Source of the DNA: Acidobacteriota bacterium
GTDB lineage: Bacteria; Acidobacteriota; Terriglobia; Acidiferrales; UBA7541
NCBI GenBank assembly: GCA_013289955.1
Contig: JABCYZ010000025.1
Span: 34,531 to 98,530 of the forward strand
DNA: 64,000 nucleotides
Direction of reading: 5' to 3'
Made by a program: the position numbers and the translations under genes. The notes beneath the pieces were generated by a model. It did not search any database and was not told where the DNA came from. It was given only the letters and a program-made list of their open reading frames with translations. Positions 1 through 64,000 of this stretch are shown piece by piece; the stretch's first letter is position 1; every line of letters starts with the position of its first letter.

Positions 1-207
1 TATGCCATGCGCCTGGACACGCAAGCCCGCGACCGCGACAAAATTTTCGAAGAATTCGGCGCGCGGCTCTTTGTAGACCCGAAGAGTTTTCTGTATCTGA
101 ACGGCACAACGCTTGAATACGAAGAGACGCTGATGCGCCAGGGATTCGTGTTTCAAAATCCCAACGCCGCTAGAAACTGCGGCTGCGGCAGCTCATTCAC
201 GGCGTAG
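1..207 (+). CDS. iscA: IscA/ErpA (HesB)-family Fe-S assembly protein, C-terminal part (truncated by window edge)
   Basis: Frame is open from base 1; C-terminal ...NPNAARNCGCGSSF matches the IscA-type CGC motif; followed by hscB-hscA-fdx-iscX. Confidence 0.85.
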   Translation, partial: YAMRLDTQARDRDKIFEEFGARLFVDPKSFLYLNGTTLEYEETLMRQGFVFQNPNAARNCGCGSSFTA

Positions 208-368
208 AGCCAGCACGGGGAGTCTTGGCTGTCGTCTTCGGTTTTGGTTTTTCTGTCGTTTGTTGTTAGTTTCCAGCGGGGGAATTCCAAGGCGAGTCAG
301 ACCAGTGGTTGGCAGCCGCACCCGCCAGCCACTTTTTTTGTGCCCGGTTAGAAATGATCGATCCCTAA

Positions 369-983
369 ATGAGCATGCCAGCCACATCCAAGACGAACGC
401 CCCGGCGCAGGACTACTTCGCCATTTTCGGCCTTCCGCGCAAGCTCTGGATGGAAAGGGACGCGCTCGAGCAGAAATACCTGCAACTGAGCTGGAAGCTT
501 CATCCGGACAATTTCGTCAACGCCACGGAAGAAGAACGCGAACGATCCCTTCGCCGCAGTTCGGAGCTGAACGACGCCTATCGCACGCTCGAAGATCCCG
601 TGGCCCGCGTCGAATACCTCCTCAGCCTCGAGAACATGCGCAAAGAAGGCGAACACAAGCAACAGGCCCCGCCCGAGTTGCTCGAAGAAGTCTTCGAGCT
701 GAACGAATCGCTCGACGAACTACGCGAAGCAAAATCCGCCGGCAGCGATCTGGCTTCGTTGAAGTCGCGCCTCGAATCGGCCGAAAAAAACTTCGGCGAA
801 AAGCTCGGCGAAGTGGATGCTCAGCTTCAGGTAACGGCCCGCGAATGGGATGACGCCCTCGATCGAAACGCGGATGACGTCGCGCGCAGGAAAATTATGG
901 GACGTTTGAACGAATTGCTAAACCGCCGCTCGTATGTCCGGAATTTGGTCGTCAACGTCGCCAAGGAATTGGGAGAGGCATAG
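369..983 (+). CDS. hscB: Fe-S cluster co-chaperone HscB (J-domain)
   Basis: DYFAIFGLPRK... LSWKLHPDNF contains the J-domain HPD motif; directly upstream of hscA. Confidence 0.9.
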   Translation: MSMPATSKTNAPAQDYFAIFGLPRKLWMERDALEQKYLQLSWKLHPDNFVNATEEERERSLRRSSELNDAYRTLEDPVARVEYLLSLENMRKEGEHKQQAPPELLEEVFELNESLDELREAKSAGSDLASLKSRLESAEKNFGEKLGEVDAQLQVTAREWDDALDRNADDVARRKIMGRLNELLNRRSYVRNLVVNVAKELGEA

Positions 984-992
984 ACAATCGGA

Positions 993-2834
993 ATGGGACG
1001 CATCGTTGGCATCGATCTTGGGACAACGAACAGCTTGGTGGGCTATACGGACAGCCAGACGGGTCAGCCGAAGTGTATCCCCGGCCCCTACGGCAGCACG
1101 CTATGCCCGTCGGTCGTAAGTCTTGACGCCGATGGCAGCATTATTGTCGGCGAAGCTGCGCGTAACCGCCTGCTGACGCAGCCCGAGCGCACGATCTATT
1201 CGGTCAAGCGCCTCATGGGCCGCGGCCCGGCGGACGTACAAAAGGAACTGAAGCTGTTCCCGTTCCGCATCGATCCAGCAAGCAAAAACGTAATCCGCGT
1301 CATGCTCGGCGACAAGGTTTTCACTCCCCCCGAAATTTCCGCCTTCATCCTGCGCGAGCTGAAGAGCTGGGCCGAAGCGTTTTTCGGCGAGCCCGTCGAC
1401 CGCGCCGTCATCACCGTCCCCGCTTATTTCAACGACGCGCAGCGCCAAGCCACCAAAGACGCCGGCAAAATCGCCGGCCTCGAAGTTCTGCGCTTGGTCA
1501 ACGAGCCCACCGCCGCCGCCCTTGCGTATGGCCTGCACGAAAAGCAACGTGGTCGCGTCGCCGTCTACGATCTTGGCGGCGGCACATTCGATATTTCCGT
1601 CCTCAAGCTCATCTCCACGGCCGAGGGGGACATCTATCAAGTCCTTTCCACCAACGGCGACACGCACCTCGGCGGCGACGACATCGACAATCTGTTGCAA
1701 GCCTTTGTCCACGAGCAAGTTCTTCAGTCCCGCGAAATTGACTTTTCACCTCACGGCGAACTTGCGCAGGAACTGCGCAAGGCTTTGATCGGCATTAAAC
1801 ATCAGCTCTCGGAAGCCGACTCGGCAACCCTCCGTTTCCCGTTGCCGGATGGCGCAGTCTACGTCCACGAATTCACTCGCGGCGCTCTGGATGCCCTGAT
1901 CTACCCTGTTGTTGACCGCACCATGGGCCCAGTGAAGCAAGCGCTCTCTGATGCGAAGCTCAAGCCAGCCGAGATCGAGGAAGTAGTGCTCGTCGGCGGC
2001 GCCACACGCACACCGCTGATTCGCCGCACCGTCCAGGAATTTTTCGACCGCAAGCCGCACACCGAGTTGAATCCCGACGAAGTCGTCGCGCTCGGTGCGG
2101 CCGTCCAGGCTAATATTCTCGACCGCGGCGTCACCAACATGCTGCTTCTCGATGTAACGCCGCTTTCGCTCGGTATAGAAACCTACGGCGGCGCCGTCGC
2201 AAAAATCATCCCGCGCAATTCCACGATCCCTGCAAGCGCACAAGAGCTTTACACGACCGGCGTCGACAGCCAGACCGGCATCGACATTCACGTCCTGCAA
2301 GGCGAGCGCGAACTGGCAAAAGACTGCCGTTCGCTCGCGCGTTTCACACTAAAAGTTCCGCCAGCGCCAGCCGGCCTGCCGCGCATCGAAGTAAAATTCC
2401 TGATCGACGCCAACGGCATCCTGCAAGTCGCCGCCAAGGATCTGCGCACCGGCGAGCAGCGCAGGATCGAAGTCCAACCCAGCTACGGCATCAGCGACAG
2501 CGAAATCGAGCGCATGCTCGAAGAATCCATCGAATACGCCGAACAGGATTTCGCCGAGCGCCAGCTCATCGAAGCCCGCACCGAATCCGAATCCATCCTT
2601 CTGGCCACGGCAAAAGCGCTGGCCAATCAGCAATCGACCAATCTGCCGTCCGAAGAGCGCGCAAAAATAGAAACCGCGACCGCCGCGCTGAAGGAAGCCG
2701 CCAGAAGCACGGATTACAAACTAATCCGCAAACGCATCGACGATCTGAACCACGCAACGGAGCACCTGGCGGAATTACTCATGAACAGCGCCGTAAGCAG
2801 CGCGCTGGAAGGCCGCAACCTGGCCGAGGTTTGA
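993..2834 (+). CDS. hscA: Hsp70-type chaperone HscA
   Basis: [62 protein letters not shown]; isc gene context. Confidence 0.93.
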
Positions 2835-2840
2835 GATTCT

Positions 2841-2866
2841 GACGGGCACGGCACGCCGTGCCCGTC
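2841..2866. repeat. Perfect 12-bp inverted repeat GACGGGCACGGC-AC-GCCGTGCCCGTC (terminator or dispersed palindrome)
   Basis: Read directly; lies in the hscA-fdx gap. Confidence 0.75.
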
Positions 2867-2880
2867 TTATGGTTTTCTTT

Positions 2881-2908
2881 GTAGCGGCGCCGCATGCTGC
2901 GCCACTAC
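2881..2908. repeat. Imperfect palindrome GTAGCGGCGC-CGCATGCT-GCGCCACTAC
   Basis: 10-bp arms with one mismatch, 14 bp after the previous palindrome. Confidence 0.65.
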
Positions 2909-2967
2909 CGGCAACATCGACAAAGCGCGAACGCCTCAAAGCAATCGCCGAAATGGAGTAAACAAAA

Positions 2968-3378
2968 ATGGGCGGCAGCAATCCCTACATCGAAGAAGTC
3001 AAATACACGCCCGCCACGAAGAAATTCAAAGTGACATTTCTTCCCAGCGGCAAAACCATCGAGGTCGATCCGGCGAAAATTCCCTACGGCCACAACGGTC
3101 TTCCCGGCAGCATTCTCGACATCTCCGAAGGCATCAAAGCGGGCCTGGACCATGCTTGCGGCGGTGTGTGCGCCTGCTCCACGTGCCACGTCTTCGTGAA
3201 ACAAGGCCTGGAATCCTGCAACGAGGCCACCGACGCCGAACTCGACGAACTCGACATGGCCCCCGGCATCACCCAAAAATCCCGTCTCGGCTGCCAGACC
3301 GTGCCCGACGGCACCACGGATATCGTCGTGGAAATTCCGGAGTGGAACAAAAACTACGCCAAAGAAGCCGATCACTGA
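2968..3378 (+). CDS. fdx: 2Fe-2S ferredoxin (ISC type)
   Basis: CGGVCACSTCHVFV cluster-binding motif and downstream LGCQT; isc context. Confidence 0.9.
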   Translation: MGGSNPYIEEVKYTPATKKFKVTFLPSGKTIEVDPAKIPYGHNGLPGSILDISEGIKAGLDHACGGVCACSTCHVFVKQGLESCNEATDAELDELDMAPGITQKSRLGCQTVPDGTTDIVVEIPEWNKNYAKEADH

Positions 3379-3463
3379 GTTCCGCGGGCTCAGACTCCAG
3401 TCCGGAGCTCTTTGACTGCTGATCACTCACGCGTAATATCGCACCCTTATCCAGGAGCCCTAC

Positions 3464-3682
3464 ATGCCGCCCACATTCGGCTGGGACCAAATCGAAGACA
3501 TCGCCATCGGACTAACGGACAAATTCCCGGACACCGATCCGCTCACCGTCCGCTTCACGGACATGCACAAATGGATCACCGAACTCCCCGGTTTTTCCGG
3601 CGACCCGGCGGCCTCGAACGAAAGCAAACTCGAAGCCATCCAAATGGCCTGGCACGAAGAATTCCTGGACCGCCAGACGTAG
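3464..3682 (+). CDS. iscX: IscX family Fe-S assembly protein
   Basis: Small acidic protein FGWDQIEDIAIGLTDKFPDTDPLTVRFTDMHKWITEL, typical of IscX; end of isc operon. Confidence 0.85.
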   Translation: MPPTFGWDQIEDIAIGLTDKFPDTDPLTVRFTDMHKWITELPGFSGDPAASNESKLEAIQMAWHEEFLDRQT

Positions 3683-3759
3683 CGAAACGAACGACAAAAC
3701 AGCTGTGAAAATCGAGTAGTGATGGCATAATAGCGATCTATTCCGGGAGTGAGTTAGTT

Positions 3760-4545
3760 ATGAAGACAATCACTCTTCCGCTGCTTGTGGCAGCTTTTTT
3801 CTCATTAAGTTCTCCTCTTTTCGCCCAAGCCCCACCGGCCTCGCAACACGCGCCCGACGGGGGCACCCGAGAAACGTTTGCCAGTATCACGATTCCCTCC
3901 ATGCCTAAGGCGCCCTTCGCCGCGACCGTCAATACGGAATGGATCCGCCAACTGCCAGACGGTAACAGCATCACTCTCATAAATCACAGAACCGTAGCCC
4001 GCGATTCCCTGGGCCGCATCTTCCAGGAACGCGCGTGGTTCGTTGCGAACGACGGCAAGCACGAGTCAACCCCGTATCAGATTGAGATCAGCGATCCCGT
4101 ATCCCACGAACGTTACGTTTGCAGAACTGCCGACCACGTCTGCCGCCTGGAACAGTTTTTCGCTCCTAATTTTTCTGTCTCGCGCACAGCCGCTCCTTCC
4201 CCGGGCCCGTCTGGCGCTCCGACCATCGAGAATCTCGGTACACAAAACGTCTCCGGTCTTGAAACGATTGGCACCCGCGAGACAACTCTCGTCGAAACAC
4301 AAACCATCGGCAACGAAGCCCCAATTCTGGAGAGGAAAGAATTCTGGTATTCCCCGCAGCTGGGCGTCAATCTCATAACCAAGCGGCAGGACGCGCGGTT
4401 CGCCGCACAACAGAATTTTGAGGTCACCAACATCGCGTTGGGCGAGCCTGACGCGCAGCTCTTTGAAGTTCCAGCCGGCTACAAGGTGATCGACCTGCGA
4501 AAGCCACCGGAGATTTCTCCCAGGCAGGACACCTCTCAAAACTAA
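3760..4545 (+). CDS. Secreted hypothetical protein
   Basis: Signal peptide MKTITLPLLVAAFFSLSSPLFAQ; no recognised domain. Confidence 0.65.
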   Translation: MKTITLPLLVAAFFSLSSPLFAQAPPASQHAPDGGTRETFASITIPSMPKAPFAATVNTEWIRQLPDGNSITLINHRTVARDSLGRIFQERAWFVANDGKHESTPYQIEISDPVSHERYVCRTADHVCRLEQFFAPNFSVSRTAAPSPGPSGAPTIENLGTQNVSGLETIGTRETTLVETQTIGNEAPILERKEFWYSPQLGVNLITKRQDARFAAQQNFEVTNIALGEPDAQLFEVPAGYKVIDLRKPPEISPRQDTSQN

Positions 4546-4570
4546 TCTTCTGCTTTGAGCGATTCCGCGG

Positions 4571-4595
4571 GGCGAAGGCTCGAGCAACCTTCGCC
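4571..4595 (+). terminator. Hairpin GGCGAAGG-N9-CCTTCGCC downstream of the 3760-4545 CDS
   Basis: Perfect 8-bp arms 26 bp after the stop codon; no T-tract. Confidence 0.35.
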
Positions 4596-4609
4596 AGTCC
4601 CGCGCGCGC

Positions 4610-4638
4610 TTGTTCATTCTCCCGATTTCTCTTATTCT
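4610..4638 (+). promoter_or_regulatory. Putative sigma70 promoter of tRNA-Glu: TTGTTC-N17-TATTCT
   Basis: Consensus-like hexamers with 17-bp spacing, about 28 bp upstream of the tRNA 5' end. Confidence 0.45.
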
Positions 4639-4665
4639 AGATAGGTTCCACACTCCGCAAAATGT

Positions 4666-4740
4666 GGCGCTATGGTGCAACGGTTAGCACGCGGCCCTTT
4701 CAAGGCCGAAATACGGGTTCGATTCCCGTTAGCGCTACCA
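4666..4740 (+). tRNA. tRNA-Glu(UUC), CCA encoded
   Basis: GGCGCTA...TAGCGCT acceptor stem; anticodon stem CGGCC/GGCCG with loop CTTTCAA; T-arm ACGGG-TTCGATT-CCCGT; genomic CCA. Confidence 0.95.
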
Positions 4741-4855
4741 GATCATCTTTCTCTCATGGATTGTCCGGGCTGTGCTATACGAGTCATCGATCCCGGCTAT
4801 AATCGTGCAACTATTCCTAGGATCGAATAACGCCTCACGTCCATGAGGAGCCGCT

Positions 4856-5362
4856 TTGAGCTTCGCTGAAAAACATCTCATTCAGGGTGAAACGATCCAA
4901 TATCAGACCAGGCTGCACTGGATCGTCATGCTTGGCCACGCCGGCCTCACGGCGTTTTTCGTCCTGGCGGGTGCCGCTCTTCTCGTATTTTCCTGGAACA
5001 CTGGATACAGCGCCGATTGGAATTCCCATATTCTGGTTTGGCTGGCTCTCGCCGCGTTCCTTGTCGCCGTTATTCTTCTTGGAGTCGGCCTTATCAAGCG
5101 AAGCGCCACCGTAATGGTGCTCACCAACAAGAGAGTGATCGTAAAGACGGGCCTTGCGAGCCGCCGCACCATCGAGCTGCTCCTATCGAGAATTGAAAGC
5201 ATTGCCGTGGAAGAGCCCGCGATGGGCCGAGTCCTCGGCTACGGAACGGTCGTGATTCGCGGCACCGGCGGTACTCCTGAAATCTTCGAGAAAATTTCCC
5301 ACCCGCTCGAATTCCGCGAACAGGTCCAGAGCCAGATCGCAAGCGGCCAAAAACAGACTTGA
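4856..5362 (+). CDS. PH (bacterial PH2-like) domain membrane protein
   Basis: Two hydrophobic segments followed by VMVLTNKRVIVKTGLASRRTIELLLSRIESIAVE, typical of bPH2; TTG start with GAGG upstream. Confidence 0.75.
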   Translation: MSFAEKHLIQGETIQYQTRLHWIVMLGHAGLTAFFVLAGAALLVFSWNTGYSADWNSHILVWLALAAFLVAVILLGVGLIKRSATVMVLTNKRVIVKTGLASRRTIELLLSRIESIAVEEPAMGRVLGYGTVVIRGTGGTPEIFEKISHPLEFREQVQSQIASGQKQT

Positions 5363-5448
5363 TCCGAATCCTCTCGTAGGACCAACCCGTTTGGATTTGT
5401 TCGTCGGGGCAGAGTAAACTGAACTCTGTACCCTCTCGGAGGCCAGCC

Positions 5449-6195
5449 ATGGCGGGTCTATTGCGTACGTCCAATCCAGCTCTAAACGAAAGAGCGTTCA
5501 AAGGCCAAGTGGCCGTCGGCGATCTGATGACCTTGCAAGGCACCGTCAATAAGACGGGTTTGCTTTTGCTCTGCGTTGTCGCGACCGCTGCCTGGACCTG
5601 GGGCCTTTCACACTCGAACACGCCGGAGGCCGTCTACCCGTGGATGATCGGTGGCTTCCTCGGCGGCTTCGTCGTCGCGCTTGTGACCATTTTCAGGAAA
5701 ACCTGGTCCCCGTTCACCGCCCCCATGTACGCCCTCCTCGAAGGACTCGCCCTCGGCGGCATCTCCGCCTTCTTCGAGAAAATGTATCCCGGTGTCGCCA
5801 TCCAGGCCGTAGGCCTCACGCTCGGCACGCTCTTCGTAATGCTTCTCGCCTACAAGACCGGCATGATCCGCGCCACCCAAGGTTTCAAGATTGGCGTGAT
5901 CGCAGCCACTGGCGGCATCGCCGTTTTTTACTTGGTTGAGATGGTTCTTGGCTTCTTCTTTCACATCCAGGTTCCCGCCATAAACGGCAGCGGCCCGTGG
6001 GGCATCGCTTTCAGCCTCTTCGTCGTCGTCATCGCCGCTCTGAACCTCGTACTCGATTTCAACATGATCGAAACCGGCGTTAGCGGCGGCGCACCCAAGT
6101 ACATGGAGTGGTACGGCGCCTTCGGCCTTATGGTCACGCTGATTTGGCTTTATCTGGAAATCTTGCGACTGCTCGGCAAAGCGCGGCGACGGTAG
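5449..6195 (+). CDS. Bax inhibitor-1/YccA family multi-pass membrane protein
   Basis: About seven TM segments; ...YALLEGLALGGISAFFEKMYPGVAIQAVGLTLGTLFVMLLAYKTG...; NLVLDFNMIETG. Confidence 0.85.
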   Translation: MAGLLRTSNPALNERAFKGQVAVGDLMTLQGTVNKTGLLLLCVVATAAWTWGLSHSNTPEAVYPWMIGGFLGGFVVALVTIFRKTWSPFTAPMYALLEGLALGGISAFFEKMYPGVAIQAVGLTLGTLFVMLLAYKTGMIRATQGFKIGVIAATGGIAVFYLVEMVLGFFFHIQVPAINGSGPWGIAFSLFVVVIAALNLVLDFNMIETGVSGGAPKYMEWYGAFGLMVTLIWLYLEILRLLGKARRR

Positions 6196-6260
6196 CGGAC
6201 CACAGGCCCCAGCAAGACCCGCCAGCAAAGCGAATCGTCGGGGACCACGGCTAGTCCCGG

Positions 6261-8609
6261 CTAGAAATTTGTCTGTAAGCGAACAGCGTAACTTCGCGGC
6301 GGCCCAATCGCGTTTCCCGAAAAAAGGCCTGCGAAATCAATCACATTGAGCCGGTTGTTCAGATTCGCCGCATCGAACTGCATCCTCACGGCCAGTCTTT
6401 CTGTCTTCCAAAGCTCCGCGCCGAGCGACGCGTCCATCGAAAACGACGGCCGCACCCGCCCCTTATCGAAGTTCACGCGGCTCACGACGGCCGGCCCATA
6501 CTGGGCAAGCGCCAGCGCCCGATCGCCGGAAAATTCAAAGGGCAATCCGGATCCGTACTCTCCGCCGATGCCTCCCCACAAGCGCTTTGTGAATTCGTAG
6601 CGCACGCGGGTCCGAACGGTATTCCGTTGGTCCTGCGAATCCCAAAAACGGCCGGTCCGCTGGCTCAAGGCGTTGCTTGCGTCGTCGCCCAGAAAAAGGC
6701 CGCCGGTCACCGGCAGGTAGGCCGATCCCACAATGTAGGAATAACTCAGAAAGCCGCTGAAGCGATTCCAGTGAGGGAGTTCCAGCTTTCCCTCCGCTCC
6801 GTAGATGTATGCCTTCAGGAACGCGATCGGAAAGCTTACTGCCGTGCTCAGCAGTTGATCGTCGTCCGCGTAGTTGTTCACGCGGCGATCGAAAACATTT
6901 GCGTCAAATCTCAGCTGGCCAAAGAAGTCCTTGGTCAGTCCGGCCTCATAATAATTTCCATGAGAGGGCTCGACCGGCAGCCGCAGCACCAGTGGATCGA
7001 GAGATGTCACGGCGGGCGAGCTGGATACCAGGATATTTTCGAACGAGGGCGTTTGGAAAATCCTGTCATAGGATGCATGTAAAACGATGCCAAGGCCTGG
7101 AATGTAGCGCCCCACGCTCAGTCGCGGGCTCACGGCGTTCTGATTCACCAGCAATTGATAGTGATCCCAGCGCAGTCCGGCGTTGACCGTCCAGTTCCCC
7201 AGGCGAATCTGGTCCTCGAGAAACGCAGCTTGCTCGAGGTCCGGCTTACTGCCGATAAAACTGAACGCAGGGGGCGTGCCAGGATCGAATTGCGTGAAGT
7301 CCGTAATCACGTCGCTGAAATTCTCATGCAAGAACGTCGAATCGGATTCGACGCCGGCTTTCCACTCTTGCCTGCCGTGATGCACCGAAACCGTTCCCTT
7401 GAAATATCCTTCGCGAAAATAGTTGTGCTGGAAGGCGATGACAGGCGTGGAATACGGGTTGGAATAAAGATCGTTCGAGTTTTCGCGAACCATCCCGCGG
7501 AAATCAGCGACGACATTTGGCGAAAAAATGTGCTCATAGGAAACGATTCCCATCGTTTCGAAATTGTCCGCGTTCTGAAGCTGTGCCCCGAGTGGCTGTG
7601 TCGGATCCAGGGGATCCGCGTGAGGAGTCTGCTGCACCTGTTCGTTAGGGATTTCATACCGTGAGAGTTCGCGGCGAACTGAAAGCGTCAGCCGGTCCCG
7701 GCTGCTCAAATCTCTTTCGTATCGGACAAAAAAATCACCCGTGGTGCCCGTGTTCGTGAAGTTCTCCGGCACCACCGGATTCAGGTAATGACTGGTCATG
7801 TCTCCGCTGCCGCTGACGCTCAGCGTATTCTTTCCCCAGACGTACTGGCCCATCAGATAGGAGCCAGCCGTGTCAAAGCTTCCTCCGGACAGGACGGCTT
7901 CGCCGTGAAAGCCGTCCCGCGTGTCTCTCGCTGTATTCACTTCCACTACCCCGCCCATCTTCCGCCCGTATTCCGCGGGAAATGTTGCGGTGTAAATGCT
8001 CATGGACGCGAGGTCATCCGCCTCGATTTCCGGCCCAAAGCTCGGTGATCGATTGTCGGTCAGCGGAATTCCATCCACGACAAATTGCGTTTGATATTCC
8101 GACCCGCGCGGATGCAGTACGGCATTCCCCTCATACAGCCAGCCGGGCTGAGAATTCACCAAATCCTGCAACGACCGTCCAGGAAGCGAGCCCACGCGGT
8201 TTTCAATCGTGTCTGTGCCTATGCGATGAATCGTTCCGGTGCGGTAGGGATCGATGAGCGTATCTGAATCCTTGACCACCACGGTGTCGCTCGCTGTGGC
8301 GAGGCTGAGCCTGGCCGTGAACGCCAATGGAATCGCGGAACGAATCTCGAGGGAATCCGTGAACGCTCTGAACCCGGAATGCTCGACCCGCAGCCGGTAG
8401 ACTCCAAATGGCAATCGCTTTGCCACAAGATTTCCGGCGTCATCGGTCTCGAACCTTTCTTCGAACTGGTTCGCCTCGCACACCAGCTCGACCGAGCTTC
8501 TCGTCCCGAGGCCGGAGGGATCCGTCACACTCAGGCGCAGTTCACCTGTATTGCTCTGCCCAAAGAGCGGAGAGACGCATGCCAAAAACAGCAATAGAAA
8601 TCGCTTCAT
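6261..8609 (-). CDS. TonB-dependent receptor with N-terminal carboxypeptidase-like regulatory domain
   Basis: Signal peptide MKRFLLLFLACVSPLFGQ; plug region VNSQPGWLYEGNAVLHPRGSEYQTQFVVDGIPL; beta-strand-rich C-term ending in YAVRLQTNF. Confidence 0.88.
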   Translation of the reverse strand: MKRFLLLFLACVSPLFGQSNTGELRLSVTDPSGLGTRSSVELVCEANQFEERFETDDAGNLVAKRLPFGVYRLRVEHSGFRAFTDSLEIRSAIPLAFTARLSLATASDTVVVKDSDTLIDPYRTGTIHRIGTDTIENRVGSLPGRSLQDLVNSQPGWLYEGNAVLHPRGSEYQTQFVVDGIPLTDNRSPSFGPEIEADDLASMSIYTATFPAEYGRKMGGVVEVNTARDTRDGFHGEAVLSGGSFDTAGSYLMGQYVWGKNTLSVSGSGDMTSHYLNPVVPENFTNTGTTGDFFVRYERDLSSRDRLTLSVRRELSRYEIPNEQVQQTPHADPLDPTQPLGAQLQNADNFETMGIVSYEHIFSPNVVADFRGMVRENSNDLYSNPYSTPVIAFQHNYFREGYFKGTVSVHHGRQEWKAGVESDSTFLHENFSDVITDFTQFDPGTPPAFSFIGSKPDLEQAAFLEDQIRLGNWTVNAGLRWDHYQLLVNQNAVSPRLSVGRYIPGLGIVLHASYDRIFQTPSFENILVSSSPAVTSLDPLVLRLPVEPSHGNYYEAGLTKDFFGQLRFDANVFDRRVNNYADDDQLLSTAVSFPIAFLKAYIYGAEGKLELPHWNRFSGFLSYSYIVGSAYLPVTGGLFLGDDASNALSQRTGRFWDSQDQRNTVRTRVRYEFTKRLWGGIGGEYGSGLPFEFSGDRALALAQYGPAVVSRVNFDKGRVRPSFSMDASLGAELWKTERLAVRMQFDAANLNNRLNVIDFAGLFSGNAIGPPRSYAVRLQTNF

Positions 8610-8751
8610 TGGCGATTGGCCCCGATGAAAAAGTTGTAGTCGCGCTGCGCCAGATGCTTGGGCAATCGAAGTCCCTATCAGCCCTATCAGGATGTTACTT
8701 CCCCGGTCGACGGGCGACGAAGATAAATCCAATGGAGGCGCTCAGGGACGA

Positions 8752-8818
8752 GTAGTCTCTGGTGGTTTCTCCCCGATCCGCCACGAATGGGACGATTATC
8801 GGAGACTACGCCACCAGA
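8752..8818. other. Crossing complementary 8-mers (pseudoknot or mutually exclusive hairpins)
   Basis: GTAGTCTC (8752-8759) pairs with GAGACTAC (8802-8809); TCTGGTGG (8758-8765) pairs with CCACCAGA (8811-8818). Confidence 0.6.
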
Positions 8819-8918
8819 TCAACCTGGGTCTCTACCGAAGCTCTCGCGGGCCCTCCCGTCGCTTGCCGCTTCCGCCCACTTTCGGCAGAATACCAGCCTG
8901 CCATCCAGGGAATGCAAA

Positions 8919-9554
8919 GTGCCGCCTCCACATACCACTCCGGGCGCGATCTTCACCATCGGCCACTCAAATCTCGACTTGGAGGATTTCGTTGCCGTCC
9001 TTGCCGGCCGCGGCGTCCATACCGTCTGCGACGTGCGCAGCCGCCCCGGCAGCTACCGCTTTCCCCAGTTCAATCGCGAATCGCTGGAGGCCTGTCTCGC
9101 TGCCTCAAAAATTCAATATGAATTTCTCGGCGAGGCTCTCGGCGGACGCCCTTCCGACCCGCGCGCCTACCACTCGGACGGCATTGTAAATTACGAAGAG
9201 CGCCGCAAGGCCGCGGATTTTAGGGCCGGGGTGGATCGTGCGTTAGAGTTGGCCCGCGCCTCCAATATCGTTCTGATGTGCGCCGAGGAAGATCCCCTCG
9301 AATGTCATCGCTTCCTGATGGTCTGCCCCGCGCTGCTCGATCGCGGCGTTACGCCCGTGCACATTCGCCGTGGAGGTGCGCTGGAATCGCAGCGCGAAGC
9401 CGAAGACCTCCTTCTCAAATTGCATGACCTTACTGCTTTCGACAGCGGCTCTCTGTTCGTCTCGGAGCGCGATGCGGCCATCAGGGATGCGCTCCGCCTC
9501 CAGGCCAAGGAGTTTGCCTTCCGCGCGTCTCCGGAAGCCATTGAGTACTTCTGA
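8919..9554 (+). CDS. DUF488-family protein (copy 1)
   Basis: IFTIGHSNLDLEDFVAVLAGRGVHTVCDVRSRPGS... LMCAEEDPLECHRFL; GTG start preceded by an AGGG Shine-Dalgarno. Confidence 0.88.
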   Translation: MPPPHTTPGAIFTIGHSNLDLEDFVAVLAGRGVHTVCDVRSRPGSYRFPQFNRESLEACLAASKIQYEFLGEALGGRPSDPRAYHSDGIVNYEERRKAADFRAGVDRALELARASNIVLMCAEEDPLECHRFLMVCPALLDRGVTPVHIRRGGALESQREAEDLLLKLHDLTAFDSGSLFVSERDAAIRDALRLQAKEFAFRASPEAIEYF

Positions 9555-9557
9555 TCT

Positions 9558-10067
9558 ATGGAATTTCTCCTTTGCACGATCGGATTCGCGGGAAAAACTG
9601 CCGAAGAGTTTTTCCGCCTCCTCAAGCAAGCCCAGGTGGAAAAGCTCATCGATATTCGGCTCAACCGGGGCGGCCAGCTTTCTGGTTTCGCCAAGCATCC
9701 GGACCTTGCATTTTTTCTGCAGAAGGTCGCCGGCATCGATTATTCCCACGAGCCGCAGCTTGCTCCGACCTCCGGCCTGCTCGACGCCTATCGCGACTCG
9801 CGGGATTGGGCTGCTTACGAAACTGGATTTCTGGGCTTAATGCGAGATCGCGGGGTCCCAGAAGCTTTCGATGCGGGCATGTGGCCCGAACGAGCGGCGC
9901 TCCTTTGTTCCGAACCCGGTCCCGAGAAATGTCATCGTCGCCTCGCCGCCGATCTCCTTGCCGCGCATTGGCGGGAGCAAGGCCACAGCGTCGAGATTCG
10001 CCATCTCATCGGCGCCCGCGTGAAGCCTTCCAGACCGCCCCGCGCCAAGCCGAAATCCGCGCCATGA
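9558..10067 (+). CDS. DUF488-family protein (copy 2)
   Basis: LLCTIGFAGKTAEEFFRLLKQAQVEKLIDIRLN... LLCSEPGPEKCHRRLAADLL; starts 3 nt after copy 1. Confidence 0.88.
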   Translation: MEFLLCTIGFAGKTAEEFFRLLKQAQVEKLIDIRLNRGGQLSGFAKHPDLAFFLQKVAGIDYSHEPQLAPTSGLLDAYRDSRDWAAYETGFLGLMRDRGVPEAFDAGMWPERAALLCSEPGPEKCHRRLAADLLAAHWREQGHSVEIRHLIGARVKPSRPPRAKPKSAP

Positions 10068-10777
10068 CCCGGCTGCTCATCACCGAAATCACCCGCATGG
10101 GGCCGGCCTTCTGCGTCATAGGACTACAGCGTGAAAGCGGCAGAATTCGTTCCGTTCGTCCCGTTACCTCGACCGCCAACAGCTGGCTGCATTTCCCCTA
10201 TCGCCGAGGGGACGTGCTGCGATGCGATCTCTCCCCTTTCTCCGGTGCCAAGCCGCACATCGAAGATCGTGTTACGGCGCATGGCTTTCAGAAAGAATTG
10301 GCTGTTCCCGAACCGGGGGTCGTTGCTTTTCTGCGCAGGGCGGAAATCGCGGGCTCTCTGGCCGATCTTTTCGGCTGCGCCATTCATGAAAACAGGAACG
10401 GCGGCGGACTGCATGCCAAGCCTCTCGAGCCGGTGCGTTCGATTTGCGGAACCGAGACCAAAAATCTTCGCTTCGAGCTTTGCGCAAACGAACCTCGCGC
10501 TACTCTGGTTCTTTCTTCGGGCGAGGTCTTGCGCGATCTTCCCGTCGTCGACCGCGATTGGCGCGGCTTTATCGATGCCGCCCTGGCTGAGGCGAGAGGC
10601 GCGAATCGCGTTCATCGCCTCGAGCGCTTCCTGAACTCCCAATTCCATGACAAGGTCCTCTCTTGCCCGCACCACTTCCTCCGTCTCGGACTTACTCGGC
10701 CTTATCATGATCTCTGCTGGCTTATGCTGGACACCTTGTTCCCGCTGCCTAAACAGGAATGGCTCGAGGAGTTTTGA
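10064..10777 (+). CDS. Dual-OB-domain-like protein of unknown function
   Basis: MTRLLITEITRMGPAFCVIGLQRESGRIRSVRPV...PHIEDRVT; ATGA overlap with preceding DUF488 gene; family call from recall. Confidence 0.65.
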   Translation: MTRLLITEITRMGPAFCVIGLQRESGRIRSVRPVTSTANSWLHFPYRRGDVLRCDLSPFSGAKPHIEDRVTAHGFQKELAVPEPGVVAFLRRAEIAGSLADLFGCAIHENRNGGGLHAKPLEPVRSICGTETKNLRFELCANEPRATLVLSSGEVLRDLPVVDRDWRGFIDAALAEARGANRVHRLERFLNSQFHDKVLSCPHHFLRLGLTRPYHDLCWLMLDTLFPLPKQEWLEEF

Positions 10778-12063
10778 TGGCCCCCATCACGGATGAAAAT
10801 GGCTGGCTGCGCCTGGTCCTGGAGTGCTTCCGCCGGGAAGCTGGCTCCGAAGCTCCCCTTCCCGATTCCTCGCTGGACCTTATCGAAACCGGCGCGCTGG
10901 ACTCCATGGGCTGGGTCAGCTTTCTGCGGGCGCTGGAATCCGCCAGCGGCGTCAGCGATTTGGGGGCATTGCTCAGGGAGCAAACTCCGTCTTTGGAGAA
11001 CACGTTTCTGGCCTTAAAAAACGCTCGATCCGGAAGCCCCTCTTCCGGGGCTGGTCCTTCCTCCAAACACCAGCCCTTAACGCAATCCTCGGCCATTATT
11101 GCAAGCTCGGGCGCGGCCCTCGGCTCCCGCAAAATCCCTTCCGAGGAGGTTGACCGGGCCTTCGGCATGCCCGCCGGTAAACTTCGCCTTCGTGCCGGCA
11201 TCGAATCGCTTGCTTATGCAGCGGAGGACGAAAATGAACTCACGCTCGGCGCGCGTGCCGCACAGCGGGCGCTTCGCGCTGCCGCTTGCGGCCCTCAAGA
11301 ACTCGATTGGATTATCGCCACCACGGAAACCCATCGCAGTTACCCTTCGCTCGCCGCGCAGCTTCACTCTCAACTGCTCGCTCGCGAAACCTGCGGCGCC
11401 CTGGATGTCGGCGGCGCTTGTCTCGGTTTTGTGAATGCGCTCGCCGTCGCTCAAGGACTTATCGCGTCGGGACACGCCCGCACCATCGCCATAATCACCT
11501 CCGACGTCCATAGCCGCACTTTCAAGCCTGGCCGCGTGGCTGGAGAATTCGGCGGCTTGTTCGGCGATGGCGCCAGCGCATTTCTCTTGCGCGCAAAAAA
11601 CGGCACCCGGCCACGGCCAGCGTACGGCCTCGGTGAATTTTTCTTTGGCTGTGCAGGGCAATACGCAGGGGCGATCCGCGTGGCGGACGCCCCCAACGGA
11701 AACATCGATGCGCACTTTGATGGAGAAGCTCTCTCGCGAGCGGCCATTACGAGGTTGGAAAAAGTGGTAGGAGACATCGAACTGCGCAGTGGCATCGCCC
11801 GGTCTTCGCTTCAAGGCTTGGCCACTCACCAGCCCAATCCGCGTCTTGTCACCCTGCTCGCGAAGCAGTGCGGTCTTCCGCTCGAGAAATTTCCAGTCGT
11901 CGCTCGCCACTTCGGCAACCTCGGCTCTTCCACTTGCGGAGTCGCCCTTGACGCGATTCTCGAGTCGGCGTCGAGTCTGCCGGCAGATAAGTGGGGTGCC
12001 ATATTCACGGCATCCCTGGGTCCAGGCCTTCTTTTCGGCGGTGGATGGCTTGTTCCCGCTTAG
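10777..12063 (+). CDS. Acyl-carrier-protein domain fused to a FabH-like (KASIII) 3-oxoacyl-ACP synthase
   Basis: N-term SLDLIETGALDSMGWVSFLRALE (carrier DSM phosphopantetheine site); C-term catalytic C in DVGGACLGFVNAL, H in ATHQPN, N in HFGNLGSSTCG; start overlaps upstream stop (TGATG). Confidence 0.85.
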   Translation: MAPITDENGWLRLVLECFRREAGSEAPLPDSSLDLIETGALDSMGWVSFLRALESASGVSDLGALLREQTPSLENTFLALKNARSGSPSSGAGPSSKHQPLTQSSAIIASSGAALGSRKIPSEEVDRAFGMPAGKLRLRAGIESLAYAAEDENELTLGARAAQRALRAAACGPQELDWIIATTETHRSYPSLAAQLHSQLLARETCGALDVGGACLGFVNALAVAQGLIASGHARTIAIITSDVHSRTFKPGRVAGEFGGLFGDGASAFLLRAKNGTRPRPAYGLGEFFFGCAGQYAGAIRVADAPNGNIDAHFDGEALSRAAITRLEKVVGDIELRSGIARSSLQGLATHQPNPRLVTLLAKQCGLPLEKFPVVARHFGNLGSSTCGVALDAILESASSLPADKWGAIFTASLGPGLLFGGGWLVPA

Positions 12064-12092
12064 CTGCGCACCGTGTTTCAAGGGTAGCGACC

Positions 12093-12109
12093 TGTAACGT
12101 TTTGTTACA
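12093..12109. repeat. Inverted repeat TGTAAC-GTTTT-GTTACA downstream of KASIII
   Basis: Perfect 6-bp arms in the intergenic region before the pilin operon. Confidence 0.4.
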
Positions 12110-12256
12110 TTCCCTGGGCTCACTCCTCAAGCTAAATTCCAAACATGCTCATAAATTAAAGAAAATAAACATGTTAGTCGGATGCTTCGCTTGGCTGCCT
12201 TCGTGCACATCTCTGGGCGACTAAGACGGGATTTATCCCGGGGCAGAGGTGTAGGA

Positions 12257-12910
12257 ATGCAGCGAAGAAGCAAGAGAGCGCAGCAAGGATTCTCACTGGT
12301 CGAGTTGGTTACCGTCGTCGGGATTACCTTTGTCCTGGCGAGTATGGCCGTCATGTCGACAAGAAGTTCGACATACGCCTCACGGGCCAATGATGCCATG
12401 TTCCAAGTCATCTCCCAACTGCGGACCGCGCGCGAAATTGCAGTGACCAAGCGCCGCAACGTGCTGATCACGTTTGGCGCCCCAAACCAGATCCAGATTG
12501 CGGTCCAGACGCTCCCGGGCGAGACGGCGCCGGCCGCCATGGCACCGGTTTTCCTGAACGACGGAGTGCCCGGTGGCTGCACTTTTTACGTTTATCCGGG
12601 ACTGCCCGACACACCCATGGGATTCGGCAATTCGAGCGCACTTACCTTCGCTCCCGCGAGCGGCGGGACCTCAGGCCTTGCCATCATGTTCAGCACCTCA
12701 GGTAGCCTGGTCGGAACCACAGGCGGCTCCGGTTACAGCACAGTTGGGAATAACAATCCGGTCAACGCATCGATCTTTACCGGCATTGCCGGCCAGCCCA
12801 ATACCGCGCGCGCTGTCACTGTCATGGGAGCCACCGGGCGCGTCCGCTCGTATTCCTGGACTGCGGGAGCGACGGGCGGCACGGTCCTGAATTGGCAAGA
12901 AGAGCAGTAG
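12257..12910 (+). CDS. Type IV minor pilin, GspH/FimT-like
   Basis: Prepilin motif QQGFSLVELVTVVGITFVLASMAVM; GTAGGA Shine-Dalgarno before ATG 12257. Confidence 0.85.
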   Translation: MQRRSKRAQQGFSLVELVTVVGITFVLASMAVMSTRSSTYASRANDAMFQVISQLRTAREIAVTKRRNVLITFGAPNQIQIAVQTLPGETAPAAMAPVFLNDGVPGGCTFYVYPGLPDTPMGFGNSSALTFAPASGGTSGLAIMFSTSGSLVGTTGGSGYSTVGNNNPVNASIFTGIAGQPNTARAVTVMGATGRVRSYSWTAGATGGTVLNWQEEQ

Positions 12911-12925
12911 GAGAGAAGCCCATTT

Positions 12926-13477
12926 ATGAAAACACAGCGCAAACGTTCGCGACACCTGGCCGGCTTCACGCTTCTTGAAGCCATGATCTCAATCTTCGTA
13001 CTGACCTTCGGCGTCTTATCGCTGGCCGCGGTCTACGCCCAAGGCATCTTTTTCGCCAGCCTCTCTCAATACGACTACGTAGCCGAGAAGAAGGCCGAAC
13101 AGGCTGTGGAAGCTATCTTCACGGCCCGCGACATCAAGCAGCTGACCTGGGCTTCCATTCAAAACGTCAGTAACAACGGCGTTTTCCTCGATCCCCCGCA
13201 GCCCATCCTGGTTCCCGGCACGGACGGCCTCGTGGGGACGGTGACGGATCAGGGCTCCGCGGATGAAGTCATCACCATCGGCCCCGGCCCTGACGGAATT
13301 CTCGGTACGGCCGACGACCAGGTCGTCGACCTGAATCCCTGGATGAAACGCACCATCGCGATTTCCGCTGTGACCGGCGAGACGAACCTTCGCATGATCA
13401 CCGTCACCATCACCTATCAGGTTGGCAAGATGAGTCGCAACTACACGCTGATCAGCTACATCTCAGCGTTCGCCTAG
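12926..13477 (+). CDS. Type IV minor pilin, PilV-like
   Basis: Prepilin motif LAGFTLLEAMISIFVLTFGVLSLAAV; operon position. Confidence 0.83.
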   Translation: MKTQRKRSRHLAGFTLLEAMISIFVLTFGVLSLAAVYAQGIFFASLSQYDYVAEKKAEQAVEAIFTARDIKQLTWASIQNVSNNGVFLDPPQPILVPGTDGLVGTVTDQGSADEVITIGPGPDGILGTADDQVVDLNPWMKRTIAISAVTGETNLRMITVTITYQVGKMSRNYTLISYISAFA

Positions 13478-13499
13478 AGAGCTTATGAGGACTTTGGAC

Positions 13500-14631
13500 A
13501 TGAAGAAACAATCTGGGTTCACGCTAGTCGAATTCTCAGTGGCCATGGCCATCACCTTGGTCTCCCTGCTGGCTACCGTCATGGCCTTGAATGGCCACGT
13601 ATTCAAACCAGAACGTCACCCAGCGCGAAGATATGGCCGACAACATCCGCGCCGGCCTGAACCTTCTCGAGCAGGACGTCATTATGACCGGCATGGGCGT
13701 TCCAACTGGCGGCATTACGATCCCGAGTTTCACCGCCACGACGGCTTGCCCGGGCGGCACTTCCAATCTGGCTCGTCCGCTCCCGACCGGAACAGGTACC
13801 TTTCCTATCTGCAACACGACCTTGCCGGCCATCGAACCTGGCAATGCCCTGGGGCCCTTCATCACCGCCCCGGACGCCACCTCGAGCGTGAACACCGACA
13901 TTCTTACGGTCGTCTACGCGGACAACACTTCCAGCTCCACTTCCACCATCATCGGCATGAACGCCCAGCCCATCAACGGCACAAGCTGCCCCCTTGGCAC
14001 CATCTCGGCTACCGGGAATTCCGTTACCTTTGACTCCAGCTGCTTCAACCTCACGAGCCTCGCTGCAAGCGGCGTACAGATCAATCCCGGCGATCTGATC
14101 ATGTTCAGCAATACGAATGGCAAGGCTCTTCAGCTGGTCACGAGCGTGTCCGGCCAAACGCTGGGTTTCGCTTCCGGCGACGCTTTCCATCTGAACGGGA
14201 TCACCAGCGCCGTGGGCGGCACGATTAAACAGCTCCAGAATTCCACCGTCAATGGCACGACCGGCGTTGTCACCTATCTTGGCACTTATCCGCAAACATC
14301 GGCCACGCGCATTTGGATGGTTTCCTACTGGCTTGATAACGTGACCGACCCCATCCACATCCGCCTCGATCGCGCAGTGAATTTCAACGCGCCGCAGCCG
14401 GTGGGAGAGACTCTCGAGAATCTGCAATTCACTTTCAATTTCAATGACGGCATCGCTGTGAACCAACTCACCGTTCCCACGGGCTACTCCGAAAGCCAGA
14501 TTCGCTCCGTGAATCTCTTTATGAGCACGCGCTCGACCAGCATGCTCGGCCAGACGAAACAGTACGCCCGTGAAAATTTCCAGACGCAGCTCAGCCTTCG
14601 CAGCATGGCCTACGTCAACCGGTATCAATAA
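13500..14631 (+). CDS. PilW-like minor pilin, split over two frames (apparent +1 frameshift at about 13591-13620)
   Basis: N-term MKKQSGFTLVEFSVAMAITLVSLLATVMALN in frame 3; body YSNQNVTQREDMADNIRAGLNLLEQDVI... to 14631 in frame 1. Confidence 0.75.
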
Positions 14632-17600
14632 TGAGGAGCCTTATCATGAATGCCCCGAATAGACAGATGCGACGCGATTCCGGCATCGCCCTGCTTACCA
14701 CCCTGTTGCTTATGCTTCTCATGTCCAGCCTGCTGGTTGGCTTCGTCCTGCTCATCAGTTCCGGACAGAAGCTGAGCGGCTACAACAACGACTACAGCAA
14801 GGCTTTTTATGCAGCCGAAGCCGGCATGGAGAAGTTGACGGCGGACATTGGCACGCTCTTCGACACGAACTATTCGCCTACTGGCACCCAGATCAACGCC
14901 CTCACAACTACTCCTCCGGGTCTCGCCGGCATCAACTACGTCCAATACAACGGGGCCAGCGGCTACAATATTTCTTTTCCGGCGGACTCCAACGGCAACC
15001 CTCTCGCCACCACCAATGTGATTGATTCGGGTGCGTATGAAGGTATGACGGCGCTCCAGACCCTCTACACTCTCAATGTGACGGCACGCACGACCTCCGG
15101 CTCCGAGGTGAAGCTGCAGCGCACCACCCAGACCGTCGGCATCCCGATGTTCCAGTTCGGCGTCTTTTCCAGCACGGACCTCAGTTTCTTTCCGGGCCCA
15201 TCCTTTAGTTTTGGCGGCCGCACCGCTACCAACGGCAACCTGTTCCTCGCTACGAGCGGCGGCCCTCTATCCCTTACCGAGCCCGTCAGCGCCTATCTGA
15301 ACGTTATCCGCACCAACCTTTCCAATGGCTTTCCCACCGCCAGCTCGTATAACGGCCCCGTCAACGTTTTCAACGGCAGCGGCACACGGCCCCTGGCTTT
15401 GACCGAGGGCAGCCTGGTAGGCACAATCGGGTCCGCCACTAACTCCAACTGGCCTACTATCTCTCTGGGCAGTGCCGACTATGCCGGCAACTTGCGGAAT
15501 GGCGCCACCGGCGCGAACCAGCTGAATCTTGGCATTGTGCTGCTAGGGAACGGCACCACGCAGCCTGTCGACATGATCCGCCGTCCCTTTGGCACCACGG
15601 AGAGCGCGTCCGTCACCAACCTGCGCTATTTCGCGCAAGCCAGTCTTCAGATTCTGTTGTCGGATAACCCGACCGACATTATGTCGCTCCCTTGCGTTGA
15701 TACGGGCACGCAGCCGGTTAACCTGGCTCAACTTGCTTCTCCCGTTTCCACCTGGACGGGACTGGGAGGTAATCCAGCGGCTCTTTACACGAAAATGAAC
15801 TCCAACAACACGGCGGGGTACAGCACGCTTCCCGTGCCGCTGGCAGCATCGGGAGCGGTAATGAGTGCCACGGCTTACAGCCCGGGTGGTACCGCCACAC
15901 TCAATGGAAACGGCTACTGGTTGCCGAATCCCGGCGGCACCGGCTTCACCACCGCATCCGGTCTGCCCGTCATAAAGGGCTACATCAAAATCGAAGTGCA
16001 GACTGCTTACGGCAATCCCTGCGGCACTTGGAAGGACGTGACGATCGAGGTCTTGGGCTACGGCTATGCAGGCCGCAATATCTTCCCTCAGGGGGGCCTC
16101 GTAGGGTCACAGTACGGCACTTCTGAACCACTGTTGCCGCCGCCAACGAGCCAAGTAGCGTCTCCCTACAGCGCAGGCTTCACCTGCCCGACAGACGTAC
16201 ATCCAAACGCGATCATCCGCCTGGAGCGTGTTCGTGATAACCCGTCTAACTATGGGACGCAAGGTCCATGCGGCATAACCATCACCGCCGGCAAAGTTAC
16301 TGCTGCCCCGGCGAACCCCGCCGATTATTGGCCGAACGCCCTCTTTGACACTCGCGAGGGCAACTCACGCGACATCATCCCTGCCGGCAGTATTGGCGGC
16401 GGCGCTAATGTCATTAACTATTCGCAGATGGTTACCCTCGGCGGGGTCATGCAATACATCGAACTCGATGCCAAGAACCTGGCAGCTTATTTCGCCGGCA
16501 CGGGCGTCTACACGGGCGGGTCTGGCCACCTGGCCTATGACGGCGTTACCGCCCCTAACGATTACACCGTATACATCTCCGACCGCCGCGGCAACTATAC
16601 AGCGTCCGCACTCACGAACGTCTGGCCTCCGCTCTCGCCGAGCGGTCATGAGACGGGCGAGTACGGCTGGAATGACTTCGTAAACCCCCTCAGCGCCTAC
16701 GGGTGCCCCAACAATACCCAAGATACCGGAGAAGACCTCGACGGCTTGGGCACGACAGGTTTCTACAACTATGGAGCGAACCCGACCTACATCATGGACG
16801 CTGGCGCAGTAACCACGGGTATGACCCTGGCCACTGTGAACACAACCCTGGGCTTCGGACAATACGGAATGTTTGGTCTGGCCAGCCCCGGCAATCTTTA
16901 CGGCGCAAGCACCACCGCCAATGCTATAACAGCCAATCCGAACTGCACGGTTACCGTGCCTTCCACCATCTGGCCTTGGGCTGAGGTTATCCACGCGAAT
17001 GAAGCGCGCGAAAATCCCAACCCCTTCTTCCGCAGGGCCGTAAAAGTGGTGGACGGCAATCTCTTGAGTGCCCTTGGCACTTGCCCGGGAGGGGTTCCTT
17101 GCGGCTTAGCGATTGCCACGGAGAACCCGGCGTATATTCAGGGCGACTTCAACGCCAACGCCGCCGGCGAAGGTTTCGACGACGCCACAAACGTAGCGGT
17201 TTCTGTGAACGCCGACGCGTTGACGCTGCTCTCGAACAACTTCAACGACGTGAACAGCTTCGCCTTTCCCTACGTGACGTCGAACACCCAGCGCAATGCC
17301 GTAACCACTTATTTCCGGACCGCCGTGATGGCTGGCAAAGGAGTCTCTTTTCCGCAACCCACGACCTGCGGAACGGTGGCTTGCTACGCGGACTTCGGCA
17401 CCGATGGCGGCGTCCACAACTTCCTGCGCTTTCTCGAGGACTGGGGTGCCAATGGCGGTCAGACCCTGTTCTACCGCGGCTCGATCATCAGCATGTATTA
17501 CAACCGCCAGGCCGTCGGCACGTACAAGGACGGCCTATCCAACACCGTCTACCAACCGCCAACACGCGGCTACAACTTTGATACGGAGTTCCTGACTCCT

Positions 17601-17681
17601 TCTCTTTTGCCGCCGCGCACGCCGCTCTTCCGCGACGTGAACACCACGGGCTTTACGCAGCTTCTTCTGCCTAGTCAGTAG
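14631..17681 (+). CDS. Large (about 1016 aa) PilX-like type IV pilus-associated protein
   Basis: N-term DSGIALLTTLLLMLLMSSLLVGFVLLISSGQKLSGYNNDYSKAFYAAEAGME resembles PilX_N; start overlaps pilW stop. Confidence 0.8.
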   Translation: MRSLIMNAPNRQMRRDSGIALLTTLLLMLLMSSLLVGFVLLISSGQKLSGYNNDYSKAFYAAEAGMEKLTADIGTLFDTNYSPTGTQINALTTTPPGLAGINYVQYNGASGYNISFPADSNGNPLATTNVIDSGAYEGMTALQTLYTLNVTARTTSGSEVKLQRTTQTVGIPMFQFGVFSSTDLSFFPGPSFSFGGRTATNGNLFLATSGGPLSLTEPVSAYLNVIRTNLSNGFPTASSYNGPVNVFNGSGTRPLALTEGSLVGTIGSATNSNWPTISLGSADYAGNLRNGATGANQLNLGIVLLGNGTTQPVDMIRRPFGTTESASVTNLRYFAQASLQILLSDNPTDIMSLPCVDTGTQPVNLAQLASPVSTWTGLGGNPAALYTKMNSNNTAGYSTLPVPLAASGAVMSATAYSPGGTATLNGNGYWLPNPGGTGFTTASGLPVIKGYIKIEVQTAYGNPCGTWKDVTIEVLGYGYAGRNIFPQGGLVGSQYGTSEPLLPPPTSQVASPYSAGFTCPTDVHPNAIIRLERVRDNPSNYGTQGPCGITITAGKVTAAPANPADYWPNALFDTREGNSRDIIPAGSIGGGANVINYSQMVTLGGVMQYIELDAKNLAAYFAGTGVYTGGSGHLAYDGVTAPNDYTVYISDRRGNYTASALTNVWPPLSPSGHETGEYGWNDFVNPLSAYGCPNNTQDTGEDLDGLGTTGFYNYGANPTYIMDAGAVTTGMTLATVNTTLGFGQYGMFGLASPGNLYGASTTANAITANPNCTVTVPSTIWPWAEVIHANEARENPNPFFRRAVKVVDGNLLSALGTCPGGVPCGLAIATENPAYIQGDFNANAAGEGFDDATNVAVSVNADALTLLSNNFNDVNSFAFPYVTSNTQRNAVTTYFRTAVMAGKGVSFPQPTTCGTVACYADFGTDGGVHNFLRFLEDWGANGGQTLFYRGSIISMYYNRQAVGTYKDGLSNTVYQPPTRGYNFDTEFLTPSLLPPRTPLFRDVNTTGFTQLLLPSQ

Positions 17682-17707
17682 AACGCAGCCCCACAGCTGC
17701 ACCCTCG

Positions 17708-17737
17708 ACCGGCCCCGGCTACCCCTCCGGGGCCGGT
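17708..17737 (+). terminator. Strong GC hairpin ACCGGCCCCGG-N8-CCGGGGCCGGT followed by TGCATTTT
   Basis: Perfect 11-bp arms about 27 bp after the pilX-like stop. Confidence 0.65.
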
Positions 17738-17926
17738 TGCATTTTGCATGGGCCCATCCGTAGAGCGAAATCTGAATAATTTCTTCCGTTTGGTAGCGGA
17801 TCCCTCCGCGGTTAGCTCGTTTAACAGAGTCATGCGGATTATTTCAGAGTGTTCCAGGAGGAAACTCCGGCGCTATCGAGCGCTGCATTTACTTGCATTA
17901 ACAACCTGTCTTAAGTATGGTTAATC

Positions 17927-20900
17927 ATGCGAACGCTAGGGATAAGCGGAACCTGGACGGGAACCACTCTGCGTTCGGCACTTTCGATATTCGCTCTTGT
18001 CTTGTCGTTTCATTTCCTCTTGCCTGAACTGACCTTCTCCCAGGGTGAAACCACCAGCGCCATCGTCGGCCAAGTGAGCGATGCCAGCGGTGCGGCTGTG
18101 CCTCATGCGACGGTTACGGTCACGAATAAAGACACCGGACTGAAGCGCAGCGCGAAAACCGATGACTCCGGCCGGTTCAACTTTCCGCAGCTGAAGCCCG
18201 GTCCGTACTCCGTCAAGGTGGAAGCGGAAGGTTTCGCACCGCAGCAGAATGATGCGGTGACTTCTGCGCTCGACCAGAAGCAAACTGTTGATTTCACGCT
18301 TAAGATTGCGCGGTCAAACCAGAGCGTGGAAATCAGCGGCGAGGATCCCATCCTAAACCCGGAAAATGCCAATACTTCCACGACTCTTAATGCCCACACG
18401 CTCGAAGACCTTCCCAATCCAGGAGGCGACTTAACCTACCCGCTGCAGTTTGCGGCAGGAGCGCTGGTCAATACCGGGGGCAGCAGCAATGATTTCGTCG
18501 GCGGCACGAATGGTTATGGGAACGTGGAGTTCAACGGCCTCCCCGCTCTCTCGAACGGTTACATCGTCGATGGCCTGGAAACGAATGATCCGCTGACGAA
18601 CTTGAACAGCGGTCTGTCGACAAACCTGGTCCTCGGATTGAACTCGATTTCCGAAGTGACGGTCAATACTTTGTCCTATACCGTTGACGAGGGGCGCTAT
18701 GGAGCGTCGCAGACCAACTACGTTACAAAGTCCGGTACGAAGCAGTTTCACGGAAACCTATATGAGTTGTGGAATGGTTCGAGGTTCAACGCCGACGACT
18801 ATTTCACGAATGCTACTCCGGGAAATTACAAACCGCGATCGACGGTAAACCACTTCGGGGGCAGTGCGGGTGGGCCGATTGTCCGCGACAAGCTGTTTTT
18901 CTTTTTCGACAGCGAATGGGTTCGGATTGCACTGCCGATCGTTACGGCCACTACCGTCCCAACCGCGGCGTTCCAGAACTACGTTTTAGAGCAACTCCCT
19001 CTGGGAGGCACCGATTCCGTCACGGGGTCGGTCTATCAGCCGTCACCGCTTTCGGTGCCGTTTTATCAAAAGATGTTTCGGCTGTATGGAAATACCAGCG
19101 GAACGCCGCTTGCGGTACTGGGCTGTCCGTTCGATGCCGGTGGAGCTCGACCCGCCGTGGCCGATGACGGGAACGGTTGCGCCAATCGCCAGAGTGTTTC
19201 GCATTCGAGCGATGACCATGAACAGGTCCAAACGGCTCGGATCGATTACAACATCAACGAAAAAAACAGCACCTGGTATCGCTTTCAAGCGGATACCGGG
19301 CTGCAAGCCGCCTTCACCGATCCCATTAACCCCTTGTTTGACGCTCTCTCCCCTCAACCGCTCTACTCTTTCGCCGCGGGCTATACGCATGTTTTTTCGC
19401 AAAATGTGGTGAACTACTTCAACCCGGCATTTTCCTGGTACGAAAGCCTGTTCGGGCCGTCGGATTTTCAGAAGACTCTTTCTGCTTTCCCCATCGTCTT
19501 GCAAGGCAGCGGAGCAAATGCCCCGTTCACTACGCTCGGTGGGCTCGACAACACCTGGGTTCAGGGAAGACGCGCTTCGCGATTCTTCATCAATGACAAT
19601 CTGGCTTGGAGCCACGGCGGGCACGAGCTGCGGTTTGGTACCAACATACGGATCCTCCGCCTGAATGACTATGACTTCGGCGAAGGTTCGATCCCGACGG
19701 TAACTTACTCCACCTTGCCGCAATTCATTTATGGAGTGGCGTCCACGGCGTCGGAAACATTTCCGGCTTCAGCCAACCAGCCTTTCCATTTCCTGAATCT
19801 CGACCTCTACGCGCAGGACACGTGGAAATTGACCAAGAAGCTGACGTGGACCTTCGGCATTCGCGACACTCTCAATTCCAACCCATTGAATCCGCATGAC
19901 GAAATTGCCCGGCTTCGTGGTTCTTTCAACTCCATCTCGCACGATGTGAATCAGCCGCTGACCGCGGCCATTCAGACCGGTCTCGGCAACGTGTTTTCCT
20001 CGACGCCTCTGGCGATCCTGCAACCAAGAACCGCCCTCGCCTGGCAGTTTAGACCCAAGACCGTGCTGCGCGCGGGCTTCGGGCTCTTCAGTGATCTTTT
20101 GCCGGGCAGTATTGCCGATATAGTGGGTGTCAATCCGCCCTATGTGAAAACCTTTCAGGGTGGACTTCTTGGAACAGTGGGAGGCGCAACCATCGCGCCG
20201 GGAGTCCCAAACAGTGCGATTGATGCTGCGGTGGCTGCCAACCAGACCTTCCGTTCAGGATTTGCATCGGGCCAGCTTTCCTGCGCCTCCGCTCAAGCAG
20301 GCCCTGCAACTTGTCTTCCTCCGGTGGCCATCACGGCGGTCCCCGAAGGGGAACTTCACGCGCCCTACTTTATGGAGTGGAGTCTCGGCCTCGAACACCA
20401 GTTGGGATCTACGGGAAGCGTTCGTGCCCAGTACGTTGGCACTCGCGCGGTGAACCAGCCTTATCTCACCCAAGCGAACGGCTATCAGACCGTTTGCGCG
20501 GGGTGCTTTGCGCCGTTTCCCTATGAACAACCTACCGATCCTCGATTCGGGACAGTCACACAATTGTCTACCGGCGCGAACAGTCACTATGACGGATTGC
20601 AAATAACCGCGATGAAGCGATTTGCCCATGGGCTGATGGGACAAATCAATTACACCTGGAGCCGCTGCATGGACACCGTCTCAAACGGCGGATTCCTGCA
20701 ATTCTCGGCGGGAGGAATCTTGTCGCCGCTTCCCGGAGATTTGGCTCGCGACTACGGCCCGTGCGACTACGACATCCGCAACAATCTCAACGCCCAATAT
20801 GTCTATCAGCTTCCGGTCAAAATCGGAAACCGGCCGCTGGGATTCGCGCTAAACGGCTGGCAGATGTCGGGAACCTTTTTTTGGCACAGTGGCATTCCAT

Positions 20901-21463
20901 TCTCCGTGCTGAGCACGCCCTATTCAGCGAATGGGAATGGCATCGTGAATGGCAGTGGACCGCAATTCGCGAGCATCGTTCCCGGCGTACCCCTCTATGA
21001 ACGTCATCCGATTCCCGGGGTTACACAGCCAGGTACGCTGCAGTGGCTCAACCCCGCCGCGTTTGTCTCGACCGTGAACCCGAGCACCGGTAAATGCTAT
21101 GACCCGAGCGACCCTAACAATCCGAATCCCGACATTCCCGAGAATTGCCAGTTCGGGAACCTCGGCCGCAACGCACTGCGTGGCCCCCATTTCGCCTGGA
21201 GTGACTCCTATCTCACAAAGTGGTTTCGGCTGACCGAGCGTCTGAAGATGCGCTTTGACACACAATTCTTCAATGTCTTCAACCACCCGAATTTCGCGCT
21301 TCCGAGCATGGTGCTGGCGGGAATTCCAGGAAAGCCTTCTACCCAGACTGGTTTTGGAGCGCTGACTTCCACGACCTCTCCGCCTACCGGCTTGCTCGGG
21401 GCCGGTTTGGGCGGTGACAGCACGCCCCGTATGATTGCGTTTCAACTGCGCCTGGAGTTCTAG
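17927..21463 (+). CDS. TonB-dependent receptor (Oar-like) with carboxypeptidase-like regulatory domain
   Basis: TSAIVGQVSDASGAAVPHATVTVTNKDTGLKRSAKTDDSGRFNFPQLKPGPYSVKVEAEGF; long barrel ending in MIAFQLRLEF. Confidence 0.9.
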   Translation: MRTLGISGTWTGTTLRSALSIFALVLSFHFLLPELTFSQGETTSAIVGQVSDASGAAVPHATVTVTNKDTGLKRSAKTDDSGRFNFPQLKPGPYSVKVEAEGFAPQQNDAVTSALDQKQTVDFTLKIARSNQSVEISGEDPILNPENANTSTTLNAHTLEDLPNPGGDLTYPLQFAAGALVNTGGSSNDFVGGTNGYGNVEFNGLPALSNGYIVDGLETNDPLTNLNSGLSTNLVLGLNSISEVTVNTLSYTVDEGRYGASQTNYVTKSGTKQFHGNLYELWNGSRFNADDYFTNATPGNYKPRSTVNHFGGSAGGPIVRDKLFFFFDSEWVRIALPIVTATTVPTAAFQNYVLEQLPLGGTDSVTGSVYQPSPLSVPFYQKMFRLYGNTSGTPLAVLGCPFDAGGARPAVADDGNGCANRQSVSHSSDDHEQVQTARIDYNINEKNSTWYRFQADTGLQAAFTDPINPLFDALSPQPLYSFAAGYTHVFSQNVVNYFNPAFSWYESLFGPSDFQKTLSAFPIVLQGSGANAPFTTLGGLDNTWVQGRRASRFFINDNLAWSHGGHELRFGTNIRILRLNDYDFGEGSIPTVTYSTLPQFIYGVASTASETFPASANQPFHFLNLDLYAQDTWKLTKKLTWTFGIRDTLNSNPLNPHDEIARLRGSFNSISHDVNQPLTAAIQTGLGNVFSSTPLAILQPRTALAWQFRPKTVLRAGFGLFSDLLPGSIADIVGVNPPYVKTFQGGLLGTVGGATIAPGVPNSAIDAAVAANQTFRSGFASGQLSCASAQAGPATCLPPVAITAVPEGELHAPYFMEWSLGLEHQLGSTGSVRAQYVGTRAVNQPYLTQANGYQTVCAGCFAPFPYEQPTDPRFGTVTQLSTGANSHYDGLQITAMKRFAHGLMGQINYTWSRCMDTVSNGGFLQFSAGGILSPLPGDLARDYGPCDYDIRNNLNAQYVYQLPVKIGNRPLGFALNGWQMSGTFFWHSGIPFSVLSTPYSANGNGIVNGSGPQFASIVPGVPLYERHPIPGVTQPGTLQWLNPAAFVSTVNPSTGKCYDPSDPNNPNPDIPENCQFGNLGRNALRGPHFAWSDSYLTKWFRLTERLKMRFDTQFFNVFNHPNFALPSMVLAGIPGKPSTQTGFGALTSTTSPPTGLLGAGLGGDSTPRMIAFQLRLEF

Positions 21464-21737
21464 GCCGTCCCGGCATGTTCCAAATCCGGCAAACACAGGA
21501 AGGATTTGGTGTCGCTGCGTCTTCTTCTGGCACGATGCTTCTGCTTCCTGACCGGTGGCCTTTGTGCCACCCATCCATGATCTGAGAGTGAAGCACAAGG
21601 AGGTCAGCGTCCTGCGCCTGTCGTCGAGGGTGCTGCCCCTCAGCCCTCTTGCCTCCTGGCTCCTATTACAGGTTGAAACCGAGCCGGCAAGCCAGCACGG
21701 TTTCCACTCCCCGGTCGGCTTCTCTAGGACGAACAGC

Positions 21738-22793
21738 TCACGGACGAGCTTCGTAGACGACGTTAAAAGGTGTCTCCGCGGCTCGCCGGAAACGACTGAA
21801 GCCGGCCGCGGTGACCACCTCGCGAATACGCTTTTCGCCGGACTGCGCGCCCAAGCACAGCGCAACTTCCTGTGAACGCGAACAGGGAGTGCACAATAAA
21901 GTTGAAAAAGAGTAGTACACGCGACCGACTGGATTGAGATTGTCTTTTAGTTCGTCGTGAGCAAACGGTTCGACGATCATCCATGTGCCGTCCTTGCTGA
22001 GTGAATTCCGAACGTGGGTTGCGGCGCCGATTGGATCACCCATATCGTGCAGACAATCGAACACGGTGACCAAGTCGTAGTCTTTGCCAGGAAATGCCTT
22101 GGCTTTCGCGACGCCAAAGTTGAGGCGAACCTCGAGGCCCTCTTTGGCGGCGGTTAGGCGGGCGCCCTCGATGGATTTGTCGTGATAGTCAAAGCCAAAG
22201 AATCGCGATTTCGGGAAGGCTTTGGCCATCAGCACGGTGGACGCACCCTTGCCGCACCCAACATCGGCAACGCGCGCGCCGGCCTCGAGCTTAGCCTGGA
22301 CGCCGTCGAGGGAAGGAATCCAGGAACTGATAAGGTTTGCCGCATAGCTCGGCCGGAAGAATTTCTCGCAGCCATGAAACACATCTTCATCATGCTCATT
22401 CCATCCCATGCCTGCGCCGGATCGGAAGGCCTCGGTAATCCTGGGAACTGCGGCCAGGGAACCGAGGGCCAACTGGAAGGCGCCGGGAAGATAAGCGGGA
22501 CTGTCTTCGTTCGCCAGCGTAAATGCTTGCTCTTCGCTCAGACTGAACTTGCGAGTCTGCTCGTTATAGGTGACGTAACCGCCGGCAGCTTGCGAGCTCA
22601 GCCATTCGCGCACATAACGTTCATCTGTTCCGGTTTTAACGGCCAGTTCGGCGGAACTCAGCGGGCCTTCGGCGAGAGCCTTGTACAACCCCAGCTTTTC
22701 GCCAATCACTACCATGCCAGAGTGAACTGCCGCGCCCAGATCTCCAACGAATTGCCCTACAAACGCATTCAGTTTGTCCATATCGAGTGCCAT
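21738..22793 (-). CDS. Class I SAM-dependent methyltransferase with N-terminal winged helix
   Basis: N-term LYKALAEGPLSSAELAVKTGTDERYVREWL; SAM motif ARVADVGCGKGASTVLMAKAFP. Confidence 0.85.
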   Translation of the reverse strand: MALDMDKLNAFVGQFVGDLGAAVHSGMVVIGEKLGLYKALAEGPLSSAELAVKTGTDERYVREWLSSQAAGGYVTYNEQTRKFSLSEEQAFTLANEDSPAYLPGAFQLALGSLAAVPRITEAFRSGAGMGWNEHDEDVFHGCEKFFRPSYAANLISSWIPSLDGVQAKLEAGARVADVGCGKGASTVLMAKAFPKSRFFGFDYHDKSIEGARLTAAKEGLEVRLNFGVAKAKAFPGKDYDLVTVFDCLHDMGDPIGAATHVRNSLSKDGTWMIVEPFAHDELKDNLNPVGRVYYSFSTLLCTPCSRSQEVALCLGAQSGEKRIREVVTAAGFSRFRRAAETPFNVVYEARP

Positions 22794-22949
22794 TCTGATT
22801 CTCCTTGGTAAATGATTTTTTGACTTTTCAACCAGTGAAGCTCGATCGCGGGTTTCTCACGATGCTGTCGTCTTCGATCAGACCCAGGAAGCGACGGGAA
22901 CCGCTCCCCGGGCTCTCTAGCGTGCTCGCCTTTTGTCGGCGGGCATCGA

Positions 22950-23441
22950 CTACCTGCTCTTGCTAGGGTCGTCTTCGGGATGGACGTAGTTGAACTGAAG
23001 CGGAGACTGTCCGTGGACCTGCACCACGGTTTCTCCGGAGGCCACGGCGTAGTGGTGCATGCTCGGATCGAGGAAGGCGAAGCTTCCGGCAGTGAATGCG
23101 TTCATCTTGTGGGGGTCAAATAGATCGCCCATGCCGACCTTAAACGTCCCGGAAATGATGGTGACGTTTTCCCTTTTCGGGTGCCAATGGGGCGCGATGC
23201 GGAACCCATCAGGCATTTTCAGGCGAACCGTGTAGTCCCCCGTGGATGCAGTTGGGTCGCCTTCGAGCACGGCAAACTGCGCGCCCGGACGCACAACGGT
23301 CGGTGCTGCTCCCCAGGAAATGGAATCCGGAGTAAATGCATTTTTTTCGTGGGAATCATCGTAGGCGGTACGGGTGGAAGCCGGCCGCGCCAGAGCGAAT
23401 ATTCCAGCCGCTGCAAGGGTAAGAAACAGGTATCGCTTCAT
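22950..23441 (-). CDS. Secreted cupin-domain protein
   Basis: Signal peptide MKRYLFLTLAAAGIFALARPA; cupin motif RIAPHWHPKRENVTIISGTFKVGMGD and MHHYAVASGETVVQVHG. Confidence 0.8.
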   Translation of the reverse strand: MKRYLFLTLAAAGIFALARPASTRTAYDDSHEKNAFTPDSISWGAAPTVVRPGAQFAVLEGDPTASTGDYTVRLKMPDGFRIAPHWHPKRENVTIISGTFKVGMGDLFDPHKMNAFTAGSFAFLDPSMHHYAVASGETVVQVHGQSPLQFNYVHPEDDPSKSR

Positions 23442-23571
23442 TGTCGAACCTCCATTGTTCGGTATCAAACTGTTGGAATGATGTCCTGAGCGGATGACTA
23501 TTCCAATCAAGCGTTTATACAATTTGCCTAACTTTTCTATATCGTCGCAAATTACTCATTCTTTGTGGATA

Positions 23572-25398
23572 ATGCCCAGTAAGAACCTTATGCGACGCGC
23601 ACGATCGGCAACGGACGAGATGGAGCTGGACCTGGGGCGTTACGAGCTTCGCCGCCACGGCCGGCGAATCAAACTCGAAAAGAAGCCCATGGAGCTTCTG
23701 ATTTTTCTGGTCGGCCGCCGGGAACAGCTGGTTTCGCGCCAAGAGATCATAAGCAAGTTGTGGGGCTCCGATCTGTTCATAGATACCGAACCCAACATCA
23801 ACAACATTGTGAGAAAAATCCGCGCCGCTCTGGGTGACGACTCCGCTAAGCCTCGTTTTCTCGAAACCGTGGTGGGCAAAGGCTACAGGTTTGTCGGGCC
23901 ACTGAGAGTGCGCGACGCGCGTTACCCGCAATCCGATTTTGGATCGCGTGTTGCGCGCGCGGCCGTCCCGGAAAAGACGGGCGTGTGGAGCGAGCGCACT
24001 TCTCTGGCCGTCTTGCCCTTGATGCTTCTCGGCAGGGCCACGGATGATTATGGCGTGTGCCTTGGATTTGCCGATGCACTGGTCGCGCGCCTCGGGAATT
24101 TGCCGGGCGTGGACGTCCTTCCAACTTCAGCAGTGCTGAGTGTGCCGGCGGGGGTGACGCCAGCGGAAGCCGCTTCGCGACTTGGCGTGCGTTTTGCCAT
24201 TCACGGCGCTATCCAGATGTCCAAGGGCCTTTGGCGTCTCTCCCTGGAAATGTTCGACACGCATCTGCAAACCATTTGCTTCACAAGGAAGCGTGATCTT
24301 GACCTCAACCACCTATCCGACCTCGAGGACGAGTTCGCCAAGCAAATCGCCATGGCACTGAACCGGCCGCTGGGTCCAGCCATGGTTCAACGCTCCCTGC
24401 GCTATAGCAAGGACCCTGTGGCTTATGCGGAGTTCATGCGGGGCTACAAGCTCAGCTCGTCTGGCGATCCGGCGATGCTGGACGAGGCTGCCCGGCACCT
24501 GAGCAATGCGGTTGCCAGGGATCCTGCATTTTCTCTGGCCCATGCCACACTTTCCGTGGTCTGCGCGACTCGTCACTTTGAACTTGATCCATCGAGCGCG
24601 TGGTGGGAGAAGGCCGAGTTTCACTGTAGCCGCGCGCTCGATCTGGATCCGGATCTGCCCGAGGGGCACGTCGCCCGCGCGTTTCTCTTTTGGGGGCCGT
24701 CCAGGAACTTCCAGCACCTGGAAGCGATTGACGAACTCAAGCGAGCCTTGGCGCTGCAGAACAATCAGCCCCAAGCGTACAACCGCCTGGGCACGATCCT
24801 GGCTCACATCGGGCTACTCGAGCACGCCCGCGAAATGTACGAGCGGGCACGGCCGTTTCATCCCAGAAAAGCTGTCAGTCACAGCATCGTGCAGGTCTAT
24901 GTCTGGAACCAGGAATACGACTTGGCACGCGAGGAGATCGAAGCTTGGCGCGCTGAGACTCCAAAGAACAAGTATCCTGTCTACTTTGCCGTTCAGCTGG
25001 CCTTGCTGACAGCCGATTTGAAAGAAGCAAGAGCCCTGCTGGATGAAGCGGTTCAGCTAGTGCCGGAGGAACCGCTCATTGTCAGTCTGGAGGGCGTCTA
25101 TTACGCGTCGACTGGATTGGCGGGAAAAGCGCTGGATTGCCTGACGACGGCTTGTGCGAGCCCAAAATCCTTTGGGCATGCGCACCACAGCTACTATCAA
25201 ATCGCATGCATACTTGCGATGTTGGAGCGGCGTCAAGCGGCGTTTGAGTGGTTGGAGCGAAGTGTCTCGAGTGGCTTCGCGTGCTGGCCTTTTTTCCTCA
25301 AGGACCCTCACCTAAAAAACTTACGCGAGCTGCCAGAGTTTGAGGTTCTGGTGTGCTCGCTGCAAGCCAAGTATCCCGAACATCTCGGATTGCTCTAG
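23572..25398 (+). CDS. OmpR/CadC-type winged-helix transcriptional regulator with C-terminal TPR-like repeats
   Basis: KKPMELLIFLVGRREQLVSRQEIISKLWG...NNIVRKIRAALGDDSAKPRFLETVVGKGYRFV; repeated TPR-like helices in C-term. Confidence 0.85.
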   Translation: MPSKNLMRRARSATDEMELDLGRYELRRHGRRIKLEKKPMELLIFLVGRREQLVSRQEIISKLWGSDLFIDTEPNINNIVRKIRAALGDDSAKPRFLETVVGKGYRFVGPLRVRDARYPQSDFGSRVARAAVPEKTGVWSERTSLAVLPLMLLGRATDDYGVCLGFADALVARLGNLPGVDVLPTSAVLSVPAGVTPAEAASRLGVRFAIHGAIQMSKGLWRLSLEMFDTHLQTICFTRKRDLDLNHLSDLEDEFAKQIAMALNRPLGPAMVQRSLRYSKDPVAYAEFMRGYKLSSSGDPAMLDEAARHLSNAVARDPAFSLAHATLSVVCATRHFELDPSSAWWEKAEFHCSRALDLDPDLPEGHVARAFLFWGPSRNFQHLEAIDELKRALALQNNQPQAYNRLGTILAHIGLLEHAREMYERARPFHPRKAVSHSIVQVYVWNQEYDLAREEIEAWRAETPKNKYPVYFAVQLALLTADLKEARALLDEAVQLVPEEPLIVSLEGVYYASTGLAGKALDCLTTACASPKSFGHAHHSYYQIACILAMLERRQAAFEWLERSVSSGFACWPFFLKDPHLKNLRELPEFEVLVCSLQAKYPEHLGLL

Positions 25399-25399
25399 C

Positions 25400-25424
25400 T
25401 AACCATATGAAAATACAATGGTTA
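25400..25424. terminator. Hairpin TAACCAT-N11-ATGGTTA immediately after regulator stop
   Basis: Perfect 7-bp arms; no strong T-tract. Confidence 0.35.
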
Positions 25425-25558
25425 TGGGCTTAATCAGAGAATCTAAAAACCCGGCTGAATAGAATGGATCTTCAGAATTCCGTGAACCAAAGGGCTGGCG
25501 GTGCCGTCTGGCAGTTGTACGGGGAGGGCGAGCGTTTTCGGCTCGCACAAGAGACCTA

Positions 25559-26140
25559 ATGCAGGAGCTGGTTCTGATCCAGCCAGGCCGTACCGCCGAG
25601 AAAGAGTTCGCGCCGGAAGCGGCTGCGGCTACCCGCCGTGAGTTCGAGGAGCGGCTTCTGGAGTGCGGGCCGCTGGCGTTTCGCGTCGCGCGCGGCGTGC
25701 TGCGCAACAGCGCGGATGCGGAAGACGTCGCGCAGGAAGCGCTGCTTCGGGCCTACCGCCGCTTTGAGCGTTTGCGAGATCGCACGCGGTTTCGCGCCTG
25801 GCTCGTGCGCATCGCGTTTCGACTGGCGATTGATCGAGCGCGCTCCTCGAAGCGCCGCGAAGTGCGCGAGACGCTTTGGTCAGAATCAGCCCCGCGGCCT
25901 TCGACAGAAGACCTGGCGGCCACAAGCGAATTTCAGGCTCATCTCAACCGCGCCATGGACGAACTCCCGGAGAAGCACCGGCTTGTGCTTCTGCTGGCGG
26001 CGATAGAGGGCCACTCGGTCGAAGAGGTGGCGGAGATGCTCGGCCTGCCGATGGGAACGGTGAAATCGAGATTGTTTTTTGCACGAAAGCAACTTGCGGA
26101 GAAATTGCGATGCCATGCCAAGAATATAGAGAAGCGCTGA
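25559..26140 (+). CDS. ECF-type RNA polymerase sigma factor
   Basis: AEDVAQEALLRAYRRFERLRDRTRFRAWLVRIAFRLAIDRARS (region 2) and LPEKHRLVLLLAAIEGHSVEEVAEMLGLPMGTVKSRLFFARKQL (region 4). Confidence 0.92.
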   Translation: MQELVLIQPGRTAEKEFAPEAAAATRREFEERLLECGPLAFRVARGVLRNSADAEDVAQEALLRAYRRFERLRDRTRFRAWLVRIAFRLAIDRARSSKRREVRETLWSESAPRPSTEDLAATSEFQAHLNRAMDELPEKHRLVLLLAAIEGHSVEEVAEMLGLPMGTVKSRLFFARKQLAEKLRCHAKNIEKR

Positions 26141-26820
26141 CGGAAGCGGCCGCCACCGGTTCTGCGCCGTCACGCGAATTGCGTTCACACTTCGACGTTT
26201 GCGAATCATGCCGCGCGGCGTTTAGCGAAGAGCTGCAACTTTTCGCCGCTATCGACACTGGTCTGCGCGCCGCCGCCAACGCCGAACTACCGCCTTCTTA
26301 TCTTCCGCGCGTCCGCGCCAGCCTCGAAAACGATTCGGCCTCACCGGGCCGTTGGATGCCTTTTCTGATCTTTGCCGCCAGCGCCGCGATTGTGTTGATT
26401 GTTTTTATCGCTGCTCGCCCGGGCCACAGGAGGAGCAATGAGCTTGCCCGGCAAGCTCTTCCGGCACCCAGCCGCCAAAAGCCCGAAACAAGCGCCCAGA
26501 GCGAAGCGCCCGGGGCGCCTCGGGTCGCTGCTTCCTCCCGTTCCTACCACGCCGAGGCCCGGAGGAATTCCGCTCCAGCGAATTTCGCGTCGCCCGCCCA
26601 GCCGGAGGTCCTCGTGCCGCCGGAGGAACGCGAAGCGTTCGCCCGGTTTATCGGCTCGCAGTCTGAACGAAACGAGGTTCTGGTCGCTGTCGTGGCACCG
26701 GCCCCGGACAACGCGGCTGCGCTACTGAGCGTTAAGCCGCTGGAGATTTTAGAGCTTGAAGTTAAGCCGCTCGAAGCAACTGCGGGCGAAGATCCGGATG
26801 GAGCGGAGGAAAAGCAGTAG
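26110..26820 (+). CDS. Anti-sigma factor with zinc-finger-like N-terminus and one TM segment
   Basis: LRSHFDVCESCRAAFSEELQ (HxxxCxxC); TM MPFLIFAASAAIVLIVFIAA; overlaps sigma gene by 31 nt. Confidence 0.75.
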   Translation: MPCQEYREALTEAAATGSAPSRELRSHFDVCESCRAAFSEELQLFAAIDTGLRAAANAELPPSYLPRVRASLENDSASPGRWMPFLIFAASAAIVLIVFIAARPGHRRSNELARQALPAPSRQKPETSAQSEAPGAPRVAASSRSYHAEARRNSAPANFASPAQPEVLVPPEEREAFARFIGSQSERNEVLVAVVAPAPDNAAALLSVKPLEILELEVKPLEATAGEDPDGAEEKQ

Positions 26821-26860
26821 CGAACGGTCGATCAAAAATCACGTCTAAACGGAGGATGAA

Positions 26861-27454
26861 ATGAGAACCAGTTCAGTACAAGTGGCGTCGCTTCTGCTGC
26901 TCGGTATGCTTTCGCCGATCGTTCTGGCGCAAGACAAACCCAAGGCGGATGAGAAGGCAAGGGTCGAAGCACCATCAACACCGATAAAAGCGCAGATCGT
27001 TTTCGCGGAATTTGAGGGCGACAAGAAGACCAAGAGTTTGCCATACGCGATCTACATGAACGCTCCCGACTCGACGGAGCTTCGAGCCGGCTGGACTAGA
27101 TTCCGCATCGGGAGCCGACTGCCCGTTTATACGGGCAAGGGTGAAATGCAGTATATAGATGTGGGCACGAATGTCGATGCCCGGGCCGCCTACACGGGCG
27201 ACGGGCACATACTGCTTCAGTTGATTCTTGAACGTTCCTGGGTCGAGGGCGAGGTTTCTGTTCCAGTGACGAAAACCGACGGCTCTCCCTCGGACCCTTC
27301 TGGCGGCCACTTTCAGGAGCCGATCATTCGTGGTTTCAAATCGGAGCTGGACATGAAATTGCGCGAAGGACAGCCCGTCGAGAGCACGGTGGCGACGGAT
27401 CCTATAAGCGGCAAAGTGGTGAAAGTTGAAATCAGTTTTACCGTCGTGAAATAG
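26861..27454 (+). CDS. Secreted hypothetical protein downstream of sigma/anti-sigma
   Basis: Signal peptide MRTSSVQVASLLLLGMLSPIVLAQ; beta-rich C-term. Confidence 0.65.
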   Translation: MRTSSVQVASLLLLGMLSPIVLAQDKPKADEKARVEAPSTPIKAQIVFAEFEGDKKTKSLPYAIYMNAPDSTELRAGWTRFRIGSRLPVYTGKGEMQYIDVGTNVDARAAYTGDGHILLQLILERSWVEGEVSVPVTKTDGSPSDPSGGHFQEPIIRGFKSELDMKLREGQPVESTVATDPISGKVVKVEISFTVVK

Positions 27455-27458
27455 TTTT

Positions 27459-28382
27459 CTACTCTTCCGAGTTCTGTTTCAGAACATTTTTCAGTGCCGC
27501 GGACAGGTCCGCATGCCGGAAGTCGTAGCCGAGCTTTTGCAGACGTTGCGGCAGGACGCGCTGGCTGGATAGGAGCAGCGCGTCGGCCATTTCGCCAAGG
27601 GCCAGGCGCAGCGCGAAGGCCGGAGCAGAGAAGAGTGCGGGGCGATGCATCGCGCTGGCCAGGGTTTTCGTGAACCCGGCGTTTTGCACGGGTTGCGGGG
27701 AGACCACGTTGATTGGGCCGCGGACGTTTCCGTTCTCGATCGCCAAGCGCAATATTTCAACAACATCTTCCATCGCAATCCAGGACATCCATTGCTGGCC
27801 GGAGCCAATCTTTCCGCCTGCGAAAAAACGGAAAGGAAGCATCATGGCGGGGAGTGCGCCTCCGTTTCGCGCGAGGACGATTCCGAAGCGGGCGAGGACC
27901 ACACGAATGCCAATCGCCTCAGCCTTGAGCGCTTCGGTTTCCCAGTCCTTCGTCGTCTTCGATAGAAAATCATTTCCCGGGGGGCTCTCTTCCGTCAGCA
28001 GTTCATCGCCGCGATTGCCGTAGAAGCCCGTCGCGGACGCGGAAACAAGCACCCTGGGACGGGCGTTCATTTTCTGAAGTGCAACGACCAGCGCGCGTGT
28101 GGTATCGATGCGGCTGGCTTGCAAGACGGCTTTGCGCCCGGCGCTCCAGCGCCCATCGGCGATCGATGCTCCGGCGAGATTCACGACGGCTTCCGCGCCA
28201 ACGGCGGCGCCCCCCAGTTCTCCTGTCGCTGGATTCCAGCCGACTTCGAACCCGTCGTGCGCGGCATCTTTCCTGACAGTGTCTGGCCTCACGAGTCTGC
28301 AGACTGTGTGGCCCGCCTCGACCAGCGCGGGCACCAGCGCGCTCCCCACCAGGCCACTCGATCCCGTTACGAGAATCTTCAT
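27459..28382 (-). CDS. TIGR01777-family NAD-dependent epimerase (SDR39U1/YfcH-like)
   Basis: MKILVTGSSGLVGSALVPALVEAGH... SASATGFYGNRGDELLTEESPPGNDFL; C-term LLLSSQRVLPQRLQKLGYDFRHADLSAALKNVL. Confidence 0.9.
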   Translation of the reverse strand: MKILVTGSSGLVGSALVPALVEAGHTVCRLVRPDTVRKDAAHDGFEVGWNPATGELGGAAVGAEAVVNLAGASIADGRWSAGRKAVLQASRIDTTRALVVALQKMNARPRVLVSASATGFYGNRGDELLTEESPPGNDFLSKTTKDWETEALKAEAIGIRVVLARFGIVLARNGGALPAMMLPFRFFAGGKIGSGQQWMSWIAMEDVVEILRLAIENGNVRGPINVVSPQPVQNAGFTKTLASAMHRPALFSAPAFALRLALGEMADALLLSSQRVLPQRLQKLGYDFRHADLSAALKNVLKQNSEE

Positions 28383-28598
28383 CGCGATTTCGCTCGATCC
28401 GCTCCCACAAAAAGGAGAAACCAATCTATTCGAGAACGCTACTGAAGCAGCCGCGCCTGGTCAAGCGATAGAAAAGTTCAAAGCGATTTTTCCGTTCAAA
28501 AATGTCGAAGCCGTCCTAGGCCATCCCAACCCTCTGGTCTGTTGGCGCTAAGCGCGCAGGCTATAGCCCGGCACACTTCTGCAGGTTACAATTCCTTT

Positions 28599-28865
28599 GT
28601 GAGCCCCTCTCTACAGACCGCGCGCGTGAAAGTCCTGTTTTTCGGGCGAGTCAAGGAAATTGTCGGCCATGCGGAAGACTCGGTGGAGCTGCCAGACGGC
28701 GCGCCGATCGAAGCGCTTTTCTCTCACTATGGTGCGAATCATCCCGAGCTTAGGCGATTCCGCGCTTCGCTGGCCGCTTCGCGCAATCAGGAATTTGCCG
28801 CGTGGAGCACGCCGCTGCATTCCGGCGATGAGGTTGCGTTTTTGCCTCCGGTGAGCGGAGGCTAG
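28599..28865 (+). CDS. moaD: Molybdopterin synthase small subunit MoaD
   Basis: VKVLFFGRVKEIVGHAEDSVELP...DEVAFLPPVSGG, C-terminal GG; next to moaE; probable GTG start. Confidence 0.88.
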   Translation: MSPSLQTARVKVLFFGRVKEIVGHAEDSVELPDGAPIEALFSHYGANHPELRRFRASLAASRNQEFAAWSTPLHSGDEVAFLPPVSGG

Positions 28866-28876
28866 CGCGATTCTCC

Positions 28877-29353
28877 ATGAACAAGTCTCTACAGCCCGAT
28901 CTGCTTCTGCTCGTGCGCGACCCCATCGATCACGCCGCTCTCATCCAACACGTCCGCGCGGCCGAAGATGGCGCCATCGTCACGTTCGATGGCTGCGTGC
29001 GCAATCATTCTCACGGGCGGCGCACGCTGTACCTGGATTACGAAGCTTATGAATCCATGGCACTTGGAAAAATCCGGGAAATCGCGGCACAAATTCACGA
29101 AAAATTCCCCATCCACCTCATGTCGATGGCACACCGGCTCGGCCGGCTGGAAATCGGGGAGACCAGCGTGTTCATTGCCGTGAGTTCCGCGCACCGGCCG
29201 GCGGCTTTTGAGGCTTGCCGCTTTGCGATTGACACTCTCAAGCGCACGGTTCCCATCTGGAAGAAGGAATATTTCGTGGACGGCGCCGTGTGGGCCGAAG
29301 GCGAGATGCCTCCAGCGCCTCTGGAGACATGTGCGGCAAAACCTGCATCTTAG
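28877..29353 (+). CDS. moaE: Molybdopterin synthase catalytic subunit MoaE
   Basis: DGAIVTFDGCVRNHSHGRRTLYLDYEAYESMA...HRLGRLEIGETSVFIAVSSAHR...VPIWKKEYF. Confidence 0.93.
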   Translation: MNKSLQPDLLLLVRDPIDHAALIQHVRAAEDGAIVTFDGCVRNHSHGRRTLYLDYEAYESMALGKIREIAAQIHEKFPIHLMSMAHRLGRLEIGETSVFIAVSSAHRPAAFEACRFAIDTLKRTVPIWKKEYFVDGAVWAEGEMPPAPLETCAAKPAS

Positions 29354-29360
29354 TGATTCA

Positions 29361-30449
29361 ATGATCTCTAGAACCGCTCGCCCCTTCGCCGCAGCCGCAG
29401 CTCTCTTTGCGGCAATTTTTGCGACGGGGATGACCTTCGCTCAGGACAAACCGGACCGGCCGCCGTGGGCGCAGCCCAGGCCCAAGCTGCCCGCCAATTC
29501 CGCTTCGGCCGACTCTACTGCTCCCGTGCCGCCAACGCTGCCAACGCCTCCGCCTCCTGGAAGCATTGTGCCAACGCCGGAGCAGCCGCTCAGGCCGGAA
29601 GACGCGGATGCGCAGCGCGGCAAGATCAAGGTCAGGGTGGAACTCGTTAATGTTCTGGCCAGTGTTTTGGACGAACACAACAAGCCCTCGCCCGACCTGC
29701 CTGTTGAGGCATTTCAGGTTTACGAAGAAGGCGTGGCCCAGAAGATTGAAGTCTTTGAATCCGAGACCAAGCAGCCTTTGGACCTTGCGCTGATGATCGA
29801 TTCCAGCATGAGCGCGAACATGGAAATTGCTTTTGAGAAAGAGGCAGCGGCGCATTTCATCCGCCAGGTGCTGCGCCCCGGCGACAGCCTTTCGGTTTTT
29901 GGCTTTGATGAAAATGTGACGCAATTAGCGGCTTTCTCGGACAATGTGGCGACGCTTCAGGCTGCCGTGCGAAAAATTCCGCCTGGCGCGGGCACCTCGA
30001 TCTACGATGCCGTGCTTCTGGGAGCGAAGGCGCTGGAGCACCGCGGCGAAGAACGCCGCCGGGTGATCATCCTGGTGACTGACGCGGGAGAAACCACGAG
30101 CCGCGCTGACTTCGACGCCGCGCGAAAAGAAGCGGTTCGCTCGGGCACGCTGCTCTACACCATCGTCATTCGGCCAATCAAAACGGAGAGCGGCCGCAAC
30201 ACGGCGGGCGAGCACGCGCTGACCACGATTACAGAAACTACCGGCGGCGACATGTTTTTTCCTGACACGCCGCAGGAACTGGACGTGATCTTCGATTTGA
30301 TCGACCGCGAATTGCGAACGCAATACCGGCTTGGCTACTACCCGACGCCGCGCGGGCCAGCCAACACGTACCGCAACATCGAGGTGAAGGTTTTAAACGG
30401 GGACTACCACGTGCGGGCTCGAAAGACCTATCTCACCGGTCCGCAGTAA
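29361..30449 (+). CDS. VWA domain-containing secreted protein (acidobacterial VWFA-related type)
   Basis: DLALMIDSSMSANMEIAFEKEAAAHFIRQVLRPGDSLSVFGFDENV...VIILVTDAGETTS...YRLGYYP. Confidence 0.88.
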   Translation: MISRTARPFAAAAALFAAIFATGMTFAQDKPDRPPWAQPRPKLPANSASADSTAPVPPTLPTPPPPGSIVPTPEQPLRPEDADAQRGKIKVRVELVNVLASVLDEHNKPSPDLPVEAFQVYEEGVAQKIEVFESETKQPLDLALMIDSSMSANMEIAFEKEAAAHFIRQVLRPGDSLSVFGFDENVTQLAAFSDNVATLQAAVRKIPPGAGTSIYDAVLLGAKALEHRGEERRRVIILVTDAGETTSRADFDAARKEAVRSGTLLYTIVIRPIKTESGRNTAGEHALTTITETTGGDMFFPDTPQELDVIFDLIDRELRTQYRLGYYPTPRGPANTYRNIEVKVLNGDYHVRARKTYLTGPQ

Positions 30450-30636
30450 GCGCTCGTGTGCGCCGGACTTCCGTGTAGGGAGTGGGCCGGGAGTGGCACC
30501 GCCCCAGGTGCCGGAGAATCGTGAAGTAAACTACTGAAAAGATTGGAGTTGCTGGCGCTTCTGGGCTTCGCTTGAAGATACGGGCGCCCGGGTCGCTCGC
30601 GACGGGAGCCTTCCGCGAGGAGAGCGATTCCCCGGG

Positions 30637-31272
30637 CTACTGCGGTTTCTTGATGTCCGCGCCAGCCTCCACGATGCTGCCCTTCAGCAGCTCCGTTTTT
30701 ACTTCCGATTTTTGGCCGGCGACCACTTCGATGACCGTCTCAAAGGTGCGATAGCCGGGCAGTTCGATTTTGATGGTGTGCTTTCCGGGGCCGACCAGCA
30801 GGGAATGGAATTTTCCGCCGAGCTCGCTGGCGTGGCCGACGTAATTGCCATCGAGAAAGACGGCCGCACGCTTTGGTTGGACGGTGACCTTGAGTTCAGA
30901 AGTTATATCCGGAGTCTTTGCGCCAGGCAGCAACTGCATGCTCACCTGGATTTCCTGCGCCTGGCCGGGCTCGACGACGAGCTCGCGCGTGAAATCGGTG
31001 TAGCCCGCCTGGCGGACCACGACCTGATGCTTGCCTGGGAGCAACAAGACTTTCTTATCGCCCTTAAGCTCCTTAACGTAGCCGACATAGTTGCCATCGA
31101 TCCAGACGCCAGAATCCCGATCCAGCTGGGTATCGCCTTCAAAGCGGACTTCACCCATGACTTTGCTGCTCTGTGCGGAAACGATGGCTATCCCGAGCGG
31201 GAACAAAAACAGCGCAAACAAACTCGCCGCGGTCTTCGAATGCCACTTCGTAAGCATGATGCTCCCTCGCAA
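30637..31272 (-). CDS. PEGA-domain-containing secreted protein
   Basis: Two PEGA-like repeats: VWIDGNYVGYVKELKGDKKVLLLPGKHQVVVRQAGY and VFLDGNYVGHASELGGKFHSLLVGPGKHTIKIELPGY. Confidence 0.82.
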   Translation of the reverse strand: MRGSIMLTKWHSKTAASLFALFLFPLGIAIVSAQSSKVMGEVRFEGDTQLDRDSGVWIDGNYVGYVKELKGDKKVLLLPGKHQVVVRQAGYTDFTRELVVEPGQAQEIQVSMQLLPGAKTPDITSELKVTVQPKRAAVFLDGNYVGHASELGGKFHSLLVGPGKHTIKIELPGYRTFETVIEVVAGQKSEVKTELLKGSIVEAGADIKKPQ

Positions 31273-31438
31273 TCAGGCCGGGAAATTATCTTAACTCGGA
31301 TGCGGCAGAGATGCCTTCAAAAACGTAGGCTCGTCGGGTAATAAGCGGGGACGGCGCAGACGCAACTTTTTCTTAGGCTGGTGGTAGAGTGGAGGGCGCG
31401 TTAGCGCTTCGCGCCGTACGCTTTGGCGCATTTTCTCC

Positions 31439-32245
31439 ATGAGCAAAGACTACCTGGAAGCCGCGATTGAAATCGCCCGGGACGCGGGCAAAATTCTGCG
31501 CGAAGAGTTCGACCGGCCGGCCCAGATCAGCTACAAGGGCGACGTCGATCTCGTGACGCAAGCGGATAAACGCTCCGAGCAGACGATTGTAGGACGGCTG
31601 ACGAAATATTTTCCAGACCACTCGATCGCCGCGGAGGAGGGAAGCGGGCACGAGAGCGGCTCGGAATTCCGCTGGCACGTGGACCCGCTGGATGGCACGA
31701 CCAATTTTGCCCACGGGTATCCTTGTTTTTCTGTTTCGATTGCCCTTGCTCAGCGCGGCGCTCTGCTTGCAGGCGTCGTCTACAATCCGTTCTATGATGA
31801 GCTGTTTGCCGCAGCGCGCGGGGCGGGCGCCACGCTGAACGGCAAGAGAATTTTCGTTTCGAAAGTGGATGTGCTGGCCACGAGTCTTATGTGCACCGGT
31901 TTCCCGGTGCACAAGCGGCTCGCAAATCCGAACATTCATTACTACTGGGATTTCACATTGCGTTCGCACGGCGTGCGCCGCGATGGCTCGGCGGCGCTGG
32001 ATTTGGCGAGCGTCGCCGCGGGTCGCTTTGATGGATTCTGGGAGTTTGGGCTGAAGGCGTGGGATACCGCCGCAGGCGTTTTGCTGATTGAGGAAGCGGG
32101 CGGCAAGGTCAGCGACTTCCTGGGGCGGCCCTACGAACTCGGCGGCCCCGTCATCCTCGCCACGAATGGTTTGATTCACGAAGAGGCGCGCGGGGTGGCC
32201 TTCGAGATTTCCCAGCGCGATCCATCCGCTCCTCTGCGCCGGTAA
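31439..32245 (+). CDS. Inositol monophosphatase family protein (SuhB-like)
   Basis: AAEEGSG, WHVDPLDGTTNFAHGYPCFSVSIAL, KAWDTAAGVLLIEEAGG motifs. Confidence 0.92.
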   Translation: MSKDYLEAAIEIARDAGKILREEFDRPAQISYKGDVDLVTQADKRSEQTIVGRLTKYFPDHSIAAEEGSGHESGSEFRWHVDPLDGTTNFAHGYPCFSVSIALAQRGALLAGVVYNPFYDELFAAARGAGATLNGKRIFVSKVDVLATSLMCTGFPVHKRLANPNIHYYWDFTLRSHGVRRDGSAALDLASVAAGRFDGFWEFGLKAWDTAAGVLLIEEAGGKVSDFLGRPYELGGPVILATNGLIHEEARGVAFEISQRDPSAPLRR

Positions 32246-32420
32246 TTTCGTTCCTTCCCGGCAATTTCCTTTTACGAAAAGCTAGCAGGCTTCTTACGAA
32301 TTTCTAATGCCCTTGACGCTAACCTTTTTTGGCAACGATACAGCGCCGTGTGCTTCTTGCAGTCGCCTGACTTACGTCACCGACACTTCCGTTGCCAGGC
32401 AGCGATTATTGGAGAGGGAT

Positions 32421-34235
32421 ATGCGCGCGTTCCTACAGAGGAAAATACCTGTCTTCGCGATAATGACAGCAATGGTTTATGTCAGTGCAGCTCCAGGGCT
32501 CGTGCTTGCCGACGATGATAAGGACAAAAACAACCCGCCGGCAAAAGCCGCCGCTGCCAGGCCGGATTCTGCTCCTGCCGGATTGACGGAGCGCGAGAAG
32601 ATGCTACTGGATCGCGTGGAACAGCTGGAAAAGCGCGTTGCGGAACTCGAGGCGAAAGAGCCTGCGGGCGTTCCACCGTCTCTTCCCGCGGGACCAACGC
32701 AAGCTAGTCCAGGGTCGGCCGGCGTGCCAGGCACGAATACGGCCTCGTTGAGCGCAGCTTCGCCGGTGTCCACCAACGTTCTGAAGAACGGGGGCGCAAT
32801 TGCGCCAGGAACAGGACTCGCTACTCCAGCCGGTCAGGATCAGACCACGCCCACAAATACGGCGGCGGTTGCGACGACCGGAAAGCCGGGATACGTCGAG
32901 CCTTTTTCAGATGCGGACTGGACCTGGCTGAACGGCAGCCCCCGTACCAAAGAGATATTTTGGGACTCGAAATTCTTTACGCCAGAAATCAGGGTCGACA
33001 CGAATTATGTCGCCGATTTCAACCATCCCACCGATCACACCATCGGGGGGTCGAGCGAGCTGTTTCGGTCAAACGAAGTTCAGTTGGAGCAACTCGGCGT
33101 CGGCGGCGACTTTCACTTTGACAACGTGCGTGCCAGGCTGATGACGCAGTTTGGCATGTATTCCGTGACGACGCCCCGAAACGATCCGAGCCCGGGGCAC
33201 GGCCAGTGGGACCTCGACAATGCTTACCGGTATCTGTCGGAAGCTTACGGCGGGTACCACTTCAATGTGTTGCACGGGATCAACGTCGACGCTGGGATCT
33301 TCATGTCCTACATCGGCCTGTTCAGTTACTACAACTTTGACAATTGGGCCTACCAGCCTTCCTATGTTTCCTCCAATACGCCATGGTTTTTTAATGGCGT
33401 GCGCGTGCAGATTTTTCCAACCGCACATTTGAAGATTGAGCCATGGTTCATCAATGGTTGGCAGTCCTACGCTTCTGCCAACCACACGCCGGGCGTAGGA
33501 GGACAGATTAAATGGACTCCGGCAAACTGGATCAACATCATTTCGAACAACTATGGGGTCGGGCAGGATGACCTCTTTGTCCCCGGCCGCAGGCGCATCC
33601 ACACGGACAACAGCATCGAGGTCAAATACTTCGACAAACCCGAGAAGACGCTCGATAAGATGGCGTTTACGCTGACTGGCGACCTGGGTTGCGAATATGG
33701 CGCTGGCGTGAGTTGCTACACCGATAAAAAAGGGGGGCCCAAGCAGAGCTTTGTCGGTTACATGCTGTACAACCGTTTTTGGTTCCACAACGACCTGTTC
33801 GGACTAACGGTTGGCGGCGGGCAGATCAACAATCCGGGACGCTATCTGGTCCTGCTGCCTCCCATCAATGGAGAGACGGCCATTACAGCAGCCACGAATT
33901 CTCCCTATTTTACCGAGAATCCTGGGAATCCCTTCAAGGCTTGGGACTCGTCCGTTACCTTCGACTATATGCCGAAACAATATATTACCTTCCGCTGGGA
34001 GTATGATTATCGGCATGCCAGCGTGCCTTACTGGACCGGTGCGGGCGGCATCACGCCCCCTGGCGGAAACAATGGTTCTCCGCAATTCTACACATGCAGC
34101 AATGGCAGTTCTTCGGGCCAAGCCCTTCTGGGGCCCGCGGAAACGGCCTGTGGCGGCGGAATCAACAGTGTCTGGTTCCCGGATTTGCGCAAGAATGAAT
34201 CGTTTATCGATCTGTCCATCCTCATAAAGTTCTAG
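32421..34235 (+). CDS. Outer-membrane beta-barrel protein (porin-like)
   Basis: Signal peptide, coiled-coil ERVEQLEKRVAELEAKE-like segment, barrel-like C-term ending in FIDLSILIKF; GGAGAGGG before ATG. Confidence 0.75.
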   Translation: MRAFLQRKIPVFAIMTAMVYVSAAPGLVLADDDKDKNNPPAKAAAARPDSAPAGLTEREKMLLDRVEQLEKRVAELEAKEPAGVPPSLPAGPTQASPGSAGVPGTNTASLSAASPVSTNVLKNGGAIAPGTGLATPAGQDQTTPTNTAAVATTGKPGYVEPFSDADWTWLNGSPRTKEIFWDSKFFTPEIRVDTNYVADFNHPTDHTIGGSSELFRSNEVQLEQLGVGGDFHFDNVRARLMTQFGMYSVTTPRNDPSPGHGQWDLDNAYRYLSEAYGGYHFNVLHGINVDAGIFMSYIGLFSYYNFDNWAYQPSYVSSNTPWFFNGVRVQIFPTAHLKIEPWFINGWQSYASANHTPGVGGQIKWTPANWINIISNNYGVGQDDLFVPGRRRIHTDNSIEVKYFDKPEKTLDKMAFTLTGDLGCEYGAGVSCYTDKKGGPKQSFVGYMLYNRFWFHNDLFGLTVGGGQINNPGRYLVLLPPINGETAITAATNSPYFTENPGNPFKAWDSSVTFDYMPKQYITFRWEYDYRHASVPYWTGAGGITPPGGNNGSPQFYTCSNGSSSGQALLGPAETACGGGINSVWFPDLRKNESFIDLSILIKF

Positions 34236-34435
34236 CCGCCGAGCAGGATGAGGAGGTGGAGTTGCCGCAGGGGGCGCCGTCGAGGCACCTAAATGGTGCG
34301 CCCCTAGAAAGCCGTGGGAGTGAGTTTTTCGGTAGACAGACCTTGGCGGAGCTTTAGAAGCGAATCGCTGTTCCGACTTCCCATCTGCTGAAGGCCGTTC
34401 GAGCTTTTTCTGCTCCCTCCAGGATGAACGTGAGG

Positions 34436-34753
34436 TTACTTGCCGGCAAAACGGCTTGCCGTCAAATTCGATTGCGTTAGTTCCTTGACGTTGAGCTCAC
34501 CTTTTTTGCTTTTGTCCAATCTCTCGAATTCCGCTTCCATATACTTCATGAACTCCTGCTTGGAGACGAAGCCGTTCTTGTTGCTGTCCATCAGTGGCAG
34601 CAATTGCTTGACCCCGTCCTCACCCATCGCCAGTTTGTTTTGCGGCTTCGGAACGGACGCTTTTTGCGCGGCCGCAGTTCCAAACATGGTCCCAGTCACT
34701 ATCAAGACTGCCATGACGACTACTATCCAAAGCTTGCCTTTTCCCATCAGCAT
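34436..34753 (-). CDS. Secreted EF-hand domain protein
   Basis: LLPLMDSNKNGFVSKQEFMKYME and LDKSKKGELNVKEL EF-hand loops. Confidence 0.8.
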   Translation of the reverse strand: MLMGKGKLWIVVVMAVLIVTGTMFGTAAAQKASVPKPQNKLAMGEDGVKQLLPLMDSNKNGFVSKQEFMKYMEAEFERLDKSKKGELNVKELTQSNLTASRFAGK

Positions 34754-35108
34754 GAGTGACTCCTTAGAACTATTCCCTGATACGCGGATGGCAGACGCTG
34801 CCGTTCCGGATCAGGCGTCCATTGGCCGGGATGGGCAGTTTTGAGTTCCCGGATTCGGCCAATGTACACCCACGGACTTTGAGTCCCTTACGCAAAATAT
34901 GCATGCACGCAATCCAAATTACCGGGCCGTCCGGGGAAGGAGGGCTCTCGGCGCCATTTCCGCTTGCGCCGAGATCACCCCCGTTGCCTACGCCGTCACG
35001 AATACATCACAGCTTCGAGGATCTTCACTTCCCGTGATGCCGCATCGGTATACCTTATAAAGATGGCCGCGGCGTGGGTCCTCGGTCCTGCTGAGGAGGA
35101 TTATCCGC

Positions 35109-35615
35109 ATGTACAAGCTGGCAGCATTGCTCACGATATGGCTGGCGCTTTCGCCGGCCTGGAGCCCACAAAGTGAATCCCTGAACGATTGTTACAGCCG
35201 CTGCAACGCGCCTCCGATCGATCCAGAAATGCAGCGGCAGGAGATTGTGAACCTTGAAAAGGAGGCGGCGCACGCGATCCAGCTGAGCGACGGAACATTT
35301 TTCCGAAGAGTGTATAGCGACGACTTCATGGGGACGCTCTCGCGGGGCGAGACAGTCAACAAGGCCGGATTTATCAATGCGGTGCAGTCGACCCTGGTCA
35401 AGTACGAAGCCTTCAACGCCACGGATATCAGGATCCACATTTTCCGGGAAACAGCGGTGGCCACCTGTTTGTGGTCCGCGAGGGCCGTCGCGCGGGGCCA
35501 GAGCGTGAACAGCCAGATGCGCGTCATGCACATTTACGTAAACAGCGGGAGCGGATGGAAGGTTGTGGCCGGGCAGACGAGTCCGCTGCCACCCTACACG
35601 CAGCTTGCTCTCTGA
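35109..35615 (+). CDS. NTF2-like (DUF4440-type) secreted protein
   Basis: IVNLEKEAAHAIQLSDGTFFRRVYSDDFMGTLSRGE...ATCLWSARAVARGQSVNSQMRVMHIYVNSGSGWKVVAGQTS. Confidence 0.78.
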   Translation: MYKLAALLTIWLALSPAWSPQSESLNDCYSRCNAPPIDPEMQRQEIVNLEKEAAHAIQLSDGTFFRRVYSDDFMGTLSRGETVNKAGFINAVQSTLVKYEAFNATDIRIHIFRETAVATCLWSARAVARGQSVNSQMRVMHIYVNSGSGWKVVAGQTSPLPPYTQLAL

Positions 35616-35726
35616 TGGTTCTTTCAAATGGCGGATGCGGCACGAAGCCGGGGAAACTGCCGCCGCCGTATACCACCGCCAAAGTGGCTGTCCTCGACTG
35701 GTTGTTTTTCTAGAGGCCAGCAGCCT

Positions 35727-38171
35727 TCATTCATAACGCAGTGCGACCATCGGGTCCACGCGCATCGCTCGCCGAGCGGGGACATAGCAGGCGAGGAGCG
35801 CAACGCCTACGAGGAGAAGCGCCACGCCGCCGAACGTTACTGGATCGGTGGGCTTCACGCCGTAGAGCAGACTCGAGATTAGTTTGGTCAGGGCGAAAGC
35901 GCCCATGATTCCAAGCGCCACTCCGGCAAATGCAAGTTGCGTGCCGCGACCGATGACCAGCCGCCAGATATCGCCCGGCTGCGCACCGAGAGCCATGCGA
36001 ATGCCGATTTCGTTTGTGCGCAGGCTTACGACATAACTCATCACGCCGTAGATTCCCATGGCCGCCAAAAGAAGCGCGAGGCCCGCGAAGACCCCGAGAA
36101 GAAATGTGGAGAAGCGGCGCGGCGAGAGGGAATCGGAAAACAAATGGTCGAGTGTTATCACGTGCGTTACCGGCAGATTGGAATCGAATTTGTGGACTTC
36201 GGCGATCGCGGCTTGCGCCAGCACCGACGGATCAGCGGCCGTGCGAATCACCGTGTACCGCGGCCAGCCTTGGCTGAAGTAAAGATCGAGTGTGGGCGGA
36301 CCATCGAGGCCATATTGGTGAACGTTTCCAACCACGCCAACAATCGTCAGCCAGCAGGGCGTAGGATCGAGCGAGCACAGATTGATGCGTTTTCCGACAG
36401 GGTCGCCGCCCGGGAAAAATCTCTGCGCGATGGCCTCGTTCACCACAATGGTTTGGCCGCTATAGTCGTGCGCATCCAGAGGCCGGCCCAGGCGAAGCGG
36501 AATTCCCATGGCTGCAAAGTAGCCCGGACTTGCACTGCGCGTCTCCGCAACGGGGCGCGCTCCGTTTGGCGGAAGCGGCTGTCCTTCGACGATAAATCTG
36601 GATGCCGAGCGCATGGCCGATCCCAGCGGCAAAACGCTCACCCCTCCGACGGCTTTGGTTCCGGGCAATGCCTGGATTTTTCGAGCGAGTTCGTCGAACT
36701 CGAGCGACTGTTTCCGGGCGAGCGCGAGCTGCTGCTCGGTGGTCAATTTGGCAGCTTCGTCGGGCGACAATTGCGGCTGATCCAACTCCATCGCCAGGAT
36801 ATGATCACGCTGGAAACCCGGGTCGACTTCCACGAGCCGATGGAAACTGCGAATGAGCAAACCCGCGCCGACCAGGGGAACAAGGGCGAGTGCAATTTCG
36901 GAGACGGCGAGCAGGCTGCGGAGTTTTTGTCCGCCGGCCCCCGCAGTTCTCGTTCCTTCTTTCAAAATGCCGTGCAGATCTTGTTTCAAAACCAGGATTG
37001 CCGGAATCAGACCGCAGACGATTCCCGCGAGAAAGCTCACGGCCAGCGTAAATCCCAGTACCCAACCGTTGAGTCCGGTTTCCTTTACGCTTGCGAGATC
37101 CGCCGGAACGAACGCGCCGAGGACACGAAGACCGGCGCCAGCCAGAACAACTCCCAATATGCCGCCAAAGATAGAGAGCACAATGCTCTCTGTAAGCAGC
37201 TGCGCAAGCAGTCGCGAGCCGCTGGCGCCCAGAGCGACGCGAAGCGCGATCTCTTTCTGCCTAACCGCGTTCCGCGCCAAAAGCAAATTCACGATGTTGG
37301 CGCAAGCCACCAGGAGCACAAGTCCCACGGCTCCGAAGAGAACCAGCAGCGCCACGCGCATCTTTACGGCCGAAGGATTTTCCATCGGCAGCACCAGCAC
37401 GCCCCAATTCTTGTGCGTGTCCGGAAAGGCTTGCTCTTCTTGACGATTCAAGGTCATAAGCTCGGCTTGTGCTTCTGAAATGCGTATGCCCGGTTTCATG
37501 CGCGCGAGAATATGGAACTCATGATGCAGGTGGCTCGTGAGGTCGTCGCCGTATTCGCTGACCGGCATCCAGAGGTCTGTAGAGGGGATCAAGCGAAATT
37601 CGGCCGGCAGAATACCAATGAGCGTGAAGCCCCTTCCGTCCAGCCTGATCGTCCGTCCTACCACCGAAGGGTCGGACCCAAAATGGCTTTGCCATAGCCG
37701 GTGGCTGATCAAGACGACTGGAGGATTGCCGGGTTTGTCTTCCTCTGGATGAAAAGTGCGTCCGGCAACCGGACGGATACCAAGCAACGGAAAAAGTCCG
37801 GAGGTCGCGAGGCTCGCTTCGAGGTGCTCGGCTTGACCGTCACCGGTCAAATTAAACCCGCTGGGAGGGTCAACATAAGCTGCCATCTGCGAAAAACTCT
37901 TTGCCTGGCGCTGGAAATCCTGGAAATCGCCTGCGGACATCGGGGTCTGCGGAAAGGCAGGGAGGTATGTATTCCAGACATGAACGAGCGCCGAGGGGTC
38001 GCGGTAGGGAAGCGGGCGGAGCAGGACACTTTCCACTACGCTAAAAATCGCGGTGTTTGCGCCGATACCTAAACCAAGAGTCAGAACCGCGACGGCGGTG
38101 AAGGCAGGGCTCTTCCGAAGCGCTCGAAAGGCGTGCCGCAAATCCTGCCAAACGTTTTCCATGTCACCCAC
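35727..38171 (-). CDS. ABC transporter permease of the ADOP/MacB-FtsX type
   Basis: DLRHAFRALRKSPAFTAVAVLTLGLGIGANTAIFSVVESVLLRPLPY; ...NEIGIRMALGAQPGDIWRLVIGRG; C-term RAMRVDPMVALRYE. Confidence 0.92.
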   Translation of the reverse strand: MGDMENVWQDLRHAFRALRKSPAFTAVAVLTLGLGIGANTAIFSVVESVLLRPLPYRDPSALVHVWNTYLPAFPQTPMSAGDFQDFQRQAKSFSQMAAYVDPPSGFNLTGDGQAEHLEASLATSGLFPLLGIRPVAGRTFHPEEDKPGNPPVVLISHRLWQSHFGSDPSVVGRTIRLDGRGFTLIGILPAEFRLIPSTDLWMPVSEYGDDLTSHLHHEFHILARMKPGIRISEAQAELMTLNRQEEQAFPDTHKNWGVLVLPMENPSAVKMRVALLVLFGAVGLVLLVACANIVNLLLARNAVRQKEIALRVALGASGSRLLAQLLTESIVLSIFGGILGVVLAGAGLRVLGAFVPADLASVKETGLNGWVLGFTLAVSFLAGIVCGLIPAILVLKQDLHGILKEGTRTAGAGGQKLRSLLAVSEIALALVPLVGAGLLIRSFHRLVEVDPGFQRDHILAMELDQPQLSPDEAAKLTTEQQLALARKQSLEFDELARKIQALPGTKAVGGVSVLPLGSAMRSASRFIVEGQPLPPNGARPVAETRSASPGYFAAMGIPLRLGRPLDAHDYSGQTIVVNEAIAQRFFPGGDPVGKRINLCSLDPTPCWLTIVGVVGNVHQYGLDGPPTLDLYFSQGWPRYTVIRTAADPSVLAQAAIAEVHKFDSNLPVTHVITLDHLFSDSLSPRRFSTFLLGVFAGLALLLAAMGIYGVMSYVVSLRTNEIGIRMALGAQPGDIWRLVIGRGTQLAFAGVALGIMGAFALTKLISSLLYGVKPTDPVTFGGVALLLVGVALLACYVPARRAMRVDPMVALRYE

Positions 38172-38378
38172 CTGCTCGATACGTCGTTAGACGCCTGCCC
38201 AACGCCTGCGTTTCGATCTCTCCGATGTCCCTACCGCACCGCTTTTGAAGCGCCGACCAAAATGGCCACCCTCAGGGCGTCCGCTATCCGACAGTCGAAA
38301 GGAACGGTCGAAATTACGCCATGCGTTGACTTGCCTTACCGCGCACCCTAAGATGAGCGCCAAGGCAGGTCCCGCCTA

Positions 38379-40760
38379 ATGATAGGCCAAACTCTAGGCC
38401 ACTACCGCATCCTCGAAAAAATTGCCGCCGGAGGAATGGGGGTCGTCTACCGTGCTCATGATGAGCAACTTGAGCGGGATGTGGCACTTAAGGTTCTTCC
38501 CTCAGGCACCATAACTGATACTTCCTCTCGTCGCCAATTCCGCAAAGAGGCTCTCGCCCTAGCGAAACTAAGCCACCCCAATATTGAAACGATCTACGAG
38601 TTCGATACACAAGATGGTATCGACTTTCTCGTGATGGAATATGTTCCTGGGAACACGCTTGCGGAGCGACTTGGCAGTGGCGCCCTCCCGGAGAAGGAAG
38701 TAGTCGCCTTGGGCATGCAGATTACGGCAGCAATGGAAGAGGCCCACAATTGCGGCATTGTCCACCGTGACTTGAAACCACGGAATATCGCCATTACAGA
38801 GCGGGGACAGGCGAAGGTGTTGGACTTCGGTCTCGCGAAGCTCTTGCCCAAAGTAAACGAGGTAACTGCCGCCGATACCTTGACAGATACACAAGCGGGC
38901 GCTGGCACTCTGCCATATATGCCGCCGGAACAACTTCAGGGCGAGTCCGTCGACGCCCGAGCAGACATCTATACCATCGGCGCGGTGCTTTACGAGATGG
39001 CCACGGACCGCCGGGCATTCCCCGAACAGCTGCCGTCGCGCGTCATCAATGCCATTCTTCACCACCCGCCTGTTCCTCCTCGAGCGCTCAATTCCCGCAT
39101 TTCGCCGGAGCTGGAACGGATTATTCTCAAGTGTCTCGACAAAGAGCCCGGACGTCGTTTCCAATCGGCCAAGGAACTATCGGTGGATCTGTGTCGTTTG
39201 GACGGAGCTCCATCAAACGGGGTGGCGCCTCAGCCTCCTCCTCTCCGACCAAACAGTACCCGGTGGTTGGTTGTGTACTCTCTGGCCGCGCTGCTGGCGA
39301 TTCCCGCGGCGCTGATCGCGTTGAATTTCCACGGCTGGCGCGACGATCTGATGGGGCGCCCCCGGCCAGCCCAGGTCCGGTCGCTGGCGGTCCTGCCCTT
39401 CGAGAATCTTTCCGGAGACCCCGAGCAGGATTATTTCGCTGATGGAATGACGGATGCGCTGATTAATGACCTTGGTCAGATTGCTGCGCTGCGAGTGATT
39501 TCGCGGACCTCGGTGATGGCCTTCAAGGGGGCAAAGAGGTCACTACCGGACATTGCGCGCCAACTGCATGTCGAGGCAGTCGCGGAAGGTTCAGTGCGGC
39601 GCAATGAAGACAAGGTTCAGATCAATGTCCAGCTGGTGCAAGCTTCGACAGATGTTCAGTTGTGGGGGAGAAGCTACGAGCAGGATCTACGAGACATCTT
39701 GACTCTACAGAACGCTGTGGCCCGTGCGATTGCGGACGAGATCCAGATCAAGCTGACCCCGCAGGAGCAGGCCCAACTGTCAAGGAAGGATCAAGTCGAT
39801 CCTATAGCCCACGAAGCCTATCTCACAGGCCGATTTTACTGGAACAAGCGAACACCGCAGGGACTTCAGAAAAGCATCGATTCCCTTGAGCGAGCCGTAT
39901 CCATAGATCCGAAGTATGCTGTTGCTTACGCTGCCCTGGCCTATTCCTACCACCTGCTTCCCGAGTTGACTTCGGTCCCCGCCAGCGAGGCTTTTCCCAA
40001 AGCCAGGACTGCGGCGCTCAAAGCGCTGGAACTTGACGACTCACTCGCGGAGGCTCATACCGCCCTCGGAAACGTCAAAGAGGACTACGACTGGGACTGG
40101 AGCGGCGCCGAAAAAGAGTACAAGCGGGCCATTGAGCTCAATCCGGGGTACGAGATCGCGCACGTCTGGTATTCGAACCTGCTTTTGGAGCTAGGAAGGC
40201 TGCCCGAAGCTATCGTCGAGGCAAGGACAGCCCAACAACTCGATCCTCTGTCGGCGTTCACGAACGATAATCTTGCGGCCATGTTGTACTATGCAGGCGA
40301 GTACGATCAAGCCGTTCAACAATGTCAAAACACACTCGAAATCGACCCTGCCAGCCATCAGGCTCACCGTCATCTCGGGCAAATCTACATTCAGAAGCGG
40401 TTCTACCCGGAAGCCATTTCAGAGCTGAAGAAGGCGGTTGACCTCTCGCCCGGCAGCACCGAAGCCCTGGCGGATCTCGGATATGTTCTGGGTGTATCCG
40501 GAAAGAAAGAGGAAGCGAGGCAGATTTTGGTCGAGTTAGAAAACTCGTCCCAGCACCAATCTGTTTCGTCCTACCACCTTGCCATCGTCCATATCGGGTT
40601 GGGTGAAAGAGAACTCGCGCTGCAGTCTCTTCAGAAAGCGGTGGATGACCGCTCGCCGGGTGTTGTTCACTTAAAGGTTTCGCCCCTTCTCGAGGACCTT
40701 CGATCAGATCCGCGATTCGAAGATCTGCTGGTCTACACCGGCCTCTCGAGGAAACCCTAA
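38379..40760 (+). CDS. Ser/Thr protein kinase with C-terminal TPR region
   Basis: YRILEKIAAGGMGVVYRAHDEQLERDVALKVL; IVHRDLKPRNIAI; VLDFGLAK; VLPFENLSGDPEQDYFADGMTDALI module; TPR repeats. Confidence 0.93.
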   Translation: MIGQTLGHYRILEKIAAGGMGVVYRAHDEQLERDVALKVLPSGTITDTSSRRQFRKEALALAKLSHPNIETIYEFDTQDGIDFLVMEYVPGNTLAERLGSGALPEKEVVALGMQITAAMEEAHNCGIVHRDLKPRNIAITERGQAKVLDFGLAKLLPKVNEVTAADTLTDTQAGAGTLPYMPPEQLQGESVDARADIYTIGAVLYEMATDRRAFPEQLPSRVINAILHHPPVPPRALNSRISPELERIILKCLDKEPGRRFQSAKELSVDLCRLDGAPSNGVAPQPPPLRPNSTRWLVVYSLAALLAIPAALIALNFHGWRDDLMGRPRPAQVRSLAVLPFENLSGDPEQDYFADGMTDALINDLGQIAALRVISRTSVMAFKGAKRSLPDIARQLHVEAVAEGSVRRNEDKVQINVQLVQASTDVQLWGRSYEQDLRDILTLQNAVARAIADEIQIKLTPQEQAQLSRKDQVDPIAHEAYLTGRFYWNKRTPQGLQKSIDSLERAVSIDPKYAVAYAALAYSYHLLPELTSVPASEAFPKARTAALKALELDDSLAEAHTALGNVKEDYDWDWSGAEKEYKRAIELNPGYEIAHVWYSNLLLELGRLPEAIVEARTAQQLDPLSAFTNDNLAAMLYYAGEYDQAVQQCQNTLEIDPASHQAHRHLGQIYIQKRFYPEAISELKKAVDLSPGSTEALADLGYVLGVSGKKEEARQILVELENSSQHQSVSSYHLAIVHIGLGERELALQSLQKAVDDRSPGVVHLKVSPLLEDLRSDPRFEDLLVYTGLSRKP

Positions 40761-40888
40761 AACCAAATCTTTGGGCTATTCCTTTTTCGCGTAACTGTTT
40801 TCCTCGGAAAGGAAGCGCTCATCCGTTTGAAGGAAACCCTGCGCCGCGGGCTTGCGACCGGTGAGTTCTTGGCAATCTGGAAGGCCTT

Positions 40889-41560
40889 CTAGAATGCGGC
40901 CCAAAATAGGGTGAACGGGCTCCCTGGCAAAATACTCAAAAGTTTGCAAATCCATTCCTGCAGTAACTGATCCTGAGAGGGGTTGTGGTGCGATCTTTTG
41001 CCGCGCATAAACCTCAGGAGTTCCCCATCGCTGCCGAAAAGCGCTTCCAGCTCTTTCTGGGTAAAGCCAGGCACTTCTCTTTTTCCCGCGAAATCGATCT
41101 GTTTCCTTCCCTCATCCAGAATGGCTTCTTTTTCCAAAAAATCTGCTTTTTTGATTCGAAAACTATTCGCGGCTGCGTTGTCGTGCCAGACGATCAGGCG
41201 TCCTATTTCCGCCACGTCGGAATCGGAGAGCACAAGCGTCGTGGAATGAGCCTTATCACCCAGGATCGCAAGGACGGTGCTATCGCGGTGGTGACTGAAC
41301 ATCTTCGCGTAGAAATTCTTCGATTTGTATGTGCCGTGAACAATCACCGTTCTATCCAGCCCCTGCAGGAAGTCCTGCGCCTCCAATACGAGAGTTTCTG
41401 ATCTTAACTGTCCTTCAAGACGGAGGGATCCCGTGCCGCCTTCCAATTCACCCTCCACCGCTGGAGTGGCGGCGTGCGCAGCCCGGAGTCCTGAATTCGC
41501 TAATCCGGCTGCTAACCCCGCGGACCCAATCTTTAGGAAGTCGCGACGTTCAAATGTCAT
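40889..41560 (-). CDS. Hypothetical protein with Tat-type signal peptide
   Basis: MTFERRDFLKIGSAGLAAGLANSGLRAAHA. Confidence 0.65.
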   Translation of the reverse strand: MTFERRDFLKIGSAGLAAGLANSGLRAAHAATPAVEGELEGGTGSLRLEGQLRSETLVLEAQDFLQGLDRTVIVHGTYKSKNFYAKMFSHHRDSTVLAILGDKAHSTTLVLSDSDVAEIGRLIVWHDNAAANSFRIKKADFLEKEAILDEGRKQIDFAGKREVPGFTQKELEALFGSDGELLRFMRGKRSHHNPSQDQLLQEWICKLLSILPGSPFTLFWAAF

Positions 41561-41778
41561 GGCTCTCTCCTCTTATCTTTTTCTGCCATTAAGAGTCTTC
41601 ACCAGGCACGTTGCTCGAGCGGGTGATTTCCACTATATCTGCGGAAGGATGACTCCAGGAACGGGGTACAGGGCCGAGTCAAACTGCGTAGACGCACTTT
41701 TACTCCCGCAGTTTAGGACTGTCAAGTAAATTGCAGCAATTCGGCCGGGGACGATCGATCCGGCAACATGCTTGCGTA

Positions 41779-42690
41779 TTAGTGGGGCGAGCCTCGGCCG
41801 GCGGTGGAACCAAACGCGTGAAATTCAAATTCCAGCAAAGCCGGCAAGTGTTCGGCAAAATAGGTCCAGTCGTGGCCGCCGGGATAGAGATGAAACTCGT
41901 GGGGAATGCGCCGCGAAGTCAGCAGCTTGTCGAGAGCTGCCGCGCCCACGTCAAAGCCGTAATCATCTTCGGAGCCGCAATCAAAATAAATTTTCAGTCC
42001 GGCCAGGTTTGCCGTGCCCGCGATGCTTACGGGATCGTTTTGCTTCCAGAACGCGGGATCGAACGGGGCGCCGAAGGCATCGCCCAGAACGCGCAGTTGG
42101 CGCGCTTGCTGGGAATTTAGCGCGCTGGTTTTGGGCCACTGCTCGACCAGCGCCGCGCTGTGGGCGCTCGCGGCGGCGAAAAGCTGCGGGTGACGGAACG
42201 CGATGTGCAACGCCCCGTAGCCGCCCATGGAGATGCCGGCAATGCCGCGCGAGCCGCGTCCGGGTCGCGTCCGGTAACGCTTCTCGACGGCGGGAATGAA
42301 TTCTTGCAGAAAAAAGTCTTCATAGCGGCGCTTGCCATCGCGGGAATTGATATAGAAGCTTGCGCCGGCGGCAGGGGTCACGATCAAAAGCTCGCCTAAG
42401 GAATGCTGCTCCCACAAGTCTTCGATAAGATTCATTCCGCCGGAATGGATGAGGAACTGATCGTTGTCACCCAGGCCGTGGAGTAAATACAGGATGGGGT
42501 AGCGGCGCGTCTTCTCCACATCATAGCTGGGCGGAAGGAGCACGCAGTAGGGGACGGCGCGAGCAAGTATTTTGCTTGGCTGCGAAACGCATTCGGCGCG
42601 TCCAGCAGCCAGTGAGGGAGGCGCCGGAAGGGCAAAGCCAGTCGAGGCAAGCAGCAGCGCCGCCAAAGCAGCGCGTCGAATTTTATTCAT
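41779..42690 (-). CDS. Secreted esterase (esterase D-like alpha/beta hydrolase)
   Basis: PILYLLHGLGDNDQF; nucleophile elbow RGIAGISMGGYGALHIAFRHP; GGHDWTYFAEHLPALLEF; signal peptide. Confidence 0.87.
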   Translation of the reverse strand: MNKIRRAALAALLLASTGFALPAPPSLAAGRAECVSQPSKILARAVPYCVLLPPSYDVEKTRRYPILYLLHGLGDNDQFLIHSGGMNLIEDLWEQHSLGELLIVTPAAGASFYINSRDGKRRYEDFFLQEFIPAVEKRYRTRPGRGSRGIAGISMGGYGALHIAFRHPQLFAAASAHSAALVEQWPKTSALNSQQARQLRVLGDAFGAPFDPAFWKQNDPVSIAGTANLAGLKIYFDCGSEDDYGFDVGAAALDKLLTSRRIPHEFHLYPGGHDWTYFAEHLPALLEFEFHAFGSTAGRGSPH

Positions 42691-44038
42691 ACCGCAGGGC
42701 CTCGACAGGGTTCAGCTTCGCCGCCCGCGAAGCCGGATAGAGGCCCGCGGCAAGACTCACCAGAACCGCAAGCACGATCGCCAGCAGCACCAGCCAAAAA
42801 GGTACAGAAAAAACATCCGTCGGGGGCAAGCTCTGCCGCTTCAAATATACGTTTATTCCGAACGTCACGGCTCTGCCTACCAGCCAGCCAAAGACCACGC
42901 CAAGAACGCCGCCCAGAAGGCCCATGACGCTCGCTTCCACAAAGAAAAGCTGTTTTACGTCGCGGTCCGCCGCGCCCAGGGCTTTCAAGATTCCAATCTC
43001 GCGCCGCCGCTCCAGAATTGCCATGACCAGGGTGTTGATAATTCCCAGCGTGGCCACTGCCAGCGCCAAGCTGCCGAAAATGAAGAGCAACATGTCGAAA
43101 ATTCTGAAGAACACTTCCAGGCTCTTCGTTGCATCCTGCAGAGAAAACGTCCCGAACCCCATAGTCTTGATAGCCGTCTCAATGCCTCCGACCAGTGACG
43201 CGCTTTTCGCGCGCACCGTCAGGCTCGCATATACGGGCTTCCCGGTCGGCGCTCGGACCGCGTCGCGCAGATCATTCACTTGCGCCGCGCGCAGCGAAGA
43301 GGCCACCTCCAGAGGAATCAGCAATCGCCCGCTTCCGAATCCTCCAAATCCTGCCGCTGGCTCCGTTTCTATGATTCCTACAATGCGCAGTTTCTTCTCG
43401 CGCGGCACAATCGAGAATCCCCCTGTCTCCCTATCGGCGGCGTGGCCTCCTGGCGTTCTGCCAGCTTCTGGCGGCAAGGCCTGCCTCTCCGCATAGCGCA
43501 CAATCAAATCCTTGCCAATCAGGCTAGAGGGCTGCGTCGACAAATCCCTGGCAAACTCAATCTGCAAAATCGCTTCGTCCGCGTTCGCACCAGAAAAAAA
43601 GCCGCCCTGTATTCCGTCGAACGATCCATTTCCCCGCGCCGACTCCGGTATCCCGGCGACGATCGTCGAATACGGAGTTCCGTTGTACCGGACCTCCGTC
43701 GGAAAGCGGACTTGTGAATAAACCTCCACGACATTCGGCAGTCGCTCGAACTCCTTCTTTGCATCATCGTCGAGCGCCCGCGCATTTTTTGCCGGAGAAC
43801 TTTCCGCCGGCCCACGCCGCATGGATTGCAGACTTCTTCGTTGCGTCACGATTACCGTGTCGAACAGCCCTGAATTTGACAGCCGCTTCGTCGCCAGCGC
43901 CTGCAGTCCGATACCCAGCGAAAGCCATGCCACCAAAGAGGCCACTCCAACGGCGACTCCGAGCGTAGTCAGAGAACTGCGCAGCACCGCTTCCCGCAAG
44001 TTGCGCAGCGCGAGTTCGCCGAGGTCGCCGGCCTTCAT
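42683..44038 (-). CDS. ABC transporter permease (MacB/FtsX-type)
   Basis: N-term MacB-like periplasmic region; LAVATLGIINTLVMAILERRREIGILKALGAADRDVKQLFFVEASVMGLLGG. Confidence 0.9.
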   Translation of the reverse strand: MKAGDLGELALRNLREAVLRSSLTTLGVAVGVASLVAWLSLGIGLQALATKRLSNSGLFDTVIVTQRRSLQSMRRGPAESSPAKNARALDDDAKKEFERLPNVVEVYSQVRFPTEVRYNGTPYSTIVAGIPESARGNGSFDGIQGGFFSGANADEAILQIEFARDLSTQPSSLIGKDLIVRYAERQALPPEAGRTPGGHAADRETGGFSIVPREKKLRIVGIIETEPAAGFGGFGSGRLLIPLEVASSLRAAQVNDLRDAVRAPTGKPVYASLTVRAKSASLVGGIETAIKTMGFGTFSLQDATKSLEVFFRIFDMLLFIFGSLALAVATLGIINTLVMAILERRREIGILKALGAADRDVKQLFFVEASVMGLLGGVLGVVFGWLVGRAVTFGINVYLKRQSLPPTDVFSVPFWLVLLAIVLAVLVSLAAGLYPASRAAKLNPVEALRYE

Positions 44039-44742
44039 GATTTCACCCCATCGGTCAGCAATTTTCCGTCGGCCAGCGCGGCGATGCGATCCGCGAATCG
44101 TTCGGCCAGCGGCCGTTCATGAGTCACCATCACAATTGTCATGCCCAGTTTTTGCTGAATTTCTTTCAGCAGCAGCATGATGGATTCTCCGGTTGCGCTG
44201 TCCAAATTGCCGGTCGGCTCATCCGCAAAGAGAAGCGTTGGCCGGTTCACAAGCGCCCGCGCCAACGCCGCGCGCTGCTGCTCTCCACCGGAGAGTTCAC
44301 TTGGCCTGTGAGTGAGGCGCTTTTCGAGGCGTACACGTTCGAGCGCTTCCTGCACGCGCGCCCCGCGCTCGGCGCGATCTACTTCCGCAAGCCGCAGCGG
44401 CAGCTCTACATTCTCCTCGAGCGTCATGCGCGGCAGCAGGTTGAACGATTGAAAGACCATTCCGACCGTTCTGCTTCGATAACGCGCCAGTTCGAGCGAG
44501 CTCAACTCCGAGAGATTTCTGCCGTTTGCAAAAATCGCGCCTCCGGTTGGCCGGTCCAGCCCGGCCATCAGGTTCAGCAGCGTGGATTTCCCCGAGCCCG
44601 AACTCCCCAGCAGGGCCACAAACTCCCCGGAACGCACCTCGAGCGACACGTCGTCCACCGCGCGGATCACTGCGGCTCCCATTTCGTAGTGCCGCGAAAC
44701 CCGGTCCGCGTGCACGGCGACACCATTACTTGTCGTCATCAT
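44035..44742 (-). CDS. ABC transporter ATP-binding protein (LolD/MacB-type)
   Basis: Walker [14 protein letters not shown]; signature [15 protein letters not shown]; Walker [13 protein letters not shown]. Confidence 0.93.
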
Positions 44743-44863
44743 CGTCCCTCGATGTTACTACGCATCCCGCGGCCTTTGAGTTACCAACTGCCGGTGCCTG
44801 GTTCTTTTCTCGCCCGGCTCCCTTCGAGGAAAGGGGCAGAAAGCGGGCTTTAAGAAAATTGCC

Positions 44864-44892
44864 TTGACACCGGAATACCGTAATGCTAGTTT
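44864..44892 (+). promoter_or_regulatory. Putative promoter TTGACA-N17-TAGTTT of the blaI-like gene
   Basis: Consensus -35; -10 overlaps the operator palindrome. Confidence 0.5.
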
Positions 44893-44919
44893 TCTAGCAT
44901 AGTCGCTGGAAAACTAGCA
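44884..44919. promoter_or_regulatory. Two-site BlaI/MecI-like operator: TGCTAGTTTTCTAGCA (44884-44899) and CGCTGGAAAACTAGCA (44904-44919)
   Basis: Two related palindromes 20 bp apart in opposite orientation, ending just before ATG 44921. Confidence 0.75.
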
Positions 44920-44920
44920 C

Positions 44921-45310
44921 ATGACGCGAAAACCCAAGCCCAACGCCCTTTCCCGCCGCGAACGCCAGATTATGGACATCCTCTACAGGCTCGAGCGCGC
45001 CTCCGTCGGTCAGGTCCTCGCCGAGATCGCCGGAAAGCCCAGCTACTCGACCGTCCGCGCCCAGCTGCGCGTCCTCGAAGAAAAAGGCCACGTCCGCCAC
45101 GAAGAACACGGTTTGCGCTACGTCTACGTTCCGGCGGTTCCGCGCGAGGTTGCGCGTCGCTCCGCGCTTCGTCACCTCGTCGAAACGTTCTTCGACGGCT
45201 CGACGGAAAAAGTTGTGGCCGCGCTTCTCGGCGGCGAAGTCGCCCGCATCTCCCCGGAAGAACTCGATCGCCTCGCCCGGCTCATTTCCAAAGGCCGAAA
45301 GGAGAGCTGA
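44921..45310 (+). CDS. BlaI/MecI/CopY-family transcriptional repressor
   Basis: LSRRERQIMDILYRLERASVGQVLAEIAGKPSYSTVRAQLRVLEEKGHVRHEEHGLRYVYVP. Confidence 0.92.
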   Translation: MTRKPKPNALSRRERQIMDILYRLERASVGQVLAEIAGKPSYSTVRAQLRVLEEKGHVRHEEHGLRYVYVPAVPREVARRSALRHLVETFFDGSTEKVVAALLGGEVARISPEELDRLARLISKGRKES

Positions 45311-45312
45311 CC

Positions 45313-46986
45313 ATGCGCACGCTCGCCACCTCCGAAGCCGCCCTCACGTTTCTTTTCGCCTGCGGAATCAAAGCCACGGTACTCCTCGCCTTCGCATGGG
45401 TGGTTGCCTTCGCTCTACGTAAACGCTCCTCCGCCGCACACCGCCATCACGTCTGGGCAGCCGCCATTCTTGCCTCGCTGGCGCTTCCGTCCTTCGCGCT
45501 GCTGCTGCCGGCCTGGCATTCCGCCGCACTCGGAAGCACCGCTGCGCTCTGGAACCCGGCGCATGCCAATGTAGGAAGCTCCAGCGCTCGCACCATCCCT
45601 TCCACTATCACCCATGTCACGTCGGGCTCGCCCATCTTCGACAGACTTCCCGCCTTCGCACTCTTCGTCTGGGCTATCGGCTTCTCATTCGTTTTCCTCA
45701 AACTCGCCGCAGGCCTCGCGCGCCTGGTGTGGGTCTCCACGCATTCGAGACCACTGTTCGACAACGACTGGATGCGCACCGTCCTCGAGCTCGCCGAGTT
45801 TCACAAAATCTCGCGCTCCGTCCGCCTTCTCGAATGCAACAGCCCGCTTGCCATGCCGCTGACGTGGGGAATTTTACGCCCCGTGATCGTTCTTCCTTCA
45901 AGCGCCGGACATTGGGATGACGAACGGCGGCGCATAGTTCTTTCCCATGAACTCGCGCACATCGCTCGCCAGGACTGGTTTCTGCAGATTTGTGCCGAGC
46001 TGGCCCGCGCCATCTACTGGTTCGATCCCCTTGTCTGGCTGGCCGCGGCCCGTTTGCGCCAGGAGAGCGAACGCGCCTCCGATGACGCCGTCCTGCTCTC
46101 AGGAATCGCCGCGTCAGATTACGCCAGCCAACTACTCGATCTCGCAAGGACACTTGAAACCGCCGGCCGCGCCTGGTCCACTGCTCTGGCCATCGCGCGG
46201 CCCTCAAATCTTGAAAGGAGATTTGCCGCCATGCTGAATCCGTTGATCGATCGAAGCCGTTTATCCCGCAGAACAAGATTGTTCGTTCCGTTTTTCGCCG
46301 TGTGTCTCTTGCTTCCGCTGGCCGCTCTTCACCTGAGCGCTCAGAATCTTTCCGGAAAAGTCGCGGGCACCATCCACGACCCCAGCGGCTCAGGCGTAGC
46401 CAACGCGACCATCATCATGTCAAACCACACCTCCGACACGATCGATATGACCACCTCCGACCGCGGCGGCAATTTCAGTTTCAAGGCCTTGCCTTCCGGC
46501 GAGTACGAACTCAAGGCCATGAAGCCCGGATTCCAGGTCTATCGGCTTCCGCAGGTGAACCTCGTATCCGGCAGCGATTTCACTCAAAACATCTCCCTGG
46601 AAATCGGCACCCTCATGGAGGAGGTCCAGGTGGTTCCCGCCGGAACGAAACAGCCTCTGCCTGTCGGCACCAAGGGCAAGCCTTCCCGCATCAGGCTCGG
46701 TGGCGAAATTGAAGCAGCAAGAATTGTCTCCAAGGTCCAGCCCGTCTACCCTGATGCCGCCCGGTCGGCGGGCATAAGCGGCACCGTCATTCTTCATGCC
46801 GTTATCAGCACGGATGGCAAGCCGCTATCTCTTCGCGTCATGAACAGGCAGATCGATCCGGATCTCGCCCGCTCCGCCGTCGAAGCCGTTACCCAGTGGC
46901 GCTACACTCCCACGCTCCTCAATGGAGAACCCATCGAAGTCGACACCACCATCACGGTGATCTACTCCCTTGATTCGTCCAATTAG
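45313..46986 (+). CDS. BlaR1/M56-family metallopeptidase fused to a carboxypeptidase-like domain and a TonB C-terminal domain
   Basis: HEXXH motif VLSHELAHIARQDW; GTIHDPSGSGVANATIIM...GGNFSFKALPSGEYELK; VQPVYPDAARSAGISGTVILHAVISTDGKPLSLRV...AVTQWRYTPTLLNG. Confidence 0.9.
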   Translation: MRTLATSEAALTFLFACGIKATVLLAFAWVVAFALRKRSSAAHRHHVWAAAILASLALPSFALLLPAWHSAALGSTAALWNPAHANVGSSSARTIPSTITHVTSGSPIFDRLPAFALFVWAIGFSFVFLKLAAGLARLVWVSTHSRPLFDNDWMRTVLELAEFHKISRSVRLLECNSPLAMPLTWGILRPVIVLPSSAGHWDDERRRIVLSHELAHIARQDWFLQICAELARAIYWFDPLVWLAAARLRQESERASDDAVLLSGIAASDYASQLLDLARTLETAGRAWSTALAIARPSNLERRFAAMLNPLIDRSRLSRRTRLFVPFFAVCLLLPLAALHLSAQNLSGKVAGTIHDPSGSGVANATIIMSNHTSDTIDMTTSDRGGNFSFKALPSGEYELKAMKPGFQVYRLPQVNLVSGSDFTQNISLEIGTLMEEVQVVPAGTKQPLPVGTKGKPSRIRLGGEIEAARIVSKVQPVYPDAARSAGISGTVILHAVISTDGKPLSLRVMNRQIDPDLARSAVEAVTQWRYTPTLLNGEPIEVDTTITVIYSLDSSN

Positions 46987-47001
46987 TGTTCCAGATGAAA
47001 G

Positions 47002-48234
47002 ATGCAGCCGGAAAGTGGGCGGCGAGTGAATCTGAAGTCAGATCTAAGCTTGCTGGCACTATTTCTGTTGGCGGCGCTCATATCGGCTAGCTGTTCTGCG
47101 AGACGCCCAATCGCAGCTACGGGCCCTTCTTTTCGTCTGGAGTCAGTCGGCGGCGAGTCAATTCTTTTTTCGCCCTCCATTCCGGCTTCCCATCCGAACG
47201 ACTCTCAGGTGAACATAACGATGAACCTTCCCTTACAGGATGCATCTGTGAGTAAGAATTGCTTGGTTGAAGAGGGCCCATTTCGTGTGGAACCTGCACG
47301 GGAACACCCGGATTCTGTTCAGATTACATTGCCTTCCGCCAAACGGTGGCTTGGAGATGTGAACGGTCTCGTCGGCCCGGATGGCGATGCAGTGGAAGCC
47401 CTGTACGTTGTTCTGACCAAGCTTGATCAACTGCAGCAAGACGGGTGCTTCCGTGGCGCCGGCTCTGCGATTCGTGATTTCGTGGTGCAAAGCCTTCCCA
47501 TGAAGCCGCCCGAAAGCCTGTTCAGTTATTACGGATATCGTCCGGATCGGAGCAGTCTGGACTTGAAGCCAGGCCTACGTCTGAAGGTTGAGCGCGCCTA
47601 TTTCCGAGCAGCAATGCCCCCCGGGGAGGCACCCTCAACTCAGAATTTCGCGGGTCTCAGTACGGTCCATTTCGACGTGGAGTCGGGAGACGACGGGAAA
47701 ATTCATTTCCGTCAGATTGGCGGTGTTCAATTCACTCCAGAATCTCTCAAAGGACAGGTTCAGGACGAAAGTCGGGAGTTGGAGCTAATCGGCATTGTGC
47801 CGGAATTTCACTATCGCCTGATTTTCTATACATTGTTGGTTTCCAAAGAGCAGAAACTATCGGCGGCCATTGTTGGAGCAGGCAGTCCGAGCCAGTTGGA
47901 CGAATTCGACCATGAGCTACGGTTGCGACCACTTGGCGGATGCAGGAATTTTGCCGCCACTCATGGAGTTGCCTGCGTTGAGTTCAGTGGATTGGTGACC
48001 GTGACCTGCCAGATCACGGTGGAGCTGAATGGCAAATCCAGGCTAATCGACTGGGGAACGCGCGTTAAGGATTTGATAACCAAAAACTCTCTCGGGACTC
48101 TCTCGATTCAACGAAAATTCATGAACTCGTACCGCGAGATCCGATTCGATCCAGGGGATCTGAGCGTTCTCTCGCTCGCCCTGGTAGGTGGCGATCGCCT
48201 GAGGTGGTCGAAAGGCGCGTCCAGCGGCCGCTGA
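47002..48234 (+). CDS. Hypothetical secreted protein, possibly with a C-terminal beta-grasp/SLBB-like segment
   Basis: N-term hydrophobic export signal ending in a Cys region (LLAALISASCSARR); C-term TVELNGKSRLIDWGTRVKDLI...GDRLRW. Confidence 0.6.
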   Translation: MQPESGRRVNLKSDLSLLALFLLAALISASCSARRPIAATGPSFRLESVGGESILFSPSIPASHPNDSQVNITMNLPLQDASVSKNCLVEEGPFRVEPAREHPDSVQITLPSAKRWLGDVNGLVGPDGDAVEALYVVLTKLDQLQQDGCFRGAGSAIRDFVVQSLPMKPPESLFSYYGYRPDRSSLDLKPGLRLKVERAYFRAAMPPGEAPSTQNFAGLSTVHFDVESGDDGKIHFRQIGGVQFTPESLKGQVQDESRELELIGIVPEFHYRLIFYTLLVSKEQKLSAAIVGAGSPSQLDEFDHELRLRPLGGCRNFAATHGVACVEFSGLVTVTCQITVELNGKSRLIDWGTRVKDLITKNSLGTLSIQRKFMNSYREIRFDPGDLSVLSLALVGGDRLRWSKGASSGR

Positions 48235-48590
48235 AGAGGGGCGCTTTCTGCTTGGGGAGGTGTTGCCGATGAAAAGCTTCGCCTTCTTCGACTCGATCCA
48301 GCAAGGACATCCGTCAGCGGAATCGGGGCTTTTCTGAAACTTCCGGAGAATGTATCGCTGTCCGGCAACGGCGAGCCAGCAGCACTTGAGGGCTCACGTG
48401 TATCCGCAAATTTTCTCGAAATATTGGAAGAGAAGCCATTGGTTGGCCCGCAGCTTTCGAGTGGTCCTGGACGTCCCGACTTGTATCAGAGTTTCGGCAA
48501 ATCTTCGAAATAACCGGGGCGCTTACGCTCGTGTTGCGTTGACGGCACATTCCGCCGATGTTACGCTCCCGCCGAAGTCTCCAATAACGC
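48233..48590 (+). pseudogene. Decayed remnant of an ADOP (MacB-like) permease
   Basis: Frame-1 reading 48235-48513 gives SGIGAFLKLPENVSLSGNGEPAALEGSRVSANFLEILEEKPLVGPQ...YQSFGKSSK*, alignable with the intact ADOP at 35727-38171; continuation in other frames; no start, short. Confidence 0.55.
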
Positions 48591-49901
48591 ATGCGCGCTG
48601 TCGACCTCATCCGCAAAAAACGCGATTCCGGAGAACACTCCCGCGAGGAGATCGACTTCCTGATCTCTGGCTACACCAACGGCCACATTCCGGATTATCA
48701 GATGGCGGCCTGGCTCATGGCGACTTGGATTCGCGGCCTCAATCGTTCTGAGACCGCTGCGCTCACCGAAGCCATGCTTTTTTCGGGCGAAGTCGTCAAC
48801 CTGGACGGCATTCCCGGGAAAAAGGTCGACAAACATTCGACGGGGGGCGTCGGCGACAAAACCTCTCTCATCCTCGCGCCGATTGTCGCTGCCGGCGGCC
48901 TCACCGTTCCGATGATCAGCGGCCGCGGACTCGGACATACGGGTGGCACGCTCGATAAACTCGAGTCCATCCCCGGATTCAACGTAAATCTTTCGCTCGA
49001 AGAATTTTACAGTGTGCTCCGCGAATGCGGCATGGGCCTGATCGGACAAACTGCGGAAATCGCTCCTGCCGACAAAAAAATCTACGCGCTCCGCGATGCC
49101 ACGTCCACCGTCGAAAATATCGGACTCATCTGCGCCTCGATCATGAGCAAAAAGCTGGCGGAGGGCATCGACGCTCTCGTTCTCGACGTCAAAACCGGGT
49201 CCGGGGCCTTCATGAAGCGCGAAGAAGATGCCATTCGGCTTGCCGAAGTTATGGTTGAGACCGGCCAGCGTATGGGCAAAAAAGTCGTCGCGCTCATCAC
49301 CGATATGAACCAGCCTCTCGGCCGAATGGCGGGCCACTCCAACGAGGTTGCCGAGTGCATCGATGTTCTGGGTGGCGGCGGCCCCGCCGATCTCCTCGAA
49401 TTGAGCCTTGAGCTTTCTGCCTGGATGTTCTTTCTTGGCGAGCGCACCAAGACCCTAGAAGATGGCCGCCTCCTCGCCGAAAAGATGATCGCCACCGGCG
49501 AGGCCAGGGAAAAATTCAAGCAGGTCATTCGTCTGCAGGGCGGCGATGATCGCGTGGTCGACGACCCGCAACTCCTGCCCGAGGCTCGCTCACAGACCGA
49601 TGTCCCTAGCCCTTCGAGTGGTTTTGTTACTGCGACAAATTGCGAACAATTAGGCACCGCCCTGGCCATGCTGGGCGGTGGCCGCGAAAAAAAGGAAGAC
49701 GCCATCGACCACGCCGTCGGCCTCGAATTCCACAAACGCATCGGCGACCGTGTAGAAAAAGGCGAGCCTCTCGCCGCAATTCATTACAATAACGGCGCAA
49801 AGTTGGCCGAGGCGCAAAGCCTGATTGCTGCCAGCTACGAAATTGGCGAAACCGCCCCGCGCGAAACGTTGTCTCTTATTCGGCGCATTCTCGGGGAGTA
49901 G
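48591..49901 (+). CDS. Pyrimidine-nucleoside (thymidine) phosphorylase
   Basis: MRAVDLIRKKRDSGEHSREEIDFLISGYTNGHIPDYQMAAWLMA; KHSTGGVGDKTSLILAPIVAA; DVKTGSGAFM. Confidence 0.95.
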   Translation: MRAVDLIRKKRDSGEHSREEIDFLISGYTNGHIPDYQMAAWLMATWIRGLNRSETAALTEAMLFSGEVVNLDGIPGKKVDKHSTGGVGDKTSLILAPIVAAGGLTVPMISGRGLGHTGGTLDKLESIPGFNVNLSLEEFYSVLRECGMGLIGQTAEIAPADKKIYALRDATSTVENIGLICASIMSKKLAEGIDALVLDVKTGSGAFMKREEDAIRLAEVMVETGQRMGKKVVALITDMNQPLGRMAGHSNEVAECIDVLGGGGPADLLELSLELSAWMFFLGERTKTLEDGRLLAEKMIATGEAREKFKQVIRLQGGDDRVVDDPQLLPEARSQTDVPSPSSGFVTATNCEQLGTALAMLGGGREKKEDAIDHAVGLEFHKRIGDRVEKGEPLAAIHYNNGAKLAEAQSLIAASYEIGETAPRETLSLIRRILGE

Positions 49902-49968
49902 CGCCGAGACCTGCGGTGTCGTCAGAAGTCGTTGGGCATAGACTTGTTCGGCAGAAAGAGGTCCACGC

Positions 49969-51210
49969 ATGGGACGCTACACCGGGGTGCTCGGCCTGCT
50001 TACGATGATCGGCCTTGCATATCTCTTTTCGACCGATCGCAAGGCCATCAAGCTTAAAACCGTTCTCTGGGGCCTCGGGCTGCAACTATCTTTCGCAATT
50101 TTTGTGCTGCGCTTCAGTGTGGGGCGCTTTCTTTTCGAGTGGGCCGGGCACTACGTCAACCTGCTTCTCAGCTATGCGTTCTACGGGTCGCAATTCGTTT
50201 TCGGCGAGCTCGGTCTGCCTTCGGCCCCCTCTCCCGGTTTCGCGGCTTCTCCCGAACACTTTGTTTTTGCCTTCCAGGTCCTGCCCACAATTATTTTCAT
50301 CGCCGCTTTTTTCGCGCTGCTTTACCACATCGGCGTCATGCAACTGATCATTCGCCTCGCGGCTTGGATCATGACCCGCGTCATGGGCGCCAGCGGGGCC
50401 GAATCTCTCAACGTGGCCGCCAGCATCTTCATGGGACAGACCGAAGCCCCTCTCACGATCCGCCCCTTTTTGAATAAGCTCACAAAATCCGAGCTGATGG
50501 TGGTGATGACCAGCGGCATGGCCCACGTCTCAGGCGGCATCATGGCCGCCTACATCGCCTTCGGCATCAAAGCCGAACATCTTCTCACCGCGGTCATCAT
50601 GACGGCGCCAGGCACGCTGCTTATGGCCAAAATGCTGGTGCCCGAAACCGAGCAGCCTCTCACCGCAGGCCGCGTCGAAATGCCCGAAATGGAGAAGGAA
50701 ACCAATTTCCTCGGAGCCATTTCGCGCGGCACGGTGGACGGTCTTCATCTCGCCTTGAATGTAGGCGCGATGCTTATCTCCTTTATCGCGCTTCTCTATC
50801 TCGTCAACGGCATCATGGGCGGCATCCACAGTTGGATCTGGTGGTTTCCCTCCAGCCTCTCCGAAGTTTTCGGCTGGGTTTTTGCGCCGGTTGCCTGGAT
50901 CATCGGCATCCCCTGGCGCGATTGCGCCCAGATGGGCAACCTTCTCGGCACCCGCATGGTCATCAACGAGGTCGTCGCCTTCCAGCACCTCGGGGAGATA
51001 AAGGATACGCTCGACCCGCGCACCTTCACCATCGCCACGTTCGCTCTCTGCGGGTTCGCAAACTTCAGCTCTATCGGCATCCAAATCGGCGGCATCGGCG
51101 CCCTGGCACCGGAGCAGCGAGGCCAGCTAGCCAAATTCGGGATTCGCGCCATGCTTGCCGGCACTATGGCCAACTTGATGTCCGCCTCGATCGTTGGCAT
51201 CCTTTCATGA
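49969..51210 (+). CDS. NupC-type concentrative nucleoside transporter (CNT family)
   Basis: AASIFMGQTEAPLTIRPFLNKLTKSELMVVMTSGMAHVSGGIMAAY; GTRMVINEVVAF; ALCGFANFSSIGIQIGGIGALAPEQR. Confidence 0.95.
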   Translation: MGRYTGVLGLLTMIGLAYLFSTDRKAIKLKTVLWGLGLQLSFAIFVLRFSVGRFLFEWAGHYVNLLLSYAFYGSQFVFGELGLPSAPSPGFAASPEHFVFAFQVLPTIIFIAAFFALLYHIGVMQLIIRLAAWIMTRVMGASGAESLNVAASIFMGQTEAPLTIRPFLNKLTKSELMVVMTSGMAHVSGGIMAAYIAFGIKAEHLLTAVIMTAPGTLLMAKMLVPETEQPLTAGRVEMPEMEKETNFLGAISRGTVDGLHLALNVGAMLISFIALLYLVNGIMGGIHSWIWWFPSSLSEVFGWVFAPVAWIIGIPWRDCAQMGNLLGTRMVINEVVAFQHLGEIKDTLDPRTFTIATFALCGFANFSSIGIQIGGIGALAPEQRGQLAKFGIRAMLAGTMANLMSASIVGILS

Positions 51211-51308
51211 TTTTCGGTGACGCTTCGAGAGGCAGCGTCACCCTGCGTCACTCGAAGGGCCGCAATTGGTGCAACTGGGCTGACTCAAGGTAAAATCCCG
51301 ACGACAGA

Positions 51309-52184
51309 ATGAGCCCTTCACGAAAATCTGCGAAAAAAGCAAAGCCCGACTCCGAATTCGAACGCGCCGAATCCGCCGCGCAATTCATCTTTTCCAAAAC
51401 GGATCTCCGCCCGCAAATCGCCCTGGTCCTCGGCTCCGGCCTCGGCGCTTTCGCCGATGAATTTGAAAACGCCACAAAGATCCCTTATGCGGAAATTCCG
51501 CATTTCCCCAGGTCCACCGCCATTGGCCATGCAGGCCAGCTCGTACTCGGCGTAGTTGGCGACGTTGCCGTGGCCGGAATGCAAGGCCGCGTGCATCTCT
51601 ACGAAGGTTATTCCGCCAAAGAGGTCATTTTTCCCATTCGCGTCTTCGCGCGCATGGGCGTAAAAGCGGTGATCCTGACCAATGCTGCCGGCGGCATCAA
51701 GCGCGAATTCGTGCAAGGCCAGCTTGTGGTCCTCAAAGATCACATCAATCTGCAGGGCGTTAGTCCTCTCTCGGGCCCTAACGACGAGCGCTTTGGCCAG
51801 CGATTTCCGGACATGACCGTGGCCTACGACAGAAGGTTTCGCGAACTGACCGTCGGGGAAGGCAACCGTAATCGCATCGGCCTCTATGAAGGCGTGTATG
51901 CCGCGCTGCCAGGCCCAAGTTACGAAACGCCGGCTGAGATACGATACCTGCGCACCATCGGAGCGGATCTGGTTGGCATGTCCACGGTTCCGGAAGTGAT
52001 CGCCGCTCGCCACTCCGGCATCCGCGTGCTGGGGATCTCTTGCGTAACCAACGCGGCAGCTGGCATTCTCGATCAGCCGCTCGATCACAAAGAAGTTCTC
52101 GAAACCGCGGAACGCGTCAAAAGCCAGTTCATCGCTTTGTTGAAGATCGTGATTCCGCGCATTGCCGCCGAGCTTGGCGGATGA
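51309..52184 (+). CDS. Purine-nucleoside phosphorylase
   Basis: ALVLGSGLGAFADEF; MQGRVHLYEGYSAKEVIFPIRV; LTNAAGGIKREF; GPSYETPAEIRYLRTIGADLVGMSTVPEVIAARH. Confidence 0.95.
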   Translation: MSPSRKSAKKAKPDSEFERAESAAQFIFSKTDLRPQIALVLGSGLGAFADEFENATKIPYAEIPHFPRSTAIGHAGQLVLGVVGDVAVAGMQGRVHLYEGYSAKEVIFPIRVFARMGVKAVILTNAAGGIKREFVQGQLVVLKDHINLQGVSPLSGPNDERFGQRFPDMTVAYDRRFRELTVGEGNRNRIGLYEGVYAALPGPSYETPAEIRYLRTIGADLVGMSTVPEVIAARHSGIRVLGISCVTNAAAGILDQPLDHKEVLETAERVKSQFIALLKIVIPRIAAELGG

Positions 52185-52209
52185 ATTCAGGTCTTGGGAG
52201 GGCTACAGC

Positions 52210-52602
52210 GTGACAGAACACGACGCACTCGTCGAAGCCGCACAGCAAGCGCGCGAAAACGCGCACGCGCCGTTTTCCAATTTTCGCGTCGGGGCCGCTT
52301 TGCATGCCACCTCCGGCAGGATCTTCGGCGGCTGCAACATCGAAAACGCCACTTATGGCTTAACCGTCTGTGCGGAACGCGTTGCGATTTTCAAAGCCAT
52401 GAGCGAAGGCGAACGCAACTTTGACGCCATCGCTGTGGTCACCGACACAGATACGCTCACGCCGCCCTGCGGCGCTTGCCGGCAGTTGATTTGGGAATTC
52501 TGCGGGGATGTTCCCGTAATTCTGTCGAATTTAGCTGGCAAAACGGAAATGCTCCAGATGCACGAGCTTTTTCCGAAACCGTTTGATTCCTCCAACCTCT
52601 AA
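52210..52602 (+). CDS. cdd: Cytidine deaminase
   Basis: HAPFSNFRVGAALHATSGRIFGGCNIENATYGLTVCAERVAIFKA; TPPCGACRQLIWEF; GTG start inferred. Confidence 0.93.
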   Translation: MTEHDALVEAAQQARENAHAPFSNFRVGAALHATSGRIFGGCNIENATYGLTVCAERVAIFKAMSEGERNFDAIAVVTDTDTLTPPCGACRQLIWEFCGDVPVILSNLAGKTEMLQMHELFPKPFDSSNL

Positions 52603-52618
52603 GAATCGAAAAGAAACC

Positions 52619-54058
52619 ATGAAATCACTTCATGTTGCTGCGATGAAAAAAGCAGTTGGATTCGCCTGTAGCTTGATTCTCGGCGTGTCCGCGATTCGAA
52701 GCTCCGCCCGGGCGCAAAGGCCGGACAAAGAGGCCGTTTCGGTCGATCTGCTCATCACCAACGCCACCATCGTTACGATGGATGGCGAGCGCAGCATTAT
52801 CGAGAATGGCCAGATCGCCGTTCGCGGGGACAGCATTTATGCCCTCGGCAGTGGCCCCCTCTTCCCGAAGGGTACAGAAGCCAAGCAAACCATCGACGCT
52901 AAAGGCGCGCTTGTTCTTCCGGGATTCGTCAACGGTCACACTCATGTTCCCATGACGCTGCTCCGCGGGCTGCACGATGACGTCACGCTCGACGACTGGC
53001 TCCGCAAATATATCTTTCCGGCAGAAGCGAAAAACGTGACCGAAGATTTTGTGCGCTGGGGCACGCGCCTGGCTGCCGCCGAGCAAATCCACTCCGGCGT
53101 TACCACCTTTGCGGATATGTACTATTTTGAGGATGCCGTCGCCGAAGAGACCAAAGCTGCTGGAATGCGCGGCGTCCTTGGCGAGACGTTCATCGATTTC
53201 CCCGCACCTGACAACAAAACCAATGCGGCGATGCTCGAATACACCGAAAAATTCCTCAAGCGATGGCAAGGCGATCCGCTGATTCACGCCGCGGCCGCAC
53301 CGCATTCGATTTACACGTGCTCGGCGAGGACTCTCCAGGATTCCGCCGCTCTCGCCCGCAAATATCACGCGCCGATACTTATCCACGCGGCCGAAATGAA
53401 GAAAGAACTGGACGACAGCCTCAAACAGAATGGCCTGACGCCCGTGCAGTATCTCGAAAAGCTCGGCGTCCTTGGCCCGGATGTGGTTGCCGCTCATTGC
53501 ATTTTCGTTGACGAAAAAGACCGCAAAATCCTCGCCGGTCGCCAGGTCGGCTGCGTGCACAATCCATCCAGCAACATGATGCTCGCAAGCGGCGTAGCTC
53601 CGGTGATCGAAGAGCGTGCCGCAGGCATTGCCGTTGGCCTCGGCACCGACGGACCGGCGGGAAGCAATAACGATCTCGACTTAATGGAGGAGATGGACCT
53701 TGCTGCGAAGCTGCAAAAAATCACCAAGATGGACCCGCGCGCGCTGGGCGCAAAGTCCGTAGTCGAAATGGCCACCATCGAGGGCGCGAGAGCGCTCCAC
53801 ATGGAAAAGGAAATCGGCTCGCTCGAAGTTGGAAAAAAGGGCGATATCATTTTGATCTCGCTCGACGAGCCGAACGCGGTTCCCATGTATGACATCTATG
53901 CGCAACTTGCCTATGCGCTGAAGGCCAGCGACGTCGAGACGGTCGTGATCGGCGGCCGCATCGTCATGCGCGACAAAAAACTCCTCACGCTGAACGAACC
54001 CGAAATACTGGCCAAAGCCCACGAATATGGGAAAAAAGTGGGAGCGTCCCTGAAGTAG
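52619..54058 (+). CDS. Amidohydrolase (MtaD/SAH-deaminase/SsnA-like) with N-terminal signal peptide
   Basis: LVLPGFVNGHTHVPMTLLRGLHDDVTLDDWL; HAAEMKKEL; HCIFVDEKD; GLGTDGPAGSNNDLDLMEEM; N-term AVGFACSLILGVSAIRSSARAQ. Confidence 0.88.
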   Translation: MKSLHVAAMKKAVGFACSLILGVSAIRSSARAQRPDKEAVSVDLLITNATIVTMDGERSIIENGQIAVRGDSIYALGSGPLFPKGTEAKQTIDAKGALVLPGFVNGHTHVPMTLLRGLHDDVTLDDWLRKYIFPAEAKNVTEDFVRWGTRLAAAEQIHSGVTTFADMYYFEDAVAEETKAAGMRGVLGETFIDFPAPDNKTNAAMLEYTEKFLKRWQGDPLIHAAAAPHSIYTCSARTLQDSAALARKYHAPILIHAAEMKKELDDSLKQNGLTPVQYLEKLGVLGPDVVAAHCIFVDEKDRKILAGRQVGCVHNPSSNMMLASGVAPVIEERAAGIAVGLGTDGPAGSNNDLDLMEEMDLAAKLQKITKMDPRALGAKSVVEMATIEGARALHMEKEIGSLEVGKKGDIILISLDEPNAVPMYDIYAQLAYALKASDVETVVIGGRIVMRDKKLLTLNEPEILAKAHEYGKKVGASLK

Positions 54059-54065
54059 CGCGGCG

Positions 54066-54704
54066 ATGAACACATCCTACAACCAAGTCGCGGGCCAGAG
54101 TGTCGAACGGCTTGCTGCCTTGAGCGACGGCATCTTCGGCGTGGCCATGACATTGCTCCTGCTGGAATTGCGCGTGCCCGCCAAGGAGCTTATTCGGAGC
54201 GAAAGCGATTTGCGCCGCGCCCTGGTCATGCTGGCTCCGCAGCTTCTCGTTTATTTAATGAGCTTTCTGACGCTCGGCATTTTTTGGGTCGGCCAGCAGA
54301 CACAGCTGAATCACCTCAGGGGTTCCGAGCGCCACCTGACCTGGATTCATCTGGCGTTTCTTTTCCTGGTCACGCTGATGCCATTTTCCACGAGGCTTTT
54401 GACCGGGTTCATCACCTACCGGACGGCGCTGGTCGCCTACTGGGCCAACCTGTTTCTTCTCGGCGCCCTGCTCTACCTCAGCTGGGGACGCGCGACCCGC
54501 GCAGGGATGGTCAAGAGCGATACGCCCCCGAAAGTTGTTGACGCGATTTGCCGCCGCATCTGGACGGCGCAAGCGTTTTACGCGTTTGGGGCGTCGCTCT
54601 GTGTGCTCCACCCCTACTGGAGCATCGGGTTCATCGTTTTCATGCAGCTCTATTACGCTATCGCGCCGCGCTATGAGCCTGGACAGCAGAAAGGGGTTGC
54701 CTAG
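54066..54704 (+). CDS. DUF1211/TMEM175-family integral membrane protein (putative ion channel)
   Basis: VERLAALSDGIFGVAMTLLLLELRVP matches the TMEM175/DUF1211 RxxxxSDGxFxxAxTLL motif; multi-pass. Confidence 0.85.
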   Translation: MNTSYNQVAGQSVERLAALSDGIFGVAMTLLLLELRVPAKELIRSESDLRRALVMLAPQLLVYLMSFLTLGIFWVGQQTQLNHLRGSERHLTWIHLAFLFLVTLMPFSTRLLTGFITYRTALVAYWANLFLLGALLYLSWGRATRAGMVKSDTPPKVVDAICRRIWTAQAFYAFGASLCVLHPYWSIGFIVFMQLYYAIAPRYEPGQQKGVA

Positions 54705-55157
54705 ATGGACCGGTCGAAGTGTTTGCCGATGCTCGAGACGGCGATAGAGGAAGCGCGGCGGGGACTCGCTGAGGGCGGAATTCCGATCGGTGCGGCGCTT
54801 TTCGACAGCGCCGGACGACTCCTGGGAAGCGGGCACAACCGCAGAGTGCAAGACGGTGATCCTTCGGCCCACGGGGAAACCGACGCCTTCCGGAAGGCGG
54901 GCCGCCAGCGCAGCTACCGCGACAAAATCATGGTCACGACGCTCGCGCCGTGCTGGTACTGCAGCGGGCTGATCCGCCAGTTTGGAATTGGAGCGGTAGT
55001 CGTCGGAGAATCTGTAAATTTTCGCGGCGGGATCGACTGGCTGCGTGAGAATGGAATCAAGGTGATCGATCTTGCTTCAGAGGAGTGTGTGGAGATGCTC
55101 GCCAAATTCGTCGCGGAAAATCCCGCGTTGTGGCACGAGGACATCGGCGAAGAGTGA
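54705..55157 (+). CDS. Nucleoside/cytosine deaminase (Fcy1/TadA-like fold)
   Basis: HGETDAFRKAG and TLAPCWYCSGLIRQFGI zinc motifs; start immediately follows upstream stop (TAGATG). Confidence 0.88.
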   Translation: MDRSKCLPMLETAIEEARRGLAEGGIPIGAALFDSAGRLLGSGHNRRVQDGDPSAHGETDAFRKAGRQRSYRDKIMVTTLAPCWYCSGLIRQFGIGAVVVGESVNFRGGIDWLRENGIKVIDLASEECVEMLAKFVAENPALWHEDIGEE

Positions 55158-55260
55158 GCCGCGGCGGTGCGCTGAACGGCCGTGGTTTGCTGTGCCAGAC
55201 GAGAAAAAAGAGAAGCGCGGGCCCCGACACGCAGACGGGCGCGCTCGAAAGTTGGAATAA

Positions 55261-56718
55261 TCAGGCGGCCTCATTGTAGGCGTCGTATTTGACGGCGATG
55301 TCGCGGACTTCCTGGAGGGTCATGTCACGGAGGATTTTGCCGTCCTCGAGGATGGTTTCAAGCGCGTTGACGCCGAGCCGGGAGCTGTCGGGATGGGGGG
55401 CGTCGTTGTCGACTTCGACGGTGGCGAATTCCTTGCCGATGTGAATCAGGTTGAAGCGGCCGCCTTTGCTGGCTTTGGTTGGATCGGTTTTTGGGTTTTT
55501 GTAGACGTTGTGCCATTTGCCGGCGCGGTCGATAGCGGAACATTTCAGGGCGAATTTCAGCGTGTCACGATTTACCTGCTGGAGCAGCGCGCCGCCCATG
55601 CCGTAGCTCCAGATATCCTGCGACCAGCCTTTGCGGGTGAGCTGGCCTGTTATGTTTTGAATGGTGTAGAAATTTACGCCGTCGCCTTGAATGAAACGGA
55701 CATTGGGGATGGTGGTCTTCCAGCCTTTTTTATTGACTTCGTAGCCAAAAACTTCCGCGACGATTTTGAAGAGTTCTTCGAGAACGGAGACGGCGTCTCC
55801 GGAGTCCGGGCGAATGACCAGAGTTCCCTTACGCTGGAGAATTTTGTCGCGAAGCGCGCCGCCCCAGAGATTGCGCACGGCGTTGTAAATGTCATAGGAA
55901 TCGCTGACGCAGGCGACCACGCCTTCGGGGCAATTCTCCAACATGTTGGCGTAGGCCTGGCCTTCATTGGCTTCGCCCCACGCGGTGATCGTGGAATGCT
56001 CGGAGGCGGGGATGCTGTAGCCGGCGCAGTTGAGCGGATCTTTCGTGGTGAGGTCGGCGGAATAAAACTGGTTGAGAAGCTGGATGGCGGCCAGCGTATC
56101 CGTGCCGAGGAAATTGAGAAGATGGGCGGCGCCGCCGATGGCCGCAGACTCCTTGGAGGAGACGCCGCGGAAACCGAAGTCGTGGAGCTTGAAAGGAAGA
56201 AGCGAGGGATCGCCGGTGCGCACGAGAGCCCTGCCGATCACTTGCTTGATGGCGCGGGAGAGTGTCGCGACAGTGATGGGATACCAAACCTGCAGAAGAA
56301 GGGTTTCCGCCCAGTTGGTAAGCCAGTAAAACTCGGGATCGGTGTTTTCAATGGTGATGAGAGCGTTGTGACTCTTGACGACGGTGCCTTCCTTGACCGC
56401 GCGGATGCGCAGGGGAAGGCGCCCGCCGTGTTTTGCATAAAGGGACTTAAAGCCGTCGTAGTTGAAGGACTTAGGGTGGCCCCCGAAGTGCGCATGAGCG
56501 ACGCGGCGAGCCTCTTCGATATCTTCCAAAGTGAAAACCTGGCCGGCGAAATTGGATTTGACGATGTACTGAAGCATGGCCAGCATAGTTTCCTCGAACA
56601 TGCCGCCGCGGGACTCGACGTAGGAATATATGTGACGGGTGTCCGGCGGATATTGCCACCAGTGGGTGAGTTTGTAGGAGTCAGTGTTGAGAATCGGGTT
56701 CAGCCGCAGCGACTGCAT
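55261..56718 (-). CDS. nadV: Nicotinamide phosphoribosyltransferase (NAMPT-type)
   Basis: NTDSYKLTHWWQYPPDTRHIYSYVESR; TDPEFYWLTNWAETLLLQVWYPITVAT; KLHDFGFRGVSSKESAAIGGAAHLLNFLGTDT; SIPASEHSTITAWG; IRPDSGD; IQGDGVN. Confidence 0.93.
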   Translation of the reverse strand: MQSLRLNPILNTDSYKLTHWWQYPPDTRHIYSYVESRGGMFEETMLAMLQYIVKSNFAGQVFTLEDIEEARRVAHAHFGGHPKSFNYDGFKSLYAKHGGRLPLRIRAVKEGTVVKSHNALITIENTDPEFYWLTNWAETLLLQVWYPITVATLSRAIKQVIGRALVRTGDPSLLPFKLHDFGFRGVSSKESAAIGGAAHLLNFLGTDTLAAIQLLNQFYSADLTTKDPLNCAGYSIPASEHSTITAWGEANEGQAYANMLENCPEGVVACVSDSYDIYNAVRNLWGGALRDKILQRKGTLVIRPDSGDAVSVLEELFKIVAEVFGYEVNKKGWKTTIPNVRFIQGDGVNFYTIQNITGQLTRKGWSQDIWSYGMGGALLQQVNRDTLKFALKCSAIDRAGKWHNVYKNPKTDPTKASKGGRFNLIHIGKEFATVEVDNDAPHPDSSRLGVNALETILEDGKILRDMTLQEVRDIAVKYDAYNEAA

Positions 56719-56796
56719 GGGGCTCCTTTGAAGCGAGGAAATAGGATAGCAGAAGAGGGGAATCGGAACTGGCCGCGCGGGGAGCGGAAAAGGGAA

Positions 56797-58110
56797 TCAG
56801 CGATCCGATACGGAGGAGTCCGGCACCACTGGAAAAGTGGCCGAAATAGATGTCCCCGCGGAATCGGAACGAATTTCGAGCTCTCCATTCCGTTCGCGGA
56901 CCCGCTCTTTCATCCCGGCCAAGCCAACGCCCACACTTGTTCCATTTTGATGGAAATTCTCCAACATCCCTGGCGGCAAGCCGATGCCGTGGTCGCGGAC
57001 CCTAAGCGTTGCCGTCCTGCCATTCGCAATAAACTGGACTTCCGCCTTAGAACTCTTCGAATGCCGCTGAATATTTGTCAGCGCCTCTTGCAGCACGCGG
57101 AACAGAGTGAGCTCCAGATCGGGCGGCAAGGGTTCTACCGTGTCAGGAAGATCAAAACTAACCTTTACGCCGGCTCTCTGCGAGAAACCCTCTAAGTAAG
57201 TCCGCGCCGCAGAGGTGAATCCGAGTTCGTCGACCAGTGGCGGGTGAAGCAGATGCGACATGGAACGCGTCGAGGACACCGCTTCGTCCAAAAGCGCGCT
57301 GAGATCCAGCAAACTCTGTTTTTCGAGCGGGCGCTTCACGAGAGTGTCTGCAATCATCTTAGCCGCGACCAGAGTTTGCCCCAGCCCGTCATGCAAATCC
57401 CGCGCGATTTTCCGCCGCTCCTGGTCCTGGGCGCTCAGAAGCTGCGCACTCAGATTCTGGGCGTTGCGCTCCGCGAGTTTGCGCTGCGCCAACTCGCGGG
57501 TCAGCCCTCGGTAGTGTTCCCAGAGCATCCAGAGCGAAAGAATAAAGGTGACGGCGAAAATCGCGACAATCCAAAAGAAAAGAGAATTTGTGAGCAACAG
57601 CCGGCGGTCCAGCAGTCTGGACTCGCCGTCCCGCATATCCTTGGCAATGGCCGCGGTCTGTCGCGACCAGTCCACCAACTGTGCCGAGTAATTATCCTGC
57701 GCTTCGTCCGTGGATTTGCCGGATTCGACCAGTTGCATCGATTCACTCAGCGTACGGCAACGGCCATAGGCGGCTTGTTCCAGTTTTTCGGCCGAGCCTT
57801 CCTGATCGGCATTGTCCTCGACCAATACCTTCAATTGGCTGATTTTGTCGAATAGTTCCGTGCGCGCCGCTTCGATGTCCTGAACATATTGATTATCCCC
57901 GGTTTCGAGATAGATTTGCCGGGCACGCCCCATCCGGGCGAGGTCGGATTCGATATCTCCAATCAGAACCTGCACGATATACGTATGCCGGACCCACTTT
58001 TCTCCGGAATAGATGCGATAGAACGTCCAGACCGAAGCAACGCCGCAAACCAGCAGCAGGAATATTGCGGACGCGAAGATAAGTCGAGGAGGATTGGCTC
58101 GCGATGGCAA
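56797..58110 (-). CDS. Sensor histidine kinase (CHASE3-like sensor, HisKA_3-type)
   Basis: Two TM segments flank an extracytoplasmic helical region; RKIARDLHDGLGQTLVAAKMIAD H-box; DHGIGLPPG ATPase motif. Confidence 0.9.
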   Translation of the reverse strand: MPSRANPPRLIFASAIFLLLVCGVASVWTFYRIYSGEKWVRHTYIVQVLIGDIESDLARMGRARQIYLETGDNQYVQDIEAARTELFDKISQLKVLVEDNADQEGSAEKLEQAAYGRCRTLSESMQLVESGKSTDEAQDNYSAQLVDWSRQTAAIAKDMRDGESRLLDRRLLLTNSLFFWIVAIFAVTFILSLWMLWEHYRGLTRELAQRKLAERNAQNLSAQLLSAQDQERRKIARDLHDGLGQTLVAAKMIADTLVKRPLEKQSLLDLSALLDEAVSSTRSMSHLLHPPLVDELGFTSAARTYLEGFSQRAGVKVSFDLPDTVEPLPPDLELTLFRVLQEALTNIQRHSKSSKAEVQFIANGRTATLRVRDHGIGLPPGMLENFHQNGTSVGVGLAGMKERVRERNGELEIRSDSAGTSISATFPVVPDSSVSDR

Positions 58111-58285
58111 TGCTCAGCTCCGATTAGGCAAACTCAATCTTGCTTAGCAGGCGGTAATCTTAACTTACGGACGCTACTCCGAGAAGCCCGTAACGTTTTT
58201 GAAGCGTAACTCATGACGCAGAGAATAGCTTTCTGCTTTCAGGGATGCTATAAACAAGGCGTTAGCCGTATCGGGGATACCAATC

Positions 58286-58636
58286 GTGCCCATCCGCTCT
58301 AACCTGCCCTATCTGTCGTTGGCGTTTGTCGCGATGGTTTTCTTGATGCTTTCCTGCGGAGCAAGTTTGCATCCCGATCGGCTTGTGGTTCACGTGCCGA
58401 GTCATTTTTCAGGCAGCATGCGCATCAGCACCTGCGTGGCCGGCGCTCCGGCGGGAGAAGTCACCCTCGATGAACGGGGATTGGGTCAGACCTCTCTGTG
58501 CCCCGCTGTAAACCACTCTGTTGAGATAGAGGTCATCGGTTCCGATCGAAGGTATAAACTCAGTTCCTCCGAGGTCCAGATACTCCGCACCGGGGACGGC
58601 ATCGCCATCAGCATCGAAGCACATCTTCAACAATAA
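58286..58636 (+). CDS. Small lipoprotein-like hypothetical protein
   Basis: N-term YLSLAFVAMVFLMLSCGAS resembles a lipobox. Confidence 0.5.
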   Translation: MPIRSNLPYLSLAFVAMVFLMLSCGASLHPDRLVVHVPSHFSGSMRISTCVAGAPAGEVTLDERGLGQTSLCPAVNHSVEIEVIGSDRRYKLSSSEVQILRTGDGIAISIEAHLQQ

Positions 58637-58789
58637 ACGACCCATTTCAGAAATGCAGCGGAGCAGTTTTTTGGGGAACGCACCAGGCTCGAAGCTCAGC
58701 TGCAGTTCATCGCGCTCCTCGTTCGTTTGAGGACAAACATTCTTACGTGCCAGGAATTCGAGCGGCCAACGAATCAGAGGATCCCGGAC

Positions 58790-59848
58790 TTAGAGCGTCA
58801 GATAGATAACTTGGACGAAGAGGTCGCTTCCGAGCATACCTTTAGCCCAGGTAGCGTCAAGATCTGCGAGCGGCTGGGCCGCTGCGGCTTCCTGGTAGGT
58901 TTTGCCAGCGGCCTTTAGTTTTTCGATGCGATCGACGGCGGTCACGAGCATATCGCGCGTGCTGGTGAGGTCGGCTTTGTTGCCGAGAGGGCCGTGGCCG
59001 GGAACGATTTTGGTGTCGTTGTTGGTGATGGTGAGGATTTTGTCGGCGGCGGCAATCATGCCTTTGACTTTGCCGCTGGATCCCGGGTCGATGAAAGGAT
59101 AGGCGTGGTTAAAGAAAGTGTCGCCCATATGGATGACGTTAGCATTTTCGAAGTGAACGTAGATGTCGGAGTCGGTGTGCGCAGGCGCCAGGTGCTCGAG
59201 GACAAGGGATTCGCCATTGGCTTTCAGTTTGTGGCTGGTCGCGAAAGTTTGTTGCGGCAACGCATCCGCCGGTGAGGGATCGAAGTGCAAACCGAGGACA
59301 GGAACGTCATGCGATTCGGACATGCGTTTTTTTGTGTTTTCGTGAGCGAGAACGATAGCGCCGGCGGCGTGGAGTGGAGCGTTGTTGTCGGTGTGATCGA
59401 AGTGCCAGTGGGTGTCGATGGCGAATTTCAGGGGGGCATTGCCAAGGCCGTCGAGAGTCTCTTTGAGCCTGGGCCAGGCGGGAGAAACGAAATTGTCGAC
59501 GATGAACTTGCCGTCGGGACCGTTCAGCACAACGACGTTTCCGCCGGGGCCGGAGAGCAACATGAGATTGTCGGCGAGCTTTTGAGATTGAATGGGAATA
59601 GCACCCATTTGCGCGCGAAACGCGGTAGCGCGGTCGGCGGGCGATTGTGAGGCCAGGCGGGGGACGGCGGCGCCGAGAAGGCTGCCAGGGAAGAGTTGCG
59701 CCAGAAAGGCGCCGCCAGCGAGCGCAGCAGAACCGCAGAGCAGGTCTCGCCGCGTGGTTTGCATCTTGAGAAGCTCGGAATTCATTTTTTTTCTCCTCTT
59801 ATGCGTGTGTCTGGAAACTTGTGAGAGGCGATATTTTCCGTAATTCAC
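58790..59848 (-). CDS. MBL-fold metallo-hydrolase, exported
   Basis: FAIDTHWHFDHTDNN (HxHxDH-like); LAPAHTDSDIYVHFENANVIHMGDTFFN; KIVPGHGPLG; twin-arginine-like RRDLLCGSAALAGGAFL. Confidence 0.88.
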   Translation of the reverse strand: MNYGKYRLSQVSRHTHKRRKKMNSELLKMQTTRRDLLCGSAALAGGAFLAQLFPGSLLGAAVPRLASQSPADRATAFRAQMGAIPIQSQKLADNLMLLSGPGGNVVVLNGPDGKFIVDNFVSPAWPRLKETLDGLGNAPLKFAIDTHWHFDHTDNNAPLHAAGAIVLAHENTKKRMSESHDVPVLGLHFDPSPADALPQQTFATSHKLKANGESLVLEHLAPAHTDSDIYVHFENANVIHMGDTFFNHAYPFIDPGSSGKVKGMIAAADKILTITNNDTKIVPGHGPLGNKADLTSTRDMLVTAVDRIEKLKAAGKTYQEAAAAQPLADLDATWAKGMLGSDLFVQVIYLTL

Positions 59849-59891
59849 TTAGGGTAGGCGTTTCGAAGATTGGTTACAACTGCGAATCGAG

Positions 59892-62489
59892 TCACTCGTC
59901 GCGGAGGACGTGCATGGGCTCGACGCGGGCGGCGCGCATGGCCGGGATAAGGGAGGCTATGGCGGCGACGGCGAGAACAAGGAAGATGACGGCAGAGAGC
60001 GTGGGGACGTCGTTGGGCGAGACACCGTAGAGGAGGCCCGCCATGAGCCGCGTAGATACCCAGGCGAGAGCCCATCCAGCTAGGCAGCCCAGGATGCACA
60101 CGGCCAGGCCCTGCCAGAGAAATTGACGGATGATTTGGCCGCGCAATGCGCCGAGGGCGAGACGCAGGCCGACTTCCCTTTGGCGAACATTCACGGAGTA
60201 GCTGAGCGTCCCGTAGAGGCCGATGCAGGCGAGAGAAAGGGCGGTGGCGGCGAAAAAGGTCAGGAGAATCGTACGAAGGCGACCTTCGGCGAGCGCATCG
60301 GAGAAATGCTGCTCGAGGGGAGCGAAATCGTAGACGGAGCGCTGAGGCTCGGTGTCGTGGATCTGGCGGCGAATGGTTTCGGCCATGGTCATGGGAGCGT
60401 TGCGGGTGCGGACAAGGAAATAGGTGCCAGGCTCGGCGATGGGAGCGCACCAGTAGGCGGTGGGAACGGGAAGATGGTCGAGGCCAGTTTCGCGGGTGTC
60501 TCCGGAAATGCCGATGATTTCAGCGGCGCCAGAGTAACCCAAATTCATGGATTGCACGTGATGGCCAAGGACGGGTGCGCCGGGGAAATAAGCGTTGGCG
60601 AAAGCCCGATTTACAACGACGGTGGGCGGGCCGTCGGTTTCGCGACAGACTTCGCCGGCGAGCAGCGGGATGCGCATGGTGGCGAAGTAGCTGGCAGATA
60701 CGAAGCGGTTCTCTGCGACGATTTTGGGCTCCGTGTCAGCGCGGCCTTCCATAAGCTTGAGTTCGGTTTGATAACGGAAGGGAACTCCTGGTACGCCGAC
60801 GGAGATAGCCTCGGCTTCGACGCCGGGCGTCGCGCGCAGCGTTTCGAGAATGCGGTCGGTGAACTGCCGCAATTTTTTCATGTCCCCTGTTTCGCCCCAG
60901 TTCATGCTGAGCTGGAAGGTCAGGATGTGGGTGGGGTCAAAGCCGGGGCTGACACGGCCGAGTTGTTGAAAGCTGCGGAGAAGCAGCCCAGCGCCGGCGA
61001 GCAGTGTGACAGCGAGGGCGACCTGGATGCCGACAAGGAGCCACTGGAGCGGATTTCGCCCCGAGACTTGCGAGCGGCCAGACTGCGCTAGCGAGGCGGA
61101 GAGATTGCGCCGCGTGCCGCGAATGGCGGGAACCAGTCCCGAGAGAAGAGTGACCACCACCGAACAAGCCAAAGAATAGAGGACGATGCGAGCGTCGAGA
61201 TGGATTTCTTCGACGCGGGGAAGCTGCGCGGCCAGGGAGCGGAAGATGCCAGACGCTGCCGCCGCGAGAAACAGACCGAGCCCCGAGCCGATCAGGGCCA
61301 GGAGAAAGGTTTCCGTGAGCAGCTGAACAATGAGCGCGCCGCGTGGAGCGCCCAGGGAGAAGCGAACGGAGATTTCGTGCTGACGCTGAGCCGAGCGGGA
61401 CAAGAGCAGCGCCACGACGTTGATACACGCAATAAACAGCAGCAGGGTGACGGAGCCAAAGAGCAGCCAGAGAGAACGGCGCGAATCGCCGATAGTGGTT
61501 TCCTTGAGCGGCTCGACGCCGACGGAGAGCTCCCCGTCGGTCTTGGGGAACTGGCGGCCGAGCTGCGCCTGCACCGTGGCGAGATTGGCGCGGGCTTGTG
61601 CGAGGGTGACGCCGGGCTTGAGGCGCCCGATGACGGTGAACCAGTTGTTCAGGCGCGCTGGACCATAAGACAACCCCGCGGGAACCGGACACCACAAATC
61701 GGTTTCGCGATCCGGAAAAGAGAAAGAAGGAGGCATTACGCCGACGATCGGAGTCAGATGACCATCGAGGCGCAGATTTCGTCCGACGATGTTGGGATCG
61801 GCGTTGAAGCGACGTCGCCAGAAGCCATCGCTAATCAGGGCCGCAGCCGGCCCATGGAGAGTCTCCTCGTCGGGTGTAAATTCACGGCCCAACATGGGGG
61901 AAACGGCCCAAACTTCAAGGAAACGGGGGGAGACCCAGGCGCGAGTTATCCTTTCCGGCAGTGGCCCGGTGGACTCGGAGACATCCTCGCTGTAGTAGCC
62001 GGTGAGCGCCTGGAAAGTGGAATTGAGGCGATTCCAGTCTTCCAGCCGAACCGGGGCAACCAAGTGGAGCGGGCTTGAGGTCTTCGGATTGTATTGATCG
62101 ACGCGCATAAGCTGATCCGCGTCAGGGAAGGGGAGGGGTCTCAGGAGGATGGCGTCGATGGCGGAGAAGACGGCGCTATTTGCCCCGATGGCGAGAGCTA
62201 GCGTGAGAATAACGGTGATGGAAAACGTTGGAGATTTCTGAATGAAGCGGAAGGCGGATTTGAGGTTAGCGACGGCGGCGTCGAGGATGCGGATGCGGTA
62301 AACATCGCGGACCTCTTCCTTGAATCTTTCCCGACCCCCAAATTCGAGGATGGCGCGGCGGCGGGCTTCCTCAGGCGTCATGCCCGCGGCTATATTTTCG
62401 TCCGTGAGTTCCTCGATGTGGAAGCGGAGTTCGGAGTCCATTTGTGCGTCAGAGGCGCGCTTCGGAAGGATGGATTTCCACCAAGACAT
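59892..62489 (-). CDS. ABC transporter permease of the ADOP/MacB-FtsX type
   Basis: NLKSAFRFIQKSPTFSITVILTLALAIGANSAVFSAIDAILLRPLPF; REVGLRLALGALRGQIIRQFLWQG; C-term AARVEPMHVLRDE. Confidence 0.93.
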   Translation of the reverse strand: MSWWKSILPKRASDAQMDSELRFHIEELTDENIAAGMTPEEARRRAILEFGGRERFKEEVRDVYRIRILDAAVANLKSAFRFIQKSPTFSITVILTLALAIGANSAVFSAIDAILLRPLPFPDADQLMRVDQYNPKTSSPLHLVAPVRLEDWNRLNSTFQALTGYYSEDVSESTGPLPERITRAWVSPRFLEVWAVSPMLGREFTPDEETLHGPAAALISDGFWRRRFNADPNIVGRNLRLDGHLTPIVGVMPPSFSFPDRETDLWCPVPAGLSYGPARLNNWFTVIGRLKPGVTLAQARANLATVQAQLGRQFPKTDGELSVGVEPLKETTIGDSRRSLWLLFGSVTLLLFIACINVVALLLSRSAQRQHEISVRFSLGAPRGALIVQLLTETFLLALIGSGLGLFLAAAASGIFRSLAAQLPRVEEIHLDARIVLYSLACSVVVTLLSGLVPAIRGTRRNLSASLAQSGRSQVSGRNPLQWLLVGIQVALAVTLLAGAGLLLRSFQQLGRVSPGFDPTHILTFQLSMNWGETGDMKKLRQFTDRILETLRATPGVEAEAISVGVPGVPFRYQTELKLMEGRADTEPKIVAENRFVSASYFATMRIPLLAGEVCRETDGPPTVVVNRAFANAYFPGAPVLGHHVQSMNLGYSGAAEIIGISGDTRETGLDHLPVPTAYWCAPIAEPGTYFLVRTRNAPMTMAETIRRQIHDTEPQRSVYDFAPLEQHFSDALAEGRLRTILLTFFAATALSLACIGLYGTLSYSVNVRQREVGLRLALGALRGQIIRQFLWQGLAVCILGCLAGWALAWVSTRLMAGLLYGVSPNDVPTLSAVIFLVLAVAAIASLIPAMRAARVEPMHVLRDE

Positions 62490-62498
62490 GACAACCTC

Positions 62499-62834
62499 CT
62501 ACTGTGCGGTTTGCATAATATTGGCTACCGCACCCGACAACCGATTCCAGTTCGATTCTTCACTCTCCAGTTGTTTCCGGCCCTTTAGGGATAACTTGTA
62601 AAACTTGGCTTGCCTGCCCTTGTCGGAGGCCCCCCACTCGGCCTGAAGCCAGCCTCGTTTCTCAAGTCGATGCAGAGCCGGATAAAGCGAACCTTGCTGG
62701 ACATGCAGGACTTCTCTGGAGATTTGGCGGATTCTGAGGGAGATGCCATAGCCGTGAACAGGACCGAGGGCCACGATCTTCAAGATGAGCATGTCGAGAG
62801 TGCCTTGCAGCAAATCCGATTTTTCAATGGGCAT
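62499..62834 (-). CDS. PadR-family transcriptional regulator
   Basis: LLQGTLDMLILKIVALGPVHGYGISLRIRQIS...VQQGSLYPALHRLEKRGWLQAEWG; 9 bp upstream of ADOP gene. Confidence 0.94.
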   Translation of the reverse strand: MPIEKSDLLQGTLDMLILKIVALGPVHGYGISLRIRQISREVLHVQQGSLYPALHRLEKRGWLQAEWGASDKGRQAKFYKLSLKGRKQLESEESNWNRLSGAVANIMQTAQ

Positions 62835-62912
62835 TGCGTCTCCTGAACTCGATCACTCCTTCAACGTTTCAACCGGATGCGCGCCGAATTCCGCGGCGTC
62901 ACATGTATATAG

Positions 62913-63755
62913 CTAGCCGGTTCCGCTCTTTTTTGCCTTTGCCTCGCGAATTTGGTGCATGAGAATGTCGCGGACGTAATGCCAATTAGGGACGAGTTCC
63001 AACGCTGCCTGAGCGTTTTGTTCCGCAGCTTTCAGGTCCGGCGTGGCGCGATTCAAGTTGGACCAGGCGAGACTCATCAAGAGTTCCGGCTCCCCCCATA
63101 CTGGATCGAGCGAATCGCTCGTCGCGGCCTTATGGCTTCGGACAATCTCGAGACCTTTCTCGTACGTCTCCATTGCTTTGTCCTGGCCGCCGCCCCGGTC
63201 GGCGGGAATATTCCAGTAAATGGGACCGAGAACCCAAAGGAGGCGCGGATTATCGGGCGCAGCTGCTTTGGCTTCCGTTATGGATTGCCGGGATTTCAGA
63301 AGCAGAGCTTGCAGCTCTGCGGCATCTTTCTTGTTCACGGAATAGGCGAGGTAGCCGTAACACGATCCCAGGGCAATCTTTGCATCGACAAACGAGGGAT
63401 CTGCCGACGCGGACTCTTCGAATTCTTTGGCAGCCTGCTCGAGGTCCTGCTGCAGCTCGTTTTTTTCGACGCCGTCGTTAAATCCGTTGATGGCTCTGCG
63501 CCAGAGGGCAAAGCCGCGCCAGTAGAGAACACGAGAGGCAATATCTTTTGTTCCCGCGAATGGCGCGAGCTCGCCATAAAGGCGCTCGAGGGCGGGTCGG
63601 TCGTCCTCATAGTCGGCCTTCTGGATTTGCAGTACGATTTTAGTGACGGTCTCTCGCTCGTTCGGAGGCGAGCCTGCCAGGCTGGGCTCGGCAGGGACCG
63701 AAAGAATTGCTGCCGCAGCGATCAGGAATACAAAGGAATGGTTCTTCCTAGACAT
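62913..63755 (-). CDS. Secreted TPR-like hypothetical protein
   Basis: Signal peptide MSRKNHSFVFLIAAAAILSVPAEPSLAG; helical-repeat content; start chosen from the promoter layout. Confidence 0.7.
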   Translation of the reverse strand: MSRKNHSFVFLIAAAAILSVPAEPSLAGSPPNERETVTKIVLQIQKADYEDDRPALERLYGELAPFAGTKDIASRVLYWRGFALWRRAINGFNDGVEKNELQQDLEQAAKEFEESASADPSFVDAKIALGSCYGYLAYSVNKKDAAELQALLLKSRQSITEAKAAAPDNPRLLWVLGPIYWNIPADRGGGQDKAMETYEKGLEIVRSHKAATSDSLDPVWGEPELLMSLAWSNLNRATPDLKAAEQNAQAALELVPNWHYVRDILMHQIREAKAKKSGTG

Positions 63756-63790
63756 TCTACATATATATGGCGTGATAGGTAGAATGTCAA
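63751..63790 (-). promoter_or_regulatory. Putative promoter TTGACA-N17-TATATA (63790-63762) overlapped by 10-bp inverted repeat GACATTCTAC/GTAGAATGTC (63751-63788)
   Basis: Read directly; start codon CAT 63753-63755 lies inside one arm of the repeat. Confidence 0.6.
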
Positions 63791-63903
63791 GGAGAGAGTG
63801 CCGCTTGCCCACCCCCAGTTTTTAGTTGCCGCTGAGTGGATGTAGCCTGCCGCTTTGTGTTGAGGTTAAACAGCACCGGTCTGGAAGAAAATCCTTGCAA
63901 TGC

Positions 63904-63925
63904 ATGTGTGTTATATGGCACACAT
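63904..63925. promoter_or_regulatory. Operator-like inverted repeat ATGTGTG-N8-CACACAT
   Basis: Perfect 7-bp arms, 6 bp upstream of ATG 63931. Confidence 0.5.
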
Positions 63926-63930
63926 ACGAT

Positions 63931-64000
63931 ATGAGAGCTAAAGCTGATGGAGTGAGCGAGGTGGAGCGCTGGTTTCGCGAGCAACTCGCACCCTTGTGGC
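63931..64000 (+). CDS. Possible start of a CDS running off the window (MRAKADGVSEVERWFREQLAPLW...)
   Basis: Open frame from ATG to window end after an operator-like repeat; too short to identify. Confidence 0.3.
   Translation, partial: MRAKADGVSEVERWFREQLAPLW

What the first reader, a model, noticed from the sequence alone, without database searches (positions are those of the whole stretch)
8919..12063. Four-gene overlapping operon pairing two DUF488 proteins and a dual-OB-like protein with an ACP-KASIII fusion
Seen directly: the stop/start junctions are 3 nt apart (9554/9558), an ATGA overlap (10064-10067) and a TGATG overlap (10775-10779), so the four products are very likely co-translated. 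Established: both DUF488 copies keep the IGxxxxxxxxF, DxR and C-E-x-P-xx-CHR signatures; the fourth protein has a carrier-type DSM site and a full FabH-like Cys-His-Asn triad. Inference: an uncharacterised DUF488/dual-OB module has acquired a decarboxylating condensing enzyme with its own carrier domain. It might build or attach a small acyl molecule, or act as a signalling or defence system. This gene combination is the best candidate in the window for an undescribed system.
Basis: partly seen in the sequence, partly recalled or inferred. Interest (0 to 1): 0.8.

Follow-up and report, generated by a model that had tools for sequence, protein, structure and literature searches.

The report
DUF488–DuOB operon with fused ACP-ketosynthase
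In one class of soil Acidobacteria, a widespread three-gene module already listed as a candidate phage-defence system is consistently joined to a fourth gene, an acyl-carrier/ketosynthase enzyme, which hints that a fatty-acid-type reaction has been added to a nucleic-acid-handling system whose function nobody has tested.

Summary
The four-gene operon is real (window 8919–12063, + strand; junctions as described). The first three genes are not an undescribed system: genes 1 and 2 match PADLOC's candidate defence system PDC-M45 (B, C), and gene 3 is a divergent member of its third component (PDC-M45A = Pfam DuOB). That triad occurs in many phyla. In 62 non-acidobacterial loci and 7 loci from other Acidobacteriota classes I found no ketosynthase nearby. 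In the window's class (Terriglobia) intact triads are instead always followed by the ACP–KASIII fusion, in two families and at unrelated chromosomal sites. In the window's genus the same chromosomal slot holds either the whole operon or the ketosynthase core alone. The ACP domain tracks gene 3 almost perfectly: 19 loci have both, 1 has ACP only, none has gene 3 only, 17 have neither. A separate housekeeping FabH lies elsewhere in the genome. So this is a lineage-specific four-gene variant of a known candidate module. Most likely DuOB binds nucleic acid, the DUF488 pair acts on it, and ACP–KASIII supplies an acyl group; that chemistry is inferred only. "Undescribed" holds only for the ketosynthase partnership.

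The parts
8919..9554 (+). gene 1: DUF488 protein, PDC-M45B type (211 aa from the GTG start; an upstream in-frame ATG at 8787 is not supported by relatives)
   Evidence: (PDC-M45B 2.1e-53)
9558..10067 (+). gene 2: DUF488 protein, PDC-M45C type (169 aa)
   Evidence: (PDC-M45C 6.3e-49)
10064..10777 (+). gene 3: divergent dual-OB (DuOB) protein, 237 aa, counterpart of PDC-M45A
10777..12063 (+). gene 4: N-terminal acyl-carrier domain (aa 1-85, Ser43 in LDSMGW) fused by a disordered linker (aa 87-102) to a KASIII core (aa ~105-428; Cys215, His351, Asn381)
10777..11031 (+). acyl-carrier-like domain within gene 4, absent in every relative that lacks gene 3 except L072

Best explanation
A Terriglobia-specific four-gene variant of the DUF488-DUF488-DuOB candidate defence module (PADLOC PDC-M45). 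Shown here: the family assignment, the conserved four-gene order, the class restriction of the ketosynthase, and near-perfect co-occurrence of the carrier domain with the DuOB gene. Inferred: the DuOB protein grips nucleic acid through its two OB folds. The two DUF488 proteins, with their Cys/Glu/His/Arg site, carry out a group- or phosphate-transfer step on it. The ACP-KASIII loads an acyl chain, condenses or transfers it on its own carrier Ser43, and the carrier domain hands the acyl product to the DUF488/DuOB complex, either to modify the nucleic acid or to make a small acyl effector. Repeated loss and allelic exchange at a fixed slot, and placement of related triads in defence islands on plasmids, favour a role in conflict with phages or plasmids over housekeeping. 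My rough confidences: family identity of the triad about 0.9; the four genes work as one unit about 0.65; a nucleic-acid-directed, defence-like role about 0.4; acyl hand-off by the carrier domain about 0.25.
For: PADLOC and Pfam assignments. DuOB membership by profile and fold; the top structural neighbours are tandem-OB DNA binders such as HIN-200, LEF-3, Teb1 and RPA (Foldseek E about 0.01, so only suggestive). Four-gene order conserved in the genus, traceable in two other genera of the family, and present in family f6 beside unrelated genes. No KASIII or ACP beside triads elsewhere. ACP with gene 3: 19 both, 1 ACP only, 0 gene 3 only, 17 neither; Fisher p 1e-9, not corrected for kinship. 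A further genome, G655, has all four genes with the ACP. In the decaying locus L091 genes 2 and 3 are deleted in part and the ACP serine segment is gone while the KAS core stays intact. On plasmids, triads lie beside CBASS genes (L176) and beside type III CRISPR genes and csm6 (L177).
Against: The Terriglobia copies I checked lie among ordinary metabolic genes, not defence islands. The ACP sits physically between gene 3 and the KAS core, so one deletion can remove both without functional linkage. The KAS core persists under purifying selection without the triad (dN/dS about 0.08-0.12), so it has some use of its own. One genome (G014, L072) has ACP-KASIII but no gene 3. There is no experimental evidence for any member. 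The PP-binding match is below Pfam's cut-off.
Confidence: 0.4

Rival explanations
1. The KASIII is an unrelated resident metabolic gene; the triad (plus a carrier domain) is a cassette that sits upstream of it, and the association is positional rather than functional.
For: In the genus 15 sampled genomes keep the KAS core alone, most of them in the same neighbourhood, under purifying selection. Closely related G262 and G064 differ by replacement of 424 bp with 2,459 bp ending at the start of the KAS core, with 93-95% identical flanks, so the core can serve as an anchor for exchange.
Against: In family f6 the same four genes stand together at other sites, and triads of this class were not found intact without the KASIII. 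The carrier domain is part of the KASIII polypeptide and is absent when gene 3 is absent, with one exception. Compact, overlapping junctions are conserved.
Confidence: 0.25
2. The operon makes a small acyl signal or secondary metabolite; the DuOB/DUF488 proteins act on a nucleotide- or sugar-phosphate-containing substrate or regulate synthesis.
For: KASIII relatives with solved structures include PqsD, CorB and a polyketide priming enzyme; the DUF488-2 profile has a marginal, non-significant match to RapZ, a sugar-phosphate-sensing RNase adapter (E 0.79).
Against: No tailoring, export or regulatory gene is consistently linked; the triad alone occurs in many phyla without any KASIII.
Confidence: 0.2
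3. The triad has a housekeeping nucleic-acid role (repair, RNA processing) and is not a defence system; the KASIII tunes it to lipid metabolism.
For: Triads in Chloroflexi and Terriglobia sit among metabolic genes.
Against: Patchy presence, frequent loss, and plasmid copies beside CBASS and type III CRISPR genes.
Confidence: 0.15

Closest known systems
PADLOC candidate defence system PDC-M45 (A = DuOB, B and C = DUF488)
   Same: Two DUF488 genes of types B and C in the same order, next to a dual-OB gene.
   Different: Gene 3 is too divergent to match PDC-M45A or Pfam DuOB directly; an ACP-KASIII fourth gene is added, which no triad outside Terriglobia has here.
RapZ-C/DUF488/DUF4326 clade of the rhodanese-phosphatase superfamily (Burroughs & Aravind 2023; recalled from memory, paper not held)
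   Same: DUF488 domains with conserved cysteine; as I recall, predicted DNA-end processing in conflict systems.
   Different: That work, as far as I recall, does not describe a KASIII partner; I could not read it.
FabH / beta-ketoacyl-ACP synthase III
   Same: Same fold (TM 0.90 over FabH) and Cys-His-Asn triad.
   Different: Well below the FabH curated cut-off (127 vs 292 bits), fused carrier domain; FabH Trp32 (recalled as the CoA adenine contact) is not conserved in the alignment; the genome has a separate FabH.

Membership tests
PDC-M45 (PADLOC candidate defence) | PDC-M45B DUF488 gene | tested here: met
   2.1e-53
PDC-M45 (PADLOC candidate defence) | PDC-M45C DUF488 gene | tested here: met
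   6.3e-49
PDC-M45 (PADLOC candidate defence) | PDC-M45A dual-OB gene adjacent | tested here: inconclusive
   no direct PADLOC hit; profile-profile with DuOB proteins, most of which match PDC-M45A: 96.6%, E 6e-10
PDC-M45 (PADLOC candidate defence) | protects against phage | not testable with these tools
   no experiment known to me for any member
Pfam DuOB (PF22557) | score above gathering threshold | tested here: not met
   best relative E 0.009
Pfam DuOB (PF22557) | two OB folds in tandem | tested here: met
   model pLDDT 90, strand-rich; best structural matches are tandem-OB proteins, Foldseek E only about 0.01
DUF488 (PF04343) | score over cut-off and C-x-E...CHR motif | tested here: met
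KASIII (FabH-like condensing enzyme) | fold and Cys-His-Asn catalytic triad | tested here: met
KASIII (FabH-like condensing enzyme) | FabH subfamily score | tested here: not met
   127 bits against cut-off 292: not FabH itself
acyl carrier protein (PP-binding PF00550) | helical bundle with DS(L/M) serine at the start of helix II | tested here: met
acyl carrier protein (PP-binding PF00550) | score over Pfam cut-off | tested here: not met
   13.1 and 18.5 bits against 20.8
acyl carrier protein (PP-binding PF00550) | 4'-phosphopantetheine on Ser43 | not testable with these tools
   needs mass spectrometry

The most novel reading that the evidence does not exclude
An acylating nucleic-acid-modification or defence system: the ACP-KASIII builds an acyl group on its own carrier and the DUF488/DuOB triad attaches it to, or is triggered by, invading DNA or RNA. 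It would be the first use of a carrier-protein ketosynthase in nucleic-acid modification or immunity that I am aware of.
Probability: 0.15. Interest if true: 0.85.

Novelty: new variant of a known kind. Interest (0 to 1): 0.5.

Why it matters
The DUF488-DUF488-DuOB triad is widespread and its chemistry is unknown. A lineage that has welded a well-understood carrier/condensing enzyme to it gives a biochemical handle: the acyl group carried on Ser43, and whatever accepts it, would reveal what the triad does. The natural series of loci with the full operon, the core alone and half-decayed forms in related species makes that testable by genetics.

Tried and rejected
Housekeeping FabH: rejected, a separate FabH is in the genome. 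Phage or viral origin of the triad: no match to gene 2 in 50,697 phage records or in the viral contig collection. A separately encoded ACP in loci that lost the fused one: none found within the fetched flanks. A carrier or KASIII beside triads of other phyla: none. A constant extra partner gene beside triads in other phyla: none; neighbours vary and look metabolic. Promoter and terminator scans gave no more than chance. Literature: the key DUF488 classification paper is not held; searches for PDC-M45, DuOB and ketosynthase-linked defence found nothing relevant. Counting ACP losses on the KAS tree (at least 6 forced changes) is not a clean count of losses, because the locus recombines and one row (L090) is truncated by a contig end rather than lacking the ACP.

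Full report
OBSERVATION. The four ORFs, coordinates and junctions are as described. Spacing is conserved: +5, −4, −1 nt in most same-genus operons and compact in more distant ones.

WHAT THE PARTS ARE. Genes 1 and 2 are DUF488 proteins and match PADLOC PDC-M45B and PDC-M45C at 2e-53 and 6e-49. All relatives keep C-x-E…CHR. Gene 3 has no direct hit, but its family aligns with DuOB proteins at 96.6% probability, and the third member of PDC-M45 is DuOB. A confident model (pLDDT 90) has almost only OB-fold nucleic-acid binders near the top of the PDB comparison, at modest significance (E about 0.01). Gene 4 is a FabH-like KASIII with all three catalytic residues. Its N-terminal domain is modelled as a helical bundle with Ser43 at the start of the second helix, linked by a disordered stretch at 87–102. 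It is not FabH itself: it scores far below the curated cut-off, and a proper FabH lies at G000:C12.

DISTRIBUTION. A profile of gene 2 found 80 loci in one genome per species. In the 62 non-acidobacterial loci, 51 have a DuOB gene, most have both DUF488 genes and none has a KASIII within 6 kb, where the contig reaches that far. Seven loci from other Acidobacteriota classes also lack it. In the window's class, 22 of 299 sampled genomes have gene 3 or a piece of it, and wherever the operon is intact and not cut by a contig end the KASIII follows. Family-f6 genomes carry the same order among different neighbours, such as cytochrome c, isocitrate dehydrogenase-type, ferrochelatase or TetR genes. 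A further genome, G655, also has all four genes with the ACP. Related triads on plasmids lie next to CBASS genes and to type III CRISPR genes with csm6. No phage or viral copy was found.

A LOCUS WITH TWO STATES. In the window's genus the same site, bounded in many genomes by a TonB-receptor-like gene on one side, carries either the full operon or the KAS core alone; a few genomes lack both. The carrier domain is present in 19 loci with gene 3, in one without it (L072), and absent from all 17 others lacking gene 3, including L105, which still has gene 2. L068 and L069 keep gene 1 only. L091 is a decay intermediate: genes 2 and 3 are partly deleted and fused, the ACP serine segment is gone and the KAS core is intact; an assembly error cannot be excluded. 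L094 has genes 1 and 2, a broken gene 3 and no KASIII. Closely related G262 and G064 differ by replacement of 424 bp with 2,459 bp, breaking at the start of the KAS core, with flanks 93–95% identical. Gene 3 of G064 is at most about 75% identical to any intact relative while its KAS core is 96% identical to that of G262, so exchange by recombination at the core is likely. These loci are therefore not independent losses, and the Fisher value (1e-9) overstates the case. The upstream sequences of the core-only alleles suggest several, perhaps four to six, separate origins (my estimate). The core stays under purifying selection in both states.

INTERPRETATION. Shown: a class-specific four-gene form of a known candidate module, with the carrier domain tied to the presence of gene 3. 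Inferred: nucleic-acid binding by gene 3, transfer chemistry by the DUF488 pair, and acyl loading and hand-off by gene 4. The main rival is that the KAS core is a resident gene used as an anchor for a cassette. The carrier domain, which is part of the KASIII chain yet accompanies the triad, is the best argument against pure coincidence; but it lies between gene 3 and the core, so a single deletion would remove both, and this weakens it.

NOVELTY. The triad is already known as a candidate; the ACP–KASIII partnership appears not to be described in what I could search. The key DUF488 classification paper was not available, so that statement is limited.

Noticed in passing
L058:2583-3006 against L078:9308-11766: Two closely related species show a clean exchange of 424 bp for a 2,459 bp triad+ACP segment, ending at the KAS core; suggests allelic cassette exchange at a fixed slot.
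   Followed up: partly
L176:4603-6447 (A. tumefaciens plasmid pAt1D1108a): DuOB-DUF488-DUF488 triad a few kb from CBASS cyclase/HORMA/AAA genes and near an integrase.
   Followed up: partly
L177:4714-6438 (Allochromatium tepidum plasmid pAt1): Triad next to csm6, csx16, cas1 and a RAMP-family gene of a type III CRISPR locus.
   Followed up: partly
L148:6357-8099: A single open frame joins a DuOB domain to a complete dihydrodipicolinate reductase (DapB) in a Chthonomonas MAG, directly after the DUF488 genes; fusion or assembly artefact.
   Followed up: no
L122:3711-5372 (Belnapia moabensis): DuOB protein with a 325-residue N-terminal extension without any Pfam match, upstream of the DUF488 pair.
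   Followed up: no
   Followed up: no
window 6261-8732 (-) and 12182-17681 (+): Flanks: a TonB-receptor/carboxypeptidase-regulatory-like outer-membrane protein upstream, and a gene with a prepilin-type N-terminus (N_methyl) followed by further ORFs downstream; the same downstream block also follows the KASIII in L072 and L077.
   Followed up: no
plasmid records: 125 plasmid records, mostly of Enterobacteriaceae and largely conjugative, carry a distant DUF488-2 relative; several list only one DUF488 gene under the match.
   Followed up: no
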